Shown piece by piece: positions 1 through 64,000 of a stretch of 64,000 nt of DNA. The DNA is from Ensifer adhaerens. GTDB lineage: Bacteria > Pseudomonadota > Alphaproteobacteria > Rhizobiales > Rhizobiaceae. Both the position numbers and the translations under genes were made by a program. The stretch covers positions 682,001 through 746,000 of the forward strand of contig NZ_CP118610.1 of assembly GCF_028993555.1 (NCBI RefSeq), read 5' to 3'. The notes beneath the pieces are model-generated. The model ran no database searches. It worked only from the letters and a program-made list of their open reading frames with translations, and had not been told where the DNA came from. Position 1 is the stretch's first letter. Each line of letters starts with the position of its first letter.

Positions 1-470
1 AGCATGGCGGTCGCCATGCCGGCCGGCATGAAGCAGCTCCACAGCGAGAAGGCGAGGTCGCGGCGATCCGATGTCACCAGGCGCATGAGAATGGCCGGGC
101 CCGCAACGACGACAAGCAGGAACCCGAAGCCTTCGACGATGCGTGACAGCAGAAGCAGAGTGAACGCGGGGCTGACGGCTCCACTGAAGGAGCCGAGCGC
201 CAGCATCGCCATCCCGATGCCGAGCAGACGTCGGTCCCCGGCCGCGGTGACGAACGCGCCGGCCGTCATGCCGCCGACGACGCCGACAATGGCGAAGATC
301 GAGGTGATCCAGCCAAGGGCAGAGAGATCGAGCCCGAGGTCGGACTGGAGCAACGGACCTGCAATCAGCCCCTTGCCGACCTGCATCGCCGCGACCACGC
401 CGGCGGCAACGACTGTCATCACGCCTGCCCAATCGGTTCTCTCCCGGACGAAGGTTGCCGCTGTCGCCAT
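1..470 (-). CDS. MFS transporter (partial, cut by window start)
   Basis: The minus strand is open from an ATG at 470 to the window edge, giving about 156 N-terminal residues and no stop. The product has repeated hydrophobic helices and the MFS-like stretch LSRIVEGFGFLLVV after helix 3, followed by RLVTSDRRDLAFSLW. This fits a 12-helix major facilitator exporter of the inner membrane; the substrate cannot be told. Its ATG shares one base with the TGA that would end the wrbA-like gene if that gene's frameshift is corrected (TGATG at 472-468). The two were therefore probably translated as a coupled pair, divergent from the LysR gene at 1211. Confidence 0.85.
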   Translation of the reverse strand, partial: MATAATFVRERTDWAGVMTVVAAGVVAAMQVGKGLIAGPLLQSDLGLDLSALGWITSIFAIVGVVGGMTAGAFVTAAGDRRLLGIGMAMLALGSFSGAVSPAFTLLLLSRIVEGFGFLLVVVAGPAILMRLVTSDRRDLAFSLWSCFMPAGMATAM

Positions 471-1103
471 CAGGCGATCTCCGCCACGCGCTGACGACCG
501 GCGACCAGCGCTGCCGCCAGGTCTGCGACGTGGCGTCCCTGAAAGTGCGCGCCTTCCAGCTCGTTGGCGCTCGGCCGGCGATCGCCGCCATTGCCGTCAT
601 CGGCAAAGCGTCGAGGCGCCATAGGGTGATCCGCCGGTGATTTCATCCATGCGCATCTGCCCCTTGAAACTATAGGGCAGGCCGGCAATCACCATACCAA
701 GATGCAAAAGAACGGTATGGGTGGCGAGGATCGTCGATTCCTGGCCGCCATGCTGGCTTCCGGTCGAGGTGAAAACGCTGCCGATGCGGCCGACCAAGGC
801 GTCGCGCGCCCAGATGCCACCCGCCTGATCGAGAAAGTTCTTCATCTGGGCCGCCATGTTGCCGAAGCGTGTCGGCGTGCCGATGATGATCGCATCGTAA
901 TCCGGCAGTTCCGCCACCGTGGCGACCGGCGCGTCCTGATCGCGCTTGTAGCCCGCCTTGATGGCGACGGCTTCCGGCACGATTTCGGGAACCCGTTTGA
1001 GTGAGACCGCGGCGCCCGCGGCGCGCGCGCCTTCCGCAACGGCTGCCGCCATGGTCTCGATGTGGCCGTAGGACGAGTAGTAGAGCACGAGTATTTTGGC
1101 CAT
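470..1103 (-). pseudogene. WrbA-like NAD(P)H:quinone oxidoreductase, single-base frameshift
   Basis: Reading from ATG 1103 gives a flavodoxin-fold protein with the FMN phosphate loop YYSSYGHIE, then GTPTRFGNM and [10 protein letters not shown]. These are classic WrbA landmarks; the family makes two-electron reductions of quinones using FMN. The frame stops early after [12 protein letters not shown] (168 residues). The expected C-terminus, [21 protein letters not shown] and onward to EIA, lies in the next frame and ends at 470. Removing one A from the run at 605-607 (plus strand) restores a protein of about 210 residues. The break is either a sequencing error or a real frameshift that removes the last helix. 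It is adjacent to an MFS gene and divergent from a LysR gene. Confidence 0.85.
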
Positions 1104-1158
1104 TCGGCTGCACCTTTTCTTTTGAGCACTGTTGTCGGGAACAGGATGGGTGCTTTTA

Positions 1159-1196
1159 TCAATCTATTGAAGTGATATAATTTTCATCAAATTGAT
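1159..1196. promoter_or_regulatory. Two palindromes between LysR and the wrbA-like gene
   Basis: The divergent intergenic region holds TCAAT-CT-ATTGA (1159-1170) and ATCAA-A-TTGAT (1186-1196), which share the half-site TCAAT/ATTGA. They lie 15-50 bases before the LysR start and 40-95 bases before the wrbA-like start. LysR regulators usually bind such paired sites (recognition plus activation site), so these are the likely operators of the LysR protein at 1211. This is inferred from position and symmetry only. Confidence 0.5.
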
Positions 1197-1210
1197 CTAC
1201 GGAATCGATC

Positions 1211-2122
1211 ATGCTGGATGCCCTGACGCTCGATCAGATGCGGACTTTCGTCACCGTCGCCGAAAACGGAAGCTTTCGCGCCGGTGCCGCGAAGCTCTCA
1301 CGCGTGCAGTCTGCAGTTAGCCACGCCATCGCCAATCTCGAGACGGAGCTCGGAGTCGCCCTGTTCGATCGTTCCGGGCACAAACCGGTGCTGACTGAGG
1401 AAGGACGCGCGCTGCTCGGCAATGCCCGCGATATCCTGCTGCGGGTCGATGCCATGCGCGCCCGGGCGCGCGGGCTTGGCGAAGGCCTCGAGTTGGAGCT
1501 TTCCGTGATCGTCGATACGCTCTTCCCGATCGAGACGGTCGGGCTGGCCCTGAACGAGATGCGGACGATCTACCCCAATGTTTCGATCAGGCTTGCGATT
1601 TCGCCACTGGGCGGACCGCTGGATGGCCTCGTTGAACGCCGCTTCACCCTCGGCATCATGGTCGGCGAAGACTTCCGCGATCCGGCAATCGCCCGCCAGG
1701 CGCTCTCGACGGTTCAGATCGTCGCGGTCGTCGCCGCGCATCATCCCCTGGGGCTGAGTGCTGGCGGTGCCGCACTCGCAAATGCCGAACTTGCCGACCA
1801 CCTGCAGATCGTCCAGTCCGATCCATCACAGCGTACGGCGGGCCGGGATTTCGGCGTGCTCTCGCCGCAGACCTGCCGCGTCAGCAGCCAGGATACCAAA
1901 CATGCGATGATCCGGGCGGGGCTCGGCTGGGGCCGGCTACCGCTCTGGCAGGTGGAGCGTGATCTCGAAGAAGGTCGACTTGCGCGCATGCCGACGGCAG
2001 CGCTTGGCCGCAACAGCCAGGTTGGCGCCGAGTGCTATCTCAGCCATCGGATAGACGAGCCGCTCGGGCCGGCAGCGCGCGTCTTCGGCGAAGCGCTTGT
2101 CCGGCTGTGCGCCAAGACCTAA
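1211..2122 (+). CDS. LysR family transcriptional regulator
   Basis: The 303-residue protein has an N-terminal winged helix-turn-helix (about residues 6-65, MRTFVTVAENGSFRAGAAKL then VQSAVSHAIANLE). A LysR substrate-binding domain follows (about 95-295). It is divergent from the wrbA-like/MFS pair and convergent with the MFS gene at 2119, so it probably controls the divergent pair. Its TAA overlaps the TAG of the opposite gene by four bases (CTAA at 2119-2122). The effector is not predictable from sequence. Confidence 0.9.
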   Translation: MLDALTLDQMRTFVTVAENGSFRAGAAKLSRVQSAVSHAIANLETELGVALFDRSGHKPVLTEEGRALLGNARDILLRVDAMRARARGLGEGLELELSVIVDTLFPIETVGLALNEMRTIYPNVSIRLAISPLGGPLDGLVERRFTLGIMVGEDFRDPAIARQALSTVQIVAVVAAHHPLGLSAGGAALANAELADHLQIVQSDPSQRTAGRDFGVLSPQTCRVSSQDTKHAMIRAGLGWGRLPLWQVERDLEEGRLARMPTAALGRNSQVGAECYLSHRIDEPLGPAARVFGEALVRLCAKT

Positions 2123-3279
2123 CGACGGCCCGCAAGCGTGAAAGCGAGAGTGAAGATCACGAGCACCGTGCCGACACCAAACGGGCCGGCAACGGGGTTG
2201 ACGAAGTTCATCAGCGCACCGGTGGCGCCGGAACCTGCGGCACTGCCGGCCGCATAGGCGAGCGAGAAGGCGGCGCTGCCGGCAACGAGCATGCTGCCGC
2301 GATATTCTTCACCGAGCATGGTGAGCGCCGCCGTGTAGAGCGCGAAGCTCGCCGCGCCGATGAAGGCGAAGGTCAGAAGCAGCGCGATATCGGAAGTGAG
2401 GAACGGCACGAGAAGATATCCGGTTGCAGCGACGGCGGCAGCCGAAATTGCCACCCGGCGGCGCGGCAGGCGGTCGAGAAGCACACCGATGAAGGGCTGA
2501 GCCAGGGCGGTCGGGATCGCCAGCGCCGTGACGCTGAGCGCGGCAAAGGCCTGGCTGTGGCCGGTCTTGACGAAGTAGACCGGCATGGCGGAGATCGCCG
2601 CGATGTCGGCAAAGCCGAAGATCAGCACCATGAGGATCAGGATTGGCGCCTTCCTGAAAAAGGCAAAGAGGTCACGCGTCGACGTGGGCTCGGGCCGGGT
2701 GCGCGCGCCCATGGTCAGGAGTCCGGTGAGGAACGCGACGAGCGCGATGTAGATTGCAAGCAGCGCAAAGCCGAGGCCACCGCTGGTGCCGAGCAACGGG
2801 ATCGCCAGCGGACCGGCGGCAAAGCCGCCGCACATGCCGGCGCCGTAAAGGCCGGAAACACGGCCGCGCAGCCGGTCGGGACAGGCGGTGTTCAGCCAGG
2901 CCTCACCGAGCATGAAGACCATGCTGACGAAGAAGCCGAGGGCGAAGCGGGCGACAAACCAGATGGGAAGCTCGGACGTCGAGGCAAGCGTCGCAAGACA
3001 GATCGAGCAGCCGCAGAGGCTGGCGATGATCAACTTGTCGGCGGAAGCAAGCCGGGTCAGCCGGCCGAGAAGCAGGGTCGCGGCGCCCAGGCCAGCGGCA
3101 AAGCCCATGGCATTGAGACCGATCATGCCGGCAGAAACGCCGCGGCTCTCAAGCGAAAGCGAGATCAGCGGATAGGTGAGCCCTTGCGCCACCGAGAAGG
3201 CGGTGACGCCGAGAACGACGGCGATGATCGCCGGCCAATCCGGAGCGAAATCGCTCGCCTGTGCCTCATGCAACGACAT
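2119..3279 (-). CDS. MFS transporter (YcaD-like)
   Basis: A 386-residue protein of about 12 hydrophobic helices. The ATG at 3279 is chosen because GAGGGAGGGGG lies just upstream; the longer open frame to 3405 adds a polar stretch with no membrane or signal features. The motifs LLGRLTRLASADK (loop 2-3) and GEAWLNTACPDRLRGRVSGLYG resemble the YcaD/YfkF-type branch of the major facilitator superfamily. It probably exports small molecules across the inner membrane, substrate unknown. The gene stands alone, overlapping the LysR stop at its 3' end, with a palindromic repeat at 3364-3413 upstream. Confidence 0.88.
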   Translation of the reverse strand: MSLHEAQASDFAPDWPAIIAVVLGVTAFSVAQGLTYPLISLSLESRGVSAGMIGLNAMGFAAGLGAATLLLGRLTRLASADKLIIASLCGCSICLATLASTSELPIWFVARFALGFFVSMVFMLGEAWLNTACPDRLRGRVSGLYGAGMCGGFAAGPLAIPLLGTSGGLGFALLAIYIALVAFLTGLLTMGARTRPEPTSTRDLFAFFRKAPILILMVLIFGFADIAAISAMPVYFVKTGHSQAFAALSVTALAIPTALAQPFIGVLLDRLPRRRVAISAAAVAATGYLLVPFLTSDIALLLTFAFIGAASFALYTAALTMLGEEYRGSMLVAGSAAFSLAYAAGSAAGSGATGALMNFVNPVAGPFGVGTVLVIFTLAFTLAGRR

Positions 3280-3363
3280 CGCCCCCTCCCTCTGATCGGT
3301 GTCTGCGGGCCATGTCCATATCGTATCCGCCGCCGGCAGGGAATTGGCCGGCGGCGAAATGGC

Positions 3364-3413
3364 GGAGCGGGACGAGGAAAAGTGTGAGCGGTTTTCCGCC
3401 CGCATCCCGCTCC
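3364..3413. repeat. Rhizobial-type intergenic palindrome, copy A
   Basis: Outer arms GGAGCGGGA (3364-3372) and TCCCGCTCC (3405-3413) are perfect complements. Inner arms GGAAAA (3376-3381) and TTTTCC (3392-3397) nest inside. A second copy with the same outer and inner arms lies at 30043-30086. It sits between two minus-strand genes, so it may also act as an RNA hairpin. I recognise the type as a common rhizobial intergenic repeat, but am not certain of its formal family name. Confidence 0.7.
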
Positions 3414-3429
3414 ATTACAAGAGAACAGA

Positions 3430-4266
3430 TCAGGCGGCCCTGTCCCAGACCGGAGCCAGACCCTCGGGGTTGACGATGCGACCGTCTGCGCGGGCAAGCG
3501 CGTGGATCTCCGCCATCTCGCCGTCGCCGAGCGCGAAGTCGAAGATCGCGAAGTTTTCCTTCAGGCGATCGATCGTCGCGGTCTTGGAAAGCGTGACCAC
3601 GTCCTTCTGCTGCACCAGCCAGCGCAGCACCACCTGCGCCGCCGTCTTGCCGTGGCGGCCGCCAATCTCCTTGAGCAGAGGGTCGTTCGGCACCTTGCCG
3701 TTTGCCATTGCGTAATAGGCGGTGATCGACATGCCGTGCTTGCGCGCGGTCTGCAGCACCTTGGTCTGGTCGAGATAGGGATGATACTCGACCTGGTTGG
3801 TGGCGATCGGGGCGTCGCTGAGCTTCACCGCTTCTTCCATCTGTGCCGTGTTGAAGTTGCTGACGCCGATGTGGCGGACCTTGCCGGCCTTTTGCACTTC
3901 GTTGAGCGCGCCGATGCGCTCGGCCATCGGCACGTCGCTGCCGCCCGGCCAGTGGAGGAGAAGCAGATCGACGTGGTCGGTCTTCAGCTTCTTCAGGCTC
4001 TCGTCGACCGAGGCGAGGAAGTCGCGATGCGCATATTTGTCGACCCAGACCTTGGTGGTGAGGAAGATGTCGGCGCGCGACACGCCTGAATTATGAATGG
4101 CTTCGCCGACCTCGGCCTCGTTGCCGTAGATCTGTGCCGTATCGACGTGGTGGAAGCCGAGCTTCAAGGCTTCCGGCAGCACGCGCAGTACGTCGGCGCC
4201 GGGCATGCGGAAGGTGCCGAAGCCGAGCGCCGGGATGTTGGCGCCGTTTGAATTGACGGAATGCAT
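3430..4266 (-). CDS. Aldo/keto reductase (2,5-diketo-D-gluconate reductase-like)
   Basis: A 278-residue TIM-barrel NADPH-dependent reductase of the AKR superfamily. The full catalytic tetrad is visible: Asp42 and Tyr47 (DTAQIYGNE), Lys72 (TTKVWV) and His105 (LLLLHWPGG). GVSNFN follows, and the NADPH-binding segment LSKTATIDRLKEN lies near the C-terminus. The start at 4266 has AAGGAG spaced seven bases upstream. It reduces aldehydes or ketones to alcohols in the cytoplasm; the exact substrate is unknown. It lies 86 bases downstream of the MFS gene on the same strand and may be co-transcribed with it. Confidence 0.92.
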   Translation of the reverse strand: MHSVNSNGANIPALGFGTFRMPGADVLRVLPEALKLGFHHVDTAQIYGNEAEVGEAIHNSGVSRADIFLTTKVWVDKYAHRDFLASVDESLKKLKTDHVDLLLLHWPGGSDVPMAERIGALNEVQKAGKVRHIGVSNFNTAQMEEAVKLSDAPIATNQVEYHPYLDQTKVLQTARKHGMSITAYYAMANGKVPNDPLLKEIGGRHGKTAAQVVLRWLVQQKDVVTLSKTATIDRLKENFAIFDFALGDGEMAEIHALARADGRIVNPEGLAPVWDRAA

Positions 4267-4352
4267 GGGTAACTCCTTGGTTTTGCACAGCGCCCGGCCA
4301 GGGGCCGGGCGGGAAAGAGACGAGGGTATAGGTGGGCCAGACGGCCGTTTGT

Positions 4353-5534
4353 TCAAGCCGGCTGGGCGACGGTTTCTGCCTTGCGGTCGAGTGCACCACT
4401 TAAGAGCGTGAGCAGCAGCGCGCCGACCACCAGGGCGGCACCGAAGACCGGTGTCATGCCAAGGCCAAGCGACGATGCAACGATGACGCCACCAAGCCAG
4501 GCGCCGATGGCAATGCCAAGGTTGAAGGCGGCGATGTTGAGAGCTGAGGCCACGTCGACGGCACCGGGCCGATGCTGCTTGGCAAGCTGTACGACGTAGA
4601 GCTGCAAGCCGGGCACGGTGGCGAACGACAGGAAGCCGAGGCTTGCCAGCGTCACCAATGTTAGGGCTTGGGACGTCGCCGTGAAGGCGAAGAACACAAG
4701 GACGGCCGCCTGGGCGAGGAACAGCCCGACAAGCGCCTTGACCGGGTCACGGTTGGCGATCTTGCCGCCGGCAATGTTGCCGATGGCGATGGCGACGCCA
4801 TAGAGCACCAGGATCAGGCTAACGGCGCCTTCCGAAAAGCCGGTGATGTCCTGCAGGATCGGTGCCAGGAAGGTGAAGGCGACGAAGGTTCCGCCGTAAC
4901 CGAGTGCGGTCATGGCAAAAACGATCAGCAGACGGCCGGAGCCGAGCACGCGCACTTGGTCGATGAGCTTGGCGGGCGGCGCCTTGGAGAGCGTGTTCGG
5001 CAGCAGGGCGACGATCGCGGTGAGCGCGACGACGCCGAGACCGGTGACCGCCCAGAAGGTGGCGCGCCAGCCGAAGGTCTGGCCGATCCAGGTGCCGAGC
5101 GGCACGCCGGTGACGATCGCGACCGTGAGGCCCATGAACATCATGGCGATGGCCGAGGCGCGGCGGTCCTCCGGTACGAGGTCGGCGGCAATGGTCGAGC
5201 CGACCGAGAAGAACACGCCATGGGCAAAGGCGGAAATGACGCGGGCGACGAGCAGCGGTTCATAGCTTGGCGACAATGCTGCGGCAGCGTTGCCGACGAT
5301 GAACAGCGCCATCAGGCCGATCAGGAGCGGCTTGCGCTCGATCCGGCCGGTGAGTGCCGTCAGCACCGGCGCGCCGAAGGTGACGCCAAGCGCATAGACG
5401 CTGACGATCAGGCCGGCGAGCGGCAGGGTGACATTGAGGTCGGTGGCAACCGTCGGCAAGAGGCCGACGATCACGAATTCGGTAGTTCCGATCGCATAGG
5501 CCGCGATCGTCAGTGCAAGGATGGCAATGGGCAC
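4353..5534 (-). CDS. MFS transporter, DHA1/AraJ-like, GTG start
   Basis: A 393-residue exporter with about 12 helices. It begins with the family's usual N-terminus, PIAILALTIAAYAIGTTEFV, preceded by GTG at 5534 with GGGAAAGG as ribosome binding site. Longer in-frame starts upstream would add polar sequence and run into the divergent LysR gene. Motif A appears as GAPVLTALTGRIERKPLL, and helix 5 carries MFMGLTVAIVTGVPLGTWIG (antiporter motif C). This indicates proton-coupled drug or metabolite efflux, probably under control of the divergent LysR gene at 5676. Confidence 0.88.
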   Translation of the reverse strand: MPIAILALTIAAYAIGTTEFVIVGLLPTVATDLNVTLPLAGLIVSVYALGVTFGAPVLTALTGRIERKPLLIGLMALFIVGNAAAALSPSYEPLLVARVISAFAHGVFFSVGSTIAADLVPEDRRASAIAMMFMGLTVAIVTGVPLGTWIGQTFGWRATFWAVTGLGVVALTAIVALLPNTLSKAPPAKLIDQVRVLGSGRLLIVFAMTALGYGGTFVAFTFLAPILQDITGFSEGAVSLILVLYGVAIAIGNIAGGKIANRDPVKALVGLFLAQAAVLVFFAFTATSQALTLVTLASLGFLSFATVPGLQLYVVQLAKQHRPGAVDVASALNIAAFNLGIAIGAWLGGVIVASSLGLGMTPVFGAALVVGALLLTLLSGALDRKAETVAQPA

Positions 5535-5615
5535 GACGAGACCTTTCCCACCCGGCTGGGAGGAACCGGGTGCGTTGGTAGTTGATGAAGTCGAAGCGGA
5601 ATATGAGCCTTGGCA

Positions 5616-5640
5616 CTCATCATGATAATGAGCATAATGA
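5616..5640. promoter_or_regulatory. Putative LysR operator between divergent MFS and LysR genes
   Basis: CTCAT (5616-5620) and ATGAG (5628-5632) form an inverted repeat with a 7-base spacer. ATAATGA is repeated directly at 5625-5631 and 5634-5640. The cluster lies 36-60 bases before the LysR start and about 80-105 bases before the MFS start, where a LysR protein would bind to repress itself and activate the exporter. No experimental support. Confidence 0.4.
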
Positions 5641-5675
5641 TACAAAGGACTGTGAATTGATTTCAAAGGTGGTGG

Positions 5676-6569
5676 ATGGACAATCGGGCGGGTGAAATGG
5701 AGGTCTTCGTTGCCGTCTCGGAGACCCGCAGCTTCTCGGCCGCCGCGCGGCGTCTGAAGCTTTCGCCGTCTGCAGTCAGCAAACTGGTGACGCGCATCGA
5801 GGACCGGCTGGGCACGCGCCTGCTCGTGCGCTCGACCAGGACCCTGCAGCTGACACCGGAGGGGGAAGTCTATCTCCAGCGCGCCCAGCGGATTCTCACG
5901 GAAATCGCAGAGACCGAACAACTGGTCGCAGCCGGCGGCCGCATGACGCCGCGCGGGCTGTTGCGGGTGAACGCCGCGGTCGGCTTTGGGGAGCGCTACA
6001 TCCTGCCGCTCGCGCCGGAGTTCCTGGCCTGCTATCCGGAGGTACAGCTGGACCTGACCCTGACGGACAGCATGATCGACGTCGTCGGTGAGCGCGCCGA
6101 CGTGGCGATCCGCACCGGTCCGCTGCGCGATTCGTCGCTAAAGGCGCGCAAGCTTATGGAAAGCCGTCCGGTCGTGATCGCATCGCCGGGCTATCTGGAA
6201 AAGCATGGAGTCCCGCAAACGCCCGATGATCTCGACGGCCACAATTGCATCCGCTTCAACTTCCGCCGCAGCGTCGACGAATGGGCGTTCCGCATGCCCG
6301 GCCAGCCGGCTGCGGAACTACGCTCCGTCTTCGGCAATATGCAGGTATCGAGCGGTTCGATCGTCCGCCAGCTTTGCCTGGCCGGCATTGGTATTGGCCG
6401 TATCGGCCGTTTCCACGTCGAGCCGGACTTCGAAGCTGGAACGCTCGTGCCGCTGCTCGAAGAGTATCAATCGGGCGAGATCGAGATTGTCTACGCGGTC
6501 TATGCCGGTCACGAGCATCTTGCCGCTCGCATCCGCGCCTTCATCGATTTTCTGGCCGAGCGCATGTAG
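5676..6569 (+). CDS. LysR family transcriptional regulator
   Basis: A 297-residue LysR protein with an N-terminal HTH (about 6-63, EVFVAVSETRSFSAAARRLK then SPSAVSKLVTRIE). Its effector domain resembles the CrgA/DsdC-like cluster (RGLLRVNAAVGFGERYILPL, ADVAIRTGPLRDSSLKARKL). Members of this cluster usually control a divergent neighbour, here the MFS exporter starting at 5534. The ligand is unknown. No gene follows on the same strand before the convergent tam at 6597. Confidence 0.9.
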   Translation: MDNRAGEMEVFVAVSETRSFSAAARRLKLSPSAVSKLVTRIEDRLGTRLLVRSTRTLQLTPEGEVYLQRAQRILTEIAETEQLVAAGGRMTPRGLLRVNAAVGFGERYILPLAPEFLACYPEVQLDLTLTDSMIDVVGERADVAIRTGPLRDSSLKARKLMESRPVVIASPGYLEKHGVPQTPDDLDGHNCIRFNFRRSVDEWAFRMPGQPAAELRSVFGNMQVSSGSIVRQLCLAGIGIGRIGRFHVEPDFEAGTLVPLLEEYQSGEIEIVYAVYAGHEHLAARIRAFIDFLAERM

Positions 6570-6596
6570 CGCTACGTCCGCAGCCCCTGCGAGAGC

Positions 6597-7370
6597 CTAG
6601 CCCGCCTTTATCGCCACGATGAAAAATCTCGGAAAGTGCAGAAGCACCTTGCCGTCGCTCGTTGCCGGATAGGCTCTGCGAATCCCGTCCGTGTAGTCGG
6701 CAAGAAAGGCGCTCCGCCGGTCCTCGGGCAAGGCATCGAGGTAAGGTCTGAGGCCGGTCCCTTTGACCCATTCGACGATCGCCTCGGCATTCGCGAGCCG
6801 GTGGTAGTAGATCGTGTGCCAGACCTCGATGCGTGCTGCCCAAGGAACCAGGCATTCGACGTAGGTTGCCGGTGGCGGCATCGGATTGCGGCGGATGGTC
6901 TTGCCGGCAAAGGCGTCCGTGAAAGCCGGGCTTCGAGCCGTCTCCTCCATCAGCAAATGGCTCGGCTCGCCGAGATTGTCCGGCATCTGGACCGCAAGCG
7001 CTCCGCCGGATGCGAGCGACTTCATCAGTCTTTCGAAGATCGCGAGATGGTTTGGAAGCCACTGGAAGACGGCGTTGCCATAGAACAGCGAAGCGCCGGC
7101 GGGTGGGACCCAGGTCGCGAGATCCGCCTTTTCGAAGGAGATTCCGGGCAGCCGCTTGGCGGCGGCAACGAGCATGTTCTCGTCGCTGTCGAGCCCTGAA
7201 AGTGTCGCCTCGGGGAACCGGTCGCGGATGATCTCGGTGGAGTTGCCCGGACCGCAACCGAGGTCAAAGGCAAGGCCCTCGGGCAGTTCGGGCACTTGGG
7301 CGAGAAGGTCTCTGGCTGGTCGGGTGCGTTCGTCTTCGAACTTCAGATATTGCGCAGGCGACCAGACCAT
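6597..7370 (-). CDS. tam: Trans-aconitate 2-methyltransferase
   Basis: A 257-residue SAM-dependent methyltransferase starting [19 protein letters not shown], the diagnostic N-terminus of Tam. The SAM-binding motif FDLGCGPGN is at about 35-43, followed by [12 protein letters not shown] and [10 protein letters not shown]. Tam esterifies trans-aconitate, a spontaneous by-product of cis-aconitate that inhibits aconitase, so it acts as a repair enzyme of the TCA cycle. The ATG at 7370 has AAGGA upstream. Only 11 bases separate it from the haloacid dehalogenase gene, so the two form an operon. Confidence 0.92.
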
Positions 7371-7381
7371 GGGGAGATCCT

Positions 7382-8044
7382 TCAGATGCCGAATTGCAGG
7401 CTTTCGAGAGAGGGCAGGATCAGTGCCGGCCCGTGATCGCGATACTCGTCCGGCATGTCCGCCCGATTGATCCACACGGTGCGGAAGCCGAATTTCGTCG
7501 CTCCGGCAATGTCCCAGCGGTTCGACGACTGGAACGAAACCGCGTGCGGGTAGAGCCGGTAGCTGGTGGTAACGAGATCGTAGACGGCAGGCGCCGTCTT
7601 GAACGCCTTCACCGCGTCGACCGAGAAGACGTCGTCGATGACGATGTCGAGTGCGGCGTTGCGGACCGCAGAGGCGAGCATGGCTGGCGAGCCGTTGGAG
7701 AGGATGGCGATGCGGGCGCCGCGCTCCTTGAGCCCTTTCAGAACCGCCGGCACTTCCGGATAGCAGTCGAGCGTCCAGTAGGCGTCGAGCAGGCGCTTGC
7801 GAAGCTTCGGGTCGGCGGAGGGAAATCGTGCGAAGGCGTAGTCGAGCGACTGTTCGGTCAGTTGCCAGAAATCCTGATAGCTGCCCATCAACGAGCGCAC
7901 CCAGGAGTATTCGAGCTGCTTGGCCCGCCAGAGTTCGGAGAAGGCCTGCCCGTCCGGGCCGATCTCCTGCGCGTGGCGCCTGACAGCCGCGTGCACGTCG
8001 AAGAGCGTGCCGTAGGCGTCAAACACATAGGCCGCGTGGGACAT
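7382..8044 (-). CDS. (S)-2-haloacid dehalogenase, type II (HAD superfamily)
   Basis: A 220-residue HAD enzyme with the nucleophile Asp9 in [10 protein letters not shown], motif II LSNGS, the conserved Lys in VKAFKTAP, and motif [18 protein letters not shown]. The length and the SSN-WD signature match type II L-2-haloacid dehalogenases, which hydrolyse 2-haloalkanoates to 2-hydroxyacids with inversion. Of two adjacent ATGs (8047, 8044), the second has the better spacing from GGGAGGAA. It is the first gene of an operon with tam. Confidence 0.9.
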
Positions 8045-8234
8045 CATTTCCTCCCGTCTTTTGCCTTCGGCACTGGCGGGCAAGATCGAGTCTTCCCGTC
8101 AAAGCCCAGCCGAAAACAAAGGCTTACAGCATCATGCCTGATCAGGCAGCCAACTGTCACCGTTCTTTCGTGGGATCATGTCAAATCTTTGTGCAATGCA
8201 CAACGGCTTGCGGCAAAGCTGCAGGTTTCTCATT

Positions 8235-8795
8235 TCAGCCTTTGGCTGGCTTCCAGACTTTCGCCGGGAAGCGCAGTGCCTGCTTGGCGAGCTTGCCCTT
8301 GAGGCCGAGCGCCGTGTCGCAGAGGTTGACCACATGCCTGTTCGGCTTGGCCTCCGGCCGCAGCGCGTGCAGCGCGGCGGCCGCGTCTTCCGGCGGCATG
8401 TAGCGTGCGAGGATGCCGAGGGTGAGCGCGGTCGCGCGGCCGATTCCCCGAAGGCAATGGACGAGCAGATGTGCGTCTTCGGGCAGGCGGTCGACAAAAG
8501 CGAAGGTGGCTTCGATCGCCTCCGGGCGCGCCGCATCCGGTTCATCCGGATCGGTGGTGTCGCCGAAAAAGAGTTCCAGGTGCCGCTCCGGCGGCAGTTC
8601 GATCATCGAAAGCAGCCGGCTGCCGGGAGCGCGGATCGAGATCAGGTGCGTCGGCGCCCAGAGCGCCCGATTGTGCCGCGCTTCGGTCTGTGAACTGACG
8701 ATTGCCCGAATCGGCCATCCGGCAGGATGCGCCGGATTGGCTTCGAGAACGGGATGGTAGAGTTCATCTCCGGTAACGGCTGCCGCAAGCGCCAT
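8235..8795 (-). CDS. Cysteine-based protein tyrosine phosphatase-like protein
   Basis: A 186-residue protein with the phosphatase signature HCLRGIGRA, an HCx5R loop with Cys114 and Arg120 (counting from ATG 8795). Before it come an APTHLISI strand and a LFFGDTTDPDEP segment that may carry the general acid. It resembles the short bacterial dual-specificity or tyrosine phosphatases that stand alone in rhizobia. The start at 8795 follows GAGGTCCTGAC; a longer frame to 8849 lacks a better site. Substrate unknown, cytoplasmic. Confidence 0.8.
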   Translation of the reverse strand: MALAAAVTGDELYHPVLEANPAHPAGWPIRAIVSSQTEARHNRALWAPTHLISIRAPGSRLLSMIELPPERHLELFFGDTTDPDEPDAARPEAIEATFAFVDRLPEDAHLLVHCLRGIGRATALTLGILARYMPPEDAAAALHALRPEAKPNRHVVNLCDTALGLKGKLAKQALRFPAKVWKPAKG

Positions 8796-8826
8796 GTCAG
8801 GACCTCGATCGTGATTCTTCCGAGCG

Positions 8827-8866
8827 GATTTTGCCCTGAAATCGGTCACGGCTTAAGGGCAAAATC
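8827..8866. repeat. Long intergenic inverted repeat (11-bp arms)
   Basis: GATTTTGCCCT (8827-8837) and AGGGCAAAATC (8856-8866) are exact reverse complements around an 18-base spacer. The repeat lies between two minus-strand genes. Without a T-run it is not a good terminator, so it may be a copy of a dispersed intergenic palindrome. No second copy was seen in this window. Confidence 0.55.
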
Positions 8867-8902
8867 TTGGAAAGGGCGAAAAGCTGCCATGAGGGCAGGG
8901 CA

Positions 8903-9586
8903 TCAGCCCGAATGGATATAGCGTCGCGACCAGCGGGACGGCACCAGAACAGTGGCAAGTGCGAGCCCGGTGCTGAGTGCAAAGGACGCCCAGAGCGAGG
9001 CTGCGCCGAAGTGGCGCTGCAACAGAGCGCCGGCAACCGCACCTGAGAACATGCCGAGCCAGGGCACGATCTGCACGAGCCATTGACGGTTCTTGTTGCC
9101 AAGCAGCCAGCGGCCGAGCCCTCGCCCGAAGCGGGAAAGGGCGCCGGTCACATAGGTAAGCCCGATCGGCAACCCCTCGATATGTTCGACCGCCGCGTTC
9201 ACCAGGCCCATGGCGAGCACGACGCCATAGAAATAGAAGGGCTTCGGCATCCAGCTGCCGAAGCCGGCGCAGAGCATCAGCATGAGGCTGACCGACGAGA
9301 GAACGCCGACGACACTGAGGCGTGCGGCCGCGATCACGCCGAGCGCGTTACCGATGATGAAAGCCCCAAGCGCGCCGACAAGCAGCAGGGCGCCTATGAA
9401 ATCACCATCGCCGAGCGCGATTGCTGCCCGGGTCGTGTTGCCGCTCATGAAGGAGACGAAATCGCCAATGCTCAAGAGCCCGATCGCATCGGTCATGCCG
9501 GCGAGAAAAGAGATCGTCGCGGCAATGGCAAGCGCCGTGCCGGTGCGCTGCCGCTTGATCAATCTTCGCCGTCTCGCAATGGTCAT
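8903..9586 (-). CDS. DUF1275 (YoaK-like) membrane protein
   Basis: A 227-residue polytopic protein with about six hydrophobic segments. The family-typical start is FLAGMTDAIGLLSIGDFVSFMSGNTT, and GLPIGLTYVTGALSRFGRGL in the second half is also a DUF1275 hallmark. The function of this inner-membrane family is not established. It is a single gene on the minus strand, with no obvious regulator beside it. Confidence 0.88.
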   Translation of the reverse strand: MTIARRRRLIKRQRTGTALAIAATISFLAGMTDAIGLLSIGDFVSFMSGNTTRAAIALGDGDFIGALLLVGALGAFIIGNALGVIAAARLSVVGVLSSVSLMLMLCAGFGSWMPKPFYFYGVVLAMGLVNAAVEHIEGLPIGLTYVTGALSRFGRGLGRWLLGNKNRQWLVQIVPWLGMFSGAVAGALLQRHFGAASLWASFALSTGLALATVLVPSRWSRRYIHSG

Positions 9587-9697
9587 CTGCCTTGCCCCCG
9601 ATCCGGAACAAGGTTTAGCGCATTGAGGCCGTGAGTCGGAATGGGCAATGCCGGCGCCTTTGCGCAGACGGTGCTGTTCGGGCTGCCCATAGCGCTA

Positions 9698-10738
9698 TCA
9701 GAATCGCGTGATGACGCTGATACCGAGGTCGGTTGAGCGGTCCATGGCGGTCAGCGCGGGTATGGCCTCTGCAAGCGAGATCTCCCGGCCGATCAGTTGC
9801 TGCGGCTTCAGCTTGCCGTCGGCGATCATCGCCAGCATGGCGTCGTAGCGCCAGGCCTGCATGCCGTGGCTGCCATAGATCTCGAGTTCGTGGCCGATCA
9901 CTTGCGCCATCGGGATCTGCGGCGTCGCCTGGTCGCCGAGCATCAGCCCGACCTGCACGTGGCGGCCACGCCGGCGCAGGTTCTTGATCGAGTTGAAGCA
10001 GGTCACCGGGTTGCCGAGTGCATCGATCGAGACGTGAGCGCCGCCGCCGGTGATGTCTTTCACCGCTGCGGCCACGTCCTCGACTTCGCGGCCGTTGATC
10101 GTCGCGACCGCGCCGATCTTCCTGGCGAAGGCGAGCTTGTCCTCGGCAATGTCGATCGCGATCGGCTGGGCGCCGAGGGCGGCGGCGATCATGATCGCCG
10201 AAAGACCCACACCGCCGCAGCCATGCACCGCGACCCATTCACCGCCCTTCACCTTCGCCTGGTCGGCGACCGCGCGGAACGAGGTGGCGAAGCGGCAGCC
10301 GAGGCTCGCGGCTGTCGTGAAGTCCATGCTTTCGGGCAGATGCACGAGGTTCTGGTCGGCAAAGTCGAGCGCGACATATTCGGCAAAAGAACCCCAATGG
10401 GTAAAGCCCGGCTGGAACTGCGCTTCGCAGACCTGCTGATTGCCCGAGCGGCATTCGCCACAGCGGCCACAGCCGGACACGAAGGGCACGGTGACCCGGT
10501 CGCCGACCTTGTATCGCATCACGCCGCGGCCGGCGGCTGTGACAACGCCCGCCAGCTCGTGGCCGGGCACATGCGGCAACCGGATATCGGCGTCATGGCC
10601 CATCCAGCCGTGCCAGTCCGAGCGGCAAAGTCCCGTTGCCTCGACCTTGACGACCACGCCGTTTTCCGTGGGCGTCGGATCGGGAAGCGTGCGGATTTCC
10701 GGCATCTTCTCGAAAGCGTCGTAGTACATGGCTCTCAT
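9698..10738 (-). CDS. Zinc-dependent alcohol dehydrogenase
   Basis: A 346-residue medium-chain dehydrogenase. Catalytic zinc ligands are Cys38 (TGLCRSD), the His60-Glu61 pair (PGHE) and a later Cys. The structural zinc cysteines are Cys90, 93, 96 and 104 in [15 protein letters not shown]. The Rossmann motif GCGGVGLSA binds NAD(P). It oxidises an alcohol to an aldehyde or ketone in the cytoplasm. Its ATG overlaps the stop of the GNAT gene by four bases (10735-10738), with AAGGAG inside that gene's last codons, so translation is coupled. No terminator was seen after it. Confidence 0.92.
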
Positions 10739-11262
10739 CGGGGTGCTCCTTGCAAGGCGGATGGGGTGCGGCCGTCGATGTGCCGCGCCATCAGAATTTC
10801 GTCGACCTCTACGTCTCCGTCGAGCATGCCACCGGGTACGCGGCCGATTTCGTGAAAACCTTCACGCGCGTAGAAGCGGATGGCCGTCGGGTTGTCGGCG
10901 CGCACGACCAGTTCCAGCAGGCGGACGCCCGACGCGTGGGCATGGTCGGTCAGATGGGTGAGAAGGTGGTGCGCCGCGCCGGATCCGCGCGCTTCGTCGC
11001 GCACATAGACCATGATGATCGTGGCCCGGTGCGCCAGGCGGCTCGCGCGCTCGCGCATCAGCCCCATGATCCCCAGCGGCCGGTCCTCATCGAGCGCGAC
11101 AAAGACGGCATTGGTCGTCAATCGCTCACGCCACTCTTCCGTCGAAAGTCGCTCCCAGTCGGCGGCCGTCGACGCGAAGGCCTGGGGTTCGCGGTTGAGC
11201 GCCTCCAGCCTTATGCTGCGGAAGATCTCCACGTCGCCTTGCTCGAGATGCTTGATGTGCAC
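10735..11262 (-). CDS. GNAT family N-acetyltransferase, GTG start
   Basis: A 175-residue acetyltransferase with the GNAT core [20 protein letters not shown] (acetyl-CoA loop R-x-x-G-x-G/A) and the C-terminal motif [22 protein letters not shown] at 11262 is preferred because AAGGAG lies eight bases before it; the upstream ATG frame to 11334 lacks a site. The acceptor is unknown. The zinc alcohol dehydrogenase follows with a four-base overlap, suggesting linked detoxification roles. Confidence 0.85.
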
Positions 11263-11416
11263 GGCTTTCTCCTTCCAGTGAAAGGAGAGACTAAGCGAGA
11301 GGCCATCCCGGTACCAGAATGGCTGCCATGACATTTTTTGATAGAACCATTCACCACGATGCTGTTTTTTCGGGTTATGCCGAAGGATGAGAACAAAAAA
11401 CCTGAAGGAGACGCCG

Positions 11417-12298
11417 ATGGCCGTCGATACATCCCCCCGCTCCGTGACCTGGACCTATGTCGATGGTGAATGGCTCTCCGGCAATCCGCCGCTGATTGGC
11501 CCGACATCGCACGCAATGTGGCTGGGCTCGACGGTGTTTGACGGCGCCCGTGTCTTCGACGGCGTAGCACCCGATCTCGACCTCCACTGCCAGCGTGTCA
11601 ACCGCTCGGCGACGGCGCTTGGCCTGAAGCCGACCATGACCGCCGACGAGATCGAAGCGCTGACGTGGGAAGGTGCCAAGAAGTTCGACGGCAAGACCGC
11701 GCTTTATGTGAAGCCGATGTATTGGGCGGAGCACGGCGCTGCCGGGGTCGTCGCGATCGATCCGGAATCGACCCGTTTCGCGCTTTGCCTGTTCGAAGCG
11801 CCGATGGGCAACGGCCATGGCGGTTCGTCGTTGACGCTCTCGCCCTTCCGTCGCCCGACGCTGGAATCGATGCCGACCGATGCCAAGGCCGGCTGCCTCT
11901 ATCCGAACAATGCGCGCATCCTGACGGAAGCCCGCTCGCGCGGCTTCGACAATGCGCTCGTACGCGACATGCTCGGCAACATCGCCGAGACCGGCTCCTC
12001 CAACGTCTTCCTCGTCAAGGACGGCGTCGTCTATACCCCGGCCGCCAACCGTACCTTCCTGGCGGGCATCACCCGCTTCCGTGTGATGACGTTGTTGCGA
12101 GAGGCCGGTTTCGAAGTGGTCGAGGCGACGTTGACGATGGCTGACTTTGAAGCGGCCGACGAGATCTTCACGTCAGGCAATTATTCCAAGGTGCTGCCGG
12201 TCACCCGGCTCGAGAGCCGCGACCTGCAGGCTGGCCCGGTCGCCGCCAAAGCGCGCGATCTCTATATGGATTGGGCGCACGCGGCGCGCGACGTCTGA
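11417..12298 (+). CDS. ilvE: Branched-chain amino acid aminotransferase (fold-type IV)
   Basis: A 293-residue PLP-dependent transaminase of class IV. Features are GSTVFDGARVFDG near the N-terminus, the PLP lysine Lys157 in DAKAGCLYPNN, then the phosphate-binding NIAETGSSNVFLVKDG and TFLAGITRFRVM. Such enzymes interconvert branched-chain amino acids and their 2-oxo acids. Rhizobia usually carry more than one ilvE-type gene, so this may be the accessory copy. The ATG at 11417 follows GAAGGAG; an upstream in-frame ATG at 11387 has no site. Confidence 0.88.
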   Translation: MAVDTSPRSVTWTYVDGEWLSGNPPLIGPTSHAMWLGSTVFDGARVFDGVAPDLDLHCQRVNRSATALGLKPTMTADEIEALTWEGAKKFDGKTALYVKPMYWAEHGAAGVVAIDPESTRFALCLFEAPMGNGHGGSSLTLSPFRRPTLESMPTDAKAGCLYPNNARILTEARSRGFDNALVRDMLGNIAETGSSNVFLVKDGVVYTPAANRTFLAGITRFRVMTLLREAGFEVVEATLTMADFEAADEIFTSGNYSKVLPVTRLESRDLQAGPVAAKARDLYMDWAHAARDV

Positions 12299-12319
12299 GG
12301 CGCACCAGCATATCTCTTG

Positions 12320-12348
12320 CCAGCGCAGGGCCGGAGCCACTGCGCTGG
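12320..12348 (+). terminator. Hairpin between convergent ilvE and membrane-protein genes
   Basis: CCAGCGCAG (12320-12328) pairs with CTGCGCTGG (12340-12348) around an 11-base loop. It sits 22 bases after the ilvE stop and 23 before the stop of the opposing gene. There is no T-run, so termination may be weak or Rho-assisted. Confidence 0.5.
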
Positions 12349-12370
12349 CGGCGGTGCGGGCGGATGGCGC

Positions 12371-12886
12371 TCATCGCGCAAGGGGAGCGCGCGCCCTGAC
12401 CGCAGCGCGCTTATGGATCAGGTAGGCCTGCACCGTCAGACCCGACAGGAAAATCACCAGCCAGACCAAGAGTGTAGTTTGCACGATCGGCGATTCCGGT
12501 CCGCTGGCAAGCGGCTGCCAGGCGGGCAGGCGTTTCAGCGTTTCGGCGATCGCCGGCACGATCAGCAGGAAATAGCTGAACGAGAGACCGAGCGTCGCCA
12601 GGTAGGGTCTCAGGCGGCCGAACAATGCGAGCCGCTCGATGACGAGACTTCCACCGATGACGAGCAGCGTGACGATACCGAGCGCATGGCCGGCGTTGAA
12701 GCCGCCGGTGCTCGAAAGGCCTGCGGACGTCAGTACTGCCACGACAATGGTGGCGAGGTAGATCTTGCCGGAGCGCGTCTCAGGAACAATCGCCCCGTAA
12801 CGAGCAAAGCCGTAGAGGCCCGCGACGACGGGTGCGAGGCTGATCGCCGTATGGATGATACCGAGCGTTGAAAGCGGATTTGCCAT
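12371..12886 (-). CDS. Four-to-five-helix membrane protein of unknown function
   Basis: A 171-residue protein with hydrophobic segments near 8-26, 42-60, 66-84, 97-115 and 136-155 and a basic tail (HKRAAVRARAPLAR). I do not recognise the family with confidence. The ATG at 12886 has GAAGGAG nine bases upstream. An 18-base operator at 12906-12923 just before it matches one in front of the tetR gene at 13649. The membrane protein is therefore very likely the TetR target. Confidence 0.75.
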   Translation of the reverse strand: MANPLSTLGIIHTAISLAPVVAGLYGFARYGAIVPETRSGKIYLATIVVAVLTSAGLSSTGGFNAGHALGIVTLLVIGGSLVIERLALFGRLRPYLATLGLSFSYFLLIVPAIAETLKRLPAWQPLASGPESPIVQTTLLVWLVIFLSGLTVQAYLIHKRAAVRARAPLAR

Positions 12887-12905
12887 GATCTTGCTCCTTC
12901 TTGCG

Positions 12906-12923
12906 TTCGACCGACTAGTTGGT
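12906..12923 (-). promoter_or_regulatory. TetR operator, copy 1 (membrane-protein promoter)
   Basis: TTCGACCGACTAGTTGGT on the plus strand contains the near-palindrome ACCGACTAGTTGGT. It lies 20 bases before the ATG at 12886. Seventeen of 18 bases match the reverse complement of copy 2 at 13661-13678. A repressor bound here would block transcription of the membrane protein gene. Confidence 0.75.
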
Positions 12924-13061
12924 CTGGATGAGTGTGAAAAAGAAACGCGATGAGTTCAACTGCCATCGCGTCCGGTTGCGAAAATTTCTAATGCTGACGT
13001 CCGCGGCTTGCCGTTCCCGCGGGAACAGGCGGTCGTGGACCGGACGGCGGTTACGTCCGGA

Positions 13062-13649
13062 TCAGGCCTTCCCCGTTTCCTGAAGCTGGTCCAGGGCCGG
13101 CCGCGCGATCGACGAAAACACGGCTGGATCCGAACCGGCAACGCGCGCGGCAAGCATTGCGCCGTGGACCGTCGCCATGAGCGCCTCGGCGGCTGTCCTG
13201 GATCCTTGTGCGGCCTTCAGGCGGCCTGACGCCACACCGTCCTCGATCGTTGCTCCGAGCCAGCCGGAGAGGTCGGCGAAATGGCCGCGCACTTGCGCGA
13301 CGACAATATCAGGCAGCGAAGGTATCTCCGAGGCGAGAAGGGCGCCGATACAGAAAGGCATGTCCTGTTTGGCGATACACTCTTCCCAGAAGCCGATATA
13401 GGCCTCGAGCCGGGCCACCGGATCGCTGACAGCCGCAAACAGTTGCTCGACACTACGGCGATTGTTCTTGCGGTAGCGGGCAAGCACGGCTGCGGCAAGG
13501 TCCGCCTTTGTCGGGAAATGATGGTGGATGGTCGCCTTGCCGATGCCGACCTCCGCCGAGATGTCCGCGTAGCTGAACGCGTTGTAGCCCCGCGACACCA
13601 TCAGGCGTTCGGCCGCGTCGAGGATCCGCTCGGAAGTATCGCTCACCAT
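13062..13649 (-). CDS. TetR family transcriptional regulator
   Basis: A 195-residue TetR repressor. The HTH is at about 5-50 (TSERILDAAERLMVSRGYNA then VGIGKATIHHHFPTKADL) and is followed by an all-helical ligand domain with IGALLASEIPSLPDIV, as in the TetR_C/YxaF-like group. The ATG at 13649 is used in preference to the TTG two codons upstream. Operator copies before its own start and before the membrane protein gene at 12886 suggest autorepression plus control of that gene. Confidence 0.9.
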   Translation of the reverse strand: MVSDTSERILDAAERLMVSRGYNAFSYADISAEVGIGKATIHHHFPTKADLAAAVLARYRKNNRRSVEQLFAAVSDPVARLEAYIGFWEECIAKQDMPFCIGALLASEIPSLPDIVVAQVRGHFADLSGWLGATIEDGVASGRLKAAQGSRTAAEALMATVHGAMLAARVAGSDPAVFSSIARPALDQLQETGKA

Positions 13650-13660
13650 GAGCAAGGTCT

Positions 13661-13678
13661 ACCAACTGGTCGGTCGAA
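13661..13678 (-). promoter_or_regulatory. TetR operator, copy 2 (tetR promoter)
   Basis: ACCAACTGGTCGGTCGAA on the plus strand is the reverse complement of TTCGACCGACCAGTTGGT. It differs from copy 1 at one base. It starts 11 bases before the tetR ATG, so repressor binding would block the tetR leader and give negative feedback. Confidence 0.75.
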
Positions 13679-13829
13679 GCTCAAGGGAGGAGCAGTCCTC
13701 GAAACCTGTTCCTGGGGCGCGGCGGCCGACTTTACCCGACCACGGATCGACGACGCCTTGGTCTGCACGGCAATTTCCCGCACGCCAGACCAGGTCCACG
13801 GAAGCGGGTCGGCGGCGTACCGTCCCTGC

Positions 13830-14138
13830 GGAATTTTGATGAGGTTTACCGTCGGACTGCCATTGTTCATGTTCTGCCGGACGTCGGCATACTTGAGCCG
13901 GCCGGACGCCAGCGCGTTGACGAGCCGCTTGCAGGCAAGGGTCGGAACCTTGCTCGGAGGAACATTGAGCAGCATCGCGCGCCCTGTAGATCCGACTTCG
14001 ACCACTTCTTGTTGACGCAGTCCTGGTACATCGCCTCTTGAAGAGCCGGGCTGCCTTGGGCCGCTGCCTGCAGGTGCGCATAGTCATCCTGCGACGGTGC
14101 GCAGGAGGCAAGGACAGTGAGGATCCGGTAATTGCATG
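13830..14138 (-). pseudogene. Degraded small lipoprotein gene
   Basis: On the minus strand, one frame reads ILTVLASCAPSQDDYAHLQ and continues to KKWSKSDLQG (about 14128-13981). This looks like a lipobox (LASC) followed by a small periplasmic protein, but it has no start codon or full signal peptide in frame. An ATG at about 14138 is one frame off. From about 13985 the sequence continues sensibly only in another frame (AMLLNVPPSKVPTLACKRLV, then NMNNGSPTVNLIKIPQGR), and that frame runs on into the tetR start. At least two frameshifts are therefore needed to rebuild the protein. The exact ends are uncertain. Confidence 0.5.
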
Positions 14139-14210
14139 GGTGCCTATTCGCAACCCTCTGTAGCGGTGTGCGGCAATCGAACGGCTTGCGCCGGATCGCT
14201 CGCGCCCGGG

Positions 14211-14549
14211 CTATTTCTTCTTCGCCGGCACACCGACCTTCACCGCGTCGGGCGTCAGTTCACCGCCGAGTTCAACTGTCTTCTTCTGCTTGTCGAAGAC
14301 GCAGATCTGTGTGACAGCGGCCTTGGAGCCTTTTGGCGTACCGACAACCAGCGCCAGGCCGAAGCTTTCCGAGCCGAAGGGGTCGACGACGACGCTGGCC
14401 TTTTGCAGCGAGGTGGCTGCGGCCAGGCACTTTTTTGAAACCTCTGTCCGGAACGCCTCCCAGGCGTCGCCGGAAGAGGCTGAGGCACTTGAAGCAGCGA
14501 GCGCGGCGGCGGCGGAAAGGGCGAGGGCGGGGATCAGACGCTGTGGCAT
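14211..14549 (-). CDS. Secreted small protein of unknown function
   Basis: A 112-residue protein with an N-terminal signal peptide (MPQRLIPALALSAAAALAAS, cleavage near ASA-SSGD). The short mature domain contains VVVDPFGSESFGLALVVG and ICVFDKQKKTVELGGEL. It is probably periplasmic; I do not recognise the fold. The ATG at 14549 follows AAAGGACC. The longer open frame on this strand covers sodB antisense and is not credible. It is divergent from sodB, sharing the 219-base promoter region. Confidence 0.75.
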   Translation of the reverse strand: MPQRLIPALALSAAAALAASSASASSGDAWEAFRTEVSKKCLAAATSLQKASVVVDPFGSESFGLALVVGTPKGSKAAVTQICVFDKQKKTVELGGELTPDAVKVGVPAKKK

Positions 14550-14628
14550 CGACGGTCCTTTATGCGTGGTTGTAGCCGCCGCAAAGCTGCAAGCAAACCG
14601 TGGCATGAATGTGCTCGAAAGTGTCATG

Positions 14629-14649
14629 CTTTCAAAATGATGTTGAAAG
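14629..14649. promoter_or_regulatory. Inverted repeat in the sodB/secreted-protein divergent region
   Basis: CTTTCA (14629-14634) and TGAAAG (14644-14649) are separated by nine bases. A further GAAAG lies nearby upstream. The site is about 80 bases from the 14549 start and 120 from sodB, so it could bind a regulator of either gene. No known consensus (Fur/Mur, RirA) was matched by eye. Confidence 0.3.
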
Positions 14650-14768
14650 TATATTCCGTGGGTTGAGGAAAAATTGGCATTGCATCGGTTGCCTCCATCG
14701 GGGCCGGTGCCTATGTTCCCGCTCACAGAATTACCTGACGAAATCCCATGCCAAGAGGAGATGCCCAC

Positions 14769-15371
14769 ATGGCTTTCGAATTGCCGAACCTTCCCTATGA
14801 CTACGATGCGCTGGCGCCCTACATGTCGCGCGAGACGCTCGAATATCACCACGACAAGCATCACCTCGCTTACGTGACCAACGGCAACAAGCTTGCCGAA
14901 GAAGCAGGCCTTGCCGACCTGTCGCTCGAGGAAGTCGTCAAGAAGTCCTACGGTACCAACCAGCCGTTGTTCAACAATGCCGGCCAGCACTACAACCACA
15001 TCCATTTCTGGAAGTGGATGAAGAAGGGCGGCGGCGGCACCAGCCTGCCGGCCAAGCTCGAGGCGGCGATCAAGTCCGATCTCGGCGGCTACGACAAGTT
15101 CCGTGCCGACTTCATCGCCGCCGGCACCGGCCAGTTCGGTTCGGGCTGGGCCTGGCTCTCGGTCAAGAACGGCAAGCTTGAAATCTCGAAGACCCCGAAC
15201 GGCGAAAACCCGCTCGTTCATGGTGCTTCGCCGATCCTCGGCGTCGACGTCTGGGAACACTCCTATTACATCGACTACCGCAACGCGCGTCCGAAGTACC
15301 TCGAAGCCTTCGTCGACAGCCTGATCAACTGGGATTACGTGCTCGAAATGTACGAAGCGGCCGCCAAGTAA
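14769..15371 (+). CDS. sodB: Superoxide dismutase, Fe/Mn type
   Basis: A 200-residue cytoplasmic enzyme that dismutes superoxide to peroxide and oxygen. Metal ligands are His27 (LEYHHDKHH), His77 (QHYNHIHFW), and the Asp and His of DVWEHSYYIDY. The active-site GTGQFGSGWAWL is also present. The ATG at 14769 follows GAGGAG; a short upstream in-frame extension (MPRGDAH) is less likely. A strong terminator follows at 15401-15430. Confidence 0.97.
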   Translation: MAFELPNLPYDYDALAPYMSRETLEYHHDKHHLAYVTNGNKLAEEAGLADLSLEEVVKKSYGTNQPLFNNAGQHYNHIHFWKWMKKGGGGTSLPAKLEAAIKSDLGGYDKFRADFIAAGTGQFGSGWAWLSVKNGKLEISKTPNGENPLVHGASPILGVDVWEHSYYIDYRNARPKYLEAFVDSLINWDYVLEMYEAAAK

Positions 15372-15400
15372 GCGGCTCGTCTTCTCTGCATGACATTTGG

Positions 15401-15430
15401 ACCCGGCGCTTGCGCCGGGTCTTTTCTTTT
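15401..15430 (+). terminator. Rho-independent terminator of sodB
   Basis: ACCCGGCGC-TT-GCGCCGGGT forms a 9-bp GC-rich stem (15401-15420), immediately followed by CTTTTCTTTT. It lies 29 bases after the sodB stop. Confidence 0.9.
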
Positions 15431-15455
15431 CGGTAGGGCTCCGGTGAGCGCCTCG

Positions 15456-16151
15456 TCAGGCCGCCGTCGGTGGCGTCTTCCAGCCGCTGACCCACAGTTC
15501 CCTCAGGCGGTTGCCTTCGCCCGGAAAATAGGCGTCGGTCGCTTCGCAATGCTCGACGCGGTCTGCCCGGAAATTGCGGATCGCCTGCCGCAATTCACAC
15601 CAGGCCACGATGTTGGCGGTTTCGGAATAGTAGATCAGCGCCACCGGCCGGATCATCCGTTCCGTCGCCCGGCCGAGTTCGTCGCGATAATTGAGTTCGA
15701 GCTTCTGTTCGTCGCGGATCGCCCGGCGCACCAAGGCGAGATCAATACCGGCAGGCGAAGGGGTGATCGTTCCCCAAGCATGCAGCGCCTGGGAACGAAA
15801 GGCGAGCCGGAGTGGTTCGGGCACGGCTGCAGTGATCTTGTTGTTGACGCGGCCGGCAGCCGCCTTCAGCTCTTCGTCGCCAGTCCGCGATAGCAGGGCC
15901 AGCGCCACGGCGATCGCCTCGGTCTCCTCGATCGAGAACATCAGAGGTGGCAGGTCGAAGCCGGGCCTGAGGATATAGCCGATGCCGCGGCCGCCCTCGA
16001 TCGGTACCCGCATCGCCTGAAGTGCTGCGATATCGCGATAGATCGAGCGCACTGTCACCTCCAGTGCTTCGGCCATTTGCGCGCCCGTCACGGGTTTCCT
16101 CGCAAGCCTGAGAATCTGGATGATCTCGAAAAGCCGTGCCGCCTTGCGCAT
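15456..16151 (-). CDS. YafY-type transcriptional regulator (HTH_11 + WYL domain)
   Basis: A 231-residue protein. The N-terminal winged HTH is at about 1-60 (KAARLFEIIQILRLARKPVT, SIYRDIAALQ). A WYL ligand-sensing region follows, with ELNYRDELGRATERMIRPVALIYYSET and VAWCELRQAIRNFRADRV. WYL regulators of this type usually control a divergent gene, here the LysE exporter at 16283. The intergenic region has strong inverted repeats. Confidence 0.88.
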   Translation of the reverse strand: MRKAARLFEIIQILRLARKPVTGAQMAEALEVTVRSIYRDIAALQAMRVPIEGGRGIGYILRPGFDLPPLMFSIEETEAIAVALALLSRTGDEELKAAAGRVNNKITAAVPEPLRLAFRSQALHAWGTITPSPAGIDLALVRRAIRDEQKLELNYRDELGRATERMIRPVALIYYSETANIVAWCELRQAIRNFRADRVEHCEATDAYFPGEGNRLRELWVSGWKTPPTAA

Positions 16152-16178
16152 CGAAAACCGCCCCCGTCATCAACGCTC

Positions 16179-16246
16179 CTGACAATACCTTGTCAGTTGC
16201 CCGGATATATACCATCAGACAACGAATTGAAAAAACAGCAATTCGT
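16179..16246. promoter_or_regulatory. Two strong inverted repeats between YafY-type regulator and LysE exporter
   Basis: CTGACAA-TACC-TTGTCAG (16179-16196) and ACGAATTG-N9-CAATTCGT (16222-16246) are perfect. The first is close to the regulator's start (16151) and the second close to the lysE-type start (16283). They probably serve as operators for autoregulation and exporter control. Confidence 0.55.
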
Positions 16247-16282
16247 CTTGGGAAATGAGAAAACAGGTGACGGACAACTGAC

Positions 16283-16915
16283 ATGACCTACACGGAAAAT
16301 CTCTGGCTCTTCTTCACCTTGCTGTTCGGCATCATCATCGTGCCGGGCATGGATATGGTCTTCGTTCTGGCGAATTCACTGACGGGCGGGCGGGCCTCCG
16401 GACTGTCGGCGACGGCCGGCATCATGGCCGGCGGCGTGCTGCACACGCTCTATGCGGCTCTCGGGGTCAGTGTCATCCTGCATCTGGTACCCGGTCTCTT
16501 CAACGTGCTGCTTGTCGCCGGTGCTGCCTACATCGCATGGATCGGTTTTTCGCTCGTCAGGAGTTCGATCACCATCGGTGGCATCGAAGGTTCGGGGAAG
16601 CTGTCGCGCTGGGCCAGTTTCCGGCAGGGCGCGCTGACGAGCCTGATGAACCCGAAGGCCTATCTCTTCATGCTGGCGGTCTATCCGCAGTTCCTCAAAC
16701 CCCAGTTCGGGCCGATCTGGTCACAGGCCCTGGTCATGGCCGCAATGATCGCGACAACGCAGCTCGCGATCTATGGCGGCCTGGCGCTCGCCGCCGGCCG
16801 CGGTCGTGATTTCCTGGTCGGCAGCCCCGGCGCAACGGTATGGATCGGTCGTGCCGCAGGGGTGGTGCTCATCCTGGTCGCGGCTTTCACCATCTGGCAG
16901 GGCTGGGCGAACTGA
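16283..16915 (+). CDS. LysE family exporter
   Basis: A 210-residue inner-membrane protein with six hydrophobic segments. LysE/RhtB hallmarks are IIVPGMDMVFVLANSLTGGRASG after helix 1, WASFRQGALTSLMNPKAYLFML in the middle and AAYIAWIGFSL. It likely exports an amino acid or related metabolite. It stands divergent from the WYL-type regulator; no same-strand partner lies close by. Confidence 0.88.
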   Translation: MTYTENLWLFFTLLFGIIIVPGMDMVFVLANSLTGGRASGLSATAGIMAGGVLHTLYAALGVSVILHLVPGLFNVLLVAGAAYIAWIGFSLVRSSITIGGIEGSGKLSRWASFRQGALTSLMNPKAYLFMLAVYPQFLKPQFGPIWSQALVMAAMIATTQLAIYGGLALAAGRGRDFLVGSPGATVWIGRAAGVVLILVAAFTIWQGWAN

Positions 16916-17150
16916 TGTCCACCGCGACCGGCCAGAAGTATAAACATGACTATAATAATCATATTTGTGGTTCTGACCGGAAAAAATCCCGGAAATACGG
17001 GGCGACCATCGGAAATTCCGCTGTCGTAACAAGCACATCAAAAAAATGTTACTTCCGCAGAATAATCAAGATGACATCATGCCGGCGCATTGGACTTGAA
17101 GGCTAGCCAGGCAGATTCGCCAAGCAGATTTGATTGACCGGGAGATCCTG

Positions 17151-17597
17151 ATGAAAATACGCGCACTGATGTTGGCTGCCGCTCTTGCGGGCCTGGGTGT
17201 TACTGCCGTGACTGCGGCCGACGAACCGCAGGTGGTTCGCCAGCAGGCGATGAAGAAGGTCGGCGCGGCGACCGGCGCGCTTGTCGGTATTGCGAAGGGC
17301 GAGAAGCCCTACGATGCCGAGGTCGTCAAGGCGTCGCTGACGACGATCAGCGAGACGATGAAGACCTTCCCGGATCACTTCCCGGCCGGCTCGGAGACGG
17401 GCCATGAGACCGAGGCGAGCCCGAAGATCTGGGAAAACATGGATGACTTCAAGGCCAAGGCCGCCAAGCTCGGCACTGATACCGCGACGGTCCTGGCCCA
17501 GCTTCCTGCCGACCAGGCGGCCGTTGGCGCTGCCCTCGGTGGCATCGGCAAAGACTGCGGCAGCTGTCATGAGAGCTATCGCCTGAAGAAGAATTGA
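17151..17597 (+). CDS. Cytochrome c'
   Basis: A 148-residue periplasmic heme protein with a signal peptide (MKIRALMLAAALAGLGVTAV, cleavage near TAA-DEP). A single heme motif, Cys136-Gly-Ser-Cys139-His140, lies 9 residues from the C-terminus, the position typical of class II cytochromes c'. These bind NO or shuttle electrons. The ATG at 17151 is chosen because it begins the signal peptide with GGGAG upstream. A terminator (17629-17656) separates it from the diheme cytochrome gene. Confidence 0.9.
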   Translation: MKIRALMLAAALAGLGVTAVTAADEPQVVRQQAMKKVGAATGALVGIAKGEKPYDAEVVKASLTTISETMKTFPDHFPAGSETGHETEASPKIWENMDDFKAKAAKLGTDTATVLAQLPADQAAVGAALGGIGKDCGSCHESYRLKKN

Positions 17598-17628
17598 CGG
17601 GCGGCGACGTCGCATCATGTTGAGGAGG

Positions 17629-17656
17629 GAGGCACGCGACTTCGAGCGCGTGCCTC
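17629..17656 (+). terminator. Hairpin terminator after cytochrome c' gene
   Basis: GAGGCACGCG (17629-17638) pairs with CGCGTGCCTC (17647-17656) around an 8-base loop. It is followed by TATCTGTATCTG, a modest T content. It sits 32 bases after the cytochrome c' stop. Confidence 0.7.
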
Positions 17657-17705
17657 TATCTGTATCTGAGGCCGGTCGGTTTGTGACAGGGCACGAGGGG
17701 TGACA

Positions 17706-18620
17706 ATGGGTCGTCGCGCGAGAAAGCTGATTTCGGGTCTTGTGGTGCTGGGCGTCGTCGGCGGGGCAGCATTTTGGTGGCTGACGAAGCCGGCGCCGTG
17801 GAGCGCCTCTCATTGGGAGGGGCTGGGTGAGCCGGACCTCGCCAATGGCGAACAGGTTTTCTGGGCAGGCGGCTGCGTGAGCTGCCATGCCAAGCAGGGC
17901 GCCGAAGGTGACGCTCGTCTCGTTCTTTCCGGCGGCGCGCCGCTGAAAAGCCCCTTCGGAACGTTCCATGCGCCGAACATCTCGCCTGACGGGACCGCCG
18001 GGATCGGCGGGTGGACGCTTGCGGACTTCGGCAACGCCATGACCCGCGGCGTGGGACGCAACGGCGAGCATCTCTATCCGTCCTTCCCCTATGGCTCCTA
18101 TGCGCGCATGACGACCAAGGACGTCAACGATCTCTGGGGTTTCATGAAGACCCTGCCGAAGAGCACCGAAGTTGCGCCGCCGCACGAACTGCCGTTCCCC
18201 TACAACATGCGGGTGGCGTTGGGAGGCTGGAAGCTGCTGTTCCTGACGGACAAGCCACGCGTCGCGGTCGACGCCAGCGATCCAAAGCTTGCCCGCGGCC
18301 AGTATCTCGTCGAAGGGCCCGGCCATTGCGGCGAGTGCCATACGCCTCGCAATGCGATTGGCGGTTTCGAGCCTGATCAGTGGCTGGCCGGCGCGCCCAA
18401 TCCGGAGGGCCAGGGCCGCATCCCGGACATCACGCCCGGTTCCAAGAGTATCGGCGGCTGGAGCGCGTCTGATATCGCCTCCTATCTGGAAACCGGCTTC
18501 ACGCCGGAATTCGATTCCGTCGGCGGCTCCATGGTCGAGGTGCAGAAGAACATGGCCAAGCTGACGCCGGCCGACCGGGAGGCGATTGCCGCCTATCTCA
18601 AGGCGGTGCCAGCGCTCTGA
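17706..18620 (+). CDS. Membrane-anchored diheme cytochrome c
   Basis: A 304-residue protein. The N-terminal helix (about 8-27, KLISGLVVLGVVGGAAFWWL) is uncleaved or a signal anchor. Two class I cytochrome domains follow, with heme motifs CVSCH (57-61) and CGECH in the second half. Methionine ligands are likely in the segments after each. It resembles the cytochrome subunits that take electrons from periplasmic dehydrogenases, but no dehydrogenase gene is adjacent. The ATG at 17706 has GAGGGG spaced five bases upstream; GTG 17700 is an alternative. Confidence 0.88.
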   Translation: MGRRARKLISGLVVLGVVGGAAFWWLTKPAPWSASHWEGLGEPDLANGEQVFWAGGCVSCHAKQGAEGDARLVLSGGAPLKSPFGTFHAPNISPDGTAGIGGWTLADFGNAMTRGVGRNGEHLYPSFPYGSYARMTTKDVNDLWGFMKTLPKSTEVAPPHELPFPYNMRVALGGWKLLFLTDKPRVAVDASDPKLARGQYLVEGPGHCGECHTPRNAIGGFEPDQWLAGAPNPEGQGRIPDITPGSKSIGGWSASDIASYLETGFTPEFDSVGGSMVEVQKNMAKLTPADREAIAAYLKAVPAL

Positions 18621-18780
18621 CCCTTGATCTTCGCGACAAGGCGCGCTCAACTCCTTCTGCACGCTTCGCTTGATCGTCGCCGGTTGAGACGAAAAACATG
18701 CAGGAATTCAAGGCGTTGCGGCGGTCTCCATGCGTCGAGAGGGGCGAGCGGTGCTGGAGGACAACGGGGAGGAGACTGAA

Positions 18781-19455
18781 ATGCGCCCACACGAGACCGT
18801 GCCCTATGACCAGTGGATCGAACGCAGCCCTGAGGAGATGGCGACGCGGGCCGCTGACTTCTACGAAGAGATCAACCGTCGCCGGACCACACGCTATTTC
18901 AGCGATCGCGCGGTGCCGCGGGAAGTGATCGAAACCTGCCTGAAGGCGGCCGGCACGGCTCCGAGTGGTGCCAATCATCAGCCCTGGCATTTTACTGTCA
19001 TAGAAAGTGCCGCGATCAAGGCTAAGGTGCGCCGCGCGGCGGAAGAGGAAGAGCGCGTCTTCTATCGGGACAAGGCACCTCAGGAATGGCTCGACGCATT
19101 GGCGCCGCTCGGAACGGACGAGGACAAGCCATTCCTTGAAACCGCACCCTACCTGATCGTTATCTTCTCGCAAAAGCGCGGCGGGCCCAACCCGGGCGAC
19201 CTGAAGAAGAACTACTACATCAATGAAAGCGTCGGTATCGCCACGGGCATCCTGATCACGGCGCTGCACCATGCCGGGCTCGCGACGCTCACCCATACGC
19301 CAGCGCCGATGAATTTCCTCAACGAGATCTGCGGCAGACCGGAAAGTGAAAAGCCGTTCCTGATCCTGGTTGTCGGCTATCCGGCCCCGGATGCAACCGT
19401 TCCGGTCGCCGGCAAGGCGAAGAAGCCGCTCGATCAGATCTCGAACTGGCTCTAG
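18781..19455 (+). CDS. Nitroreductase family flavoprotein
   Basis: A 224-residue FMN enzyme. [18 protein letters not shown] and [15 protein letters not shown] form the FMN-binding N-terminus, and [30 protein letters not shown] follows. It is close to the iodotyrosine deiodinase-like/BluB-like branch of nitroreductases. It would reduce nitro or quinone compounds with NAD(P)H; the true substrate is unknown. The ATG at 18781 follows GGAGGAG. Confidence 0.88.
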
Positions 19456-19497
19456 CGCTAGTTCATCCGCTTCGAGCCGCGTCCTAGGCCGCGTTTT

Positions 19498-20085
19498 TCA
19501 ATCGACATTCGCGCTTTCATTCGCCTGGTGCTCGTGTCCGTAGAGCGCGAGAAAGCCGTCGAGTTCCGGTGAGCCGAGGCCAAGGCCGTGCAGGATCTCG
19601 CCGGCAAAGCTGATCGGTGCGGTTCCCGCGGCGGTGACGACATGACCGCTGCGCAGCGCCTGAGGCTGATTGCGGTAATGCAGCCTGCCGCGATAGCCGG
19701 GTAGCGCGGCAAGGCTTTCGGCGCTGTTGCCGGTGTGGTCGATACCGTTGAGAAGACCGCTTGCTGCGAGTGCATTGACGCCGCCGCAAATGGCCGCGAC
19801 CACCCGTCTGTCGCGATCGAATGCGCGGATCGTTGATGAGAAATCGGGAGCCTCATTCGTGTCCCAGATCGAGCCGCCGCAGATCACCAACCCGTCGAAG
19901 CCCGCAGGGTCGAGCGCGTCGATCGACAGATGTGCCGAGACGTCGAGCCCGCCCATCGACGTCACGCGTGCGCCGTCCGCGGTGGCAACCTCGATATCGA
20001 TACCGAGATGGGTGCGCGCCGCCGCCATCAACAGCGCACATTCCCAATCCGCGAAGCCTTCACAGAGCACGATCGCTAGACGCAT
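19498..20085 (-). CDS. DJ-1/PfpI family protein
   Basis: A 195-residue class I glutamine amidotransferase-like protein. The nucleophile elbow is AAICGGVNAL with Cys100, and a Glu in FADWE (about residue 15) is the usual partner. LVICGGSIWD is the preceding strand. Family members act as glyoxalases, deglycases or chaperones; the present role is unknown. It starts 10 bases after the GNAT gene's stop on the same strand, so it shares that gene's attenuated transcript. Confidence 0.88.
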   Translation of the reverse strand: MRLAIVLCEGFADWECALLMAAARTHLGIDIEVATADGARVTSMGGLDVSAHLSIDALDPAGFDGLVICGGSIWDTNEAPDFSSTIRAFDRDRRVVAAICGGVNALAASGLLNGIDHTGNSAESLAALPGYRGRLHYRNQPQALRSGHVVTAAGTAPISFAGEILHGLGLGSPELDGFLALYGHEHQANESANVD

Positions 20086-20095
20086 CGGTCCGTCC

Positions 20096-20599
20096 TCACC
20101 CAAGCTTCTGCATATAGCGCATGCCGGTCACCGGGCGAGGCACGAAGCGTTCGGATTCGTAGAAATGATGCGCCTGGAAGTTGCCGGTGGCGGCGCTGAC
20201 CGAAAGGAAGTCGCAGCCGGCCATCTTCGCCTGCTCGCGCGCCTTGGCAACGAGGTGGCGGCCGATGCCCGTGCCGCGGTTTTCGGGGCGAACGAAGAGG
20301 TGATGCAGTTCCATGCCGCGTGCACCCTCGGCAGCCCGGTAGACCGGCACCAGGATCGCGTAACCGATCAGCCGGCTGCCGGCCTCGGCAACGAGTGCTG
20401 TGATCCAGGGCGTGCGGCCGAAGAGGTCGCGCTCAAGCTGTTCCGGCGTGATCGGCGCGGCATCGCCGTGGTGGGCGGCAAGCTCGGCGATCATCTCGCG
20501 CAGTTCCGGCAGGTCGCGCTGCTTGGCGCAGCGGATCGTGACCATCGGCGGTCGTGTCGCTGGGACAGGATGAAGGGTAGGGATGGCGGTCTGTAGCAT
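20096..20599 (-). CDS. GNAT family N-acetyltransferase behind an attenuator
   Basis: A 167-residue protein with a full GNAT fold. LVAEAGSRLIGYAILVPVYR is followed by LHHLFVRPENRGTGIGRHLVAKA (acetyl-CoA loop RGTGIG) and the C-terminal TGNFQAHHFYESERFVPRP. The acceptor is unknown. The ATG at 20599 follows AGGAGCCC; an internal Met at 20545 would also leave an intact fold. Upstream lie a leader peptide, antiterminator, terminator and a hairpin over its own ribosome binding site (20605-20777). Expression is thus probably induced by ribosome stalling. It is followed by the DJ-1/PfpI gene. Confidence 0.88.
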   Translation of the reverse strand: MLQTAIPTLHPVPATRPPMVTIRCAKQRDLPELREMIAELAAHHGDAAPITPEQLERDLFGRTPWITALVAEAGSRLIGYAILVPVYRAAEGARGMELHHLFVRPENRGTGIGRHLVAKAREQAKMAGCDFLSVSAATGNFQAHHFYESERFVPRPVTGMRYMQKLG

Positions 20600-20604
20600 G
20601 TCTG

Positions 20605-20635
20605 GGCTCCTCGGGTTTTGTCGCCATCAGGAGCC
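20605..20635 (-). promoter_or_regulatory. Hairpin sequestering the GNAT ribosome binding site
   Basis: On the minus strand, GGCTCC (20635-20630) pairs with GGAGCC (20610-20605), which contains the GGAG of the GNAT ribosome binding site. CCTGATGGCG (20631-20622) in the loop is a perfect complement of CGCCATCAGG (20661-20652) in the terminator hairpin. The two elements can therefore exchange partners in read-through RNA. Confidence 0.55.
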
Positions 20636-20640
20636 GGAAA

Positions 20641-20663
20641 AACAAAAGCCGCCTGATGGCGGC
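20641..20663 (-). terminator. Attenuator terminator upstream of the GNAT gene
   Basis: On the minus strand, GCCGCC (20663-20658) and GGCGGC (20653-20648) pair around an ATCA loop, followed by TTTTGTTTTT (20647-20638). It lies between the leader ORF and the GNAT start. It could also serve the upstream merR gene, but its fit with the antiterminator argues for attenuation. Confidence 0.8.
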
Positions 20664-20689
20664 CTTGTTGAATATGATCAGCAGGCCGC
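20659..20689 (-). promoter_or_regulatory. Antiterminator stem
   Basis: On the minus strand, GCGGCCT (20689-20683) is perfectly complementary to AGGCCGC (20665-20659), which includes most of the terminator's 5' arm. The two structures are mutually exclusive. The antiterminator begins 2 bases after the leader stop codon, so a ribosome that finishes the leader would mask it and allow termination. Confidence 0.7.
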
Positions 20690-20691
20690 TC

Positions 20692-20742
20692 CTATCGGAA
20701 CAGCCAAAAATACACGCGGCAAATGGGTGCGTTCTTGATCAT
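20692..20742 (-). CDS. Leader peptide, 16 residues, probably leaderless
   Basis: ATG at 20742 to TAG at 20692 encodes MIKNAPICRVYFWLFR. The Tyr-Phe-Trp-Leu-Phe-Arg end is a plausible stalling stretch. There is no ribosome binding site, but the promoter places the transcription start at about the A of the ATG. The known S. meliloti trpL leader is likewise translated from a transcript that starts at its AUG. The peptide ends just before the antiterminator. Its mixed aromatic content fits sensing of a general translation block better than sensing of one amino acid; this is inference. Confidence 0.6.
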   Translation of the reverse strand: MIKNAPICRVYFWLFR

Positions 20743-20748
20743 GGGCGC

Positions 20749-20777
20749 TAGATTGTTCGTTTTCGAGATTTTGTCAA
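20749..20777 (-). promoter_or_regulatory. Promoter of the attenuated GNAT operon
   Basis: On the minus strand, TTGACA (20777-20772), a 17-base spacer, and AATCTA (20754-20749) form a sigma-70-like promoter. The expected start site, about 7 bases after the -10 box, falls on the leader ATG at 20742. It lies downstream of the merR stop (20815), so the GNAT unit is independent of merR. Confidence 0.65.
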
Positions 20778-20814
20778 CCGGGATTTTGCGCGCGCTTGAA
20801 CTAAGTTCGCAGCC

Positions 20815-21228
20815 CTAGTGTTCGCTGTCGCACATCGAGTGGTCGGCGAGCGCCCGGATCACATAGCAGTCGCCCACCGTGTGATTGCCGTCGCAGGCGA
20901 CGATGCGTTCCAGTTCTTGCTCCAGTTTCTTCAGCCGGGCGATCTTTTCGCGAACGGTCGCCAGATGCTCGCTGGCGATGCGGTCGGCTTCGCCGCAGGG
21001 GCGTTCCGGATGCTGGCTGAGGGCGAGCAGATCCCGGATCGATTCGATCGAGAGGCCGAGATCGCGGGCGTGGCGGATGAAGGCCAGTCGCTCGAGTTCG
21101 CTCTTCTCATAGCGCCGCTGGTTGCCTTCGGACCGCTCTGGCGCTGCGATCAGCCCCATCTGCTCGTAATAGCGGATGGTCGGAATTTTGACGCCGGTGC
21201 GCCGCGAAAGATCGCCGATGGAATACAT
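20815..21228 (-). CDS. MerR family regulator, cysteine/histidine-rich
   Basis: A 137-residue MerR protein with the N-terminal HTH MYSIGDLSRRTGVKIPTIRY and a dimerising helix (about 83-110). Cys78, Cys112, Cys121 and Cys133, with His116, His130 and His137, could bind a metal as in ZntR/CadR/CueR relatives. Spacing does not match any of these exactly, so the ligand is open. No metal pump is adjacent. A 21-base palindrome just upstream (21242-21262) is the likely operator. Confidence 0.88.
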   Translation of the reverse strand: MYSIGDLSRRTGVKIPTIRYYEQMGLIAAPERSEGNQRRYEKSELERLAFIRHARDLGLSIESIRDLLALSQHPERPCGEADRIASEHLATVREKIARLKKLEQELERIVACDGNHTVGDCYVIRALADHSMCDSEH

Positions 21229-21241
21229 GTCCGTCTCAAAC

Positions 21242-21262
21242 CTATAGCTTCTGGAGCAATAG
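21242..21262. promoter_or_regulatory. MerR operator-like palindrome
   Basis: CTATAGCT (21242-21249) and AGCAATAG (21255-21262) form a near-perfect inverted repeat with a 5-base centre, 13 bases before the merR ATG. TTGACA at about 21284-21279 (minus strand) could be the -35 box. An operator lying between promoter elements is typical of MerR control. Confidence 0.5.
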
Positions 21263-21298
21263 ATAATGGCGTACCGCAGTGTGTCAATGGTGGGGTGA

Positions 21299-21324
21299 GG
21301 GAAGGGCCCGTCTGGGCCCTTCCC
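21299..21324 (-). terminator. Strong GC hairpin between merR and the hydrolase gene
   Basis: GGGAAGGGCCC (21299-21309) pairs with GGGCCCTTCCC (21314-21324) around a GTCT loop, giving an 11-bp stem. It lies 41 bases downstream of the minus-strand hydrolase stop. There is no T-run, so it is a stabilising or Rho-linked 3' end rather than a classic terminator. Confidence 0.6.
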
Positions 21325-21364
21325 GAATGCAGAGACTGTGCGTTGGCAACAATCCTGGCCCGGC

Positions 21365-22246
21365 TCAGCCGCAGCCAGGTCTGCTACCGAGGAACGAGAG
21401 CAAGACCTCGTCGAAGAGCTCGCTTTCCTCCAGTTGCGGCGTGTGCCCGCTCTTTTCGAAGGTTCGCACCGTCAGGTCCGCGAAGTTTCCCCGGTACTCG
21501 TCCCAGGTGGAAGCCGGGGCGACGAGATAGTCCGACCGGCCAAGGGCAAGCAGCACGGGCGCCTTCAGTGTGCTTAACCCCTTGCGGATATCGATGTCCC
21601 GAAAGACCTCACCCCAGAGATGATCGAAGACCGCGTTGTTGACGGTGACATCGAGCCAAAGCGGCGCTGCGTCGAAATCCGGCCGATGCCAGCTCTTGGC
21701 ACCAAGTCGGATCAGCAGCGATTTGAAGCGGTCCTCCGGCCGCGCGGCGATGTCAGTGCCGAGCGCGGCCATGTCCCGCTCGAAGATCGCCTTGCGCTCA
21801 GGCGAGACCGTCTCCTCCCAGACCTGATCGGCAAGCGCCATGTGGCGGGCCGAATGGCTCGGTCCGGTTCCAACCATGACCACGCGGGTGACGCGCCCCG
21901 GATGCCGTTTGGCATATTCGAGCGCCATGTAGCCATGGCCGGAATGGCCGAGGATGGCAAAGCGCTCGAGACCGAGATGCGCGCGCAGCCGCTCGATATC
22001 GGTAAGCACCGTCTCGAAACCGATGTCGCCAGAGGCGTATTCGGTTCGAGCCGGGGCAAAACCACGGTGGTCAACGAAGATCAGCCCCAGCTTCTCACGA
22101 AGCTTCCAGGAGAAGGTGGGCGGGTAATAGATGGTGCTGCCGATGATGAGCAGCGGCATGCCTCTGCCCTCGATCGTATAGCCAAGGTCGAAGGGGCCGG
22201 CGCGAAGGCTGCCGGTTTCGGAAACGAATCCGCCTGTGCTTGTCAT
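21365..22246 (-). CDS. Alpha/beta hydrolase
   Basis: A 293-residue hydrolase. The nucleophile elbow is LGHSGHG with Ser102. The acid is probably the Asp in LGRSDYLV and the catalytic His is in FEKSGHTPQLEE. HRGFAP after strand 4 gives the oxyanion region. It is close to proline iminopeptidase or haloalkane-type hydrolases by layout, substrate unknown. It lacks a signal peptide, so it is cytoplasmic. Confidence 0.88.
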   Translation of the reverse strand: MTSTGGFVSETGSLRAGPFDLGYTIEGRGMPLLIIGSTIYYPPTFSWKLREKLGLIFVDHRGFAPARTEYASGDIGFETVLTDIERLRAHLGLERFAILGHSGHGYMALEYAKRHPGRVTRVVMVGTGPSHSARHMALADQVWEETVSPERKAIFERDMAALGTDIAARPEDRFKSLLIRLGAKSWHRPDFDAAPLWLDVTVNNAVFDHLWGEVFRDIDIRKGLSTLKAPVLLALGRSDYLVAPASTWDEYRGNFADLTVRTFEKSGHTPQLEESELFDEVLLSFLGSRPGCG

Positions 22247-22325
22247 GAAGATGATCCCAGCGATGGCCGGAGAACGATTGTGTCAGCGTTAAGCGTTCAC
22301 ACGGCCAGAAAAAGCCATGCCAAAA

Positions 22326-22341
22326 GCCGCCGAAGGGCGGC
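22326..22341 (-). terminator. Hairpin downstream of the 22954-22487 gene
   Basis: On the minus strand, GCCGCC-CTTC-GGCGGC is followed by TTTTGGCATGGCTTTTT. It lies 146 bases after the stop at 22487 and 80 bases before the hydrolase ATG. It probably ends the upstream transcript, or it could attenuate the hydrolase gene. Confidence 0.55.
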
Positions 22342-22486
22342 CGTGGCGTCGGTGATTTTTCTGTCGATGAGCGTCGCTAACGGATCAGGCGCACGGGTGT
22401 CGGTCCTCTTTTGAGGATCGTTGAGTACCATCTTTAGCCCGGGGCGGACAAGTCACGCCCGACGATCAGCGGCTCGCAACCGTCGG

Positions 22487-22954
22487 TCAGGCTAAGGCGC
22501 TGCCGCTGTCGGCGATGTCAGTGGCTGCCTCGTCGCGTTGCTTCTCGACCCCCATTGCACGTTCGATCGCCTGGCGGATTTCGTCCTCGACAGCCTTGCG
22601 CTGCTCGGGGTCCATCGCCTTGAGGTCCTCTTCGCTGAGACCAAGCGATTCCAGGATCTGCGCGCGGATCTGTTCGGCCAGGCTCATCTTCGCCCGCTTC
22701 AGGAACTCGTCGCTGACCGAGTTGCCTGAGGGAGCGGCGCCTTCTTTGTCGGTGATCGAAGCCGTGCCGGTTTCGTCACGGGTCGCGGTCGCCCACAACG
22801 CGTTGGAAAGCGCGTTCGACGTCGACGGCGGCGCAATCGTCGGAGCTTGACGCGGACGCGCATCGGCCCCGCCATCCTCGATCGGTGAAACCGTGCCCAT
22901 CTGCTGGCGGCGCTGGGAGAAGTAGTAGTTCGAGATGCTGTTGTCGATCTTCAT
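22487..22954 (-). CDS. Hypothetical protein, polar and helix-rich
   Basis: A 155-residue soluble protein with no signal peptide. The N-terminal part is Ser/Thr/Pro-rich (about 15-80). The C-terminal half, KMSLAEQIRAQILESLGLSE and DPEQRKAVEDEIRQAIERAM, should form amphipathic helices. I do not recognise a family. The GGGGGATT before the ATG at 22954 is a fair ribosome binding site. It stands alone between glucose dehydrogenase and a hydrolase on the same strand. Confidence 0.75.
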   Translation of the reverse strand: MKIDNSISNYYFSQRRQQMGTVSPIEDGGADARPRQAPTIAPPSTSNALSNALWATATRDETGTASITDKEGAAPSGNSVSDEFLKRAKMSLAEQIRAQILESLGLSEEDLKAMDPEQRKAVEDEIRQAIERAMGVEKQRDEAATDIADSGSALA

Positions 22955-23060
22955 GGGAATCCCCCGGGAATCTGTCGTCCGGGGGAAGCTGCTTTTGTCG
23001 GCTTGCGCGGAGCTTGCCGCTGCAACCTTCTAGCGAAAACTAGGGATGTCTTCTCGCGTT

Positions 23061-25394
23061 TCAGGGCAGGGTATAGGCGATGATGTAATCGCCCGGCCTC
23101 GTGCCGACGGAACCGTGGCCTCCAGCGACGATCAGCACATATTGCTTGTCGCCGACCGCATAGCTCATCGGTGTCGACTGGCCGCCGGCGGGCAGGCGTG
23201 CCTCCCAGAGCTGGCGGCCGGTCGTCAGATCATAGGCGCGCAGATAGTCGTCGACGGCGGCGCCGAGAAAGGCGACGCCGCCCTTGGTGATCATCGGTCC
23301 GCCGATGCCGGGCACGCCGACCTTGAACGGCAGCGGCAGCGGCGCCATGTCCTCGACCGTACCGTTCTTATGCTTGTAGGCGATCTTGCCGGTTCGAAGA
23401 TCGGCGCCGGCGACATAACCCCATGGCGGTGCCTGGCAGGGAATGCCGAGCGGCCCGAGGAAGGGGCCCATGAAAACGCCATAGGGCGCGCCGTCGTTGC
23501 GGTTGAGGCCCTGTTCCGATCCCTTCTCGTCCTGTCCCTTGGGCGGAACCTGGTCGCGAGGCACGAGACGCGAGGTGAAGGCAAGGTAGGTCGGCATGCC
23601 GAACATCACCTGCCGTTCCGGATCGACCGCGACCGATCCCCAGTTGAACGTGCCAAAGTTGCCGGGATAGACCAGCGTTCCCTCTATAGATGGCGGAGTA
23701 TAGCGCCCTTCGTATTTCAACGACCGGAACGCGATGCGGCACGCAAGCTGGTCGAAGAGGGTGATGCCCCACATGTCCTTCTCCTGCAAAGGTGCAGGCA
23801 TGAAGGTGAGGCCGGAGACCGGCTGCGTCGGCGCGGTGAAGTCCTCACGGATTGCGCCACCTGGCGCCTGAACCTCGTCGACCGCGATGATCGGCTCGCC
23901 GCTTCTGCGGTCGAGCACATAGATATCGCCCTGTTTTGTCGGCCCGACCAACGCCGGGACCACGGTGCCGTCTTCCTTGGTGATGTCGAGCAGAGCCGGC
24001 TGCGCTGGCACGTCCATGTCCCAGAGGTCGTGATGCACGGTCTGCCGTACCCAGCGCACGGCGCCGGAACTGATGTCGAGCGCGACGATCGAGGAGGAGT
24101 ATTTCTCGACGTGCTCGCTGCGGCCCATGCCAAGCTGGTCCGGCACCTGGTTGCCCATGGGGATGTAGACGAGGCCGAGCGCTTCGTCATAGCTGAACAC
24201 TGACCAGCTGTTCGGCGAGTTGGTCGTGTAGGTCTGGCCTTCGGGAAGAGGCGTCGTCACATCCGGGTTGCCGCTGTCCCAGTTCCAGATCAGTGCGCCG
24301 GAGTTGATGTCGAAGGCACGGATGACGCCGGATTGCTCGTGCGTCGAGTAGTTGTCGTTGACGGCGCCGCCGATGATGATCTTGCCGGCAACCGCTACCG
24401 GCGGTGAGGTCGAATAGTAGTAGCCTGCCGGATTGTACTTCATGCCCGCTTCGAGATGCAGCACGCCGTTATCGGCAAAGCTGGTGCAGACGGCGCCGGT
24501 TGCCGCATCGAGTGCGATCAGGCGTGCGTCCGAGGTCGGCAGGTAAACCCGCTCGGCGCAGGGACTGCCCGGCGCGGCAGCCGGATCGGCCCAATAGGTG
24601 ACACCGCGGCAGGTCTGGTGCTGGCGGTCGGGGTTCATGCCCGAGTTGGAATCATACTTCCATTTCTCTTCGCCGGTCGCGGCATCGAGCGCGATCGCCC
24701 AGTTGTGCGGCGTGCAGGCATAGAGCGTGTCTTTGATCTTGAGCGGCGTGACCTGATATGTCGTCTCCCCGACGTCGTCAGGCCGTTTGACGTCGCCGGT
24801 CTGGTACTGCCAGGCAACCCTCAGATTGCCGACATTGTCCGGCGTGATCTGGTCAAGGGGCGCGTATCTTTGACCGAACGGCGTACGCCCATACTGGTGC
24901 CATTCGCCCGGAGGCACCGAGCCACCGAGCGGAGGGTTGGCGGCAACGACGTCGCTTGGCAGGTCGCCGCGGATATCGTGCGGATCGAGCGTCAGGGCAT
25001 AGCCGGCGACGCCGACCGAGATCAGCACGGCAATTGCGAGCGGCCAGGCGCTCACCGCATAGCGCTCCCCCGTTGGACTCTCGAAGCCGAGCGGCCGACG
25101 GACAGACGGCAGCATCAGCCAGAGCCCCAGCAGTACGATGACACCGCCCCGCGGCCCAAGCTGCCACCAGTCGAAACCGACCTCCGAGATCGCCCAGCCA
25201 AGCGAGCCGACGATGATGAACGCATAGAGCCAGATCGCCGCCGATTTCCGCATGAATAGGAGCACGGCCGTCAGCAGGAAACCGATACCAACGACGAGGT
25301 AGTCGGGGCTGCCGCCGAGCACCAGCAGCTTGGCCCCACCGCCTCCAAGCACGAGGCCGATAAGGGCGAAGACGATGGCCGTCAGGATGAGCAT
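23061..25394 (-). CDS. gcd: Quinoprotein glucose dehydrogenase, membrane-bound
   Basis: A 777-residue protein. The N-terminal membrane domain has about five helices (residues 1-140). A periplasmic eight-bladed PQQ propeller follows, with repeated tryptophan-docking motifs such as ALDAATGEEKWKYD, AFDINSGALIWNWD and YDLTTGRQLWEARLP. Gcd oxidises glucose to gluconolactone and passes electrons to ubiquinone. The ATG at 25394 begins directly with helix 1 and follows GGGAG; upstream in-frame residues are polar. No PQQ synthesis genes are in the window. Confidence 0.95.
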   Translation of the reverse strand: MLILTAIVFALIGLVLGGGGAKLLVLGGSPDYLVVGIGFLLTAVLLFMRKSAAIWLYAFIIVGSLGWAISEVGFDWWQLGPRGGVIVLLGLWLMLPSVRRPLGFESPTGERYAVSAWPLAIAVLISVGVAGYALTLDPHDIRGDLPSDVVAANPPLGGSVPPGEWHQYGRTPFGQRYAPLDQITPDNVGNLRVAWQYQTGDVKRPDDVGETTYQVTPLKIKDTLYACTPHNWAIALDAATGEEKWKYDSNSGMNPDRQHQTCRGVTYWADPAAAPGSPCAERVYLPTSDARLIALDAATGAVCTSFADNGVLHLEAGMKYNPAGYYYSTSPPVAVAGKIIIGGAVNDNYSTHEQSGVIRAFDINSGALIWNWDSGNPDVTTPLPEGQTYTTNSPNSWSVFSYDEALGLVYIPMGNQVPDQLGMGRSEHVEKYSSSIVALDISSGAVRWVRQTVHHDLWDMDVPAQPALLDITKEDGTVVPALVGPTKQGDIYVLDRRSGEPIIAVDEVQAPGGAIREDFTAPTQPVSGLTFMPAPLQEKDMWGITLFDQLACRIAFRSLKYEGRYTPPSIEGTLVYPGNFGTFNWGSVAVDPERQVMFGMPTYLAFTSRLVPRDQVPPKGQDEKGSEQGLNRNDGAPYGVFMGPFLGPLGIPCQAPPWGYVAGADLRTGKIAYKHKNGTVEDMAPLPLPFKVGVPGIGGPMITKGGVAFLGAAVDDYLRAYDLTTGRQLWEARLPAGGQSTPMSYAVGDKQYVLIVAGGHGSVGTRPGDYIIAYTLP

Positions 25395-25564
25395 GATGGA
25401 AACTCCCGTATTGAAGAACGGTGCCGCGGCACGGTTTTTTCCATAACGCCGGTCCCCGTTCGGGGCCGCGTGAGACAGGTTGGTTTCGGAATTGGCGGTC
25501 GCAAGCAAAGTCGCGGCAGCCTGGTGTGGAATGGCGCGCCTGGCGCCCTTACCGCTACGGCGCC
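25395..25564. other. Intergenic region upstream of gcd
   Basis: With 25659-25927 this makes about 530 bases without a gene. Near gcd is a perfect 12-base palindrome GTGCCGCGGCAC (25421-25432), followed on the plus strand by GGTTTTTTCC. It would act as a plus-strand terminator, but no plus-strand gene precedes it. The gcd promoter must lie here. A dispersed repeat follows. Confidence 0.5.
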
Positions 25565-25658
25565 GCGCGTCTTGTCAGACGCGCAAAGGTCGCTGTAGCA
25601 CTTTGAATTGCTGCATGTTTTTGTCCTTCAATCGGCCACGATCAAGGGAGACATGCAG
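25565..25658. repeat. Rhizobial intergenic repeat with two hairpins
   Basis: GCGCGTCT-TGTC-AGACGCGC (25565-25584) is followed by a conserved-looking tract (TGTAGCACTTTGAATTG). A second, longer imperfect hairpin has arms CTGCATGT (25611-25618) and ACATGCAG (25651-25658), with CCTTCAATCG/CGATCAAGG inside. The layout and wording resemble a repeat common between rhizobial genes. No second copy occurs in this window. Confidence 0.65.
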
Positions 25659-25927
25659 TAGCACCTAACGCGCCACACCTGCCTTTCAATAGCCACGATT
25701 CCGCAATGCGGAAATTTAGGGGTATGCGATGGGGTTGCGCTCAAGTTACCGCGATTGCCGGACGCCGCATGACGCGCGCTTGGATCCATCCCCCGAGGGG
25801 AAACGCGGACGTGCCTTTCGCAGCCCGCAAAAACAAGAAGATAGAGCGTTTCGGTGAATCAAGACCGGAGGAACGATGCGGGATCGCTAGAAGGCGACGC
25901 CGCATCAGGGCTTTGCTTGGGCGACGG

Positions 25928-27433
25928 TCACGTGCCGCAGAAGGTTCGCTGCACTTCCTCTTCGGGCTTCGGCGGCTCCTGGTAGGCAGCAAATTGCGGC
26001 TGATCCTCGTAGGGCTTCGCGGTCACGTCGACGAGCGCCTCGAAAAGCGAAAAATCGGCATCCTCGGTTGCCGCTACAATCGCCTGTTCGATACGGTGAT
26101 TGCGGGGGATGTAGGCGGGGTTCACGGCCTTCATCGCAGCCGAGCGTTCTTCGGGCGTCGTCGTTTCGCGGGCAAGCCGGTGGCGCCAGTCCTGAAGCCA
26201 TGGCTGGATTGCCTCGGTCGAGGCAAAGGTCGCGCCGAGCATCGCATCGCTTGCCGGATCGCGGACACTGTCGCAGAGCCGCCGGAAGGTGAGTGTGAAA
26301 TCGGCCTCGCCCTTGTGCATGGCTGTCAGCAGCGCCTGTACGAGATCGAGATCGTTCTCTTCGCTCGTGGCCAGCCCGATCTTGGCCCGCATGCCGTCCA
26401 ACCAATGGCGCTGGAAGATTGCGCCGTATTCGCCAAGCGCATCGTTGGCCAATTCAACCGCCGTGTCTGCGTTTTCGTCGAACAGCGGCACCAGGGTCTC
26501 GGCCAGGCGGGCGAGGTTCCATTGGCCGATGCCGGGCTGGCTCGCATAGGCATAGCGGCCGATCTGGTCGATCGAGGAAAACACCTTCTTCGGGTCGTAG
26601 GCGTCCATGAAGGCACAGGGGCCGAAATCGATCGTCTCGCCCGATATCGTCATGTTGTCGGTGTTCATCACGCCATGGATGAAGCCGACATGCAGCCATC
26701 GGGCGATCAGCTCCGCCTGGCGCGCGGACACCGCCTTGAAGAAGGCGAGATAGGGCCGCTCACGGTCCCTGATATCGGGATAGTGCCGCTCGATCGCGTA
26801 GTCGGCGAGAATCTTCACCGAAGCCATGTCGCCGCGTGCGGCGAAGAACTGGAAGGTGCCGACCCGCATGTGGCTCGCGGCAACGCGCGTGACGATGGCG
26901 CCGGGCAGGATCTGTTCGCGATAGACCGGCTGGCCGGTGACCACGGCCGCAAGCGCCCGTGTCGTCGGGATGCCGAGCGCAAACATCGCTTCGCTGACGA
27001 TATACTCGCGCAGCACCGGCCCGAGCGCCGCGCGCCCGTCGCCGCGCCGTGAGAACGGCGTCTGGCCCGGGCCTTTCAACTGGATGTCGCGCCGCGTTCC
27101 GGTACGATCGATCACTTCGCCAAGCAGGATCGCCCGGCCGTCGCCAAGCTGCGGTACGAAGGTGCCAAACTGATGCCCGGCATAGGCCATGGCGAGCGGC
27201 TCGGCGCCAACGGGCACACGGTTTCCGGAGAAGATCTGCGCACCGTCACGTTCAAGCGCTGCGACGTCGAGCCCGAGCTCCTCCGCCAAGGGTTTGTTGA
27301 GCTTGATCAGCCACGGTTCTGCGACTGGTGTCGGCTCGACGCGGGCGAAGAACTGCTGCGGCAGCCGGGCATAGCTATTGTCGAAGACAAAGGCTTCGGC
27401 GTTTCCGGTCGGTGAGGGGGGAGCGTAGTTCAT
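25928..27433 (-). CDS. selO: SelO family protein adenylyltransferase (YdiU)
   Basis: A 501-residue pseudokinase-fold enzyme that transfers AMP to Ser/Thr/Tyr of target proteins. The family landmarks are YAGHQFGTFVPQLGDGRAIL, LKGPGQTPFSRRGDGRAALG and HGVMNTDNMTISGETIDFGP, the last holding the catalytic Asp and metal-binding Asn/Asp. The C-terminus ends TFCGT; the Cys stands where animal SelO has selenocysteine. The ATG at 27433 gives the usual N-terminus NYAPPSP and FDNSYARLP. Linked to redox stress in other bacteria. Confidence 0.93.
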   Translation of the reverse strand: MNYAPPSPTGNAEAFVFDNSYARLPQQFFARVEPTPVAEPWLIKLNKPLAEELGLDVAALERDGAQIFSGNRVPVGAEPLAMAYAGHQFGTFVPQLGDGRAILLGEVIDRTGTRRDIQLKGPGQTPFSRRGDGRAALGPVLREYIVSEAMFALGIPTTRALAAVVTGQPVYREQILPGAIVTRVAASHMRVGTFQFFAARGDMASVKILADYAIERHYPDIRDRERPYLAFFKAVSARQAELIARWLHVGFIHGVMNTDNMTISGETIDFGPCAFMDAYDPKKVFSSIDQIGRYAYASQPGIGQWNLARLAETLVPLFDENADTAVELANDALGEYGAIFQRHWLDGMRAKIGLATSEENDLDLVQALLTAMHKGEADFTLTFRRLCDSVRDPASDAMLGATFASTEAIQPWLQDWRHRLARETTTPEERSAAMKAVNPAYIPRNHRIEQAIVAATEDADFSLFEALVDVTAKPYEDQPQFAAYQEPPKPEEEVQRTFCGT

Positions 27434-27627
27434 GATCAAGCGGTCAACGGCGTCTGCGGGGGGTGCCCGGGGCCGTCCTTTCCGCCCAAGTCTACACGAG
27501 ATCACGATGATTGTGGTCGGCGCCACCAAAAATCATCGTGATCGATCCTTGGAAGTGAGCGGGATGTGGGCGGAAAGCCGCACACACCTTTTCCCATCCC
27601 TGACGCTACTGCCTTTGCGAGAGCCGC

Positions 27628-27677
27628 AAAAAAAAGCGGCGCCCTCCCGCGATTACTCGCGAGAGGGCCGGGAGGGC
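27628..27677 (-). terminator. Terminator of the homocysteine methyltransferase gene
   Basis: On the minus strand, GCCCTCCC (27677-27670) pairs with GGGAGGGC (27648-27641), with an additional internal hairpin. It is followed by CGCCGC and TTTTTTTT (27635-27628). It lies 14 bases after the stop at 27691. Confidence 0.75.
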
Positions 27678-27690
27678 GAGGCCCCGTACC

Positions 27691-28647
27691 TCAGGCGCTC
27701 AGCGCCGTCGGTGGAAGGCAGGCCTCGCAGATTGCCGCGATATGGCGATGATCGGTGCCGCAGCAGCCACCGAGGATGCGTAACCGTGGCAAATGCGCTG
27801 TCAGTGTTCTGTACCGCTGCCCGAGGTCGGCGGGATCGCCGGCATCGAGCGTTTCACTATTGTCGAGTTCGGCGTGGCTCATCATCGAGGCATTGGCCCG
27901 GATGCCGGCAATGCGTTGCGTCCAGGTGCCCCGAGCGTCGAGGACCGTTTCGAAATGGCTCGGATGGGCGCAGTTGATCATGTAGTAGTGCGGATAGCCG
28001 TCGGTCGAAGCGTCGACGGTCTCTATCGCGGCTTGAAGCGTTCGGCCGTCCGGCAGCCGACCATTTGTCTCCACAGTGAAGGAAATGGCCGAGGGCATTC
28101 CGTGGCTTTGTGCAGCACGGGCGATGCCGATCGCTTCGTCGATGCTGGTCAGCGTATAGGCGCTCACCATGTCCGCCTCGCTGGCCGCGAAGGCCGAGAT
28201 TTGTGGCGAATGATAGTCTTCGGCCTCGTCAGGGCTCATACGGCCCAGTCGATAGCCGTCGCCACGCGGACCGATCGCTCCGCTGAGCACGATCGGCGCC
28301 TGCGGGCGTTCGTATTCGCCGCGCAGTTCCGAGAGTATGTAGATGGCATTCTGGTTCACTTCGGTCAAAGCATGGTCATTGTAGCCGAGCTTGACGCCCC
28401 AGTCCGCGCTGGCACGCCAGGTGGGCGTGTCGAGTACAAAGCCGGTGCCATGTTGCTGGGCGATTGCGAGGTAGCGTGCGTAGTAGTTCAGCAGCCGTCG
28501 CCGCCCATCGGCGGTCGAAAGCAACACGAAGGCTGCGAAATGCGGAAGCGTGACGCCCTCGTGAAAGATCAGCGTCGTCTCCATGCCGCCGTCGCTCAGG
28601 AACAGCCCACCCTTCAAGAGTGGCAGGCTCCGTCGGTATTTGGCCAT
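27691..28647 (-). CDS. Homocysteine S-methyltransferase family protein
   Basis: A 318-residue zinc-dependent methyltransferase (MmuM-like). LSDGGMETTLIFHEG opens the barrel. The zinc ligands are the Cys of INCAHPSH and the two of GGCCGTDHRH. It would methylate homocysteine to methionine using S-methylmethionine or betaine-like donors. The ATG at 28647 follows GGTGGAG. It is divergent from a TetR gene, which may regulate it. Confidence 0.9.
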   Translation of the reverse strand: MAKYRRSLPLLKGGLFLSDGGMETTLIFHEGVTLPHFAAFVLLSTADGRRRLLNYYARYLAIAQQHGTGFVLDTPTWRASADWGVKLGYNDHALTEVNQNAIYILSELRGEYERPQAPIVLSGAIGPRGDGYRLGRMSPDEAEDYHSPQISAFAASEADMVSAYTLTSIDEAIGIARAAQSHGMPSAISFTVETNGRLPDGRTLQAAIETVDASTDGYPHYYMINCAHPSHFETVLDARGTWTQRIAGIRANASMMSHAELDNSETLDAGDPADLGQRYRTLTAHLPRLRILGGCCGTDHRHIAAICEACLPPTALSA

Positions 28648-28731
28648 GTCGGTCTCCACCGTTTCAGTCTTGCTGATGAGGCTCGGGGACACCTCCAATC
28701 CCGCAGAACCAGGTAGATTACTGCCTTTTTA

Positions 28732-28751
28732 TCGTCTTCTAAACTAGACGA
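28732..28751. promoter_or_regulatory. TetR-type operator between divergent genes
   Basis: TCGTCT (28732-28737) and AGACGA (28746-28751) form an inverted repeat with an 8-base centre, followed by TATACT at about 28760, a likely -10 box for tetR. The TetR protein at 28869 probably binds here and controls both itself and the methyltransferase gene. Confidence 0.5.
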
Positions 28752-28868
28752 CTTAAGGTATACTGTTGCTAATATATCCGCATATTGAAGCGAAATCAGT
28801 CACTTACTGCGTTGGTTCCGTCGCGGCGTCGCCAGCTGGTGGCCCCTTCGTTGTCGGAAACCGCACCA

Positions 28869-29504
28869 ATGGTAGGGCAGCGGCTAATGCGAAAGGGTGA
28901 GGAAACGCGAGCGAGAATTCTCGACACCGCGGAGGCAGCGGTGCTGGCGAAGGGTTTCGGCGCGACCTCGATCGACGAACTGATCGCCGAGATCGGCATT
29001 ACCAAGAGCGGTTTCTTCTACCATTTCCGGGACAAGAACGAACTCGCCCGGGCACTGCTTGAACGCTACATCGAGAATGACGAGCGTATCTACGACGAGA
29101 TCTTCGGTCGGGCCCATCAGTTGGCCGACGACCCGCTGCAGGCGCTCCTGCTCGGGTTGAAACTGCTGTCGGAAACTCTGTCGGACCTGCCGAACGGCCA
29201 CCCCGGCTGTCTGGTTGCGGTGATGTGCACGCAGGAGCGCGCATTCGATCGTGAGATCCAGGAGATCAACCGGCAGGCGGCGCTGGCGTGGCGACGACGC
29301 TTCGGCGCGATGTTCGCGGAGATCATGCGCGTCTATCGGCCGCGCGAACCGCTGAATGTCGATCAACTGGCCGATATGGTTTCGACGGTGCTCGAAGGCG
29401 GCATCATCCTGTCGAAAGCGTTGAAACAGCCCGAGAGCCTGCCGCAGCAGTTGCTCGTGCTCCGGTCCTTCGTTCGGCTGCTGTTCCAGCCGGCGGCTGC
29501 CTAA
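28869..29504 (+). CDS. TetR family transcriptional regulator
   Basis: A 211-residue repressor with the N-terminal HTH GEETRARILDTAEAAVLAKG and SIDELIAEIGITKSGFFYHF, and a helical ligand domain containing GHPGCLVAVM. Two starts are possible: ATG 28869 or ATG 28887, the latter with AGGG upstream. Longer in-frame sequence back to 28785 would overlap the operator. Its stop overlaps that of the convergent DUF1697 gene by four bases (CTAA). Confidence 0.88.
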   Translation: MVGQRLMRKGEETRARILDTAEAAVLAKGFGATSIDELIAEIGITKSGFFYHFRDKNELARALLERYIENDERIYDEIFGRAHQLADDPLQALLLGLKLLSETLSDLPNGHPGCLVAVMCTQERAFDREIQEINRQAALAWRRRFGAMFAEIMRVYRPREPLNVDQLADMVSTVLEGGIILSKALKQPESLPQQLLVLRSFVRLLFQPAAA

Positions 29505-30019
29505 CCTTCCATCTGGAGCGCCAGGCTGGCGAGCTTGCGCACCGTATTGAGGTTGCGCGCGGTGCCGGTCTTTGCCGCCGGCAGCTTGAACTTCGAACGG
29601 CCGGAGCCACTGGGGAAATGGATGTAGATCTCGCTGCCGGCCACCTGCACTTGTTCGCCGTCAGGGGCGACAAGCTTGTCGAGCGCGTCCACGGGTGCGG
29701 GTTCCGACAGGAACACGACGTGCATCAGGTTGGGTTGGGCGTCCGGAAACGGAGCACGATCGGCGATCGCCTGCAACTGCGCACCGGTCCGGATCATCAC
29801 GCCCGGCGCCTTCCCCAATTTCTCGAGGAGGGCGCCGTCTAGCATCGCCGCTGCTTCGGCTGCCGGCAGACCCGAGCGGAACAGCACGTTGCCGCTCTGG
29901 ATATAGGTCCTGACGTCGGCAAAGCCGAGCCCCTCGCAAATCGCCTTGAGATCGGCCATCGCGAGCGATCCGGTGCCGCCGACATTGACGGCACGCAAGA
30001 GTGCGACATGGACGGGCAT
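29501..30019 (-). CDS. DUF1697 family protein
   Basis: A 172-residue protein starting MPVHVALLRAVNVGGTGSLA, the DUF1697 signature. It continues with LGFADVRTYIQSGNVLF and a C-terminal NLNTVRKLASLA; all are typical of the family. Function unknown, cytoplasmic. It follows a palindromic repeat (30043-30086) that separates it from oligopeptidase B on the same strand. Confidence 0.9.
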   Translation of the reverse strand: MPVHVALLRAVNVGGTGSLAMADLKAICEGLGFADVRTYIQSGNVLFRSGLPAAEAAAMLDGALLEKLGKAPGVMIRTGAQLQAIADRAPFPDAQPNLMHVVFLSEPAPVDALDKLVAPDGEQVQVAGSEIYIHFPSGSGRSKFKLPAAKTGTARNLNTVRKLASLALQMEG

Positions 30020-30042
30020 AGCAGATCTCTCAAATTAAGTGA

Positions 30043-30086
30043 GAGCGGGATGCGGAAAACTGCAGACACTTTTCCGCATTCCGCTC
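30043..30086. repeat. Rhizobial-type intergenic palindrome, copy B
   Basis: GAGCGG (30043-30048) and ATGCGGAAAA (30050-30059) pair with TTTTCCGCAT (30070-30079) and CCGCTC (30081-30086), with one mismatch. The arms are the same as in copy A at 3364-3413, though the centre differs. It lies three bases after the ptrB stop and may act as its 3' hairpin. Confidence 0.7.
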
Positions 30087-30089
30087 TGG

Positions 30090-32198
30090 TTACATCCGGC
30101 CGGCGACCTTGATCGCGAAGGCGTATTCGAAGGCGATCTCTTCGAGCCGCTGGAAGCGGCCCGAGGCGCCGCCGTGGCCGGCGTCCATGTTGGTTTTCAT
30201 CAGGATCGGCTCGTCGCCCGTCGTCTTTTCGCGCAGCCGCGCGACCCATTTTGCCGGTTCCCAATAGGTGACGCGCGGATCCGTCAGGCCGCCGAGCGCC
30301 AGGATCGCCGGGTAGGGTTTCGCCCCGACATTGTCGTAGGGCGAGTAGCCGGCGATGATGTCATAGAACTCGCGGCTCTCGATCGGGTTGCCCCATTCCG
30401 GCCATTCCGGCGGGGTCAGCGGCAGGGTGTCGTCGAGCATGGTGTTGAGCACGTCGACAAAGGGCACGGCGGCGATGATGCCGGTGAATTTCTCCGGCGC
30501 CATGTTGGCGATCGCGCCCATCAGCATGCCGCCGGCCGAGCCGCCCTCGGCGACGATCTTCGCGTAGGACGTGAACTTCTGCTGATTCAGATAGTCAGCG
30601 GCGGCGATGAAATCCTTGAAGGTATTGGTCTTCCTGGCCATCTTGCCGTCTTCGTACCAGGCAAAGCCACGATCCTTGCCGCCGCGGATATGGGCGATGG
30701 CATAGACGAAGCCGCGGTCGGCGAGCGACAGGCAATTGGTGTTGAAGCCGGCCGGAATGGTGATGCCGTAGGCGCCGTAGCCGTAGAGCAGGCAGGGTGC
30801 GGAGCCGTCGAGCGGCGTGTCCTTGCGATAGAGCAGCGTCACCGGAACTTCGGTGCCGTCCCACGACGGGGCGAAAACACGCCGGGTGACGTAGTCGTCC
30901 GGGTTGTGGCCGGAGGGCACTTCCTGGGTCTTCAAGAGCGTGCGCTCGCGCGTCGCCATGTCGTAGTCGAAGAGCTGCGACGGCGTCGTCATCGACGAAT
31001 AGGAAAAGCGGATGACGTCGGTGTCGTATTCGGCGGCACCCGAAAGGCCGAGCGAGTAGGCTTCTTCCGCAAAGGCGATCGCATGTTCCTCGCCGGTCTT
31101 GCGATCACGGATGACGATCTCCGGCAGACCTTCGCGCCTCTGCAGCCAGACGAGGTGGCGGGCATAGGCCATGTGGCTGAGGATCAGCGTGCCGGGCTTG
31201 TGCGGCACGATCTCGCGCCAGTTCTCCTTGCCCGGTGCAGCAACCGGCGCTTCAACGATCTTGAAGTCCTTGGCGCCATCGGCATTGGTCAGGATGTAGA
31301 AGACGTCGCCGCCTTCGGTCATCGAGTATTCGAGCCCGGTGACGCGTTCGGCGACGAGCTTCGGCTCTGCCGTCAGGTCATGGGTCGAGAGCAGCCGATA
31401 CTCGCTCGTCTCGTGATCGTGGATGTCGATGTAGATGAAATCGTCGAGCAGAGAACCGCCGACCGACATGAAGAAGCCGGGATCCTCTTCCTCGTAGACC
31501 AGGCGGTCGTCGGCCTGGCTGGTGCCGAGCACGTGATGGAAGATCTTCGACGGGCGGTGGTTGTCGTCGAGCACGGTATAGAAGAAGCTCTTGCCGTCCG
31601 GCGCCCAGGCGCCGCCGCCGCCGGTGTTCTCGATCACGTCAGCAAGGTCCTCGCCGGTGGCAAGGTCGCGAACCTTCAGCGTGAAATATTCCGAGCCCTT
31701 GTCGTCATAGCCCCAGATGCCAAGGCTATGGTCAGTCGAATGGTCGAGGCCGGCGAGGCGGAAATAGGCCTTGCCCTCCGCTTCCTTGTCGCCGTCGAGC
31801 AGCAGTTGACGGATCGCCTCATCCTTGTGGTCGCCGTCGCGGGGAATGCGGAAGTAGCGCGGCTGCTCGCCGCCGGTGACATAGGCATGGCCATAGGCAA
31901 ACGGGCCGTCCTTGACCGGTATCGAGCTGTCGTCTTCCTTGATCCGGCCGCGCATCTCGGCAAAGAGCGTCTTCTGCAGCGCCTTCGTGTCGTCCATGGC
32001 CGCATTCATGTAGGCGTTTTCCGCTTCCAGGTGCTTGCGGATTTCCGGATCGAGGATCGAGGGATCCCGGAACATCGCCTGCCAGTTGTCCGCACGCAGC
32101 CAGGCGTAATCATCGGTGCGGGTAATACCGTGGCGCGTGTCGCTCACCGGCTTTTTAGCGGCGATGGGAGCTTTGGGGAGGTTGCTGAATACGGACAA
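30090..32198 (-). CDS. ptrB: Oligopeptidase B (prolyl oligopeptidase family)
   Basis: A 702-residue serine peptidase with an N-terminal beta-propeller (about 70-410) and a C-terminal hydrolase domain. The catalytic triad is Ser in AEGGSAGGMLMG, Asp in GGLTDPRVTYWEP and His in DAGHGGASGR. The acidic residues typical of oligopeptidase B suggest cleavage of short peptides after Arg/Lys. No signal peptide, so cytoplasmic. Single gene. Confidence 0.93.
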   Translation of the reverse strand: MSVFSNLPKAPIAAKKPVSDTRHGITRTDDYAWLRADNWQAMFRDPSILDPEIRKHLEAENAYMNAAMDDTKALQKTLFAEMRGRIKEDDSSIPVKDGPFAYGHAYVTGGEQPRYFRIPRDGDHKDEAIRQLLLDGDKEAEGKAYFRLAGLDHSTDHSLGIWGYDDKGSEYFTLKVRDLATGEDLADVIENTGGGGAWAPDGKSFFYTVLDDNHRPSKIFHHVLGTSQADDRLVYEEEDPGFFMSVGGSLLDDFIYIDIHDHETSEYRLLSTHDLTAEPKLVAERVTGLEYSMTEGGDVFYILTNADGAKDFKIVEAPVAAPGKENWREIVPHKPGTLILSHMAYARHLVWLQRREGLPEIVIRDRKTGEEHAIAFAEEAYSLGLSGAAEYDTDVIRFSYSSMTTPSQLFDYDMATRERTLLKTQEVPSGHNPDDYVTRRVFAPSWDGTEVPVTLLYRKDTPLDGSAPCLLYGYGAYGITIPAGFNTNCLSLADRGFVYAIAHIRGGKDRGFAWYEDGKMARKTNTFKDFIAAADYLNQQKFTSYAKIVAEGGSAGGMLMGAIANMAPEKFTGIIAAVPFVDVLNTMLDDTLPLTPPEWPEWGNPIESREFYDIIAGYSPYDNVGAKPYPAILALGGLTDPRVTYWEPAKWVARLREKTTGDEPILMKTNMDAGHGGASGRFQRLEEIAFEYAFAIKVAGRM

Positions 32199-32306
32199 GA
32201 TGCGTCTCCGGGATCAATGCGGCGGGAGACAATGAGATAGAGAGCCCGGCGATAGCGATCAAGCGCAAAGGCCCCTGCAGCCGAGTATTCGCCGTTCTCC
32301 GGGAGC

Positions 32307-32337
32307 GGCCTTCCCCCCTTGATTTGGGAGGAAGGCC
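32307..32337 (-). terminator. Hairpin after the tautomerase gene
   Basis: GGCCTTCC (32307-32314) and GGAAGGCC (32330-32337) pair across a 15-base loop with extra C/G pairs. It lies eight bases after the tautomerase stop on the minus strand. There is no T-run; it is a likely 3' end for the GST operon. Confidence 0.55.
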
Positions 32338-32345
32338 TGCAACGC

Positions 32346-32558
32346 TTACGTTTTCGGCTTCGCCTGCCGCCGATACTCCTCAACCGGCAGTCCGCCGACA
32401 CCCCAGTCTTCGAGCGCCACTTCGTCGATGACGACGAAGGTGGTGGCGGGGTCCTTGTTGAGCACGGTCTGAAGCAGATCGGACACGCCCTTGATCAGGG
32501 CGGCCTTCTGCTCGGGGGTCGCGCTCTCGCGGGTAATCTTGATGTTCACGTAAGGCAT
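32346..32558 (-). CDS. 4-oxalocrotonate tautomerase family protein
   Basis: A 70-residue protein with the catalytic N-terminal proline (MPYVNIKITRESATPEQKAA) and the usual small beta-alpha-beta fold. Arg10 of the N-terminal region also matches family practice. It tautomerises enol/keto compounds, or is a moonlighting relative. It follows the lumazine-binding-like gene by nine bases in a three-gene operon led by the GST. Confidence 0.9.
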   Translation of the reverse strand: MPYVNIKITRESATPEQKAALIKGVSDLLQTVLNKDPATTFVVIDEVALEDWGVGGLPVEEYRRQAKPKT

Positions 32559-32567
32559 GTGTTCCTC

Positions 32568-32963
32568 TTACTTCGAAGGTTTGATGTCGTAGTGGAAGAC
32601 CTTTGCGATGATCTGCCAGCGCCCGTCCAGGTAGACGAGAGACAACAGGTCGGTAAAAGCCTTTTCGCCGATCGCACATTGGACTTTTGCGAGGGCCGTT
32701 ACTGGCCCTGCGAATTCGATCGACAGGATCCGGTCGGAACGTTCCTCGCCACGGCTTTCGGGCGAGGGACGCTTGTCGACGATCGGGAAATACCTCTCCA
32801 TGTCGAGTTCGAGCAGGATGCCGTCCGTCGCCGTCGCGTAGAGCGCCTTCGGATGGAAGACCTGCTTGAGGATGCTGGTGTCGCTTCGGTAGAGGCCATC
32901 GAAGTAGCGTTGCAGCACCTCGACGACGGCGACGAATTGCGGATCGTTGGGGGCGCCGCTCAT
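32568..32963 (-). CDS. Nuclear transport factor 2/lumazine-binding-like protein
   Basis: A 131-residue protein of the NTF2-like superfamily (putative lumazine-binding type). The family pattern is VAVVEVLQRYFDGLYRSDTSILKQVFHPKA, a central FAGPVTALAKVQC strand and DGRWQIIAKVFHYDI at the end. The function is unknown; such proteins often bind small aromatic ligands. The ATG at 32963 overlaps the GST stop by four bases, so translation is coupled. Confidence 0.85.
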   Translation of the reverse strand: MSGAPNDPQFVAVVEVLQRYFDGLYRSDTSILKQVFHPKALYATATDGILLELDMERYFPIVDKRPSPESRGEERSDRILSIEFAGPVTALAKVQCAIGEKAFTDLLSLVYLDGRWQIIAKVFHYDIKPSK

Positions 32964-33574
32964 GCCGCGATCAGTCCTTCCGCCTGCATTGCCGCGCGTA
33001 CGGCCGGCCGGTCGCCGATCCGCTTCATATAGGCGGTGAGATGCGGCCATTCAGCGAGCGAGACACCGGTGACGCTACTCCAGTTGACGACGGTGAAAAG
33101 ATAGGCGTCGGCAACCGAGAAGGCTTCGCCGAGCAGGTAGGAGCGTCCGTCGGCGAGCAGGCTTTCGACGTTGCCGAAGCGCTTGGCCACCTGAGCGGCG
33201 GCCGCTTCCTTTGCCTCGGCGCTTGCCGCCCCGTTGAACAGCGGCGAGAACGCCTTGTGCAATTCAGAGGAGATGAAGTTCAGCTGCTCCTGCAGGCGGG
33301 TGCGCTCCAGCGTGCCGTTTGCCGGCGCAAGCTTTGCCGCCGGAAAGCGGTCGGCGATGTATTGCACCACGGCCGCACCTTCGGTGACGACGGCACCGCT
33401 CTCAAGTACCAGCGCCGGCACATAGCCCTTGGGGTTGATCGCCTTGAAATCGGCGCCCGTTTCGGTGAGGTGCGTCTTGGTGTCGACCCTGACGATCTCG
33501 AAGTCGGCGCCGGCCTCGCGCAGGCTGATATGAGGAGAAAGCGAGCAGGCGCCAGGGGCGTAATAGAGCTTCAT
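32960..33574 (-). CDS. Glutathione S-transferase, beta class-like
   Basis: A 204-residue protein starting MKLYYAPGACSLSPHISLRE, the bacterial beta-class N-terminus with the Cys10 region that binds glutathione. ALVLESGAVVTEGAAVVQYIAD (glutathione-site) and a helical C-terminal domain follow. It conjugates glutathione to electrophiles. It leads an operon with the lumazine-like protein and the tautomerase, and is divergent from an HxlR regulator. Confidence 0.92.
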   Translation of the reverse strand: MKLYYAPGACSLSPHISLREAGADFEIVRVDTKTHLTETGADFKAINPKGYVPALVLESGAVVTEGAAVVQYIADRFPAAKLAPANGTLERTRLQEQLNFISSELHKAFSPLFNGAASAEAKEAAAAQVAKRFGNVESLLADGRSYLLGEAFSVADAYLFTVVNWSSVTGVSLAEWPHLTAYMKRIGDRPAVRAAMQAEGLIAA

Positions 33575-33635
33575 GATCAAGTTCCTTCCTGAAATGACTG
33601 TCCCTTGTCGGGGACGAGGGAACCTAAGCGCATGC

Positions 33636-33696
33636 GGTAACCTTTGTATATCAGATAACCTTATGTTACCTGTTTTTTCAGTTTCCCGGCGGTAAC
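33636..33696. promoter_or_regulatory. HxlR operator cluster at the GST promoter
   Basis: GGTAAC/GTTACC units occur at 33636-33641, 33665-33670 and 33691-33696, with an imperfect ATAACC at 33655-33660. The repeats fill the 137-base divergent region between gst and the hxlR gene at 33712. They are probably the binding sites of that HxlR protein. Confidence 0.55.
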
Positions 33697-33711
33697 TGGA
33701 AAGGTTTGGCG

Positions 33712-34122
33712 ATGAGCTTGAAAATTCGGAAAAATCGGGCACCGGCCTTGCCGCCCACTTGTCCGGTCGGCGAGTGCATGGTGCTGCTCGGTGGCGCCTG
33801 GACGCCGAACATCCTCTGGTCCTTGAGCGCCGGCCCGCGCCGCTTCAGCGAACTCAGGGGCGATGTCCCCGGCATTTCGGCAAAAGTGCTGAGCACGCGA
33901 TTGAAGGAACTGGAGGACAAGGGGGCGGTCGAACGGCGGATCATGGCGACATCGCCGCCTTCGGTCGAGTACAGCCTGAGCGAACTCGGCGAGGAGTTCA
34001 TTCCGGCGATCCACGCCATCGTCGAGGTCGGCTACCGGCTGAAGCAACGGCGTGCGGCCGAGCAGTTGCATGGGGATCGCGCGGCGCCGAATGCCGCACC
34101 TGCCACCACCGTCAGCAGGTGA
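33712..34122 (+). CDS. HxlR family transcriptional regulator
   Basis: A 136-residue winged-HTH regulator. CPVGECMVLLGGAWTPNILWSL holds the conserved early Cys, followed by RRFSELRGDVPGISAKVLST and SVEYSLSELGEEF. Regulators of this family often sense quinones or electrophiles by cysteine oxidation, fitting control of the divergent GST operon. The ATG at 33712 follows AAAGG. Convergent with a LysR gene three bases beyond its stop. Confidence 0.9.
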   Translation: MSLKIRKNRAPALPPTCPVGECMVLLGGAWTPNILWSLSAGPRRFSELRGDVPGISAKVLSTRLKELEDKGAVERRIMATSPPSVEYSLSELGEEFIPAIHAIVEVGYRLKQRRAAEQLHGDRAAPNAAPATTVSR

Positions 34123-34125
34123 AGC

Positions 34126-35058
34126 CTACCAACGCCCTTTCAGTGATTGCACGGCGTGCTCGATGAACGCCCGGACTTTCGGCGTTTCCGCCTGGCGGTC
34201 GGCAAAACAGGCGTAGAAATCGAAGGGCTCGTGGTCGGTGTTGGCCACCCCCTCGCGTGGCACGCCGCCAAACAACGGCACGACCAGGCCGCGCTCGATC
34301 AGCGGCGCAGCGATGAAGGCCCCGAGGCGGGTAATGCCGGCGCCGGCGATCGCCATTTCGGCGAGCGTGTCGATGTCGTTGCTGACGATCGTCGCCTTCA
34401 GTTCCGGCTCGAAGCGCAGGCCGTCGCGGGTAAACGCCCAGCGAAAGATGCGGCCGTGTCCCGCATAGCGGTAGACGAGGCAATCGTGGTGGATGAGGTC
34501 CTCCGGCCGTTGCGGACGGCCGCGCCGCTCCAGGTAGGATGGCGCCGCGCAGATGATCATCGGCACCGACGCAAGCTTGCGGGCGATCAGGCCCTGTTCC
34601 AGCTGCAGACCGAAGCGCACGCTGATGTCGATCCCTTCGCCGATATGGTCGATCTCCCTGTCGGTGACGACGAGTTCGATCGAGACATCGGGATACTTTG
34701 CCGCGAAGGACGGCACCAGGGGTGCCACGACATGACGGCCGAAGGCGACAGATGAGGCGATCTTGAGGGAACCGCGCGGCTCGGCATTGAGCGCGGAGAC
34801 GGCGGCAGCGGCGAGTTCCAGTTCATGAACGACGCCGCGCACCCGCTCGTAATAGATCCGGCCGCTCTCGGTGAGGCCGAGCTGGCGCGTGGTTCGGCTG
34901 AGCAACCGGCTGCCGAGCGTTCGCTCCAGGCGTGCGATGTTCTGGCTCGCGGAAGCGGGCGTGATCCCAAGCTTTCGCGCCGCCGCGGCGATGCTGCCTT
35001 CTTCGACGCTCCTGACGAAACTCTCGACCCCGCGCAAAGTGTCCATAATGCTATCCAT
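34126..35058 (-). CDS. LysR family transcriptional regulator
   Basis: A 310-residue LysR protein of the CrgA-like group (EGSIAAAARKLGITPASASQ for the HTH, LTESGRIYYERVRGVV, RGSLKIASSVAFGRHVVAPL). Its likely target is the divergent DUF2798 gene at 35195 or itself. The effector is unknown. Confidence 0.9.
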   Translation of the reverse strand: MDSIMDTLRGVESFVRSVEEGSIAAAARKLGITPASASQNIARLERTLGSRLLSRTTRQLGLTESGRIYYERVRGVVHELELAAAAVSALNAEPRGSLKIASSVAFGRHVVAPLVPSFAAKYPDVSIELVVTDREIDHIGEGIDISVRFGLQLEQGLIARKLASVPMIICAAPSYLERRGRPQRPEDLIHHDCLVYRYAGHGRIFRWAFTRDGLRFEPELKATIVSNDIDTLAEMAIAGAGITRLGAFIAAPLIERGLVVPLFGGVPREGVANTDHEPFDFYACFADRQAETPKVRAFIEHAVQSLKGRW

Positions 35059-35194
35059 CGAATTAAGATTGCTATTCGATGGTTTTGGCTAATTCTGAAC
35101 AAGGCTGCAATGGCCTACTTCGCCGGTGCGTGATCCGTATAGTGCGATCCGAAGCGAGGGGGTGATCCCCTCGGTCATTGCCGGAGATTTGCCC

Positions 35195-35467
35195 ATGGAA
35201 GAAACGCTGTCCGCCCCGCGGATCGCCCGCAGCCGCAAGCTGCCATCACGCGCCGCCCCCATCGCCTTTGCCTTCTTCATGTCGGCAATCATGGCGTTCC
35301 TGATGTCCTGCGTCATCGTCGGCGCCAATACCGGCATTGACGCCGGCTACCCCGCACGCGTGTTGAGCGCCTACGCGCTGGCGATGCCCGTCGCCTTCGT
35401 CTGCGTGCTTTTCGTGCGCCCGTTCGTCGCCAGGCTCGTCGGTTCCGTTTGCCGCCTGCCGGCTTGA
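35195..35467 (+). CDS. DUF2798 small membrane protein
   Basis: A 90-residue protein with two hydrophobic helices (about 20-41 and 57-77), matching DUF2798 (IAFAFFMSAIMAFLMSCVI, then WPYR-type RVLSAYALAMPVAFVCVLF). Function unknown. The ATG at 35195 follows CGGAGA; an in-frame extension to 35126 would cross into the promoter. It is divergent from the LysR gene at 35058. Confidence 0.85.
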   Translation: MEETLSAPRIARSRKLPSRAAPIAFAFFMSAIMAFLMSCVIVGANTGIDAGYPARVLSAYALAMPVAFVCVLFVRPFVARLVGSVCRLPA

Positions 35468-35470
35468 ACA

Positions 35471-35820
35471 AGCCGCGTCCCGGGATGTCCGGGACGGGCA
35501 CCCTGGCGCGTGCCCGTCGTCACCTCGATGAGGTCTCTCGGCACGTTCACGTGCAATCGTGGCGCAGGGCCGCGCGGTGCGCGCGACCTGGTGCCAGATC
35601 TGGCATGATCCGCAGCGCAACGGGAACTGGCAGGAAGGCTGGGTTTACGGCAAGTTCATCCGGCCTGCGCACTTCTGAAATACGGCCTGCTTGAATGAAC
35701 TGGAGGGGACGATCTGCGACGGCCGCGGCGATAAACCTTGGGCGTGGCTGGCAAACAACATCCTCCGAAGACGTGCTCATGTAAAACGCACCCGTAAGTT
35801 CGATCGGGGGTCGGGATATC
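35471..35820. other. Intergenic region with hairpins and a gene fragment
   Basis: GTCCCGG (35477-35483) pairs with CCGGGAC (35489-35495), and GGGCAC/GTGCCC follows, giving a structured 3' end for the DUF2798 gene. An SH3-domain fragment lies at 35557-35679. The last 140 bases, upstream of the methyltransferase, are unremarkable. Confidence 0.5.
35557..35679 (+). pseudogene. SH3-like domain C-terminal fragment
   Basis: In frame with the TGA at 35677, the sequence reads VAQGRAVRATWCQIW and continues to GWVYGKFIRPAHF, the C-terminal half of a bacterial SH3_3 domain (W-C-Q-V/I...GWVxGRxL). There is no start codon with a ribosome binding site, and the frame upstream soon meets a stop (TGA about 35532). 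It is therefore a remnant of a longer, probably periplasmic, protein. Confidence 0.55.
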
Positions 35821-36579
35821 GTGAACAATACTTATGGCAGACTTGCCTCTCATGTTTATAATTTAGACAAATATATTGGAAAATCCTTCGGCGACGTAGA
35901 GTACTATCGAGCACGGTTGGAGGGCTGTTCTGGGCCGATCCTCGAACCCGCCGTCGGCAATGGTCGCGCGCTGATCCCGTTGCTGGAGGCTGGATTCGAT
36001 GTCTCCGGTTTCGACGCTTCACAGGATATGCTCGACTATTGCCAGGCCCAATGTGCAGAGCGCGGGCTTGCCCCGACGCTGTCGCGCCAGACCTTCGAAA
36101 CCTTCTCTTACGGACAGCGATTTGATGCGATCGTTGTGCCCGCCGGTTCCCTACAATTGATCGCCGACCATGCGTCAGCGAGCGCGGTGCTGAGACGTTT
36201 CCGCGATCACCTGACGCCCGGTGGACGCCTGATCTTCGATCTCTATCCGAGCGACATGGTCGAGAACTTGCAGCCCAATATCCGAAGCTGGCAGACGGAG
36301 GCGGGTGACCTGCTGACCTTGACCAGCCAGCGGGTCAAGACCGATATCATCGCCCAAACAACGGTTTCGCATCTGCGTTACGACCTCTGGCAGGCGGGGC
36401 GGCTGGCCTTGAGCGAACTGGAATTCTTCACCATGCGCTGGTGGGGCATTCAGGAAATGATGCTCACGCTACAGGCGGCCGGTTTCGCCGATATCGTCGT
36501 TTCCGGCGACTATGCCTTCGGTCGCGCGCCGCGCGATGGCGACCATGTCGTCACCTTCGAGTGCTGCCAAGCAGGGTAG
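35821..36579 (+). CDS. Class I SAM-dependent methyltransferase, GTG start
   Basis: A 252-residue protein with SAM motif I ILEPAVGNGRALIPLLEAG, motif II acid FDAS, and PGGRLIFDLYP, all of the class I Rossmann fold. The substrate is unknown. The start is GTG at 35821 after GGGGGTCGGG. It ends at a bidirectional terminator shared with the inverse autotransporter. Confidence 0.85.
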   Translation: MNNTYGRLASHVYNLDKYIGKSFGDVEYYRARLEGCSGPILEPAVGNGRALIPLLEAGFDVSGFDASQDMLDYCQAQCAERGLAPTLSRQTFETFSYGQRFDAIVVPAGSLQLIADHASASAVLRRFRDHLTPGGRLIFDLYPSDMVENLQPNIRSWQTEAGDLLTLTSQRVKTDIIAQTTVSHLRYDLWQAGRLALSELEFFTMRWWGIQEMMLTLQAAGFADIVVSGDYAFGRAPRDGDHVVTFECCQAG

Positions 36580-36602
36580 GCCAACCCGATCAGACAAGCG
36601 AG

Positions 36603-36632
36603 AAGCCACGCCCGGTTGCCTGGGCGTGGCTT
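36603..36632. terminator. Bidirectional terminator
   Basis: AAGCCACGCCC (36603-36613) and GGGCGTGGCTT (36622-36632) form an 11-bp stem with an 8-base loop. It lies between the converging methyltransferase (stop 36579) and autotransporter (stop 36639) genes. Confidence 0.8.
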
Positions 36633-36638
36633 GCGCGT

Positions 36639-38798
36639 TCAGCGGCAACGCGCCACGGCATTGCCCTGGTCGAGCTTGGTGCCGTTCACGGTCAACACGG
36701 AACCTGGCGACTGGGTGATCGTTCCGGCCGACCAGCCATTGTCGAGCAGGCAATCCTTCGGCGTGTTGGTGACCGTGACGTTGCCCGTGATGTCTTCGGT
36801 CGGACCTGAGAAGTAGAGGCCCGCCTTGCCGGCCTTGTCGACCGTCATGTTCTTCAGCAAGACGTCGCGCACCGGACCGCCCAGGAACTCGTACTCGTTA
36901 CCGTAGATGTAGGCGCCATAGGTGCCGGCATTGGTGACGGCTACGTCCTCAAGGGAAATGCCGGAGACCGGATTGAAGAAGATGCCGGCGTTGCGGGTGC
37001 CGTCGATCTTCAGGCCCTTCACGTTGACATTGGCGGTCGTCGCATCGAGGTTCGGGCTGGAAACAAGCATCAGGCCGTTGATGCCGCCCATGAGCTGCAT
37101 GTCGTTGATGGCGACGTTCGAGGTACCCTGGAGCACGACGAGATCCATGTCGCGATCCTGCTTGGAGTTGTCGACCGTGACGCGATCGAGTTTGACATCC
37201 TTGCCGGCCACCAGCAGCACGCCTTCGCGGCGGGAGTTGCTGATCGTCACGTTGTCGAGCGTGACGTTTTCCGTGCCGGTGACCAGTTCATAGTCTGTCC
37301 GGCCGACTTTCCTGAACTCGCCGCCGGCAAAGACCCCATAGGTGACCTTGTCGATGGTCGTGTCGCGCACCGTGACATTGCGGCTGCCGACGGAACTGAT
37401 CGCCGCATAGGGCGCCTTGTTCGGATTGTAGATCGAGAACTCGCAGGTCGTATTGTTTTCGCAGACGTAGAGGTCGTGGACACGGCTGTCCCGAACCAGA
37501 GCGCCATTGACCCGGGTGAAGCGGATGCCGTCATGGCTGGTGGCGGCAATATCGACGTCGTCGACGGTAACATCAGCAGCGTCGGTTGCCGAAATGCCGG
37601 CGAGGCCGCCGCGCACCGAAAGCTGCGAGATGGTGCTGCCGGACGCCATGGTGATCACGTCCTGGGCCGGGTTGTAGCCGGTGATCGTGGTGGCGGCGCC
37701 CTGATTGACGAAGGTTGCGGTTGCGCCGCTGCGCGCGCCACGCACGGCGATTGCGCCGCCGCCACCCAGGAGCGTCTGGCCGTTGCCGAGCGCAAGCGTG
37801 CGGTCTAGCGCGAGGTCCCCGTCGGCAAGGATCAGTGCATCGGCGCCGGCGGCCGCAATCAGCGTATTGACCGCACTGGCATTGCCGGAGGCCGAGGAAA
37901 CGGTGACGACCCGACCGGGCGCACGGTCGGTGTCGGCGAACTGTGCTGTTTCGATGTCGCCGGAGGCGCCGGCATGGGTGCGGATCTTTGACGCGCGCTC
38001 GACGCGTTGCGTCATCGGGTCGAAGGCGTTGCTGGTCGAACCGGTTGCGCCGAACGGGATGCGCAGCCGCGCCATGACGGCGCCCTTCAGCTTGTCCTCA
38101 TTGTCATAGGTGCCGGTGACGCCGAGAGAAACGGTCGAGCCTTCGGACAGACCGGGCAGATCGGCGAAGGTCAGCTCCGCACGCAGCTTGGCACCGAACA
38201 TGTCGTCGAGGTTGCGGCCGCCATACCAGTGGCTGCCGCCAAAGACCTTGAGCTGTACCTTGGAGTCATCCTCGAACACCGGCAGCCGGCCGCCGATTTC
38301 GGCGTCGATGCCGCGCCGCGCTCGTTCCTTGCCCTCCTGGAAGACCAGTACATGATCGCGCACATAGGCGGCATTGAAGGCGCTGAGTGTCTTGGCGCCG
38401 GTCAGCGGCAGGTAGAAGTTGCTGCGCATTTCGAGGTCGCCGCTCAACGCCTCGAGGCCGAGGGACAGCTGGCTGAAGGAGTTGCCATAGCTGCTCTTCA
38501 GATAATCGTAATAGCCATAAGCACCGATCACCCACTGATCATTGGCGCGAAAGCGATAGCCCGCACCGATCGAACCCTGACGGACGGAGTCATTTTCAAT
38601 CGCTCCGCGTGTATCTATGAAAATCGCATTGCCCGAATCGAGCACGAAGGGCAGGAAGAAGCCGCCACTGGCGCCAGAGCCGCCGCTGAAGAAGCCGCCT
38701 TCGATCTCCGCCTGCGGGCGGAAGTCAACGGCCAGTGCAGGGCTTGAAAGCAGGGTGCTGCTTGCCAGGGCAGTCATAAAAATGTTTTTGTTTTTCAT
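36639..38798 (-). CDS. Inverse autotransporter (intimin/invasin-type barrel) with beta-helix passenger
   Basis: A 719-residue outer-membrane protein. The signal peptide is at 1-23 (MKNKNIFMTALASSTLLSSPALA). An inverse autotransporter beta-barrel follows, roughly 24-250: FRPQAEIEGGFFSGGSGASG, FIDTRGAIENDSVRQGSIGA, YRFRANDQWVIGAYGYYDY. A right-handed parallel beta-helix passenger (about 290-719) has repeated short strands such as VTVDDVDIAATSHDGIRF, NVTLDNVTISNSRREGVL and LEDVAVTNAGTYGAYIYG. The passenger resembles pectate-lyase-like solenoids, not the Ig-like repeats of intimin. It is probably surface-displayed. The ATG at 38798 follows GGAG. Confidence 0.88.
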   Translation of the reverse strand: MKNKNIFMTALASSTLLSSPALAVDFRPQAEIEGGFFSGGSGASGGFFLPFVLDSGNAIFIDTRGAIENDSVRQGSIGAGYRFRANDQWVIGAYGYYDYLKSSYGNSFSQLSLGLEALSGDLEMRSNFYLPLTGAKTLSAFNAAYVRDHVLVFQEGKERARRGIDAEIGGRLPVFEDDSKVQLKVFGGSHWYGGRNLDDMFGAKLRAELTFADLPGLSEGSTVSLGVTGTYDNEDKLKGAVMARLRIPFGATGSTSNAFDPMTQRVERASKIRTHAGASGDIETAQFADTDRAPGRVVTVSSASGNASAVNTLIAAAGADALILADGDLALDRTLALGNGQTLLGGGGAIAVRGARSGATATFVNQGAATTITGYNPAQDVITMASGSTISQLSVRGGLAGISATDAADVTVDDVDIAATSHDGIRFTRVNGALVRDSRVHDLYVCENNTTCEFSIYNPNKAPYAAISSVGSRNVTVRDTTIDKVTYGVFAGGEFRKVGRTDYELVTGTENVTLDNVTISNSRREGVLLVAGKDVKLDRVTVDNSKQDRDMDLVVLQGTSNVAINDMQLMGGINGLMLVSSPNLDATTANVNVKGLKIDGTRNAGIFFNPVSGISLEDVAVTNAGTYGAYIYGNEYEFLGGPVRDVLLKNMTVDKAGKAGLYFSGPTEDITGNVTVTNTPKDCLLDNGWSAGTITQSPGSVLTVNGTKLDQGNAVARCR

Positions 38799-38860
38799 AT
38801 CATTAACTCCGCATATATGTGACCTTGGGCGAGGCCACTCGGGCATGCGGTTAAGATATG

Positions 38861-38873
38861 TGAGTAAAATACT
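38861..38873. promoter_or_regulatory. Small inverted repeat upstream of the autotransporter
   Basis: GAGT-AAAAT-ACTC (38861-38873) lies 63 bases before the autotransporter ATG in an AT-rich stretch. It may be an operator or promoter element; no known consensus is matched. Confidence 0.25.
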
Positions 38874-39018
38874 CAAGTTTATTGATCGACGAAGAAGCGG
38901 CTATCCAGCGACGTGTTGACGCAGGCCCCCAATGATCTTCATTTGCAACTTTAGGAATATATAGCGCGCGTTCGGCATGCCACCCGCCAGTCGGCGGGCG
39001 GGGGCGAACAAATGGTGG

Positions 39019-39858
39019 TTAGGCTTTGAGCGCCGCGATGTTGTCCTTGGCGTAGGTCTCCACACTGCGCGGTTCGTGGCCCGTCAACGCCTTCACGTCG
39101 CCAGTCGGTCTGGCGACCCAGCCTTCGCGCACCGGATAGAAGATGGAGGCGAGGAAACGGGCGTAGTCCGCCGGCACGCTTGCACCTGTCAGAATGCCGA
39201 CGAAAGTGTCGTCGTCGACCGGTGCATAGGCGATCGGCTTGCCGGTGACGCGCGAAAGAATCGCGGCGGCTTCGTCGTAGCTCAAGGCTTCCGGGCCGGT
39301 GAGATTGTAGGCGCGACCGTTGAAGGCGTCGCTTGTCAGCGCGGCTACCACGCATTCCGCGATGTCGCGCGTATCGATGAAGCTTGTCTTGCCCTCGGCC
39401 GCAGGGACCGCGATGGCGCCATGTCGGATGCCTTCGATCCAGTAGGTCTGGAAATTGTCGGAGAACCAGTTTGGCCGCAGGATGACGAAGGGAGTACCGG
39501 TCTTTTCGAGCTGCAATTCAAGCTGACGATAGGGGATCTTGTCGTCCGCATCGACGCCGATGACGGTCATCAGCACGATCTTGATGCCGCGGGCGGCGGC
39601 CGCGGAGATGATCGGGCTGAGCAGCCCTGCCGGGTCGAGGTACCCGCCAGGTGTCAGCACAAAGACTCGGTCGACGCCATCGAGTGCAGGCCCAAAGGTC
39701 GCGGCGTCCTGGTAGTCGAAGGCAACGGCTTCGGCGCCTTCGACCGGCGTCGCTTTGCGGGATGCTGCCTTGACCGCTTCCCCGGCTGCGATCAACGCGC
39801 GCACCACCTTGCTCCCGATCGTTCCATTCGCCCCGAGAATCAGAATCTTGCCTGCCAT
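39019..39858 (-). CDS. NmrA-like NAD(P)-binding protein (atypical SDR)
   Basis: A 279-residue protein with the dinucleotide motif ILGANGTIGSKVVRAL (G-x-x-G-x-x-G). NWFSDNFQTYWIEGI and the NmrA-type VPAAEGKTSFIDTRDIAEC follow. The family includes quinone reductases (YtfG/QOR2) and redox sensors. The ATG at 39858 has AGGAG 7 bases upstream; the ATG at 39864 is too close to it. Divergent from an HxlR regulator, as is usual for ytfG-like genes. Confidence 0.88.
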   Translation of the reverse strand: MAGKILILGANGTIGSKVVRALIAAGEAVKAASRKATPVEGAEAVAFDYQDAATFGPALDGVDRVFVLTPGGYLDPAGLLSPIISAAAARGIKIVLMTVIGVDADDKIPYRQLELQLEKTGTPFVILRPNWFSDNFQTYWIEGIRHGAIAVPAAEGKTSFIDTRDIAECVVAALTSDAFNGRAYNLTGPEALSYDEAAAILSRVTGKPIAYAPVDDDTFVGILTGASVPADYARFLASIFYPVREGWVARPTGDVKALTGHEPRSVETYAKDNIAALKA

Positions 39859-39870
39859 CTTCATGCTCCT

Positions 39871-39907
39871 TAGTATCAAAATGAAACCATATTGCGGATG
39901 GATACTA
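39871..39907. promoter_or_regulatory. HxlR operator-like inverted repeat
   Basis: TAGTATC (39871-39877) and GATACTA (39901-39907) are perfect inverted arms 23 bases apart. They lie in the 132-base region between the NmrA and hxlR genes, beside the NmrA ribosome binding site. HxlR/QorR/YodB proteins use similar spaced repeats. Confidence 0.55.
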
Positions 39908-39990
39908 GATATAAGCGCCGAAAAATGCTGTAAAGGAGGCAGTTTTTGGTGCCATGGTTTCCGACCGGAAACCGCCATGGGGAGTGCCTT

Positions 39991-40347
39991 ATGGAATACG
40001 ACGTCTATGTTCAGACCTGCCCGACCCGCTTGATGCTGGACCGGCTTGCCGACAAATGGGCGGTCCTGGTGCTCGGCAGGCTCAACGAACAGCCGGTGCG
40101 TTTCAACCAGCTGAAGCGCGAGATCGACGGCATTTCGCAGAAGGTGCTGTCTCAGGTTCTGAAGATGCTGGAGCGCGATGGCCTCGTCAGCCGCAGCGTC
40201 TATGCGACCGTGCCGGTGACCGTCGAATATGCGATCACGCCGCTTGGCCGCACGTTGACGTCGACCGTCGCCGCCCTGACGCGCTGGGCCGAAGACAACA
40301 TCGAGGCGGTGCTGGAGGCGCAGCAAAAATACGACCGCAGCGCCTGA
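39991..40347 (+). CDS. HxlR family transcriptional regulator
   Basis: A 118-residue winged-HTH protein. QTCPTRLMLDRLADKWAVLV holds the conserved early Cys, which in HypR/YodB/QorR relatives is the redox switch. VRFNQLKREIDGISQKVLSQ and VEYAITPLGRTL complete the domain. The ATG at 39991 follows GGGGAG. It likely represses the divergent NmrA gene until a quinone or diamide-like stress is sensed. Confidence 0.9.
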   Translation: MEYDVYVQTCPTRLMLDRLADKWAVLVLGRLNEQPVRFNQLKREIDGISQKVLSQVLKMLERDGLVSRSVYATVPVTVEYAITPLGRTLTSTVAALTRWAEDNIEAVLEAQQKYDRSA

Positions 40348-40402
40348 GGCGGCTGCGGCCGACGAGTTGCCGCAGATTCGTCTGCGGCCCGGGAGCGAGA
40401 GG

Positions 40403-41266
40403 TCAGGCGACCAGCTTGAGGCCGATGCCCCAGGGGTCGATGAGGCTGTAGCCATCGCCGGCGCGATCGACCGGAATTTCCAGCGCATCGAGCCTGGCAA
40501 CCGCCTGAGCGAGTTCGGCCGGATCCTTGAACTGGATTGTGTAGTTCGAAAGCCCGGTCATATGGCCCTCGCGCTTCGGCGCGCCGCGCGAGTTCCAGAT
40601 ATTGGCCGCGACATGGTGGTGGTACCTGCCCGAACCGAAGAAGCTGGCCCCCGGATAGCGTGCCATCAGCCCAAGTCCCAGCACATCGCGGAAGAACGCA
40701 TCGGCTTCGGGGATGTTGGAGACCTGCAGATGGATATGGCCAATGGCAGTTCCATCGGCCATGCCGTCCCAATTGTCCTTGGGCGCTTCGTCATAGAGCG
40801 CCTGTAGATTGAGCGGCAGCGTGTCCATGCCAACGGTGCCGTCGGGCTTGAAGCTCCATTCGGAGCGCGGCCGGTCGCGATACACCTCGATGCCGTTGCC
40901 CTCGGGGTCGGCAAGGTAGATCGCTTCGCTGACCAGATGATCGGAGGCACCTTGCAGCCGGATGTTGTTGTGAGCAGCATGAGCCAGCCAGCGGCCGAGT
41001 TCCTTGCGGTTCGGCACGAGAAAGGCGTTGTGGAAGAGACCGGGAGCATTGCGGGGTGCCCTGGCGGCGTTGCCTTCGGTCGTCAAGGTGAGGAGCGGCC
41101 GGCCGGCGACGCCGAGCGTCTCGCCGTTTTTGCTCGTTTCGATCGGCTTCAAGCCCATGATCTTCTGGTACCAGGCCGAAGCAACGGGGAGATCCTGGAC
41201 GACCAGATGCGCATGATCGACATGTGCCGGCATGGCAAGGGCGTGGTCGGTCGGGGTATCCGTCAT
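40403..41266 (-). CDS. VOC family ring-cleaving dioxygenase-like protein
   Basis: A 287-residue protein with two glyoxalase/VOC modules. Metal-binding residues are likely the His in HLVVQDLP and in GHIHLQVSN, with the Glu in GNGIEVYRD. It is similar in size and layout to CatE-type catechol 2,3-dioxygenases. The ATG at 41266 follows AAGGAGG. Function as an extradiol dioxygenase is inferred. No transporter or regulator beside it. Confidence 0.85.
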   Translation of the reverse strand: MTDTPTDHALAMPAHVDHAHLVVQDLPVASAWYQKIMGLKPIETSKNGETLGVAGRPLLTLTTEGNAARAPRNAPGLFHNAFLVPNRKELGRWLAHAAHNNIRLQGASDHLVSEAIYLADPEGNGIEVYRDRPRSEWSFKPDGTVGMDTLPLNLQALYDEAPKDNWDGMADGTAIGHIHLQVSNIPEADAFFRDVLGLGLMARYPGASFFGSGRYHHHVAANIWNSRGAPKREGHMTGLSNYTIQFKDPAELAQAVARLDALEIPVDRAGDGYSLIDPWGIGLKLVA

Positions 41267-41571
41267 GTCTGCCTCCTTGGGCGTCGAAACTGCAGCCGGT
41301 GTGCCGGCCCAGTTTCGTTGAAACTGTTGCTCGGAATATGGGCCGGCTCGTCCGTTCACGGAAGACTGTCAGTCGTTTGATGTTGTGTTCGATGAGCGTT
41401 GACAGTGCTTGCCGTCGCCCTACCTCAATTTGAGTAGGGTCACGCGAGCGCGGCGCTTTCGATTTGATTTCAATCAAAGCCGGGAAAGCGGTCGAGGCGC
41501 AATCTCCAGACGAGGGATTGGCCCGCCACATCTGGTGCGGCGATCCGTGAGGGCAACAGAAGGAGTGCAGC
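41267..41571. other. Intergenic region upstream of usp
   Basis: It contains the promoter of the minus-strand VOC gene and an inverted repeat CCCTA-C-CTCAA...TTGAG-TAGGG (41418-41439). A perfect FNR/FixK box follows at 41464-41477. Confidence 0.6.
41464..41477 (+). promoter_or_regulatory. FNR/FixK box upstream of usp-dksA-like pair
   Basis: TTGATTTCAATCAA matches the consensus TTGAT-N4-ATCAA exactly. If it is centred at -41.5, transcription would start near 41512, 60 bases before usp, with CAATCT (41500-41505) as -10 region. It predicts microaerobic activation by a FixK or FnrN protein. Confidence 0.75.
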
Positions 41572-41994
41572 ATGTATAAGAAGATCATCGTCCCGATCGC
41601 CATGGATCAGCTCGAGCACGGCGAATCTGTGCTGGGCATCGCCGAGAAGCTGATCGATGAAGGGGGCGAGATTGTCCTGCTCAACGTCGTCGAGGATCTG
41701 AATGCCTATGCGCAGGGCTATATGATCGTCGATTTCCCGTTGGAGATGGTCGAGGAATCCCGCAAGCAGGCGAAAAAGACCCTCGATGACATGAAGACCA
41801 AGCATGGGATCAACGGCCGTGTCGAAATTCGCACCGGCGGCGCTGCCGGTACCATCAACGCCTTCGCCAGCGAAGAGAATGCCGATCTGGTGATCATCGC
41901 CTCCCACCGGCCGGGCCTGATCGATTACTTCATCGGATCGACCGCAAGCCGCGTGGTCAGCCATTGCCCCTGCGCCGTACTCGTCGACCGGTAA
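41572..41994 (+). CDS. Universal stress protein (UspA family)
   Basis: A 140-residue Usp domain: KKIIVPIAMDQLEHGE, central EIVLLNVVEDLNAY and C-terminal VIIASHRPGLIDYFIGSTAS with the GSTASRVVSHCPCAVLV ATP-site end. The first glycine of the G-x2-G-x9-G(S/T) motif is replaced by Ser, so ATP binding may be changed. The FNR box upstream places it in the low-oxygen response. A DksA-like gene follows at a 62-base gap. Confidence 0.93.
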   Translation: MYKKIIVPIAMDQLEHGESVLGIAEKLIDEGGEIVLLNVVEDLNAYAQGYMIVDFPLEMVEESRKQAKKTLDDMKTKHGINGRVEIRTGGAAGTINAFASEENADLVIIASHRPGLIDYFIGSTASRVVSHCPCAVLVDR

Positions 41995-42056
41995 CCTACC
42001 AACAATAAGAGCGGCTGCGGCGCGAGCTTGCGCCGCCACCGCCGAGGAGTCTTCAG

Positions 42057-42401
42057 ATGGACAAGTTTGCGCTTGACGATTTTCGCAACCGCCTCACCCA
42101 CCGCAAGGAGGAGTTGCAGGGGCGACTGGTCAAGATCGAGCACGATCTCGATGAGCCCATGAACGCCGATGTTCCGGATCGCGTGACCGAACGGGAAGGC
42201 GACGAGGTGCTGGAAGGCCTCGGTCTTGCCGGGCAGGAGGAAATCCGCGCGATCGACGCGGCACTCGACCGGATCGCCGCGGGCACCTTCGGTACCTGCG
42301 TCCGCTGCGGCCTGCCGATTTCGCAAGCGCGCCTGCAAGCTGTTCCCCATGCTCCGCTCTGTCAGGAATGTGCGGCGGAAGTTGCCGGCAGCGCAAGGTG
42401 A
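42057..42401 (+). CDS. DksA/TraR family zinc-finger protein
   Basis: A 114-residue protein with a coiled-coil N-terminus and the C4 zinc finger GTCVRCGLPISQ and LCQECAAEV. It is shorter than true DksA (about 150) and belongs to the DksA/TraR-like group that binds the RNA polymerase secondary channel. RVTEREGDEVLEGL at the coil tip lacks the DxxDxA motif. It probably shares the FNR-box promoter of the usp gene. Confidence 0.88.
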   Translation: MDKFALDDFRNRLTHRKEELQGRLVKIEHDLDEPMNADVPDRVTEREGDEVLEGLGLAGQEEIRAIDAALDRIAAGTFGTCVRCGLPISQARLQAVPHAPLCQECAAEVAGSAR

Positions 42402-42410
42402 ACCGTCGAG

Positions 42411-42440
42411 CGATCGCCGCTGCGCTGGCCGCGGCGATCG
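42411..42440 (+). terminator. Hairpin after the DksA-like gene
   Basis: CGATCGCCGC (42411-42420) pairs with GCGGCGATCG (42431-42440) across a 10-base loop. It lies 9 bases after the stop of the DksA-like gene and 5 bases before that of the opposing GNAT gene. No T-run follows, so it may serve both directions with Rho. Confidence 0.65.
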
Positions 42441-42445
42441 GATCG

Positions 42446-42901
42446 CTATCTTAGTTCCAGCTTCAGCCTCGGCAGGAAGCGCCCCGGGATTACGGTCGAT
42501 GCAATGACGCCGTCATCGACCGCGCCCATGCGGCGATAGAAATCGGCAGCGCCCGGGTCGGCATCGATCGTCATGACCGTGGCGCCGCGGTTGAGCGCCG
42601 CTTCGACACACCAGGCAAACAGGCTGCGGCCAATGCCAACGGCGCGCGCATCCGGATCGATGAAGAGCTTGTCGAGTTCGGCGATCTCGCCTTCGGAGCG
42701 AACCTGCGCCAGACCAAGGATCCGCTCGCCATCGACGGCAATCTGCAGGTCCGAATCCTTCCAGTCTTCGGCCGTCAGCGTCAGCGCCGGACGGCAGGCC
42801 TCCAGGAAGGCGGCATCATATCCCCAGACGGCTTTCGACCGCAGGCAGAGCGCGCTGAGCGCGGCCGCCTGTTCGTGCTCCGGGGTGCGCAAGACTGACA
42901 T
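42446..42901 (-). CDS. GNAT family N-acetyltransferase
   Basis: A 151-residue protein with LQIAVDGERILGLAQVR, the GNAT core LDKLFIDPDARAVGIGRSLF (acetyl-CoA loop R-A-V-G-I-G) and the C-terminal DPGAADFYRRMGAVDDGVI. Acceptor unknown. ATG at 42901 follows AGGAGAACCC. Its neighbours are converging or divergent, so it is monocistronic. Confidence 0.88.
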   Translation of the reverse strand: MSVLRTPEHEQAAALSALCLRSKAVWGYDAAFLEACRPALTLTAEDWKDSDLQIAVDGERILGLAQVRSEGEIAELDKLFIDPDARAVGIGRSLFAWCVEAALNRGATVMTIDADPGAADFYRRMGAVDDGVIASTVIPGRFLPRLKLELR

Positions 42902-43140
42902 GGGTTCTCCTCCCGATCGGCGTCATCCTGTGAGCCCATGTGGCCATTGTCGGGCGCGCGAACAAGGCCTCACGCACTTGGCTGGCATGTGATGCCGTTG
43001 TTGTAATGCGTTGCAAAAGTTGATGCTTTCGCCGCGCCACCCTGTCTTTGCGGCGGCTCGGGGCTGTGGCAGGATAACGGAGATGGCGCGACAGCTGCGA
43101 GCGTGCCGAGAAAAAGACAGAGACCCGGGAGAGGGATCGC

Positions 43141-43797
43141 GTGGAATTCGCTGGCGTCAAATGGAACTATGACCGCTCGGAGCTGATTGCCGACGGCATC
43201 GTGCACGGCATCGGTCTTGCCGCAGCGCTCGTCGGCGTCACCGCATTGATCTTCTATGCGACGCTTTGGAGCACCAGCGGCCAGCTCGCGGCCGCCGCCG
43301 TCTACGGGGCAGGGCTGCTTGCGACGCTGTCGATCTCGTTTCTCTATAATCTCTATCCGGTCTCGCGGACCAAATGGTTCCTGCGCCGCTTTGACCATTC
43401 CTCGATCTTCATCCTGATCGCCGCGACCTATACGCCGTTCCTGCAGCGTGGCCTGGACGACCCGTTCCTGTTCGTGATGCTGATCGGCATCTGGGCGATC
43501 GCAGCGCTTGGCGTTGCGATCAAGTGCCTTTTCCCCGGCCGGTTCGACCGGTTGGCGATCCTGCTCTATCTCGCCATGGGCTGGAGCGGTGTGCTCGCCG
43601 TCGGGCCGCTTCTGTCGGCACTGACGGCAACGACGCTGGTGTTGATCCTGATCGGCGGCATCATCTATTCCGCCGGCGTGATTTTTCATGTCTGGGAAAG
43701 GCTGCGCTTCCAGAACGCGATCTGGCACGGCTTCGTCGTGACCGGTGCGGCTGTTCATTATTCGGCGGTGCTGACCTGCTTCAGCGCCGCGGCCTGA
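43141..43797 (+). CDS. Hemolysin III/YqfA-type (PAQR) membrane protein, GTG start
   Basis: A 218-residue seven-helix protein. The PAQR motifs are ELIADGIVHGIG at the start, FDHSSIFILIAATYTPF in the middle and IWHGFVVTGAAVHY near the end; their Asp and His residues form the predicted zinc site. The function in bacteria is unsettled. GTG at 43141 follows GGGAGAGG. Monocistronic. Confidence 0.9.
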   Translation: MEFAGVKWNYDRSELIADGIVHGIGLAAALVGVTALIFYATLWSTSGQLAAAAVYGAGLLATLSISFLYNLYPVSRTKWFLRRFDHSSIFILIAATYTPFLQRGLDDPFLFVMLIGIWAIAALGVAIKCLFPGRFDRLAILLYLAMGWSGVLAVGPLLSALTATTLVLILIGGIIYSAGVIFHVWERLRFQNAIWHGFVVTGAAVHYSAVLTCFSAAA

Positions 43798-43803
43798 GCC
43801 TGG

Positions 43804-44328
43804 TCAGTTCGGCGCTTCGCCCGCAACAGCAGCGACAGGCGGATGCTGACAGCCTTCCGATGGCCTGAGGGCCTCCGCCATGCGCGAGATCACGCCGTCG
43901 AAACTGGTCAGCCGGCTCTTGCGGTATTGCAGGCGGAAATAGGCGGCGCTGCCGTCGCAGAGCGCGATGGCGCGCGTGTAGAACACTTCTTCGCCACGGA
44001 CTCCCGAAAAGCTCGCCCAGGCCGCTGTCACCCGTGAATAGGCGATCCGCCAGTCGCTTTCGCGCTCGAATCCGATGCGCTCGTTCACGTCAGTCTCGAA
44101 GTCGCCGTCCAGCAATGTGCTGCCGAACACTGACAGGCTCGCGCCATTGTCGTTGGCATGAAAGCTCGCGCCATCGCCATTGTCGCCCTGGCTCTGCAAT
44201 TCGAAACCAGGAGGAATATCGAGCACGTAGCCGAAACGAGCATTGGCATAGGACACCCAATCCTCAGCGGCCGACGTCGTCACAGTTGACGCGAGCAGGA
44301 GCGTGAATGCAGTCAGGATGCGCAGCAT
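43804..44328 (-). CDS. Secreted protein of unknown function
   Basis: A 174-residue protein with a signal peptide (MLRILTAFTLLLASTVTTSA, cleavage near SAA). Its mature domain includes WVSYANARFGYVLDIPPGF and FRLQYRKSRLTSFDGVISRM. Periplasmic by prediction; function unknown. The ATG at 44328 follows GAGGAGG. The longer open frame to 44538 would have no signal peptide at its start. Confidence 0.82.
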   Translation of the reverse strand: MLRILTAFTLLLASTVTTSAAEDWVSYANARFGYVLDIPPGFELQSQGDNGDGASFHANDNGASLSVFGSTLLDGDFETDVNERIGFERESDWRIAYSRVTAAWASFSGVRGEEVFYTRAIALCDGSAAYFRLQYRKSRLTSFDGVISRMAEALRPSEGCQHPPVAAVAGEAPN

Positions 44329-44387
44329 GCGGACCTCCTCTCGCTTGCTCGACCCAAAGCCTAGATAGCGCGGCTGCGGCGCGGGGC

Positions 44388-44405
44388 CTGTTCCTAGTGG
44401 AACAG
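44388..44405. terminator. Hairpin between msrB and the secreted protein gene
   Basis: CTGTTCC-TAGT-GGAACAG (44388-44405) is a perfect 7-bp stem, flanked by GGGG/CCCC. It lies 34 bases after the msrB stop on the minus strand and about 60 before the next ATG. It could terminate msrB or be an operator for the secreted protein gene. Confidence 0.4.
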
Positions 44406-44438
44406 CAGACCCCATGCCACTCCTTCCGCGCGTCAGTG

Positions 44439-44846
44439 TCAATCCTCGGTAAACGTCATCGCATGGCCATTGAGGCAGTAGCGAAGACCCGTCGGCGGTG
44501 GGCCGTCCGGGAAGACGTGGCCGAGATGCGCATCGCAATCAGCACAGCGGATCTCCGTACGCACCATGAAGTGGGAGCGGTCCTCGATCTCGCGGATCGC
44601 CTTGTCGTCAATCGCCGCGAAATAGCTCGGCCAGCCGCAGCCGGAATCGAACTTCGTATCCGAGCGGAAGAGGGCTCGGCCGCAGCACACGCATTCATAG
44701 GTGCCGGTATGCTTGTTGTTCAGGAAAGGGCCGGTGAACGGACGCTCGGTACCTTGCTGTCGGGTGATGCGGTATTGCTCCGGCGAGAGCATGGCCCGCC
44801 ATTCCGCATCGGTCTTCACCACCTTGGGCGTCTTAACGGTCGTCAT
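44439..44846 (-). CDS. msrB: Peptide methionine (R)-S-oxide reductase
   Basis: A 135-residue MsrB. Zinc cysteines are in [11 protein letters not shown] and [14 protein letters not shown], and the catalytic Cys is in [21 protein letters not shown] is the substrate-side motif. It repairs oxidised methionine in proteins, using thioredoxin. The ATG at 44846 follows AGGAG; longer in-frame sequence to 44906 lacks a site. Confidence 0.96.
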
Positions 44847-44942
44847 GAAAATTCTCCTGTCGTTGCGGCGACTATATAGGAATGCTGCCGGAAGCGCGCA
44901 ATTCACGTTGCGGTCTGGCCTTGCGATTGGCGGCGCCCGGCG

Positions 44943-46622
44943 TCAGGCGATCTCGCGGCGGATTACCGTCGGGCCTGCACCGCGCCGGCGCTTGCTGTTG
45001 TTGTAGAAGGTGATGAATTCCGCTGCGGGCAACGCCTTGGAGAACAGCCAGCCCTGGCCATATTGTACGCCGCGTTCGACCAGGTAATCGGCCTGCTCCT
45101 GTCGTTCGATGCCCTCGGCGACGATGTAGAGATCGAGCGACTTGGCAATGTCGATGATGTGCGGCGTGATCGAACTGGTTGCAGAGTCCGTTCCGATCGT
45201 GTCGATGAAGGATTTGTCGATCTTCAGTGCATCGAGCGGAAGCTCCTGCAGGTATTGCAGGCTTGAGTAGCCGGTGCCGAAATCGTCAATCGCCACGGAG
45301 TGACCGCGCCGGCGGGCCTCCTCAATCGTTGCGCGGGCCGATTTCACGTCCATGAAACCCCGTTCGGTCGCTTCCAGCCAGATCTGCTGGGGCATTATGC
45401 CGGTTTTTTCCAGCGCCGCCTCGATCACCGGCAGGATGCGCCCCGATTTGATGTCGTCGGCGGCAAGGTTGACCGCAATGTGTAGCGAACGATCCGCAAG
45501 GAGGACCGCTTTCAGCTCGGCTATCGTGGCAAAGATGACTTGGTCGGTGATTTCTTCGATCAGGCCATTCTCCTCCGCCAATGGTATGAAGTGATCGGGG
45601 CGGACCATTTGCCCGTCAGGTCGCCGCCAGCGCACCAGCGCTTCGGCGCCGACGCAGATACCGGTCTTCAGTTCGATGAGTGGCTGATAATGGACGATGA
45701 ATTCGCGCCGCTGAACGGCGATCGAGAGCTCTCCGAGCGGCGAAAGGCGACGCCGCGACAGCCAGACGACGAGGCCGACCATTCCTGCCGCGACCAGCGC
45801 CCCACCGGGTAGAAGCAACAGGCGTTCCCGATCCATGTCGTTGAAAATGGCGATACTGGGGGCACTCGCAACGGCGATCCAATTTGCGCCCCGCGAAGTT
45901 GCGAACAGGTCGTCGGCGTTGCTGCCGGTTTGGGGAAGCTCCGCGAGCCGGGCCGTCAGCGACGCATCAGGATTGTTCAGAGTGCCGATGAGGACGCCAT
46001 TTTTGGTGGCCACTGCAAGCCGCGTACCGGGTTCCGCAATCACGTCGACGAATCGAGCCGGATTGGTCAGCGCGGTGTAGGAGCGATAGCGAAACGCCGT
46101 CATGGGCGCGCCGGTACTGATCGTCGGATACGTCCGCGGGATGACTTCGACGCCGTTGCTCGCGAAGAAATCGGCGGGCGTGGAGCGGGTGAGACGGCGC
46201 GGCGGATAGCCCCACGACGTGCATCTCAGCAGCCCGTTCTCGAAATAGCCGATGTCTTCGATGGAGGTTGTGTTGACGACGAGGGAGCGCAGCGCCGCGA
46301 TATGCGTTGCCATGCACGGCGGCATGTCGAACCGGTCGGCGGCTTTCAGGGCCCGGGAGGCTTCCTCGAGCGCCGCATCGGCGCGCATGATCGCGTAGTC
46401 GGCAAGACGGGAAAGCCGTGTCTGCTCGCTGCGTACCGCAATCGACCAGGAAAGATAATAGGCCGCCAGCATCGGCAGGATCGCGCCGAGTGCAGCCAGG
46501 ATACTGGCGATGACGACTATGCGAGATCGTTCCAAGCAAGCCTCGCCCGTGATCGTTGTGTTGTTCAGTTCATGCTGCTTGCGGCAGAAAGACGCTCGAT
46601 GAGCCGCAGTCTGGCGGTTCAC
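44943..46622 (-). CDS. Cyclic-di-GMP phosphodiesterase, CSS-motif sensor plus EAL domain
   Basis: A protein of up to 559 residues. It has two helices (about 34-56 and 280-300) enclosing a periplasmic CSS-type sensor with conserved cysteines (MPPCMATHIA, LLRCTSWGYPP). A cytoplasmic EAL domain follows with GAEALVRW, HIAVNLAADD, IWLEATERG, AIDDFGTGYSS, LKIDKSFID and VAEGIE, so all catalytic residues seem present. It should degrade c-di-GMP when periplasmic thiol or other signals release it. The start is unclear: GTG 46622 or a TTG about 30 codons later. Confidence 0.9.
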   Translation of the reverse strand: MNRQTAAHRASFCRKQHELNNTTITGEACLERSRIVVIASILAALGAILPMLAAYYLSWSIAVRSEQTRLSRLADYAIMRADAALEEASRALKAADRFDMPPCMATHIAALRSLVVNTTSIEDIGYFENGLLRCTSWGYPPRRLTRSTPADFFASNGVEVIPRTYPTISTGAPMTAFRYRSYTALTNPARFVDVIAEPGTRLAVATKNGVLIGTLNNPDASLTARLAELPQTGSNADDLFATSRGANWIAVASAPSIAIFNDMDRERLLLLPGGALVAAGMVGLVVWLSRRRLSPLGELSIAVQRREFIVHYQPLIELKTGICVGAEALVRWRRPDGQMVRPDHFIPLAEENGLIEEITDQVIFATIAELKAVLLADRSLHIAVNLAADDIKSGRILPVIEAALEKTGIMPQQIWLEATERGFMDVKSARATIEEARRRGHSVAIDDFGTGYSSLQYLQELPLDALKIDKSFIDTIGTDSATSSITPHIIDIAKSLDLYIVAEGIERQEQADYLVERGVQYGQGWLFSKALPAAEFITFYNNSKRRRGAGPTVIRREIA

Positions 46623-46996
46623 AGATATCGTCGAAGGCAGACGTTCCGATCAGTTGTTGGTTTCCGCCGATTCGGCGCTTCAGGCTTCGTATTATTTTGA
46701 ATTGAAGAAGCCTTTACGTACAACTACCACGTCTTATTGTCCCGATCCTAGGACGTTCGATCCTGCTGCGACGGCAACTGAATATTTTGCTAACAGCATT
46801 TTAATTGTTGGCGGCCGCCGACGCATGAAACGAACGAATCTGATAGTGCTTGGACTGCTGCGTCCGATATCCGAAGCGACTTAACGGCACATAACGCCGA
46901 TTTTACCTGGATAAGGCTTGAGGCGCCATAACCCTTCTTTTATGTCGGGTCTTCGATTGATTGTATGGTGAAAATATAAAGGAGCAGGCCAGGACG
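46623..46996. other. Intergenic region between the EAL gene and the Mrp operon
   Basis: This is 374 bases without a convincing gene, AT-rich in parts (46690-46760, 46960-46985). It should contain promoters for both divergent units. AAAGGAG just before 46997 is the mrpA ribosome binding site. No strong operator or structured RNA was seen. Confidence 0.5.
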
Positions 46997-49357
46997 ATGG
47001 ATGTTGCGGCCCTGACATTTCTGGCTCTCGCACTGCCTTTCGTGGGGGCTTTGGTCGCGCCGCTGCTCACGCGTCTTCTCGGGCACAATGCAGCCTGGGT
47101 TCTGGCACTCTTTCCGGCAGCCATTGTCCTGCATTTCACCCGCTTCTGGCCCGAAGTGGCCAAAGGCGAAGTGGTCACCGGCGGCTATGCCTGGGTACCT
47201 TCGTTCAATGTCAGCTTTTCCTGGTTGATCGATGGTCTGTCGCTGACCTTCGTGCTCCTGATCGCCGGCATCGGCATGCTGATCGTGCTCTATTCCGGCG
47301 GTTACCTGAAAGGCCATCCGCAGCAGGGACGGTTCTTCTCGTTCATCCTGATGTTCATGGGATCGATGCTCGGGCTTGTCGTGTCTGACAGCTTCCTGAT
47401 GCTGTTCGTCTTCTGGGAACTGACTTCGATCACGTCATTCCTGCTGATCGGCTTCGACCATTCGCGCGAAGCCGCAAGGCGCGCGGCGCTTCAGGCATTG
47501 GTCGTGACCGGAGGGGGCGGCCTGTTCCTGCTCGCCGGACTTCTGATCATCTGGAATGTCAGCGGCGTCACCCAGCTTTCACTGCTCATGGCCTTTGGCG
47601 CCGAGATGCGCGAGAGCCCGTTCTACCTTGCCGCGCTCATCCTTGTTCTGGGTGGCGCTTTCACCAAGTCGGCGCAGTTTCCGTTCCATTTCTGGCTGCC
47701 GAACGCGATGGAAGCGCCAACGCCCGTCTCGGCCTACCTGCATTCGGCGACCATGGTGAAGGCCGGCGTCTATCTGTTGATGCGGCTCAATCCCGTTTTC
47801 GGCGGCACGCCCGAATGGCAGATCCTGCTGCCCCTCTTCGGCGGCACCACCCTCGTCATCGGCGCGGCCCTTGCCTGCCGCCAGAACGACCTGAAGCTGA
47901 TGCTCGCCTATACGACCATGGCATCGCTCGGCCTGCTCGTCATGCTGACCGGCCTCGGCTTTCCGCATGCGATTGAGGCGGCGGCGCTCTATCTCGTCGC
48001 ACATTCCCTGTTCAAGGGCGCCCTTTTCATGGTCGCTGGCATCATCGACCATGAGACCGGCACGCGCGACGTGACCAGGCTCGCAGGCTTGCGTTCTGCC
48101 ATGCCGCTCACCTTCGTCATTGCGCTTGCAGCGGCATTCTCGATGGGCGGCCTGTTTCCCTTTTTCGGCTTCATCGCCAAGGAGGAGATCTACTATGCAC
48201 TATCCGGCTTCGATCGCCGCTCCATGGTCTTTGCGGCAATCGCAATCCTCGGCAATGCGCTTATGTTTGCGGTCGCCTTTGCCGTTGCCCTGAAGCCGTT
48301 CATCGGGGCGAAGGTCCAGACGCCGAAGGCAGCGCACGAGGCGCCGCTGCTGCTCTGGCTCGGGCCGGCGCTGCTCGCCGCCAAGGGGCTTTCCGCCGCC
48401 CTTCTCTCGGGGCTGACGCACGAGCTCGTGTCGACGCCGATGGCATCGGCGATCGCAGGGGAACCGCGGACGGTCACGATATCCGTCGTTCCGCATGTCG
48501 GGGTGCCCTTGGCCATGTCGATCGCGACCGTGTTGATCGGGATCGTTTTCTACCTCAAGCTGGATCGCCTGCGTGCCTTCATCGCCGCGATCCTTGCCGA
48601 TATCGGCTGGGGGCCGGACCGCGGTTTCGACCAGTTCATCCGTGGGCTCGTTCGGTTTTCCGTCTGGCTGACGCGCCGGCTGCAATCCGGCCGCCTCGAC
48701 GTCTACATGACGGCCACCTTCGTCCTGGTTGCCTTCGTGCTGCTGGTCGTTCCGCTCACCTATGGCGAACTACCGCGCGCGCCGTTCTTTGCACCCGACG
48801 TACCACTGCATGAGCTTGCGATCATGGCCATTGCGGTCATCGGTCTCGTTGCCGTCGTGCTCGCGCCCGATCGGCTGACGGCGATCGTCTCGCTCGGCAT
48901 CCAGGGTTTTGCCGTTGCCGTCATCTTCCTGCTCTATGGCGCGCCGGACCTTGCCTTCACCCAGTTCATGATCGAGACGCTGTCGGTCGTGGTGCTGGCG
49001 CTGGTGATGACGCGGCTCAGGCTCTCGCCGTCCGACCATCGGCCGCTTGCCCAGAAAGTCCCGGATTTTGCCATTGCACTCGCCTGCGGCCTCGGCTTCG
49101 GCTTGATGTTGCTGAAAGCGACGGGCGTTCCTTTTGACGCCACGCTCACGGAATTCTTCAATCTCTATTCGAAATCGATCGCGCACGGCGCCAATGTCGT
49201 GAATGTCATCATCGTCGATTTCCGCGGTACGGACACACTGGGTGAGATTGCCGTGGTGATGGTCACCGGTCTTGCCATCCTGTCGCTGGTCCGGTTGAGG
49301 GCCGGTTCTCTCCGCCGTATCGCCGACAACGATCCGGATGCGGAGGAACGCGCATGA
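46997..49357 (+). CDS. mrpA: Mrp/Pha-type Na+/H+ antiporter subunit A
   Basis: A 786-residue protein with about 20 helices, homologous to NuoL. The first part carries the antiporter core ([55 protein letters not shown]) with its Glu/Lys/His transfer residues. The C-terminal MnhA-type extension includes [20 protein letters not shown]. As part of MrpABCDEFG it exchanges cytoplasmic Na+ or K+ for protons, aiding alkali and salt tolerance. The ATG at 46997 is used; upstream residues lack membrane features. It overlaps mrpB by four bases. Confidence 0.95.
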
Positions 49358-49773
49358 AGTCGGTGATCTTCCGGGCCGTCGCCCCGTTTCTCACCAGCCT
49401 GATGGTGCTGTTTTCGATCTTCGTGCTGCTTCGCGGCCACAACGAGCCCGGCGGCGGCTTCATCGGTGGGTTGATCGCGGTGTCGGCGTTGGCGATCTAC
49501 GGCATCGCCTGCGGTGTCGAGACCGTGCGCCGGGCGATCTACTTCCACCCGATGGCAATTGCCGGCGCTGGACTTTTCGCAGCGACGGTCGCCGGCCTGA
49601 TTTCGATTGCCGCCCGGGTCCCCTTCATGACCGGTCTCTGGATCTATCCCTCGGTTCTTGGCCTGGAGGTTCCGCTCTCGACGGTGATGCTGTTTGACTG
49701 CGGCGTCTATCTCGTCGTCGTCGGGGCGATCAGCTCGATTGCGCTTTCGCTCGAAGAGCGGGGAGGCGAGTGA
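49354..49773 (+). CDS. mrpB: Mrp antiporter subunit B
   Basis: A 139-residue protein with four helices and the MnhB signature [20 protein letters not shown]. In many rhizobia A and B domains are linked in one operon; here they are separate genes with a four-base overlap (ATGA at 49354-49357). It overlaps mrpC by four bases as well. Confidence 0.94.
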
Positions 49774-50150
49774 TGGAAGCCTGGTTCGCGCTGCTCGTCA
49801 GTATCTTCTTCACGGTTGCCGTCTACCTGCTGCTGTCGAAATCCATCATCCGGGTGCTGCTTGGTGTTGCCATTCTCGGCAATGCCGTCAACCTGCTGAT
49901 CTTCACCGGCGGGCGGCTGACACGCGGCGTGCCGCCGGTCATCCCCGGCCATCAGGATGCGCTCACGGGACCGGCCGCAAACGCCTTGCCGCAGGCGCTG
50001 ATCCTGACGGCAATCGTCATCTCCTTCTCCTTCTTCGCTTTCCTGCTGGTTCTGGCCTGGCGCGCCTACGAGGAGCTGCAAACCGACAATACCGACGAGA
50101 TGCGCGTCGCCGAGCCGAAAGACGAGCCGGCTCCGCCGCTTGGATACTGA
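49770..50150 (+). CDS. mrpC: Mrp antiporter subunit C (NuoK-like)
   Basis: A 126-residue three-helix protein homologous to NuoK. It has [20 protein letters not shown] and the late helix [20 protein letters not shown], with the conserved Thr-Ala-Ile-Val pattern. The polar tail is normal for the family. Starts at ATG 49770 within the mrpB stop. Confidence 0.94.
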
Positions 50151-50157
50151 CCGACCC

Positions 50158-51720
50158 ATGGCCGCTTCAACTTCTTCCCCCGCAGATCTTTCCGCCGCCC
50201 TCGTTCTCGAGCCGGTCGCCTCTGCCGATTGGCTGGTGATCCTGCCGGTTGCCTGGTGCCTGGCGATCGGCGCGCTGCTGGTCATGCTGCGTCGAAAGAT
50301 CGACTGGCACCCTTACATCGCGGTCCTCGGCCTTACCGGCCTCGTTATCATCGACGTTCTGCTGCTTCGCCACGTGCTTGCAAGCGGCCCGGTAACGATG
50401 GTCATGGGGCGCTGGCTGCCGCCCTTCGGCATTGCCTTCACCGTCGACCTGACCGGTGCGCTCTTTGCGCTGACGGCCTCGGTGGTGGCGCTGGCTGGCG
50501 GGGTCTATTCGCTCTCCGATATCAACGACAGTGGCAGGCGCTACGGCTTCTATCCGTTCCTGATGCTGCTGATGGCCGGCGTTTCAGGCGCATTTCTGAC
50601 AGGCGACATCTTCAACCTCTACGTCTGGTTCGAGGTGCTGCTGATCTCGTCCTTCGGCCTGATTGTGCTCGGCTCCGAGCGCGAGCAGATCGACGGCGCG
50701 GTGAAATACGGCTTCCTCAATCTGGTCGCGACCACGCTGTTCCTGATCACAACAGGCTATCTCTATGCGAGCTTCGGCACGCTCAACATGGCCGATATCG
50801 CCCGCAAGGCAGAGGGCCTCGGCGGAACGGCGCCGCTGATGACGCTGACGGCGCTCTTCGTGCTGGCCTTCGGCATGAAGGCCGCGGCCTTCCCGGTCAA
50901 TTTCTGGCTGCCGGCCTCCTATCATACGCCGCGTGTGGTGGTCTCGGCGCTTTTCGCCGGCCTGCTCACCAAGGTCGGGATCTACGCGCTGATCCGCGTC
51001 ACTGTCATGCTGCTGCCTGTCCAGCGCGAGGAACTGAGCTTCCTCATTGCTCTTGCCGGCGCACTCACCATGCTCGTCGGTGCCTTCGGGGCGCTGGCGC
51101 AATCGGATTTCCGCCGCATGCTCGGCTATCTCGTGGTCTCCGGCATCGGCTCGATCCTCGCCGGTGTTGCCGTCGGCGGGCCGGGTGGCATTGGCGGTGC
51201 GATTTTCTACGCGCTGCATTCGATGCTCGTGATGACCGCGCTTTACTTCGCGTCGGGCGTTGCGGCCAAGCTCGGCGGCAGCTTTTCGCTTTCGTCGCTG
51301 GCGGGCCTTTATCGCCGCCACGCCGGATTTGCCGCGCTGACGCTCATGCTCGCCTTCGCCGTTTCCGGTCTGCCGCCATTCTCCGGCTTCTGGCCAAAGG
51401 TCATGCTGGTCAAGGCGGCGCTCGACATCGGCGCCTGGTGGCTGGCCGCAGCGCTGCTTCTCACCGGTTTCCTGACGACCATTGTCACCGGGCGTTTCTT
51501 CCTGCTGGCCTATTGGCGTGATGCGACGGCCGGGGACGGCGCGACGGCGTCCGCGACGATCTCGCCGGCGGCGCTGCTGCCGCTCACCGTCCTGGTCTTC
51601 CTGGTCCTGGCGATCGGTCTCTACCCGGAGTCGCTGCTTGCGACCATTCAAAGTGCTGCTGCCGGGCTTTCCGAGCCCTCGGCCTATTTGAACTCGGTGT
51701 TCCCGGGAGGTGCCCCGTGA
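50158..51720 (+). CDS. mrpD: Mrp antiporter subunit D (NuoM/N-like)
   Basis: A 520-residue protein with 14 helices, homologous to NuoN/NuoM. ESGRRYGFYP-type DSGRRYGFYPFLMLLMAGVS, KAAAFPVNFWLPASYHTPRV and FAGLLTKVGIYALIRV carry the conserved Lys and Glu of the proton path. The ATG at 50158 lies 7 bases after the mrpC stop; a TTG at 50140 overlapping mrpC is an alternative. It overlaps mrpE by four bases. Confidence 0.95.
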   Translation: MAASTSSPADLSAALVLEPVASADWLVILPVAWCLAIGALLVMLRRKIDWHPYIAVLGLTGLVIIDVLLLRHVLASGPVTMVMGRWLPPFGIAFTVDLTGALFALTASVVALAGGVYSLSDINDSGRRYGFYPFLMLLMAGVSGAFLTGDIFNLYVWFEVLLISSFGLIVLGSEREQIDGAVKYGFLNLVATTLFLITTGYLYASFGTLNMADIARKAEGLGGTAPLMTLTALFVLAFGMKAAAFPVNFWLPASYHTPRVVVSALFAGLLTKVGIYALIRVTVMLLPVQREELSFLIALAGALTMLVGAFGALAQSDFRRMLGYLVVSGIGSILAGVAVGGPGGIGGAIFYALHSMLVMTALYFASGVAAKLGGSFSLSSLAGLYRRHAGFAALTLMLAFAVSGLPPFSGFWPKVMLVKAALDIGAWWLAAALLLTGFLTTIVTGRFFLLAYWRDATAGDGATASATISPAALLPLTVLVFLVLAIGLYPESLLATIQSAAAGLSEPSAYLNSVFPGGAP

Positions 51721-52193
51721 CCAAGTTCTTCACCATCAACCTGGTGTTCACGGCAATCTGGGGCGCGATCAGTGCCAGTTTTTCGCCGGCCAATCTGATC
51801 CTCGGCTTCGTCGTCGGAGCGCTGTCGCTATGGCTGATCCGACGCGAACTCCAGCCTGTCACCTATCCGGTGCGTCCGCTCAAGCTCTTCCTTCTTACGG
51901 CCTTGTTTTTCAAGGAGTTGGCTATTTCGGCCACCAAGGTCGCGCTCATGGTCATCCAGCCGAAGATGAAGCTGAAGCCCGGCATCTTTGCCTATCCCCT
52001 GACGGTCAAGAGCGATTTCGAGATCGCGTTGCTCGCCAATCTCATCACGCTGACGCCTGGGACCCTGTCGGTCGACGTATCCGACGACCGCCGCACGCTC
52101 TATGTCCATGCGCTCGATTGCGCCGATCCGGGCGGCCTCAGGCGCGATATCGCCAATGGCTTTGAACGGCGGATAAAGGAGGCTTTCGAATGA
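51717..52193 (+). CDS. mrpE: Mrp antiporter subunit E
   Basis: A 158-residue protein with three N-terminal helices and the MnhE soluble domain ([28 protein letters not shown]). GTG start at 51717 within the mrpD stop. MrpE is needed for full assembly in other species. Confidence 0.93.
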
Positions 52194-52573
52194 GCCTGCC
52201 AGACCAGATCGAAGCGCTCGCTACGGGCTTCGCACTTATCGCGCTGTCAGTCGCCCTGCTGATTACTGTCTGGCGCATCATCCGCGGCCCGACATTGCCG
52301 GACCGCGTACTCGGCCTCGACATGCTGGTGGCGATCGCCATCGGCCTGATTGCCGTCGTCGCGATCCGCACCGGTTTCAATCTCTACATCGATATTGCCA
52401 TCGCCCTTGGCCTGGTCGGCTTTCTCGCGACCGTTGCCTTTGCTCGCTTCATTCTGGCCCGCGGGCTTTCGCCGGAGACAGCCAGCGTTGAGCGGAGCCC
52501 GCCTGAAGCAAAGCACGCGTCTGCACCAAGATCCAATGCGGTACGTCGCAAGCACAAGGGAGCGCGCCGTTGA
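52190..52573 (+). CDS. mrpF: Mrp antiporter subunit F
   Basis: A 127-residue three-helix protein with the MnhF motif [20 protein letters not shown]. The basic, proline-containing tail (after about residue 95) is longer than usual. Four-base overlaps join it to mrpE and mrpG. Confidence 0.93.
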
Positions 52574-52929
52574 CCCCCGCCCTTGAGATGGTCGTTGCCG
52601 TGTTGGTTGCCGCTCTTTTGATCGTCGGCGCGATCTTTTCGCTGCTTGCGGCAGTTGGCATCTTGCGTTTTCCCGATCTCTATACGCGTATGCATGCGGC
52701 GTCCAAGGCCGGCACCATAGGTTCTGGCCTGTTGCTGCTGGCGGCGGGCGTTCATTCTGTCGACGCGGCAATACTGATTCGGGCGCTTGCGGGTTTCTTC
52801 TTCTTCGTTCTGACTGCACCAATCTCGGCTCATCTCTTGGCAAAAGCCGCACATCAGGCCGGATACAAACTTACCAAGCTGTCAGTCGTAGATCAGCTTC
52901 CGCAAAAGGAAGAGCGACGTCATCGCTGA
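52570..52929 (+). CDS. mrpG: Mrp antiporter subunit G
   Basis: A 119-residue three-helix protein with the MnhG signature [20 protein letters not shown]. Starts at TTG 52570 in the mrpF stop (the plus-strand reading is TTGACC), and ends the seven-gene operon. No clear terminator follows. Confidence 0.92.
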
Positions 52930-53332
52930 TCGACAACATTTCTGAAACTGTATTTCAGAACTTTGCGATGCAGTGTGGCCATTTTAGCAATTTGGAGATA
53001 AAGTTGCTAAGTGTCGTCAAATTTATGTTTGGACATTTCACGCATCGATGTTAATCGAGTAATTGTAAAGTGTCGTCGTGGAAAATACTTTGATCTGAAA
53101 TTCCAGCTTGAGTTGTGAATGTTGGTTGTTGCTTTGAGAGTTCGGTCGTCCCGGTGACTCGGCAGCAGGTTTCGTAATCAAAATTCCTACTCTTGATATC
53201 GTGGCCGGCGTTTGTCCTTGCCGCGTTTGATGGTCCATCCCAAGGCAGCGAAGGCTTCCTGGCGGCTCTTGCAAGCGTTCCTCCCCCCGAGACGCCGTTT
53301 CGGGTTGTGCTGAAGTCCGATAGGAGAAAGAA
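52930..53332. promoter_or_regulatory. mucR upstream region, AT-rich
   Basis: 403 bases separate mrpG from mucR. The stretch 52960-53190 is clearly AT-rich compared with its surroundings, with several T-A steps (AAATTTATG, TAATTGTAAAG). MucR of S. meliloti is known to bind AT-rich DNA and to repress its own gene, so this is the likely autoregulatory region. No gene was recognised here. Confidence 0.5.
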
Positions 53333-53764
53333 ATGACTGAAACAGTGCTTGGCGCGAGCCACGAACTTCTGGTTGAACTGACGGCGGAAATTGTTGCCGC
53401 TTACGTCAGCAATCACGTGGTTCCCGTCGCCGAGCTTCCCACGCTGATCGCAGATGTGCACTCGGCGCTCAACAACACCGCGGCGCCGGCACCGGTCGTC
53501 ATTCCCATTGAAAAGCCGAAGCCGGCCGTGTCGGTTCGCAAGTCCGTCCAGGACGATCAGATCACCTGCCTCGAATGCGGCGGCACCTTCAAGTCGCTGA
53601 AGCGCCACCTGATGACCCACCACAACCTGTCGCCGGAAGAATATCGCGAGAAGTGGGACCTGCCGACCGACTACCCGATGGTCGCGCCCGCCTATGCAGA
53701 AGCACGCTCGCGCCTCGCCAAGGAAATGGGCCTCGGCCAGCGCCGCAAGCGCCGCGGCAAGTAA
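53333..53764 (+). CDS. mucR: MucR/Ros zinc-finger transcriptional regulator
   Basis: A 143-residue protein with the rhizobial N-terminus [20 protein letters not shown]. The prokaryotic C2H2 zinc finger is [19 protein letters not shown], followed by [20 protein letters not shown]. The layout and length match S. meliloti MucR, a regulator of exopolysaccharide, motility and symbiosis. The ATG at 53333 follows AGGAGAAAG. A bidirectional terminator follows. Confidence 0.97.
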
Positions 53765-53834
53765 GCTCAACGCCCCGCTGAAGATGTGGGCAGCCAGTGG
53801 CGGCTGCTCGGTTGCGGGGAGAGGAATCCAATCA

Positions 53835-53864
53835 CAAAGGCCGGGTCTCAGCGCCCGGCCTTTG
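53835..53864. terminator. Bidirectional terminator after mucR
   Basis: CAAAGGCCGGG (53835-53845) and CCCGGCCTTTG (53854-53864) form an 11-bp stem with an 8-base loop. The stem is between converging mucR (stop 53764) and the PEP mutase-like gene (stop 53875). Confidence 0.85.
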
Positions 53865-53874
53865 TGTTGGCGGT

Positions 53875-54678
53875 TCAAAAATATGCGTTGACCTCCGGAT
53901 AGGGCGCCGCTCTGTCATAGAGCGGCTCGGACCGCCCGTCGGCGAGGAAACCCGCCACCAATGTCGACGTCTGCGCCCATAGCGTCTGGGGGATCCATGA
54001 CCCGACGCTGATCCGAGATACACCAAGTGCGGAGAGTTCGCCTGCGGGAGGCAATCCGGGCCAGGCAATGACGTTCAACAGCAGCTCAGTGCCCTTCGCA
54101 ATCTCCCGAATCTCGGTCCGGTCGGTCACACCGAGTACGAACAGGCCGTCGGCTCCCGCATCCCGGTACTGTCTGGCGCGGGCAAGTACCTCCTCGACAC
54201 GGTCATGAGCGGGCGCGACCGCTCGGGTGTAAAGGTCGGTGCGCGCGTTGATGTAGATCCCGATACCGAGCCGCTCCGCCGTCTCTCGGGCCTGCTCGAT
54301 CTTGCGGCAGAGCAGGTCCGGCGTGCCGATCCCGTCCTGGATGTTGAATCCAATCGCGCCGGCCTGGATGAATCGGGCAGTGGTCAGAGCCATCTCCTTC
54401 GATTCGTCGATGTAGCCCGCTTCAATGTCGACGCTGAGTGGTACATTGATGACGCGGACGATCGCCGCAACGGTTGCAAGATGCCGATCCAGGGGGAGGA
54501 CGTCGCCGTCGCGGTAGCCATGTGACCACGCGACACCGGCACTGGTCGTCGCGATGGCACGGGCACCGTGGCTCTCGATCAAGAGCGCGCTGCCTGCATC
54601 CCACGCGTTCGGTAGTCGCAGCGGTTCCGATTGGCGATGAAGAGCGTGGAATATTGCGGCGTTATCGTTGCAGTTCAA
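53875..54678 (-). CDS. Isocitrate lyase/PEP mutase family protein, TTG start
   Basis: A 267-residue TIM-barrel enzyme. LRLPNAWDAGSALLIE and VDIEAGYIDESKEMA provide the metal site, with NARTDLY and GADGLFVLGV. The family cuts or rearranges C-C and P-C bonds (2-methylisocitrate lyase, phosphonomutase); the true substrate is unknown. TTG at 54678 has AAGGAGG six bases upstream. It is divergent from a LysR regulator. Confidence 0.88.
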   Translation of the reverse strand: MNCNDNAAIFHALHRQSEPLRLPNAWDAGSALLIESHGARAIATTSAGVAWSHGYRDGDVLPLDRHLATVAAIVRVINVPLSVDIEAGYIDESKEMALTTARFIQAGAIGFNIQDGIGTPDLLCRKIEQARETAERLGIGIYINARTDLYTRAVAPAHDRVEEVLARARQYRDAGADGLFVLGVTDRTEIREIAKGTELLLNVIAWPGLPPAGELSALGVSRISVGSWIPQTLWAQTSTLVAGFLADGRSEPLYDRAAPYPEVNAYF

Positions 54679-54771
54679 GGGGACCTCCTTTGGAAGAAGG
54701 CCACTCTTCGCAATTGCTACGCCTGAGGATAATAGTTAGTTTTTTCAGGCATTCATTCCGGAGGGGAAGTA

Positions 54772-55704
54772 ATGGAAGGGCCGCCGTTGCATCTGGTGCA
54801 GGCCTTTGTCGCCGTGGTCAGGCACCACAGCTTCGCAAAGGCGGCACTCGATCTCAACATGACGCCGTCCTCCGTCAGTCGGCTCATCAAAACGCTGGAA
54901 CGGCAGATCGGTGTTTTGTTGATCAATCGTACGACGAGAGCAATGTCCCTGACGGATGCGGGGCAGCGCTATTTCAGCGACTGCGCAGCGGCCTTGCAGC
55001 AACTTCACCATGCGCATCAAAGGGCTCGCAATGAGCAGGATCTGCCAACCGGCACACTCAAGCTCAGCGTATCCGTCTCCTTCGGGCGCGCTCACGTCGT
55101 ACCGCACCTGTCGGCGTTCATGGCTGCTTACCCGCAACTGCAACTCGACCTCCTGATGACCGACCGATATGTCGATCTCGTCGCCGAGGGAGTGGCCGTC
55201 GCAATTCGTATCGGCAATCTCCAGGACTCGACGTTGATCGCGCGCAAGCTCCTTCGCAACCGTCGAATTCTCGTGGCCTCGCCAGCCTATCTCGCCATTC
55301 ACGGTGACCCGACGGAGGTCGACGAGCTCAAACGGCATGAATGCGTCGTGTCGACAGCGAACCACGACGGTGAGGTTTGGCGGTTGTTCGGCCCGACCGG
55401 CGAACGGTCCTTTCGGCCGCACGGGAGGATGCGCGCGGACAACGGAGATGCCGTCCATCAGTTGGCCATTGATGGTCAAGGGATCGCCTTCCATTCTGAA
55501 GTGACGATGGCGCCATCGATACGCGCCGGCAAACTCGTTCAAATACTGCCCCGTTGGACCGGAAGAGAAACGGGCGTCTATTGTATCTGCCCATCCCGCC
55601 CCATGGGGCCGTCGGCCAAGGCATTGATTGATTTTCTCACGGGCCGTTGGAAGGACGCCGCGGTATCGGGCATGGTCGACCAACTGGCGGAAGACGGTGT
55701 CTAG
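54772..55704 (+). CDS. LysR family transcriptional regulator
   Basis: A 310-residue LysR protein (VRHHSFAKAALDLNMTPSSV in the HTH; GTLKLSVSVSFGRAHVVPHL in the effector domain). It is divergent from the PEP mutase-like gene, which it likely regulates. The 93-base region between them contains GCAATTGC. Ligand unknown. Confidence 0.9.
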   Translation: MEGPPLHLVQAFVAVVRHHSFAKAALDLNMTPSSVSRLIKTLERQIGVLLINRTTRAMSLTDAGQRYFSDCAAALQQLHHAHQRARNEQDLPTGTLKLSVSVSFGRAHVVPHLSAFMAAYPQLQLDLLMTDRYVDLVAEGVAVAIRIGNLQDSTLIARKLLRNRRILVASPAYLAIHGDPTEVDELKRHECVVSTANHDGEVWRLFGPTGERSFRPHGRMRADNGDAVHQLAIDGQGIAFHSEVTMAPSIRAGKLVQILPRWTGRETGVYCICPSRPMGPSAKALIDFLTGRWKDAAVSGMVDQLAEDGV

Positions 55705-55938
55705 CGCCTGTGTGGGGCGCTGGCAGGGCACGGCGTCGGTTTGCGCCGTGTCGCGCTCGAGCCCGCATGGGTTCCAAAGGCAGCTTTCGTTCGATGCCTG
55801 GACTTCGGCCAAAATAGACGCCGGGTGCGCCGCGAGGAACCCTTAGCTCTGGCACATCAGCATCCCAAAGCCCGGCCTTGGCGGCTAAACGCCTGCGAGG
55901 TTGGCGCTTTTGGGGGCAATGTTCCGGAGTGCCTTGTA

Positions 55939-56361
55939 TCAGGCGGCCAGCCGCAGCTCCGCTTCGTTCTTGATACGGCGGATCATCGAACGCAGGCCGT
56001 TGGCGCGCTGCGTCGACAGGTGCTCGATAAGGCCGATCTTGCCGAAGGTATCGATGGCATCGATCTTGGCGATCTGCGAGGCAAGTTTGCCGGAGTAGAT
56101 CGCAAGCACGATCGCGACCAGGCCGCGCACGATATGCGCATCCGACTCACCTTCGAAGGTCAGGACGGGGTCCTCCGGATTGCCGCCCGTCTGGGTGACG
56201 AGCCAGACCTGGCTGGCGCAGCCCTGAACCTTGTTTTCCTGCGTCCGCTTGGCTTCCGGCATCTCCGGCAACGCCTTGCCGAGTTCGATCACGTAACGAT
56301 AGCGATCCTCCCACTCGTCGAGGAAGGCGAAATCGTCGATGATCTGGTCAAGCGTCGTCAT
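55939..56361 (-). CDS. sufE: Cysteine desulfuration protein SufE
   Basis: A 140-residue protein with the SufE signature, VQGCASQVW, where Cys48 accepts sulfur from SufS. FAFLDEWEDRYRYVIELGKA and LRSMIRRIKNEA also match. Takes part in Fe-S cluster assembly; the main suf genes are not in the window. ATG at 56361. Confidence 0.93.
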   Translation of the reverse strand: MTTLDQIIDDFAFLDEWEDRYRYVIELGKALPEMPEAKRTQENKVQGCASQVWLVTQTGGNPEDPVLTFEGESDAHIVRGLVAIVLAIYSGKLASQIAKIDAIDTFGKIGLIEHLSTQRANGLRSMIRRIKNEAELRLAA

Positions 56362-56546
56362 GGTCCGGGTCCAGTATTCAGGGGATTATACGCCCGCCGG
56401 CCCTTGCCGCGAACGAGCTTTGTCCCTGTCCATGCCCCTTTGCCATCAGGCATGCGGGCTTTCAGCCCTCATATAGGGGATGGCAAGCCCATTGAGAACC
56501 GTCAAATGCGGTTCTCCTGGAGGTCGGCAGCATTTCGGTGGCTCGG

Positions 56547-57236
56547 TCAGATCGAAACGCTTGACGGGAAGGTGAAGGCATTCCCGGCGCTCGTGTCGAT
56601 CCCACCGAGCTTGCCCACGGCCGCCGACAAAGCATGGCCGGCCGCACGTGCATCATCGGCGTCAGGGGCAGATCCCTCGCTGCGTAATTCCTGCTCTGCC
56701 TTTCGCAATAGCTGCTTTATCTGCTCGGCAACCGATTTGAGTTCGGCAGCCACTTTCGTGCTGGCGCCGGACTCAGCGTCGTCGTCGCTGAATTCACGAT
56801 AGGCGCGCTCCGCGAAGTTTGCCGGTTCAAGGGAAGCGGCTGCATCGTTTCCGGCGACGGCACCTTCCGTTTGCGCACTGCCGGCATCTGCCAGGGCGGC
56901 CACGGCCGCAGCGGAGACAACACCGCTTGCCGCTGCACTACCGTCCGCGCCGGCTAACTGCTGGGCGGCGGTGCCGAGTTGCTGAGCGAGTTGCTTGGCG
57001 AGCCTTGCGAGCGTTTCCGGATCCGACGCGAAGAACCGGAGCATGCGAAGCTGCTCCTTGATGTCGTCAAGCTTCTTCTTCGCCGCAGCGGCGCGGTTGC
57101 CAGCGTCTTCGTCAGTGCCAAGGAGCAATGCGGCTGATGCCGGGCTCTTGCCTTCGACGGGTTCGCTGGCGGGTGACGCGCCGGGTGTCGTCGGTCGCGT
57201 CACGCCCGCATTCGAAAAAAGCCCGTAGATCTGCAT
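56547..57236 (-). CDS. Hypothetical protein, Ala-rich, coiled-coil
   Basis: A 229-residue soluble protein rich in Ala, Ser and Glu. KKKLDDIKEQLRMLRFFASD, LARLAKQLAQQLGTAAQQLA and AAELKSVAEQIKQLLRKAEQ are amphipathic helices likely to form coiled coils. No signal peptide. Family not recognised. It stands between sufE and the DUF5330 gene on the same strand. Confidence 0.75.
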   Translation of the reverse strand: MQIYGLFSNAGVTRPTTPGASPASEPVEGKSPASAALLLGTDEDAGNRAAAAKKKLDDIKEQLRMLRFFASDPETLARLAKQLAQQLGTAAQQLAGADGSAAASGVVSAAAVAALADAGSAQTEGAVAGNDAAASLEPANFAERAYREFSDDDAESGASTKVAAELKSVAEQIKQLLRKAEQELRSEGSAPDADDARAAGHALSAAVGKLGGIDTSAGNAFTFPSSVSI

Positions 57237-57319
57237 TGGGGTGCCTCCGCTTGCCGTGCGGCGGACCTAAGCAGCCACGGCTTGTGTGTGGCTGGCTCTC
57301 AATCGATCAGCAGTTGCGC

Positions 57320-57359
57320 AAAAAAGAAAACGCCGCGAGGGGATGGGATCCACGCGGCG
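57320..57359 (-). terminator. Terminator of the DUF5330 gene
   Basis: On the minus strand, CGCCGCG (57359-57353) pairs with CGCGGCG (57337-57331), followed by TTTTCTTTTTT (57330-57320). It lies 87 bases after the stop at 57446. Confidence 0.8.
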
Positions 57360-57445
57360 GCCACGACAGGGCGGCAAGTCAGGCAGTTAAGTTGCGAATG
57401 GGGTGGATGGTCGACCCGTCGGTCTCGACCGAGCGCTCGGCTTGG

Positions 57446-57910
57446 TTACTGGATGATCGCGGCCTTGGGATCGAGGCGCTTTTCCGGAACGGGCGTGCGC
57501 TTGAAGACAGGCTCTGCATCGATGGTGCTGACCTCGGTGGCCGGGGCTGCCAGATCGGCCGCCGGCTTGACCGTGCCGGTCATTACCGGTGTGACCGTGC
57601 CGGTCATCACCTTGGCATCGGGCTGATCGGTTTCGGCAAACTGGGTATCCAGGAACTCATAGGCGATACGAGCGCCTTCGCGAGCCCGGTGGCCGAGGGC
57701 GACGAAGGTCTCCGCGCCCTTCTCGCAAATGTCAGGCTTCTGGATGCAGATGGCGCTGATGTATTGGAAAGCCTCATTGGCGGCGGCGAAGGTGTCACCA
57801 AGCTCGACCTTGGGAGCGTGTTCAAGCTTCTGCGAGCTCGACGGATCGAGGAATGGCAGCAGCACCAGCACCAGCGAAAACCAGAATGTCGCCTTGATGA
57901 GAAACCACAT
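57446..57910 (-). CDS. DUF5330 family protein
   Basis: A 154-residue protein with an N-terminal helix (MWFLIKATFWFSLVLVLLPF). The DUF5330 core AFQYISAICIQKPDICEKGA holds two Cys, probably disulfide-bonded in the periplasm. An internal duplication, VMTGTVTPVMTGTV, and a Pro-rich tail follow. Function unknown. ATG at 57910. Confidence 0.82.
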   Translation of the reverse strand: MWFLIKATFWFSLVLVLLPFLDPSSSQKLEHAPKVELGDTFAAANEAFQYISAICIQKPDICEKGAETFVALGHRAREGARIAYEFLDTQFAETDQPDAKVMTGTVTPVMTGTVKPAADLAAPATEVSTIDAEPVFKRTPVPEKRLDPKAAIIQ

Positions 57911-58534
57911 GTTCTGCCCATCCTTCGTTCAGCTGCCTGAGCTCACCAGTCTTCTAGCCGGCTTTTGTGCCTTCGGCATCCCGCAGCGTCGTCGTATCCC
58001 CTGATACCCGTTCACGCTGCCGTCGTTTCCTTAGGGAACCTGCCGCTTTCAATGCAGCGTCCGGCCCTTCGTTGACACCGACACTAGGGTGGGAATCACA
58101 AGACGGCTTTTCAAAATCGACCGGCATTTGCTTCAAATTTTAATGAAATGCCGTCGTCGCGTGCTTTGCCGCGCATTTGTGTCGCATTTTAGCTTTCGCC
58201 GTTAAGGTTCGTGGCAGGGCCCTGTGTGCGAAGCCCGGAAGCGTCGGCGGTGGCGTGCCGGCAGGCGCGCCACAATCGTTAACGCCGTCCAGAAAATGCA
58301 CAGAAATCCGTTGCTTACGCCCCGTTAACCACAAGAAATGAAGGTCGCTCGATTTGCTCCAAATCGGGATTTTTCGGCGGTTTCGCACCGTTCCGGCACG
58401 GGCGCGTTTATTCTTTCATTAAGCCGGGGATGCGAGATTCCGACATGTCACGAGGCGGTCTGAATCGCGGTTTTCAATTAGGGAAAATCGGGTGCGCCAG
58501 CCTCGCAAGAACAACAAATTTAGCAGGGTAAAGC
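57911..58534. other. Long intergenic region upstream of the divJ-like gene
   Basis: 624 bases without a convincing gene. GTTAA elements occur at 58201-58205, 58278-58283 (GTTAAC) and 58324-58331 (GTTAACCA). They resemble CtrA half-sites, but none is paired at the canonical 7-base spacing. The kinase promoter must lie here, as must that of the DUF5330 gene. Confidence 0.5.
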
Positions 58535-60121
58535 GTGAGCGTATTGCGTAACATGGCTGGCAGATGGGCGTCCCGCGTGGACGAGATCGCGGCCCTGTGG
58601 CTGCCCCGTCGTGAGGCTTCTTCGCTCGCCGGACGCCGCGATACGAAACGGCTGCGTACTGTTGCTGCCATGTCTTTGACAACGCTGCCGGTGGCGCCGC
58701 TCGCCCTGTCGCTCGCCATGCCGGTGTCCTCGGCCCTGCCGCTCGGCACGGCGCTTTGGGCTTCCGCTTCGCTATTGGCGGCAGCCGTTGCGATCGCGCG
58801 CGGACGAGCGCCGGAAGCTGCGGCGTCGATTCCGGCCGATCCCGTTCTCCCGGACCTCTCGGCAGCCTATGATCTGTTTGCAGGCCTCGTCACCGTGCAT
58901 GACCTGCGCGGCAATGTTCTTTCCGTGCATGGGCGCGATGCGGCCGAGCACCTGACGCTGATGCGCGATCCGGCGGGCCGCGGTTTCATCGAGCAGATTC
59001 ATGTCTCCGACCGTATTACGTTCCTGAGCGCGATCGACATCCTTCGCCAGGGCGGCGACCGGGCGACGGTCGATATCCGCATCGAACGGCGGACCTTGCC
59101 GATCGAAGGCGAACAGTTCGTATACATGTCCTGCGAACTGGCGCCGCTGCGTGATCGTGACGGCAACTTGACGGCAATCCTTGCGCAGTCGCGCGATGTC
59201 TCTCAGGAAGCAGGCCTGCGCGCCGAGGCGGCGGCCCGGACGGCCGAAGCCGAGTCCGCGAACGACGCCAAGACCCGTTTCCTCGCCGCCGTCAGCCACG
59301 AGTTGCGCACGCCACTCAATGCCATCCTCGGTTTTTCCGACGTGCTGGCCGGCGAGTATTTCGGCAAGCTCGAGAACGATCGCCAGCGCGAATATGTGGG
59401 GCTCATCCACAAGTCGGGCGAACATCTGCTCTCCGTCGTCAACACCATGCTCGACATGAGCAAGATCGAGGCGGGCCGTTACGAGCTCATGCCCGAGCCT
59501 TTCCGCGTCGCCGAGGCGGTTGCCGCCTGCGAAGCGATGCTGTCGCACCAGGCCGCGGAAAAGGGCGTCAAGCTCGTCAGCCGCGTCACCCGCGGTATAG
59601 GCGAAGTCAATGCCGACCAGCGCGCGTTCCAGCAGGTTCTCATCAATCTGGTCGGAAACGCCGTGAAGTTCACCGATCACGGCGGTGTCGTGACGATCGA
59701 CGCCGAAGTGGATGGTGCGATGCTGAAGCTTTCGGTCAGCGACACCGGCATCGGTATCGCCGCCGACAAGCTGGAGCTTCTCGGTCAACCTTTTGTCCAG
59801 ATCCAGAACGACTATACCCGCCGCTACGAAGGCACGGGTCTCGGCCTTTCGCTGGTCAAGGGCCTCGTTGCGCTTCATGGTGGCGACCTCACGATTCGCA
59901 GCCGCGAGGGCGAGGGGACTGTCATCGTCGTGACGATACCGCGCGACGGTTCTGGCATTGCCATTGCCGAGCAGGAGGAGCAGCGTTCGCCGGTGACGGT
60001 GGAATTCCCGCCGCGCCTGCGCGACGGAGAAACGAGGCCGGCCGCCGAAGGAGGGCGGTCCGAGGACGTTGGTTTGAACGAGGAACGGGGATATGGCGCC
60101 GCGCAAGCGAAAACAGCCTGA
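58535..60121 (+). CDS. divJ: DivJ/PleC-type sensor histidine kinase
   Basis: A 528-residue kinase. Two hydrophobic segments (about 44-63 and 69-88) precede a PAS-like domain (about 110-220). A HisKA domain, FLAAVSHELRTPLNAILGFS, has the phospho-His, and a HATPase domain carries QVLINLVGNAVKFTDHGG, DTGIGIAADKL and GTGLGLSLVKGLVALHGG. It resembles DivJ/PleC, which phosphorylate or dephosphorylate DivK in alphaproteobacterial cell-cycle control. Its closeness to mucR matches my memory of the S. meliloti divJ locus. It could instead be another PdhS-family kinase. It overlaps the next gene by 29 bases. Confidence 0.75.
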   Translation: MSVLRNMAGRWASRVDEIAALWLPRREASSLAGRRDTKRLRTVAAMSLTTLPVAPLALSLAMPVSSALPLGTALWASASLLAAAVAIARGRAPEAAASIPADPVLPDLSAAYDLFAGLVTVHDLRGNVLSVHGRDAAEHLTLMRDPAGRGFIEQIHVSDRITFLSAIDILRQGGDRATVDIRIERRTLPIEGEQFVYMSCELAPLRDRDGNLTAILAQSRDVSQEAGLRAEAAARTAEAESANDAKTRFLAAVSHELRTPLNAILGFSDVLAGEYFGKLENDRQREYVGLIHKSGEHLLSVVNTMLDMSKIEAGRYELMPEPFRVAEAVAACEAMLSHQAAEKGVKLVSRVTRGIGEVNADQRAFQQVLINLVGNAVKFTDHGGVVTIDAEVDGAMLKLSVSDTGIGIAADKLELLGQPFVQIQNDYTRRYEGTGLGLSLVKGLVALHGGDLTIRSREGEGTVIVVTIPRDGSGIAIAEQEEQRSPVTVEFPPRLRDGETRPAAEGGRSEDVGLNEERGYGAAQAKTA

Positions 60122-61058
60122 ACGGAAAAAGGCCGCGCAGCGTGCGCCTGGCTTGGCCGTGCGCGGGCTGGCACTTGCCGGACAGGGTGTTGGACTTGCC
60201 GGCCGCCTGATGGCGCGCCATCCCCTGGTCTCCGGCGGCTCCGCTGCCTTCGTGGTCGTGTTCTCCTTCGTTGCGGCTAACGCCATGTGGTACCAGCACG
60301 GGGTGCACCCGTCGCCGCTCATGCGCACCCGTGTGCCGCTCGTCAGCGCCGAAACGGCGCAGCGGATCGCCATCGCCAAGGGCGAAGAGATCGAGCAGCG
60401 CAATGTGACCACCTTCGTCATCGAGCGCGAAGGCGAGGCCAAGGCGGACAATGTCGAGGATGTGATCGCCGCGGCTTCCGCGGATCTTCCCACGGAAAAG
60501 CCGTCGCCTGAGCGCGTGGCAAGCGTGCCCGGTAACGCGACCTCGAAGCTCGTTGCCGACATCCAGAAGGAACTGAACCGCGTCGGCCTTTATGACGGCG
60601 CGCCGGACGGGCGTAGCGGCCCGAGGACGGCGGCTGCCATCTTGCGCTTCGAAGCACAGGCTGGTCGCGCCGAAACAGGCTCGGCCAGCACCGAGTTGCT
60701 GCAGGCGCTTCGGGCAGCACCAGGCGATAAGGCCGCTCAGGTCATGCCGGCGGGAAGGCCGCTTGCCGAGGCAAAGGGCAGCGGTGTGGAGATCGATCCG
60801 GTCGCTGCGGCCATTCGTTCCTCCGAGAAGGACAACAATTTCATTCCGCCTGCCGAAATCCCGGTTTCGAGCGACCTGGTGCTGAACATCCAGAAGGGGC
60901 TGAGCAACCTCGCCTACGCGGATGTCGCAATCGACGGCGTCGCCGGAGAGCAGACGCGGGCGGCGATCCGCCATTTCGAGAAACACTACCGCCTGCCGCA
61001 GACCGGCGAGCCGAATCCCCAGGTCTTGAAAAAGCTCAAGGAAATCGGCGCGCTCTGA
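60093..61058 (+). CDS. Peptidoglycan-binding domain protein
   Basis: A 321-residue protein with a basic N-terminus (RKRKQPERKK) and a transmembrane helix (about 45-65). Two PG_binding_1-like domains follow: IQKELNRVGLYDGAPDGRSG and IQKGLSNLAYADVAIDGVAG. The periplasmic part likely touches the cell wall. It starts inside the kinase gene (overlap 60093-60121), so they are co-translated and perhaps act together in cell-cycle or division control. Confidence 0.85.
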   Translation: MAPRKRKQPERKKAAQRAPGLAVRGLALAGQGVGLAGRLMARHPLVSGGSAAFVVVFSFVAANAMWYQHGVHPSPLMRTRVPLVSAETAQRIAIAKGEEIEQRNVTTFVIEREGEAKADNVEDVIAAASADLPTEKPSPERVASVPGNATSKLVADIQKELNRVGLYDGAPDGRSGPRTAAAILRFEAQAGRAETGSASTELLQALRAAPGDKAAQVMPAGRPLAEAKGSGVEIDPVAAAIRSSEKDNNFIPPAEIPVSSDLVLNIQKGLSNLAYADVAIDGVAGEQTRAAIRHFEKHYRLPQTGEPNPQVLKKLKEIGAL

Positions 61059-61123
61059 TCGCTGGCGGGGTTTGAGGGCGTCGCCGATTTGCCTGCGCCG
61101 TCCAGCGCGTGTATCAGCCTTCC

Positions 61124-61483
61124 ATGCGTCTCAAGTCTCATATCTTCGTGTCGTCCCTCTTGCGCCGCGCGTTTTCGCTCGGCGGCTATGCGGCCGTGTT
61201 GCGCAAGGGAGCGGAGGACGCCGGTGCGATTTTCATCCGCCAGCGGACGCGGCTCGGTACCGAGACGCTCTTTGCCCCGGCGCCGCAGAATTTCTTCTCC
61301 GACGAAGTCGATCTCGGCCGCAAGTTCGAAGTGAGACTGCGCGACAGCGACGCCGAACGGGTTGATGCGGCGCTTGCAAGCGAGATCCGGTTCGACCCGG
61401 ATTGCTGGATCGTGGAGATCGAGCTGGACGACCATGCCGATCTGTTCGAGGTGGTCCCGGAGGATAGCGCAAGCCGGCCCTGA
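61124..61483 (+). CDS. DUF1491 family protein
   Basis: A 119-residue protein with the DUF1491 pattern MRLKSHIFVSSLLRRAFSLG, DAGAIFIRQRTRLGTETLFA and DPDCWIVEIELDD. Function unknown. ATG at 61124; it follows the PG-binding gene by 65 bases, likely in the same operon. Confidence 0.88.
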   Translation: MRLKSHIFVSSLLRRAFSLGGYAAVLRKGAEDAGAIFIRQRTRLGTETLFAPAPQNFFSDEVDLGRKFEVRLRDSDAERVDAALASEIRFDPDCWIVEIELDDHADLFEVVPEDSASRP

Positions 61484-61548
61484 CACCGTCTTGCCGATCA
61501 CGTGGACCCGCTTGACTCTCCACTTGGTGGGGGCCGTAGGACGCGCTC

Positions 61549-62466
61549 ATGGACGATCAAATCTACTCGATAGGCGAACTCTCGCAGATGGGCGGAATCC
61601 CGGTCAGGAGGCTTCGGTTTTATTCGGACAAGGGACTGTTGCCTTCCGCACGGACGGAGAGCGGCTACCGGATGTATTCCGGGGCGGATCTTGCCCGGCT
61701 GGATCTCGTTCTTGCTCTGCGTGAAGCGGGCGTGAGCCTCGCGGAGATCCGAAAGATCCTGACCAACGGGGCATCGTTTGGCGATGTCCTGGCGTTGAGA
61801 CTTCGAACGCTCGAAACCGAAATCCGGTCAAAGCGCCGGATCGCCGCAGCCTTGCGAATGGCTTTGAAACTCCGTGAACCATCCCCAGCGGACCTCAGGA
61901 GGTTATGGACCGTGACCAGGCTTTCAAAGACGGAATTTCGGAACGCACTCGAACGCTTCTATGACGACGTTGCCGGTGGCGCACCGGTGGATGTGAAGTG
62001 GAAGAAGAAAATGATGGATGCCGGCACGCCGGATCTTCCTGACGATCCGACCCCGGATCAGATCGACGCGTGGGTTGAGCTGATGGATATGTTGTCCGAC
62101 AAGACCTATGCGGCCGAAATGCGCGCCCACATGTCCACCTATGGACAGAAGAATTCGATCCCGCCGCCTATGCCGAGGCAGCTGATGCGACCTTCGCACG
62201 GGTGCGGGCTGCGATCGAAGATGGCTTGGGGGCCCAGTCGGCCGTGGGTCGGGAGATCGCCACCGACTGGTTGACGCGCTCGGCAAAGGCGATGAGCGGG
62301 CTCCGGACAAGGAATTCCTGGATTGGCAACTCGAGCAGTATCGCAGACACCACGCCCGTTCTGCCCGGTACCAGGAACTGATGGCCGTTCTGCAGCGGAA
62401 GGGCCGCAGACACCGACCGGCCGCGAGTGGAGTTGGATCATCGACGCGATGAAACAGCTCTTCTAG
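61549..62466 (+). pseudogene. MerR regulator with frameshifted effector domain
   Basis: The open frame 61549-62274 (241 residues) starts as a MerR protein: IYSIGDLSQ-like IYSIGELSQMGGIPVRRLRF and ARLDLVLALREAGVSLAEIR. Then comes a TipAS-like domain (VELMDMLSDKTYAAEMRAHM). From about 62150 the expected continuation moves to other frames: EFDPAAYAEAADATFARVRA (to about 62275), then GDERAPDKEFLDWQLEQYRR, then TPTGREWSWIIDAMKQLF ending at 62466. Three single-base changes would restore a protein of about 300 residues. The N-terminal regulator part may still be made. Confidence 0.8.
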
Positions 62467-62579
62467 AACACCGGCGGGGAACCGGCGGATCCGTCTGCAG
62501 GTCAGCTGTTGCCCCGGCATGCACTCGACACCGGAGCATGCAGCGCCAAGGCGACGCGCATGATGTCAGATTTCTGCGT

Positions 62580-63632
62580 CTAGCCGCGTCGCCGCCCGAA
62601 AAGCCGCTGTGGCGGCACGTTACCGGCGGCCGCTGCAATCCTGCGAGGGCTGATTTGGCGCGCATCATTGGCCGGATTTTCGGCGAAGTAGGCTTCGTGC
62701 CTCGCCGTTGGAGTGGCTTCTTCGGCCTCCGCCTCGAACCAGCCATCCAGTTGTTCGCGGCAGGCGGTACGGTTCATGGCGCCGATCAATGCTTGCGCAT
62801 GGCTCGTCTCGCCGAAGGGCTCGCGCAGATGCGGATACAAGGCTTGAAGTACGAAACCGGCATCGGTCGCAGGGACATCGAGCGCAACGAGGCTCGTCGC
62901 GAGCCGCTGCCCGGAAATGTCGAGCAGGATGCGTTCGACTTGGGTGTCCCTGGTGCCAAGCGCCTGGCCGAGGACGCGCGAAAACAGGATGATCTCGCCG
63001 CTGCGGGCAAAGCGCACAAGCAGCGCGGCATGCACGTCATTGATTGCCTCGGAAGAGGCGGTGGGCGCCGGAGGGTGTGACCCCGCTCGTGCCAGAGTCT
63101 TGATCTCGTGCCTGAGCGCTTCTTCGCGGGCAGTCCGCAAGGACGCGGCTTCCGGCTCCGGATGTGGCTGTTCCGCCTCCGCGTGCTTCGCTCCGCTGCT
63201 ACTGCGCGCGGCGAGCCCGGGTGGATTATGGTGCTCGACCAGGGCGTCGACGACAAGGGGGGAGAGGTTGGGGCGCCGCGCGATCGCTGCGGCATGCTCC
63301 GATCCGCGCTCGCGGATGACGGCGATGAGGGTGCGGTCGCCAATGGCTTTCGAGCGCGTCAGAAAGATCGCAGCAATCGAAATCGGCATGCCGCCGATCA
63401 GCGCGGCGACCGGCTCCGGGATCTGCGGGCACTGGGAAAGGGCGGCTGCCGCCTGACGGCGGGCTTCGTTGCTGGAGCCGAGGAAGAGCGGCTCGAACAG
63501 TTCGGCAAACTGCTTCATGTCGGATTTGCGGGGGATGCGCAGGCTTTCGAAACCGGTAACCGTCGCCATCAGGACAACGTCCTTCAAGCGGCCAGTCTGT
63601 GGCCTTTCCAACTCACGAAAGCGATCCGTCAC
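62580..63632 (-). CDS. DUF2336 family protein, GTG start
   Basis: A 350-residue protein of the DUF2336 family (HEAT-like repeats). ELFLGSSN-type LFEPLFLGSSNEARRQAAAALS, LIGGMPISIAAIFLTRSKAI and LVVDALVEHHNPPG are visible. Function unknown. The start is GTG at 63632, after AGGGAA; N-terminal sequence TDRFRELERPQTGRLKDVVL is consistent with relatives. Confidence 0.82.
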   Translation of the reverse strand: MTDRFRELERPQTGRLKDVVLMATVTGFESLRIPRKSDMKQFAELFEPLFLGSSNEARRQAAAALSQCPQIPEPVAALIGGMPISIAAIFLTRSKAIGDRTLIAVIRERGSEHAAAIARRPNLSPLVVDALVEHHNPPGLAARSSSGAKHAEAEQPHPEPEAASLRTAREEALRHEIKTLARAGSHPPAPTASSEAINDVHAALLVRFARSGEIILFSRVLGQALGTRDTQVERILLDISGQRLATSLVALDVPATDAGFVLQALYPHLREPFGETSHAQALIGAMNRTACREQLDGWFEAEAEEATPTARHEAYFAENPANDARQISPRRIAAAAGNVPPQRLFGRRRG

Positions 63633-63713
63633 GGTAATTCCCTGCACGCAAAACATGATCGCCTTTTCCGGTGATCCGGAAAGGCACACGTCGCAAAAAT
63701 TAGAAGAAAAGCG

Positions 63714-63729
63714 TTAGCGCACTGTTAAC
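63714..63729 (+). promoter_or_regulatory. CtrA box-like site
   Basis: TTAG-CGCACTG-TTAAC fits TTAA-N7-TTAAC with one mismatch. It lies between the DUF2336 gene and the secreted-protein gene at 63954. It suggests cell-cycle control of one or both. Confidence 0.5.
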
Positions 63730-63953
63730 TATGGATGTTGGAGCTTTATTCAGGCTTGCGGCACATGCGTGGCGTGCGACGGCGTCGACGGATTGCTCCG
63801 CTGGCCCCGCATTTCTCGGGGACATCCGCGGTATCAGCCATAAAAAATCCACATGCGGTCACGAGTTATCGCGGCGACGGTCAAGGGCTCCGGACGCCCG
63901 CCGACGTTTGGAGGTCAAGTGAAGAGGGGCCTCTCCATGGGAGATATGGAACT

Positions 63954-64000
63954 GTGAAGAAATTTATCCTGCGCGCAGCGGCGGTCTGCGCGCTCCTCGC
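63954..64000 (+). CDS. Secreted protein, N-terminal fragment (cut by window end)
   Basis: GTG at 63954 begins KKFILRAAAVCALLA, a signal-peptide-like start, cut by the window edge. GGGAG lies about 10 bases upstream. Nothing can be said about the mature protein. Confidence 0.55.
   Translation, partial: MKKFILRAAAVCALL

Follow-up and report, generated by a model that had tools for sequence, protein, structure and literature searches.

What does a 16-codon open reading frame (ORF) sense when it stands, together with two overlapping stems and a T run, ahead of a gene for a GNAT N-acetyltransferase? This arrangement occurs on the minus strand of the window analysed here, a stretch of 64,000 nucleotides from Ensifer adhaerens. 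A first-pass annotation had placed a leader ORF, an antiterminator, a terminator and a T run in front of the GNAT gene, and each of these parts is found, base for base, at the position claimed for it (Table 1). On the evidence of sequence, we consider it very probable that the region acts as a ribosome-dependent transcription attenuator, one whose control site combines Tyr, Phe and Trp codons. The observations behind this reading are the elements themselves, their conservation, the occurrence of changes on both sides of several helices (P0, arm 4 and the hairpin over the Shine-Dalgarno sequence), and the link between the set of control codons and the gene that follows.

Parts of the leader region

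The control codons lie just ahead of mutually exclusive stems, the antiterminator overlaps the 5' arm of the terminator, and a T run follows, as is expected for an attenuator. Additional parts that the first-pass annotation lacked are the TTGACA element, a protector stem (P1), a pairing that includes the start codon (P0), an arm downstream of the T run (arm 4) and a hairpin over the GNAT Shine-Dalgarno sequence.

Table 1. Coordinates of the attenuator parts and of the genes downstream
Feature	Position in window	Strand	Basis or remark
Leader ORF MIKNAPICRVYFWLFR plus stop	20692..20742	-	ATG 20742-20740, TAG 20694-20692
Control codons Tyr-Phe-Trp (TAT TTT TGG), leader codons 11-13	20704..20712	-	Sequence reading
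-35 element TTGACA	20772..20777	-	First T 35 nt before A of leader ATG
P0 5' arm ATGATCA, includes leader start codon	20736..20742	-	Pairs with 20680-20674 in fold
P0 3' arm TGATCAT, inside antiterminator loop	20674..20680	-	Fold
P1 (protector) 5' arm GGCTGTTCC, last leader codons	20697..20705	-	Fold
P1 (protector) 3' arm GGAGCGGCC, overlaps antiterminator 5' arm	20684..20692	-	Fold
Antiterminator 5' arm GCGGCCT	20683..20689	-	Sequence
Antiterminator 3' arm AGGCCGC	20659..20665	-	Sequence
Terminator hairpin GCCGCC-ATCA-GGCGGC	20648..20663	-	Arms 20663-20658 with 20653-20648
T run TTTTGTTTTT	20638..20647	-	Sequence
Arm 4 CCTGATGGC, complement of terminator loop region GCCATCAGG (20660-20652)	20623..20631	-	Helix conservation
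5' arm GGCTCCT of hairpin over GNAT ribosome-binding site	20629..20635	-	Arm-pairing energies
3' arm AGGAGCC, holds GNAT Shine-Dalgarno	20605..20611	-	Arm-pairing energies
GNAT N-acetyltransferase gene, conserved target	20096..20599	-	Pfam PF00583, E 3e-15
DJ-1/PfpI gene, optional second cistron	19498..20085	-	Pfam PF01965, E 2.9e-23

The 106-nt RNA has a predicted folding energy of -41.3 kcal/mol, versus -27.1 (sd 3.2) for dinucleotide shuffles (z -4.5), and outperforms 200 of 200 of these. However, a pattern scan of positions 19000-22000 found one terminator-like site versus 2.6 expected by chance. The terminator by itself is thus at chance level, and the case for an attenuator therefore rests on conservation. 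No Rfam family reached its gathering score anywhere in the window, and the sub-threshold matches on a 211-nt stretch (RNAI, Phe_leader, isrK and others) were set aside as chance.

Conservation of the leader with the GNAT gene

The GNAT protein and a covariance model of the GNAT leaders (R1) were each searched in 297 Rhizobiaceae genomes. The protein is present in 68 of them (E <= 1e-20), and the leader is found in all 68. A strong R1 match (E <= 1e-8) lies just upstream of the gene in 67; in the remaining genome (G460), which R1 missed, the leader, TTGACA and terminator were read by eye and the antiterminator was not located. A protein search of 61 genomes gave the same picture, with a leader at 21 of 21 close GNAT relatives (E <= 2.7e-50). 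The weak relatives L022-L030 (E 2e-16 to 2e-10) lack an aromatic leader and were excluded from the ortholog counts.

For a collection of loci from named organisms, the best 80 of 348 GNAT relatives were taken for leader reading. These span Ensifer, Sinorhizobium, Pararhizobium, Rhizobium, Neorhizobium, Agrobacterium, Ciceribacter and other Rhizobiales. All 80 carry a leader with contiguous Tyr, Phe and Trp codons, and in all 80 TTGACA starts 34-37 nt before the ATG. The GNAT of the window shares 98% of its residues with the proteins from Ensifer sesbaniae and Ensifer sp. Root278 and as many as 96% with E. adhaerens versions, and a Sinorhizobium meliloti copy sits on pSymB. The attenuator reading of the first-pass annotation, which proposed conservation before orthologous GNAT genes as its check, thus stands: the leader is kept in 68/68 GNAT-holding Rhizobiaceae genomes and 80/80 named loci.

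Elsewhere in the order, outside the family, the GNAT occurs in just 4 of 199 genomes (E <= 1e-25). One locus (L232/L266; G170, family f22) encodes a GNAT relative of 38% identity. The leader-like ORF in front of it, MNLVQNHLNSYHRRLN, is preceded by TTGACA, is accompanied by a terminator-like stem, and contains Tyr and neither Phe nor Trp.

A conserved set of aromatic control codons

Contiguous Tyr, Phe and Trp codons are present, in three orders, in 67 of the 68 GNAT-holding Rhizobiaceae genomes. Among 85 parsed GNAT loci, a set that counts some genomes twice, 74 read Y-F-W (codons 11-13 of 16 or 12-14 of 17), 10 read W-Y-F (codons 10-12 of 16) and one reads F-F-W (L016). Among the named loci (best 80 of 348 relatives) the order is YFW in 65 and WYF in 15. 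The Trp-first order represents one clade, comprising 10 of the 85 parsed and 15 of the 80 named loci, and G460 has Trp-Phe-Tyr-Tyr. Of the 68 genomes, only G475 (L120) departs clearly from this rule: its leader reads R-Y-F-T, with Thr replacing Trp, ahead of a full-length GNAT. The leader without Tyr (L016, genome G014) precedes a frameshifted GNAT split over two frames, a case in which switch and target have decayed jointly.

The probability of meeting adjacent Y, F and W codons at a given place by chance is about 1.1e-4. The 85 parsed loci encode 51 distinct leader peptides, and the residues ahead of the triplet vary. The Phe codon is TTT in 85 of 85 loci, yet 11 ORFs of the window use 32 TTT versus 146 TTC codons. 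A point against a composite control site is that one codon per amino acid is weak beside the runs found in classical leaders. However, because clades differ in codon order but retain the set, and because the preceding residues vary, the three aromatic aminoacyl-tRNAs are probably sensed as a set.

Related Tyr and Trp attenuators

The R1 model has a second match in the same genome, outside the window, at C1:1828366-1828476 (L061 867-977; E 8.9e-10). Its leader, MINTTLIAATYYATSP, carries Tyr-Tyr at codons 11-12 and precedes a second tyrS. Five of the 297 Rhizobiaceae genomes have such a Tyr-leader copy at E <= 1e-8. It is followed by tyrS in G000, G009 and G006 and by a truncated tyrS in G651, and in G012, where no tyrS lies within 1.5 kb, the leader is a relic. 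The tyrS behind the Tyr leader is a second copy, in that G000, G009, G006, G366, G309 and G242 each hold another TyrRS, 49-57% identical. A scripted search of the 300 bases upstream of the main tyrS found no Tyr leader with a terminator in seven of seven genomes, including the single tyrS of G966; the main tyrS of the E. adhaerens genome (C1:1629703-1630932) is without one. The gene under the Tyr switch would thus be a spare synthetase, which is what a defence against blocked charging leads one to expect.

The trpE leader of the same genome, MENARNISIWWWAR, has Trp-Trp-Trp and a layout like that of the GNAT leader. Tyr-Tyr attenuators were also seen before tyrA-like prephenate dehydrogenase genes (L049, L052 and L222), and at L227 a Trp-Trp attenuator precedes trpS, the genes being named by eye in each case. 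In a broader search, 176 of 397 genomes matched at E <= 0.1, nearly all of them weakly, and 30 loci and two more places in the E. adhaerens genome were read. Weak R1 matches were dropped after reading (L043, L044, L047, L048, L062, L053, L123 and L124) or on a scripted leader test alone (L050, L051, L054-L060, L125-L127 and L129).

The existence of attenuators with the same architecture that place Tyr-Tyr before tyrS or tyrA, and Trp before trpE or trpS, argues that the GNAT leader reads aromatic tRNA charging. It also bears on the proposal that the leader encodes an arrest peptide that senses an antibiotic or stress, in which a drug in the ribosomal tunnel would stall translation at the aromatic stretch and thereby free the antiterminator. 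That proposal draws on the nature of the target, since the GNAT superfamily is rich in drug-modifying enzymes and the weak NCBIfam matches of this protein, none near its cut-off, include aminoglycoside and streptothricin acetyltransferases. However, arrest by a drug should preserve the sequence of the peptide rather than a codon set. The diversity of leader peptides, with variable residues ahead of the triplet, the changes of triplet order (YFW, WYF, WFYY) with the set kept, and the agreement between codons and gene in related leaders (YY for tyrS, WWW for trpE) make arrest by a drug improbable. The first-pass annotation had favoured a translation inhibitor or stress over a single amino acid as the signal. 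Its exclusion of a single amino acid agrees with our data, whereas the evidence points to the three aromatic aminoacyl-tRNAs in place of an inhibitor or stress.

Recurrence in other alphaproteobacterial families

A second covariance model, R2, was built with TATTAT and TATTTTTGG leaders and consequently favours TATTTT; a leading Trp codon and the type of downstream gene are independent of this bias. At E <= 1e-4, R2 matches 11 of 385 alphaproteobacterial genomes. Its matches include YF leaders before tyrS, YY before tyrA, WW before trpS, and W-Y-F before GNAT genes in two families (f118 and f144), with L229 discarded as a chance match. In f118, 70 of 75 genomes match at E <= 0.01. The difference between this rate and 11/385 overall indicates that the class is patchy, or that the model and threshold are too narrow.

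Thirty loci of f118 were read, and 29 have a W-Y-F leader. A GNAT gene lies directly downstream in 28 of these: 27 of the proteins, L240 included, resemble the L240 GNAT at E <= 1e-3, and the 28th locus is L235. The contig of the other W-Y-F leader (L248) ends before the downstream gene, and the remaining locus (L233) has a Tyr-Tyr leader before tyrS. The f118 GNAT (L240) is 32% identical to the Rhizobiaceae protein over 149 residues.

In f144, 18 genomes gave 13 R2 matches, of which seven (L269-L272, L274, L275 and L278) are chance terminators and were dropped. W-Y-F leaders precede a GNAT gene at L223 and L268 and a protein of 88-90 amino acids with a putative S4 domain at L228, L276 and L277, and an F-Y leader precedes tyrS at L273. 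The codon set is thus not tied to GNAT alone.

Free-standing S4-like proteins of 88-104 amino acids behind W-Y-F or Y-F leaders were noted at these three f144 loci and at L265/L226 (G953, f207). The L228 protein has weak matches to the S4 domain and the TyrRS C-terminal domain, below the Pfam cut-offs. Could these be small tRNA- or ribosome-binding proteins under aromatic attenuation?

Covariation of the helices and position of the promoter

Pairing energies of native arms were compared with those of arms swapped between sequences for 42 representatives of 120 distinct leaders, a control that does not remove relatedness among them. Native arms pair more strongly in P0 (-7.3 versus -6.3), P1 (-13.7 versus -11.6) and the helix of arm 4 (-17.7 versus -14.8). 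The values are nearly equal for the antiterminator (-13.8 versus -13.2) and identical for the terminator (-11.7 versus -11.7), whose cores are nearly invariant and give no covariation signal. Compensatory versions of P0 can be recognized by eye as ATGACA/TGTCAT in L120, TGATGAC/GTCATCA in L098, ATCGTCCC with GGGACGAT in L223, and ATGACC/GGTCAT in L224; P0 appears weak or absent in L221 and L225. The helix between arm 4 and the terminator loop has at least nine uninterrupted pairs in 101 of the 120 distinct leaders, and its loop positions are altered on both sides, as at one position with G-C in 49 and A-T in 48 of 105. The compensatory changes that the first-pass annotation called for are therefore present in part: P0, P1, the arm 4 helix and the Shine-Dalgarno hairpin vary on both sides, whereas the antiterminator and terminator cores hardly vary.

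Given the distance of TTGACA from the ATG and the usual promoter spacing, the transcript should start at or beside the leader ATG, producing a leaderless leader. A leaderless trp leader is known from S. meliloti. This promoter position, together with the sequestration of the start codon in P0, would tie expression to initiation on the leader, and might suggest a general sensor of translation capacity that responds to any slow elongation or to poor initiation at the leaderless ATG. Such a sensor is highly improbable in our estimation, because it leaves unexplained why 67 of 68 genomes have adjacent Tyr, Phe and Trp codons and why the codons of the related attenuators match the genes that follow them.

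A possible second layer of control

A recognizable GNAT start is present in 118 of the 120 distinct leaders. For 80 distinct cases, the hairpin over the Shine-Dalgarno sequence has a mean pairing energy of -12.0 kcal/mol with native arms, compared with -8.9 with swapped arms, a control that keeps relatedness, and -7.2 with shuffled arms. The energy falls below -5 kcal/mol in 77 of 80 native cases versus 88% of swapped arms. A second layer of control through arm 4 and this hairpin is therefore possible. In a read-through RNA that retains the terminator hairpin, the Shine-Dalgarno hairpin would stay closed. Once the antiterminator has formed, the freed terminator loop could take arm 4, which would loosen the Shine-Dalgarno hairpin.

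Equilibrium folds of 82 sequences in forced states gave a mean Shine-Dalgarno openness of 0.36 with the antiterminator forced versus 0.30. Openness is higher with the antiterminator in 59 of the 82, by more than 0.2 in 15, and in the RNA of the window it is unchanged (0.17 in both states). These calculations provide no thermodynamic proof of a second layer, as the hairpin is mostly closed at equilibrium in both states. With so slight an opening, a switch at this level would need to work kinetically.

Both arm 4 and the Shine-Dalgarno hairpin make sense for control in cis, which counts against another explanation, namely that the terminated RNA of about 105 nt and its 16-residue peptide are products acting in trans, with control of GNAT being secondary. 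The strong fold of the RNA is consistent with such a role, and the trp leader RNA and peptide of S. meliloti reportedly act in trans. However, the peptide is poorly conserved outside the control codons, and in each of the 68 GNAT-holding Rhizobiaceae genomes the element lies in cis to the gene. We judge a primary role in trans to be unlikely, while noting that cis control and trans action could both be true.

Proposed model for aromatic tRNA sensing

The start site, the stalling of the ribosome and the switching between structures that we infer for the attenuator would operate as follows. Transcription would start at the leader ATG. When all three aromatic tRNAs are charged, the ribosome would reach the stop codon and cover the antiterminator 5' arm, so that the terminator forms and an RNA of about 105 nt is released. 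If charged tRNA-Tyr, tRNA-Phe or tRNA-Trp is in short supply, the ribosome would instead wait at codon 11, 12 or 13. In this position it would cover the protector stem and leave the antiterminator arm free, the antiterminator would form, and GNAT (in some species also DJ-1) would be transcribed. Without translation of the leader, P0 and P1 are free to form, and termination would remain the default. Triggers would include inhibition of the shikimate pathway, aromatic starvation, aromatic analogues and inhibitors of the three synthetases.

Target enzyme and neighbouring genes

The solved sequences nearest to the GNAT are SSAT2 (2bei), an unnamed N-acetyltransferase (2fe7) and thialysine acetyltransferase (12jc), each at E about 2e-10. 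These are general GNAT relatives, and none of the characterized proteins is close to the enzyme. No characterized GNAT family among the NCBIfam equivalogs reached its curated cut-off, the best score being 51 bits versus the 250 required for HaaN. SSAT2 and thialysine acetyltransferase act on polyamines and on an amino-acid analogue. Our guess is that the GNAT removes an amino-acid analogue or synthetase inhibitor that blocks aromatic tRNA charging, a guess that fits these relatives and the spare TyrRS under the sister switch, without being proved by them.

The DJ-1 gene, which the first-pass annotation counted as a target together with GNAT, adjoins it in only part of the loci and is absent beside the S. 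meliloti copy. This patchy neighbourhood rules out DJ-1 as part of the conserved unit and as a general target. A search for a constant neighbour that might reveal the function of GNAT found none. Genes for a MerR protein and a cytochrome c lie near GNAT in many Rhizobiaceae loci, and neither was seen in the f118 and f144 regions, where ORF lists were judged by eye.

In the window, the MerR-type gene (20815-21228, minus strand) is of the type that adjoins the attenuator in many Rhizobiaceae loci, and its product is near CadR/PbrR, below the cut-off (117.6 of 151.45 bits). A large ORF at 23061-25508, also on the minus strand, resembles a PQQ dehydrogenase (glucose/quinate/shikimate) whose annotation lies close to the S. 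meliloti copy. It is named from likeness of position and from sequence by eye, and its link to aromatic metabolism is suggestive only.

A broader idea, made slightly more likely by the dispensable second tyrS behind the Tyr leader, is one that we put forward tentatively and would not yet expect to hold in full. Alphaproteobacteria might possess a recurrent alarm for the charging of all aromatic tRNAs, coupled to a detoxifying acetyltransferase or, in some lineages, to an S4-domain protein. A sister switch would be coupled to a spare TyrRS, and together they might counter plant or microbial toxins that act on the shikimate pathway or on aromatic synthetases, with a translation lock silencing leaky read-through RNA. 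Because divergent GNATs in three families stand behind this codon set, an orphan enzyme is linked to failed aromatic supply, and the uncharacterized protein gains a testable function. In model rhizobia such as S. meliloti, the system also bears on the sufficiency of single control codons, on leaderless leaders with a sequestered start, and on coupled transcriptional and translational control.

Comparison with known attenuators

Ribosome-dependent attenuation is an old theme. To our knowledge, the composite aromatic site, the GNAT target, the recurrence and the downstream arm are new, and we make no claim that they are absent from print. The closest parallel is the rhizobial trpE(G) leader trpL, a classical trp attenuator whose copy in the E. 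adhaerens genome was read here. Like the GNAT leader, it has a promoter position that implies a leaderless transcript, a short ORF in which a few codons separate the control codons from the stop, and GCGGC after the stop facing a terminator GCCGCC. It differs in having Trp codons only, with tryptophan synthesis as its target, whereas the GNAT leader has one codon each for Tyr, Phe and Trp. The Tyr attenuator of tyrS shares the ATGATC start, the 16 codons, the position of the control codons (11-12), the antiterminator, the terminator and the downstream arm. However, the Tyr attenuators of tyrS and tyrA carry Tyr-Tyr codons and precede a tyrosine gene.

The Rfam family Phe_leader (RF01859) is likewise a leader-peptide attenuator for an aromatic amino acid, but the GNAT leader is not a member (16.5 bits versus a gathering score of 55). 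Drug-inducible leaders of the erm and cat type resemble the GNAT leader in placing a leader peptide before a possible modifying enzyme. Those leaders keep their arrest sequence, whereas GNAT leaders keep a codon set and change its order. Classical attenuators respond to one amino acid, or to a few from a single pathway, and their targets are the corresponding biosynthetic or synthetase genes. In the system described here, single adjacent codons would read three amino acids with chorismate as their common branch point, and the target lies outside known amino-acid pathways.
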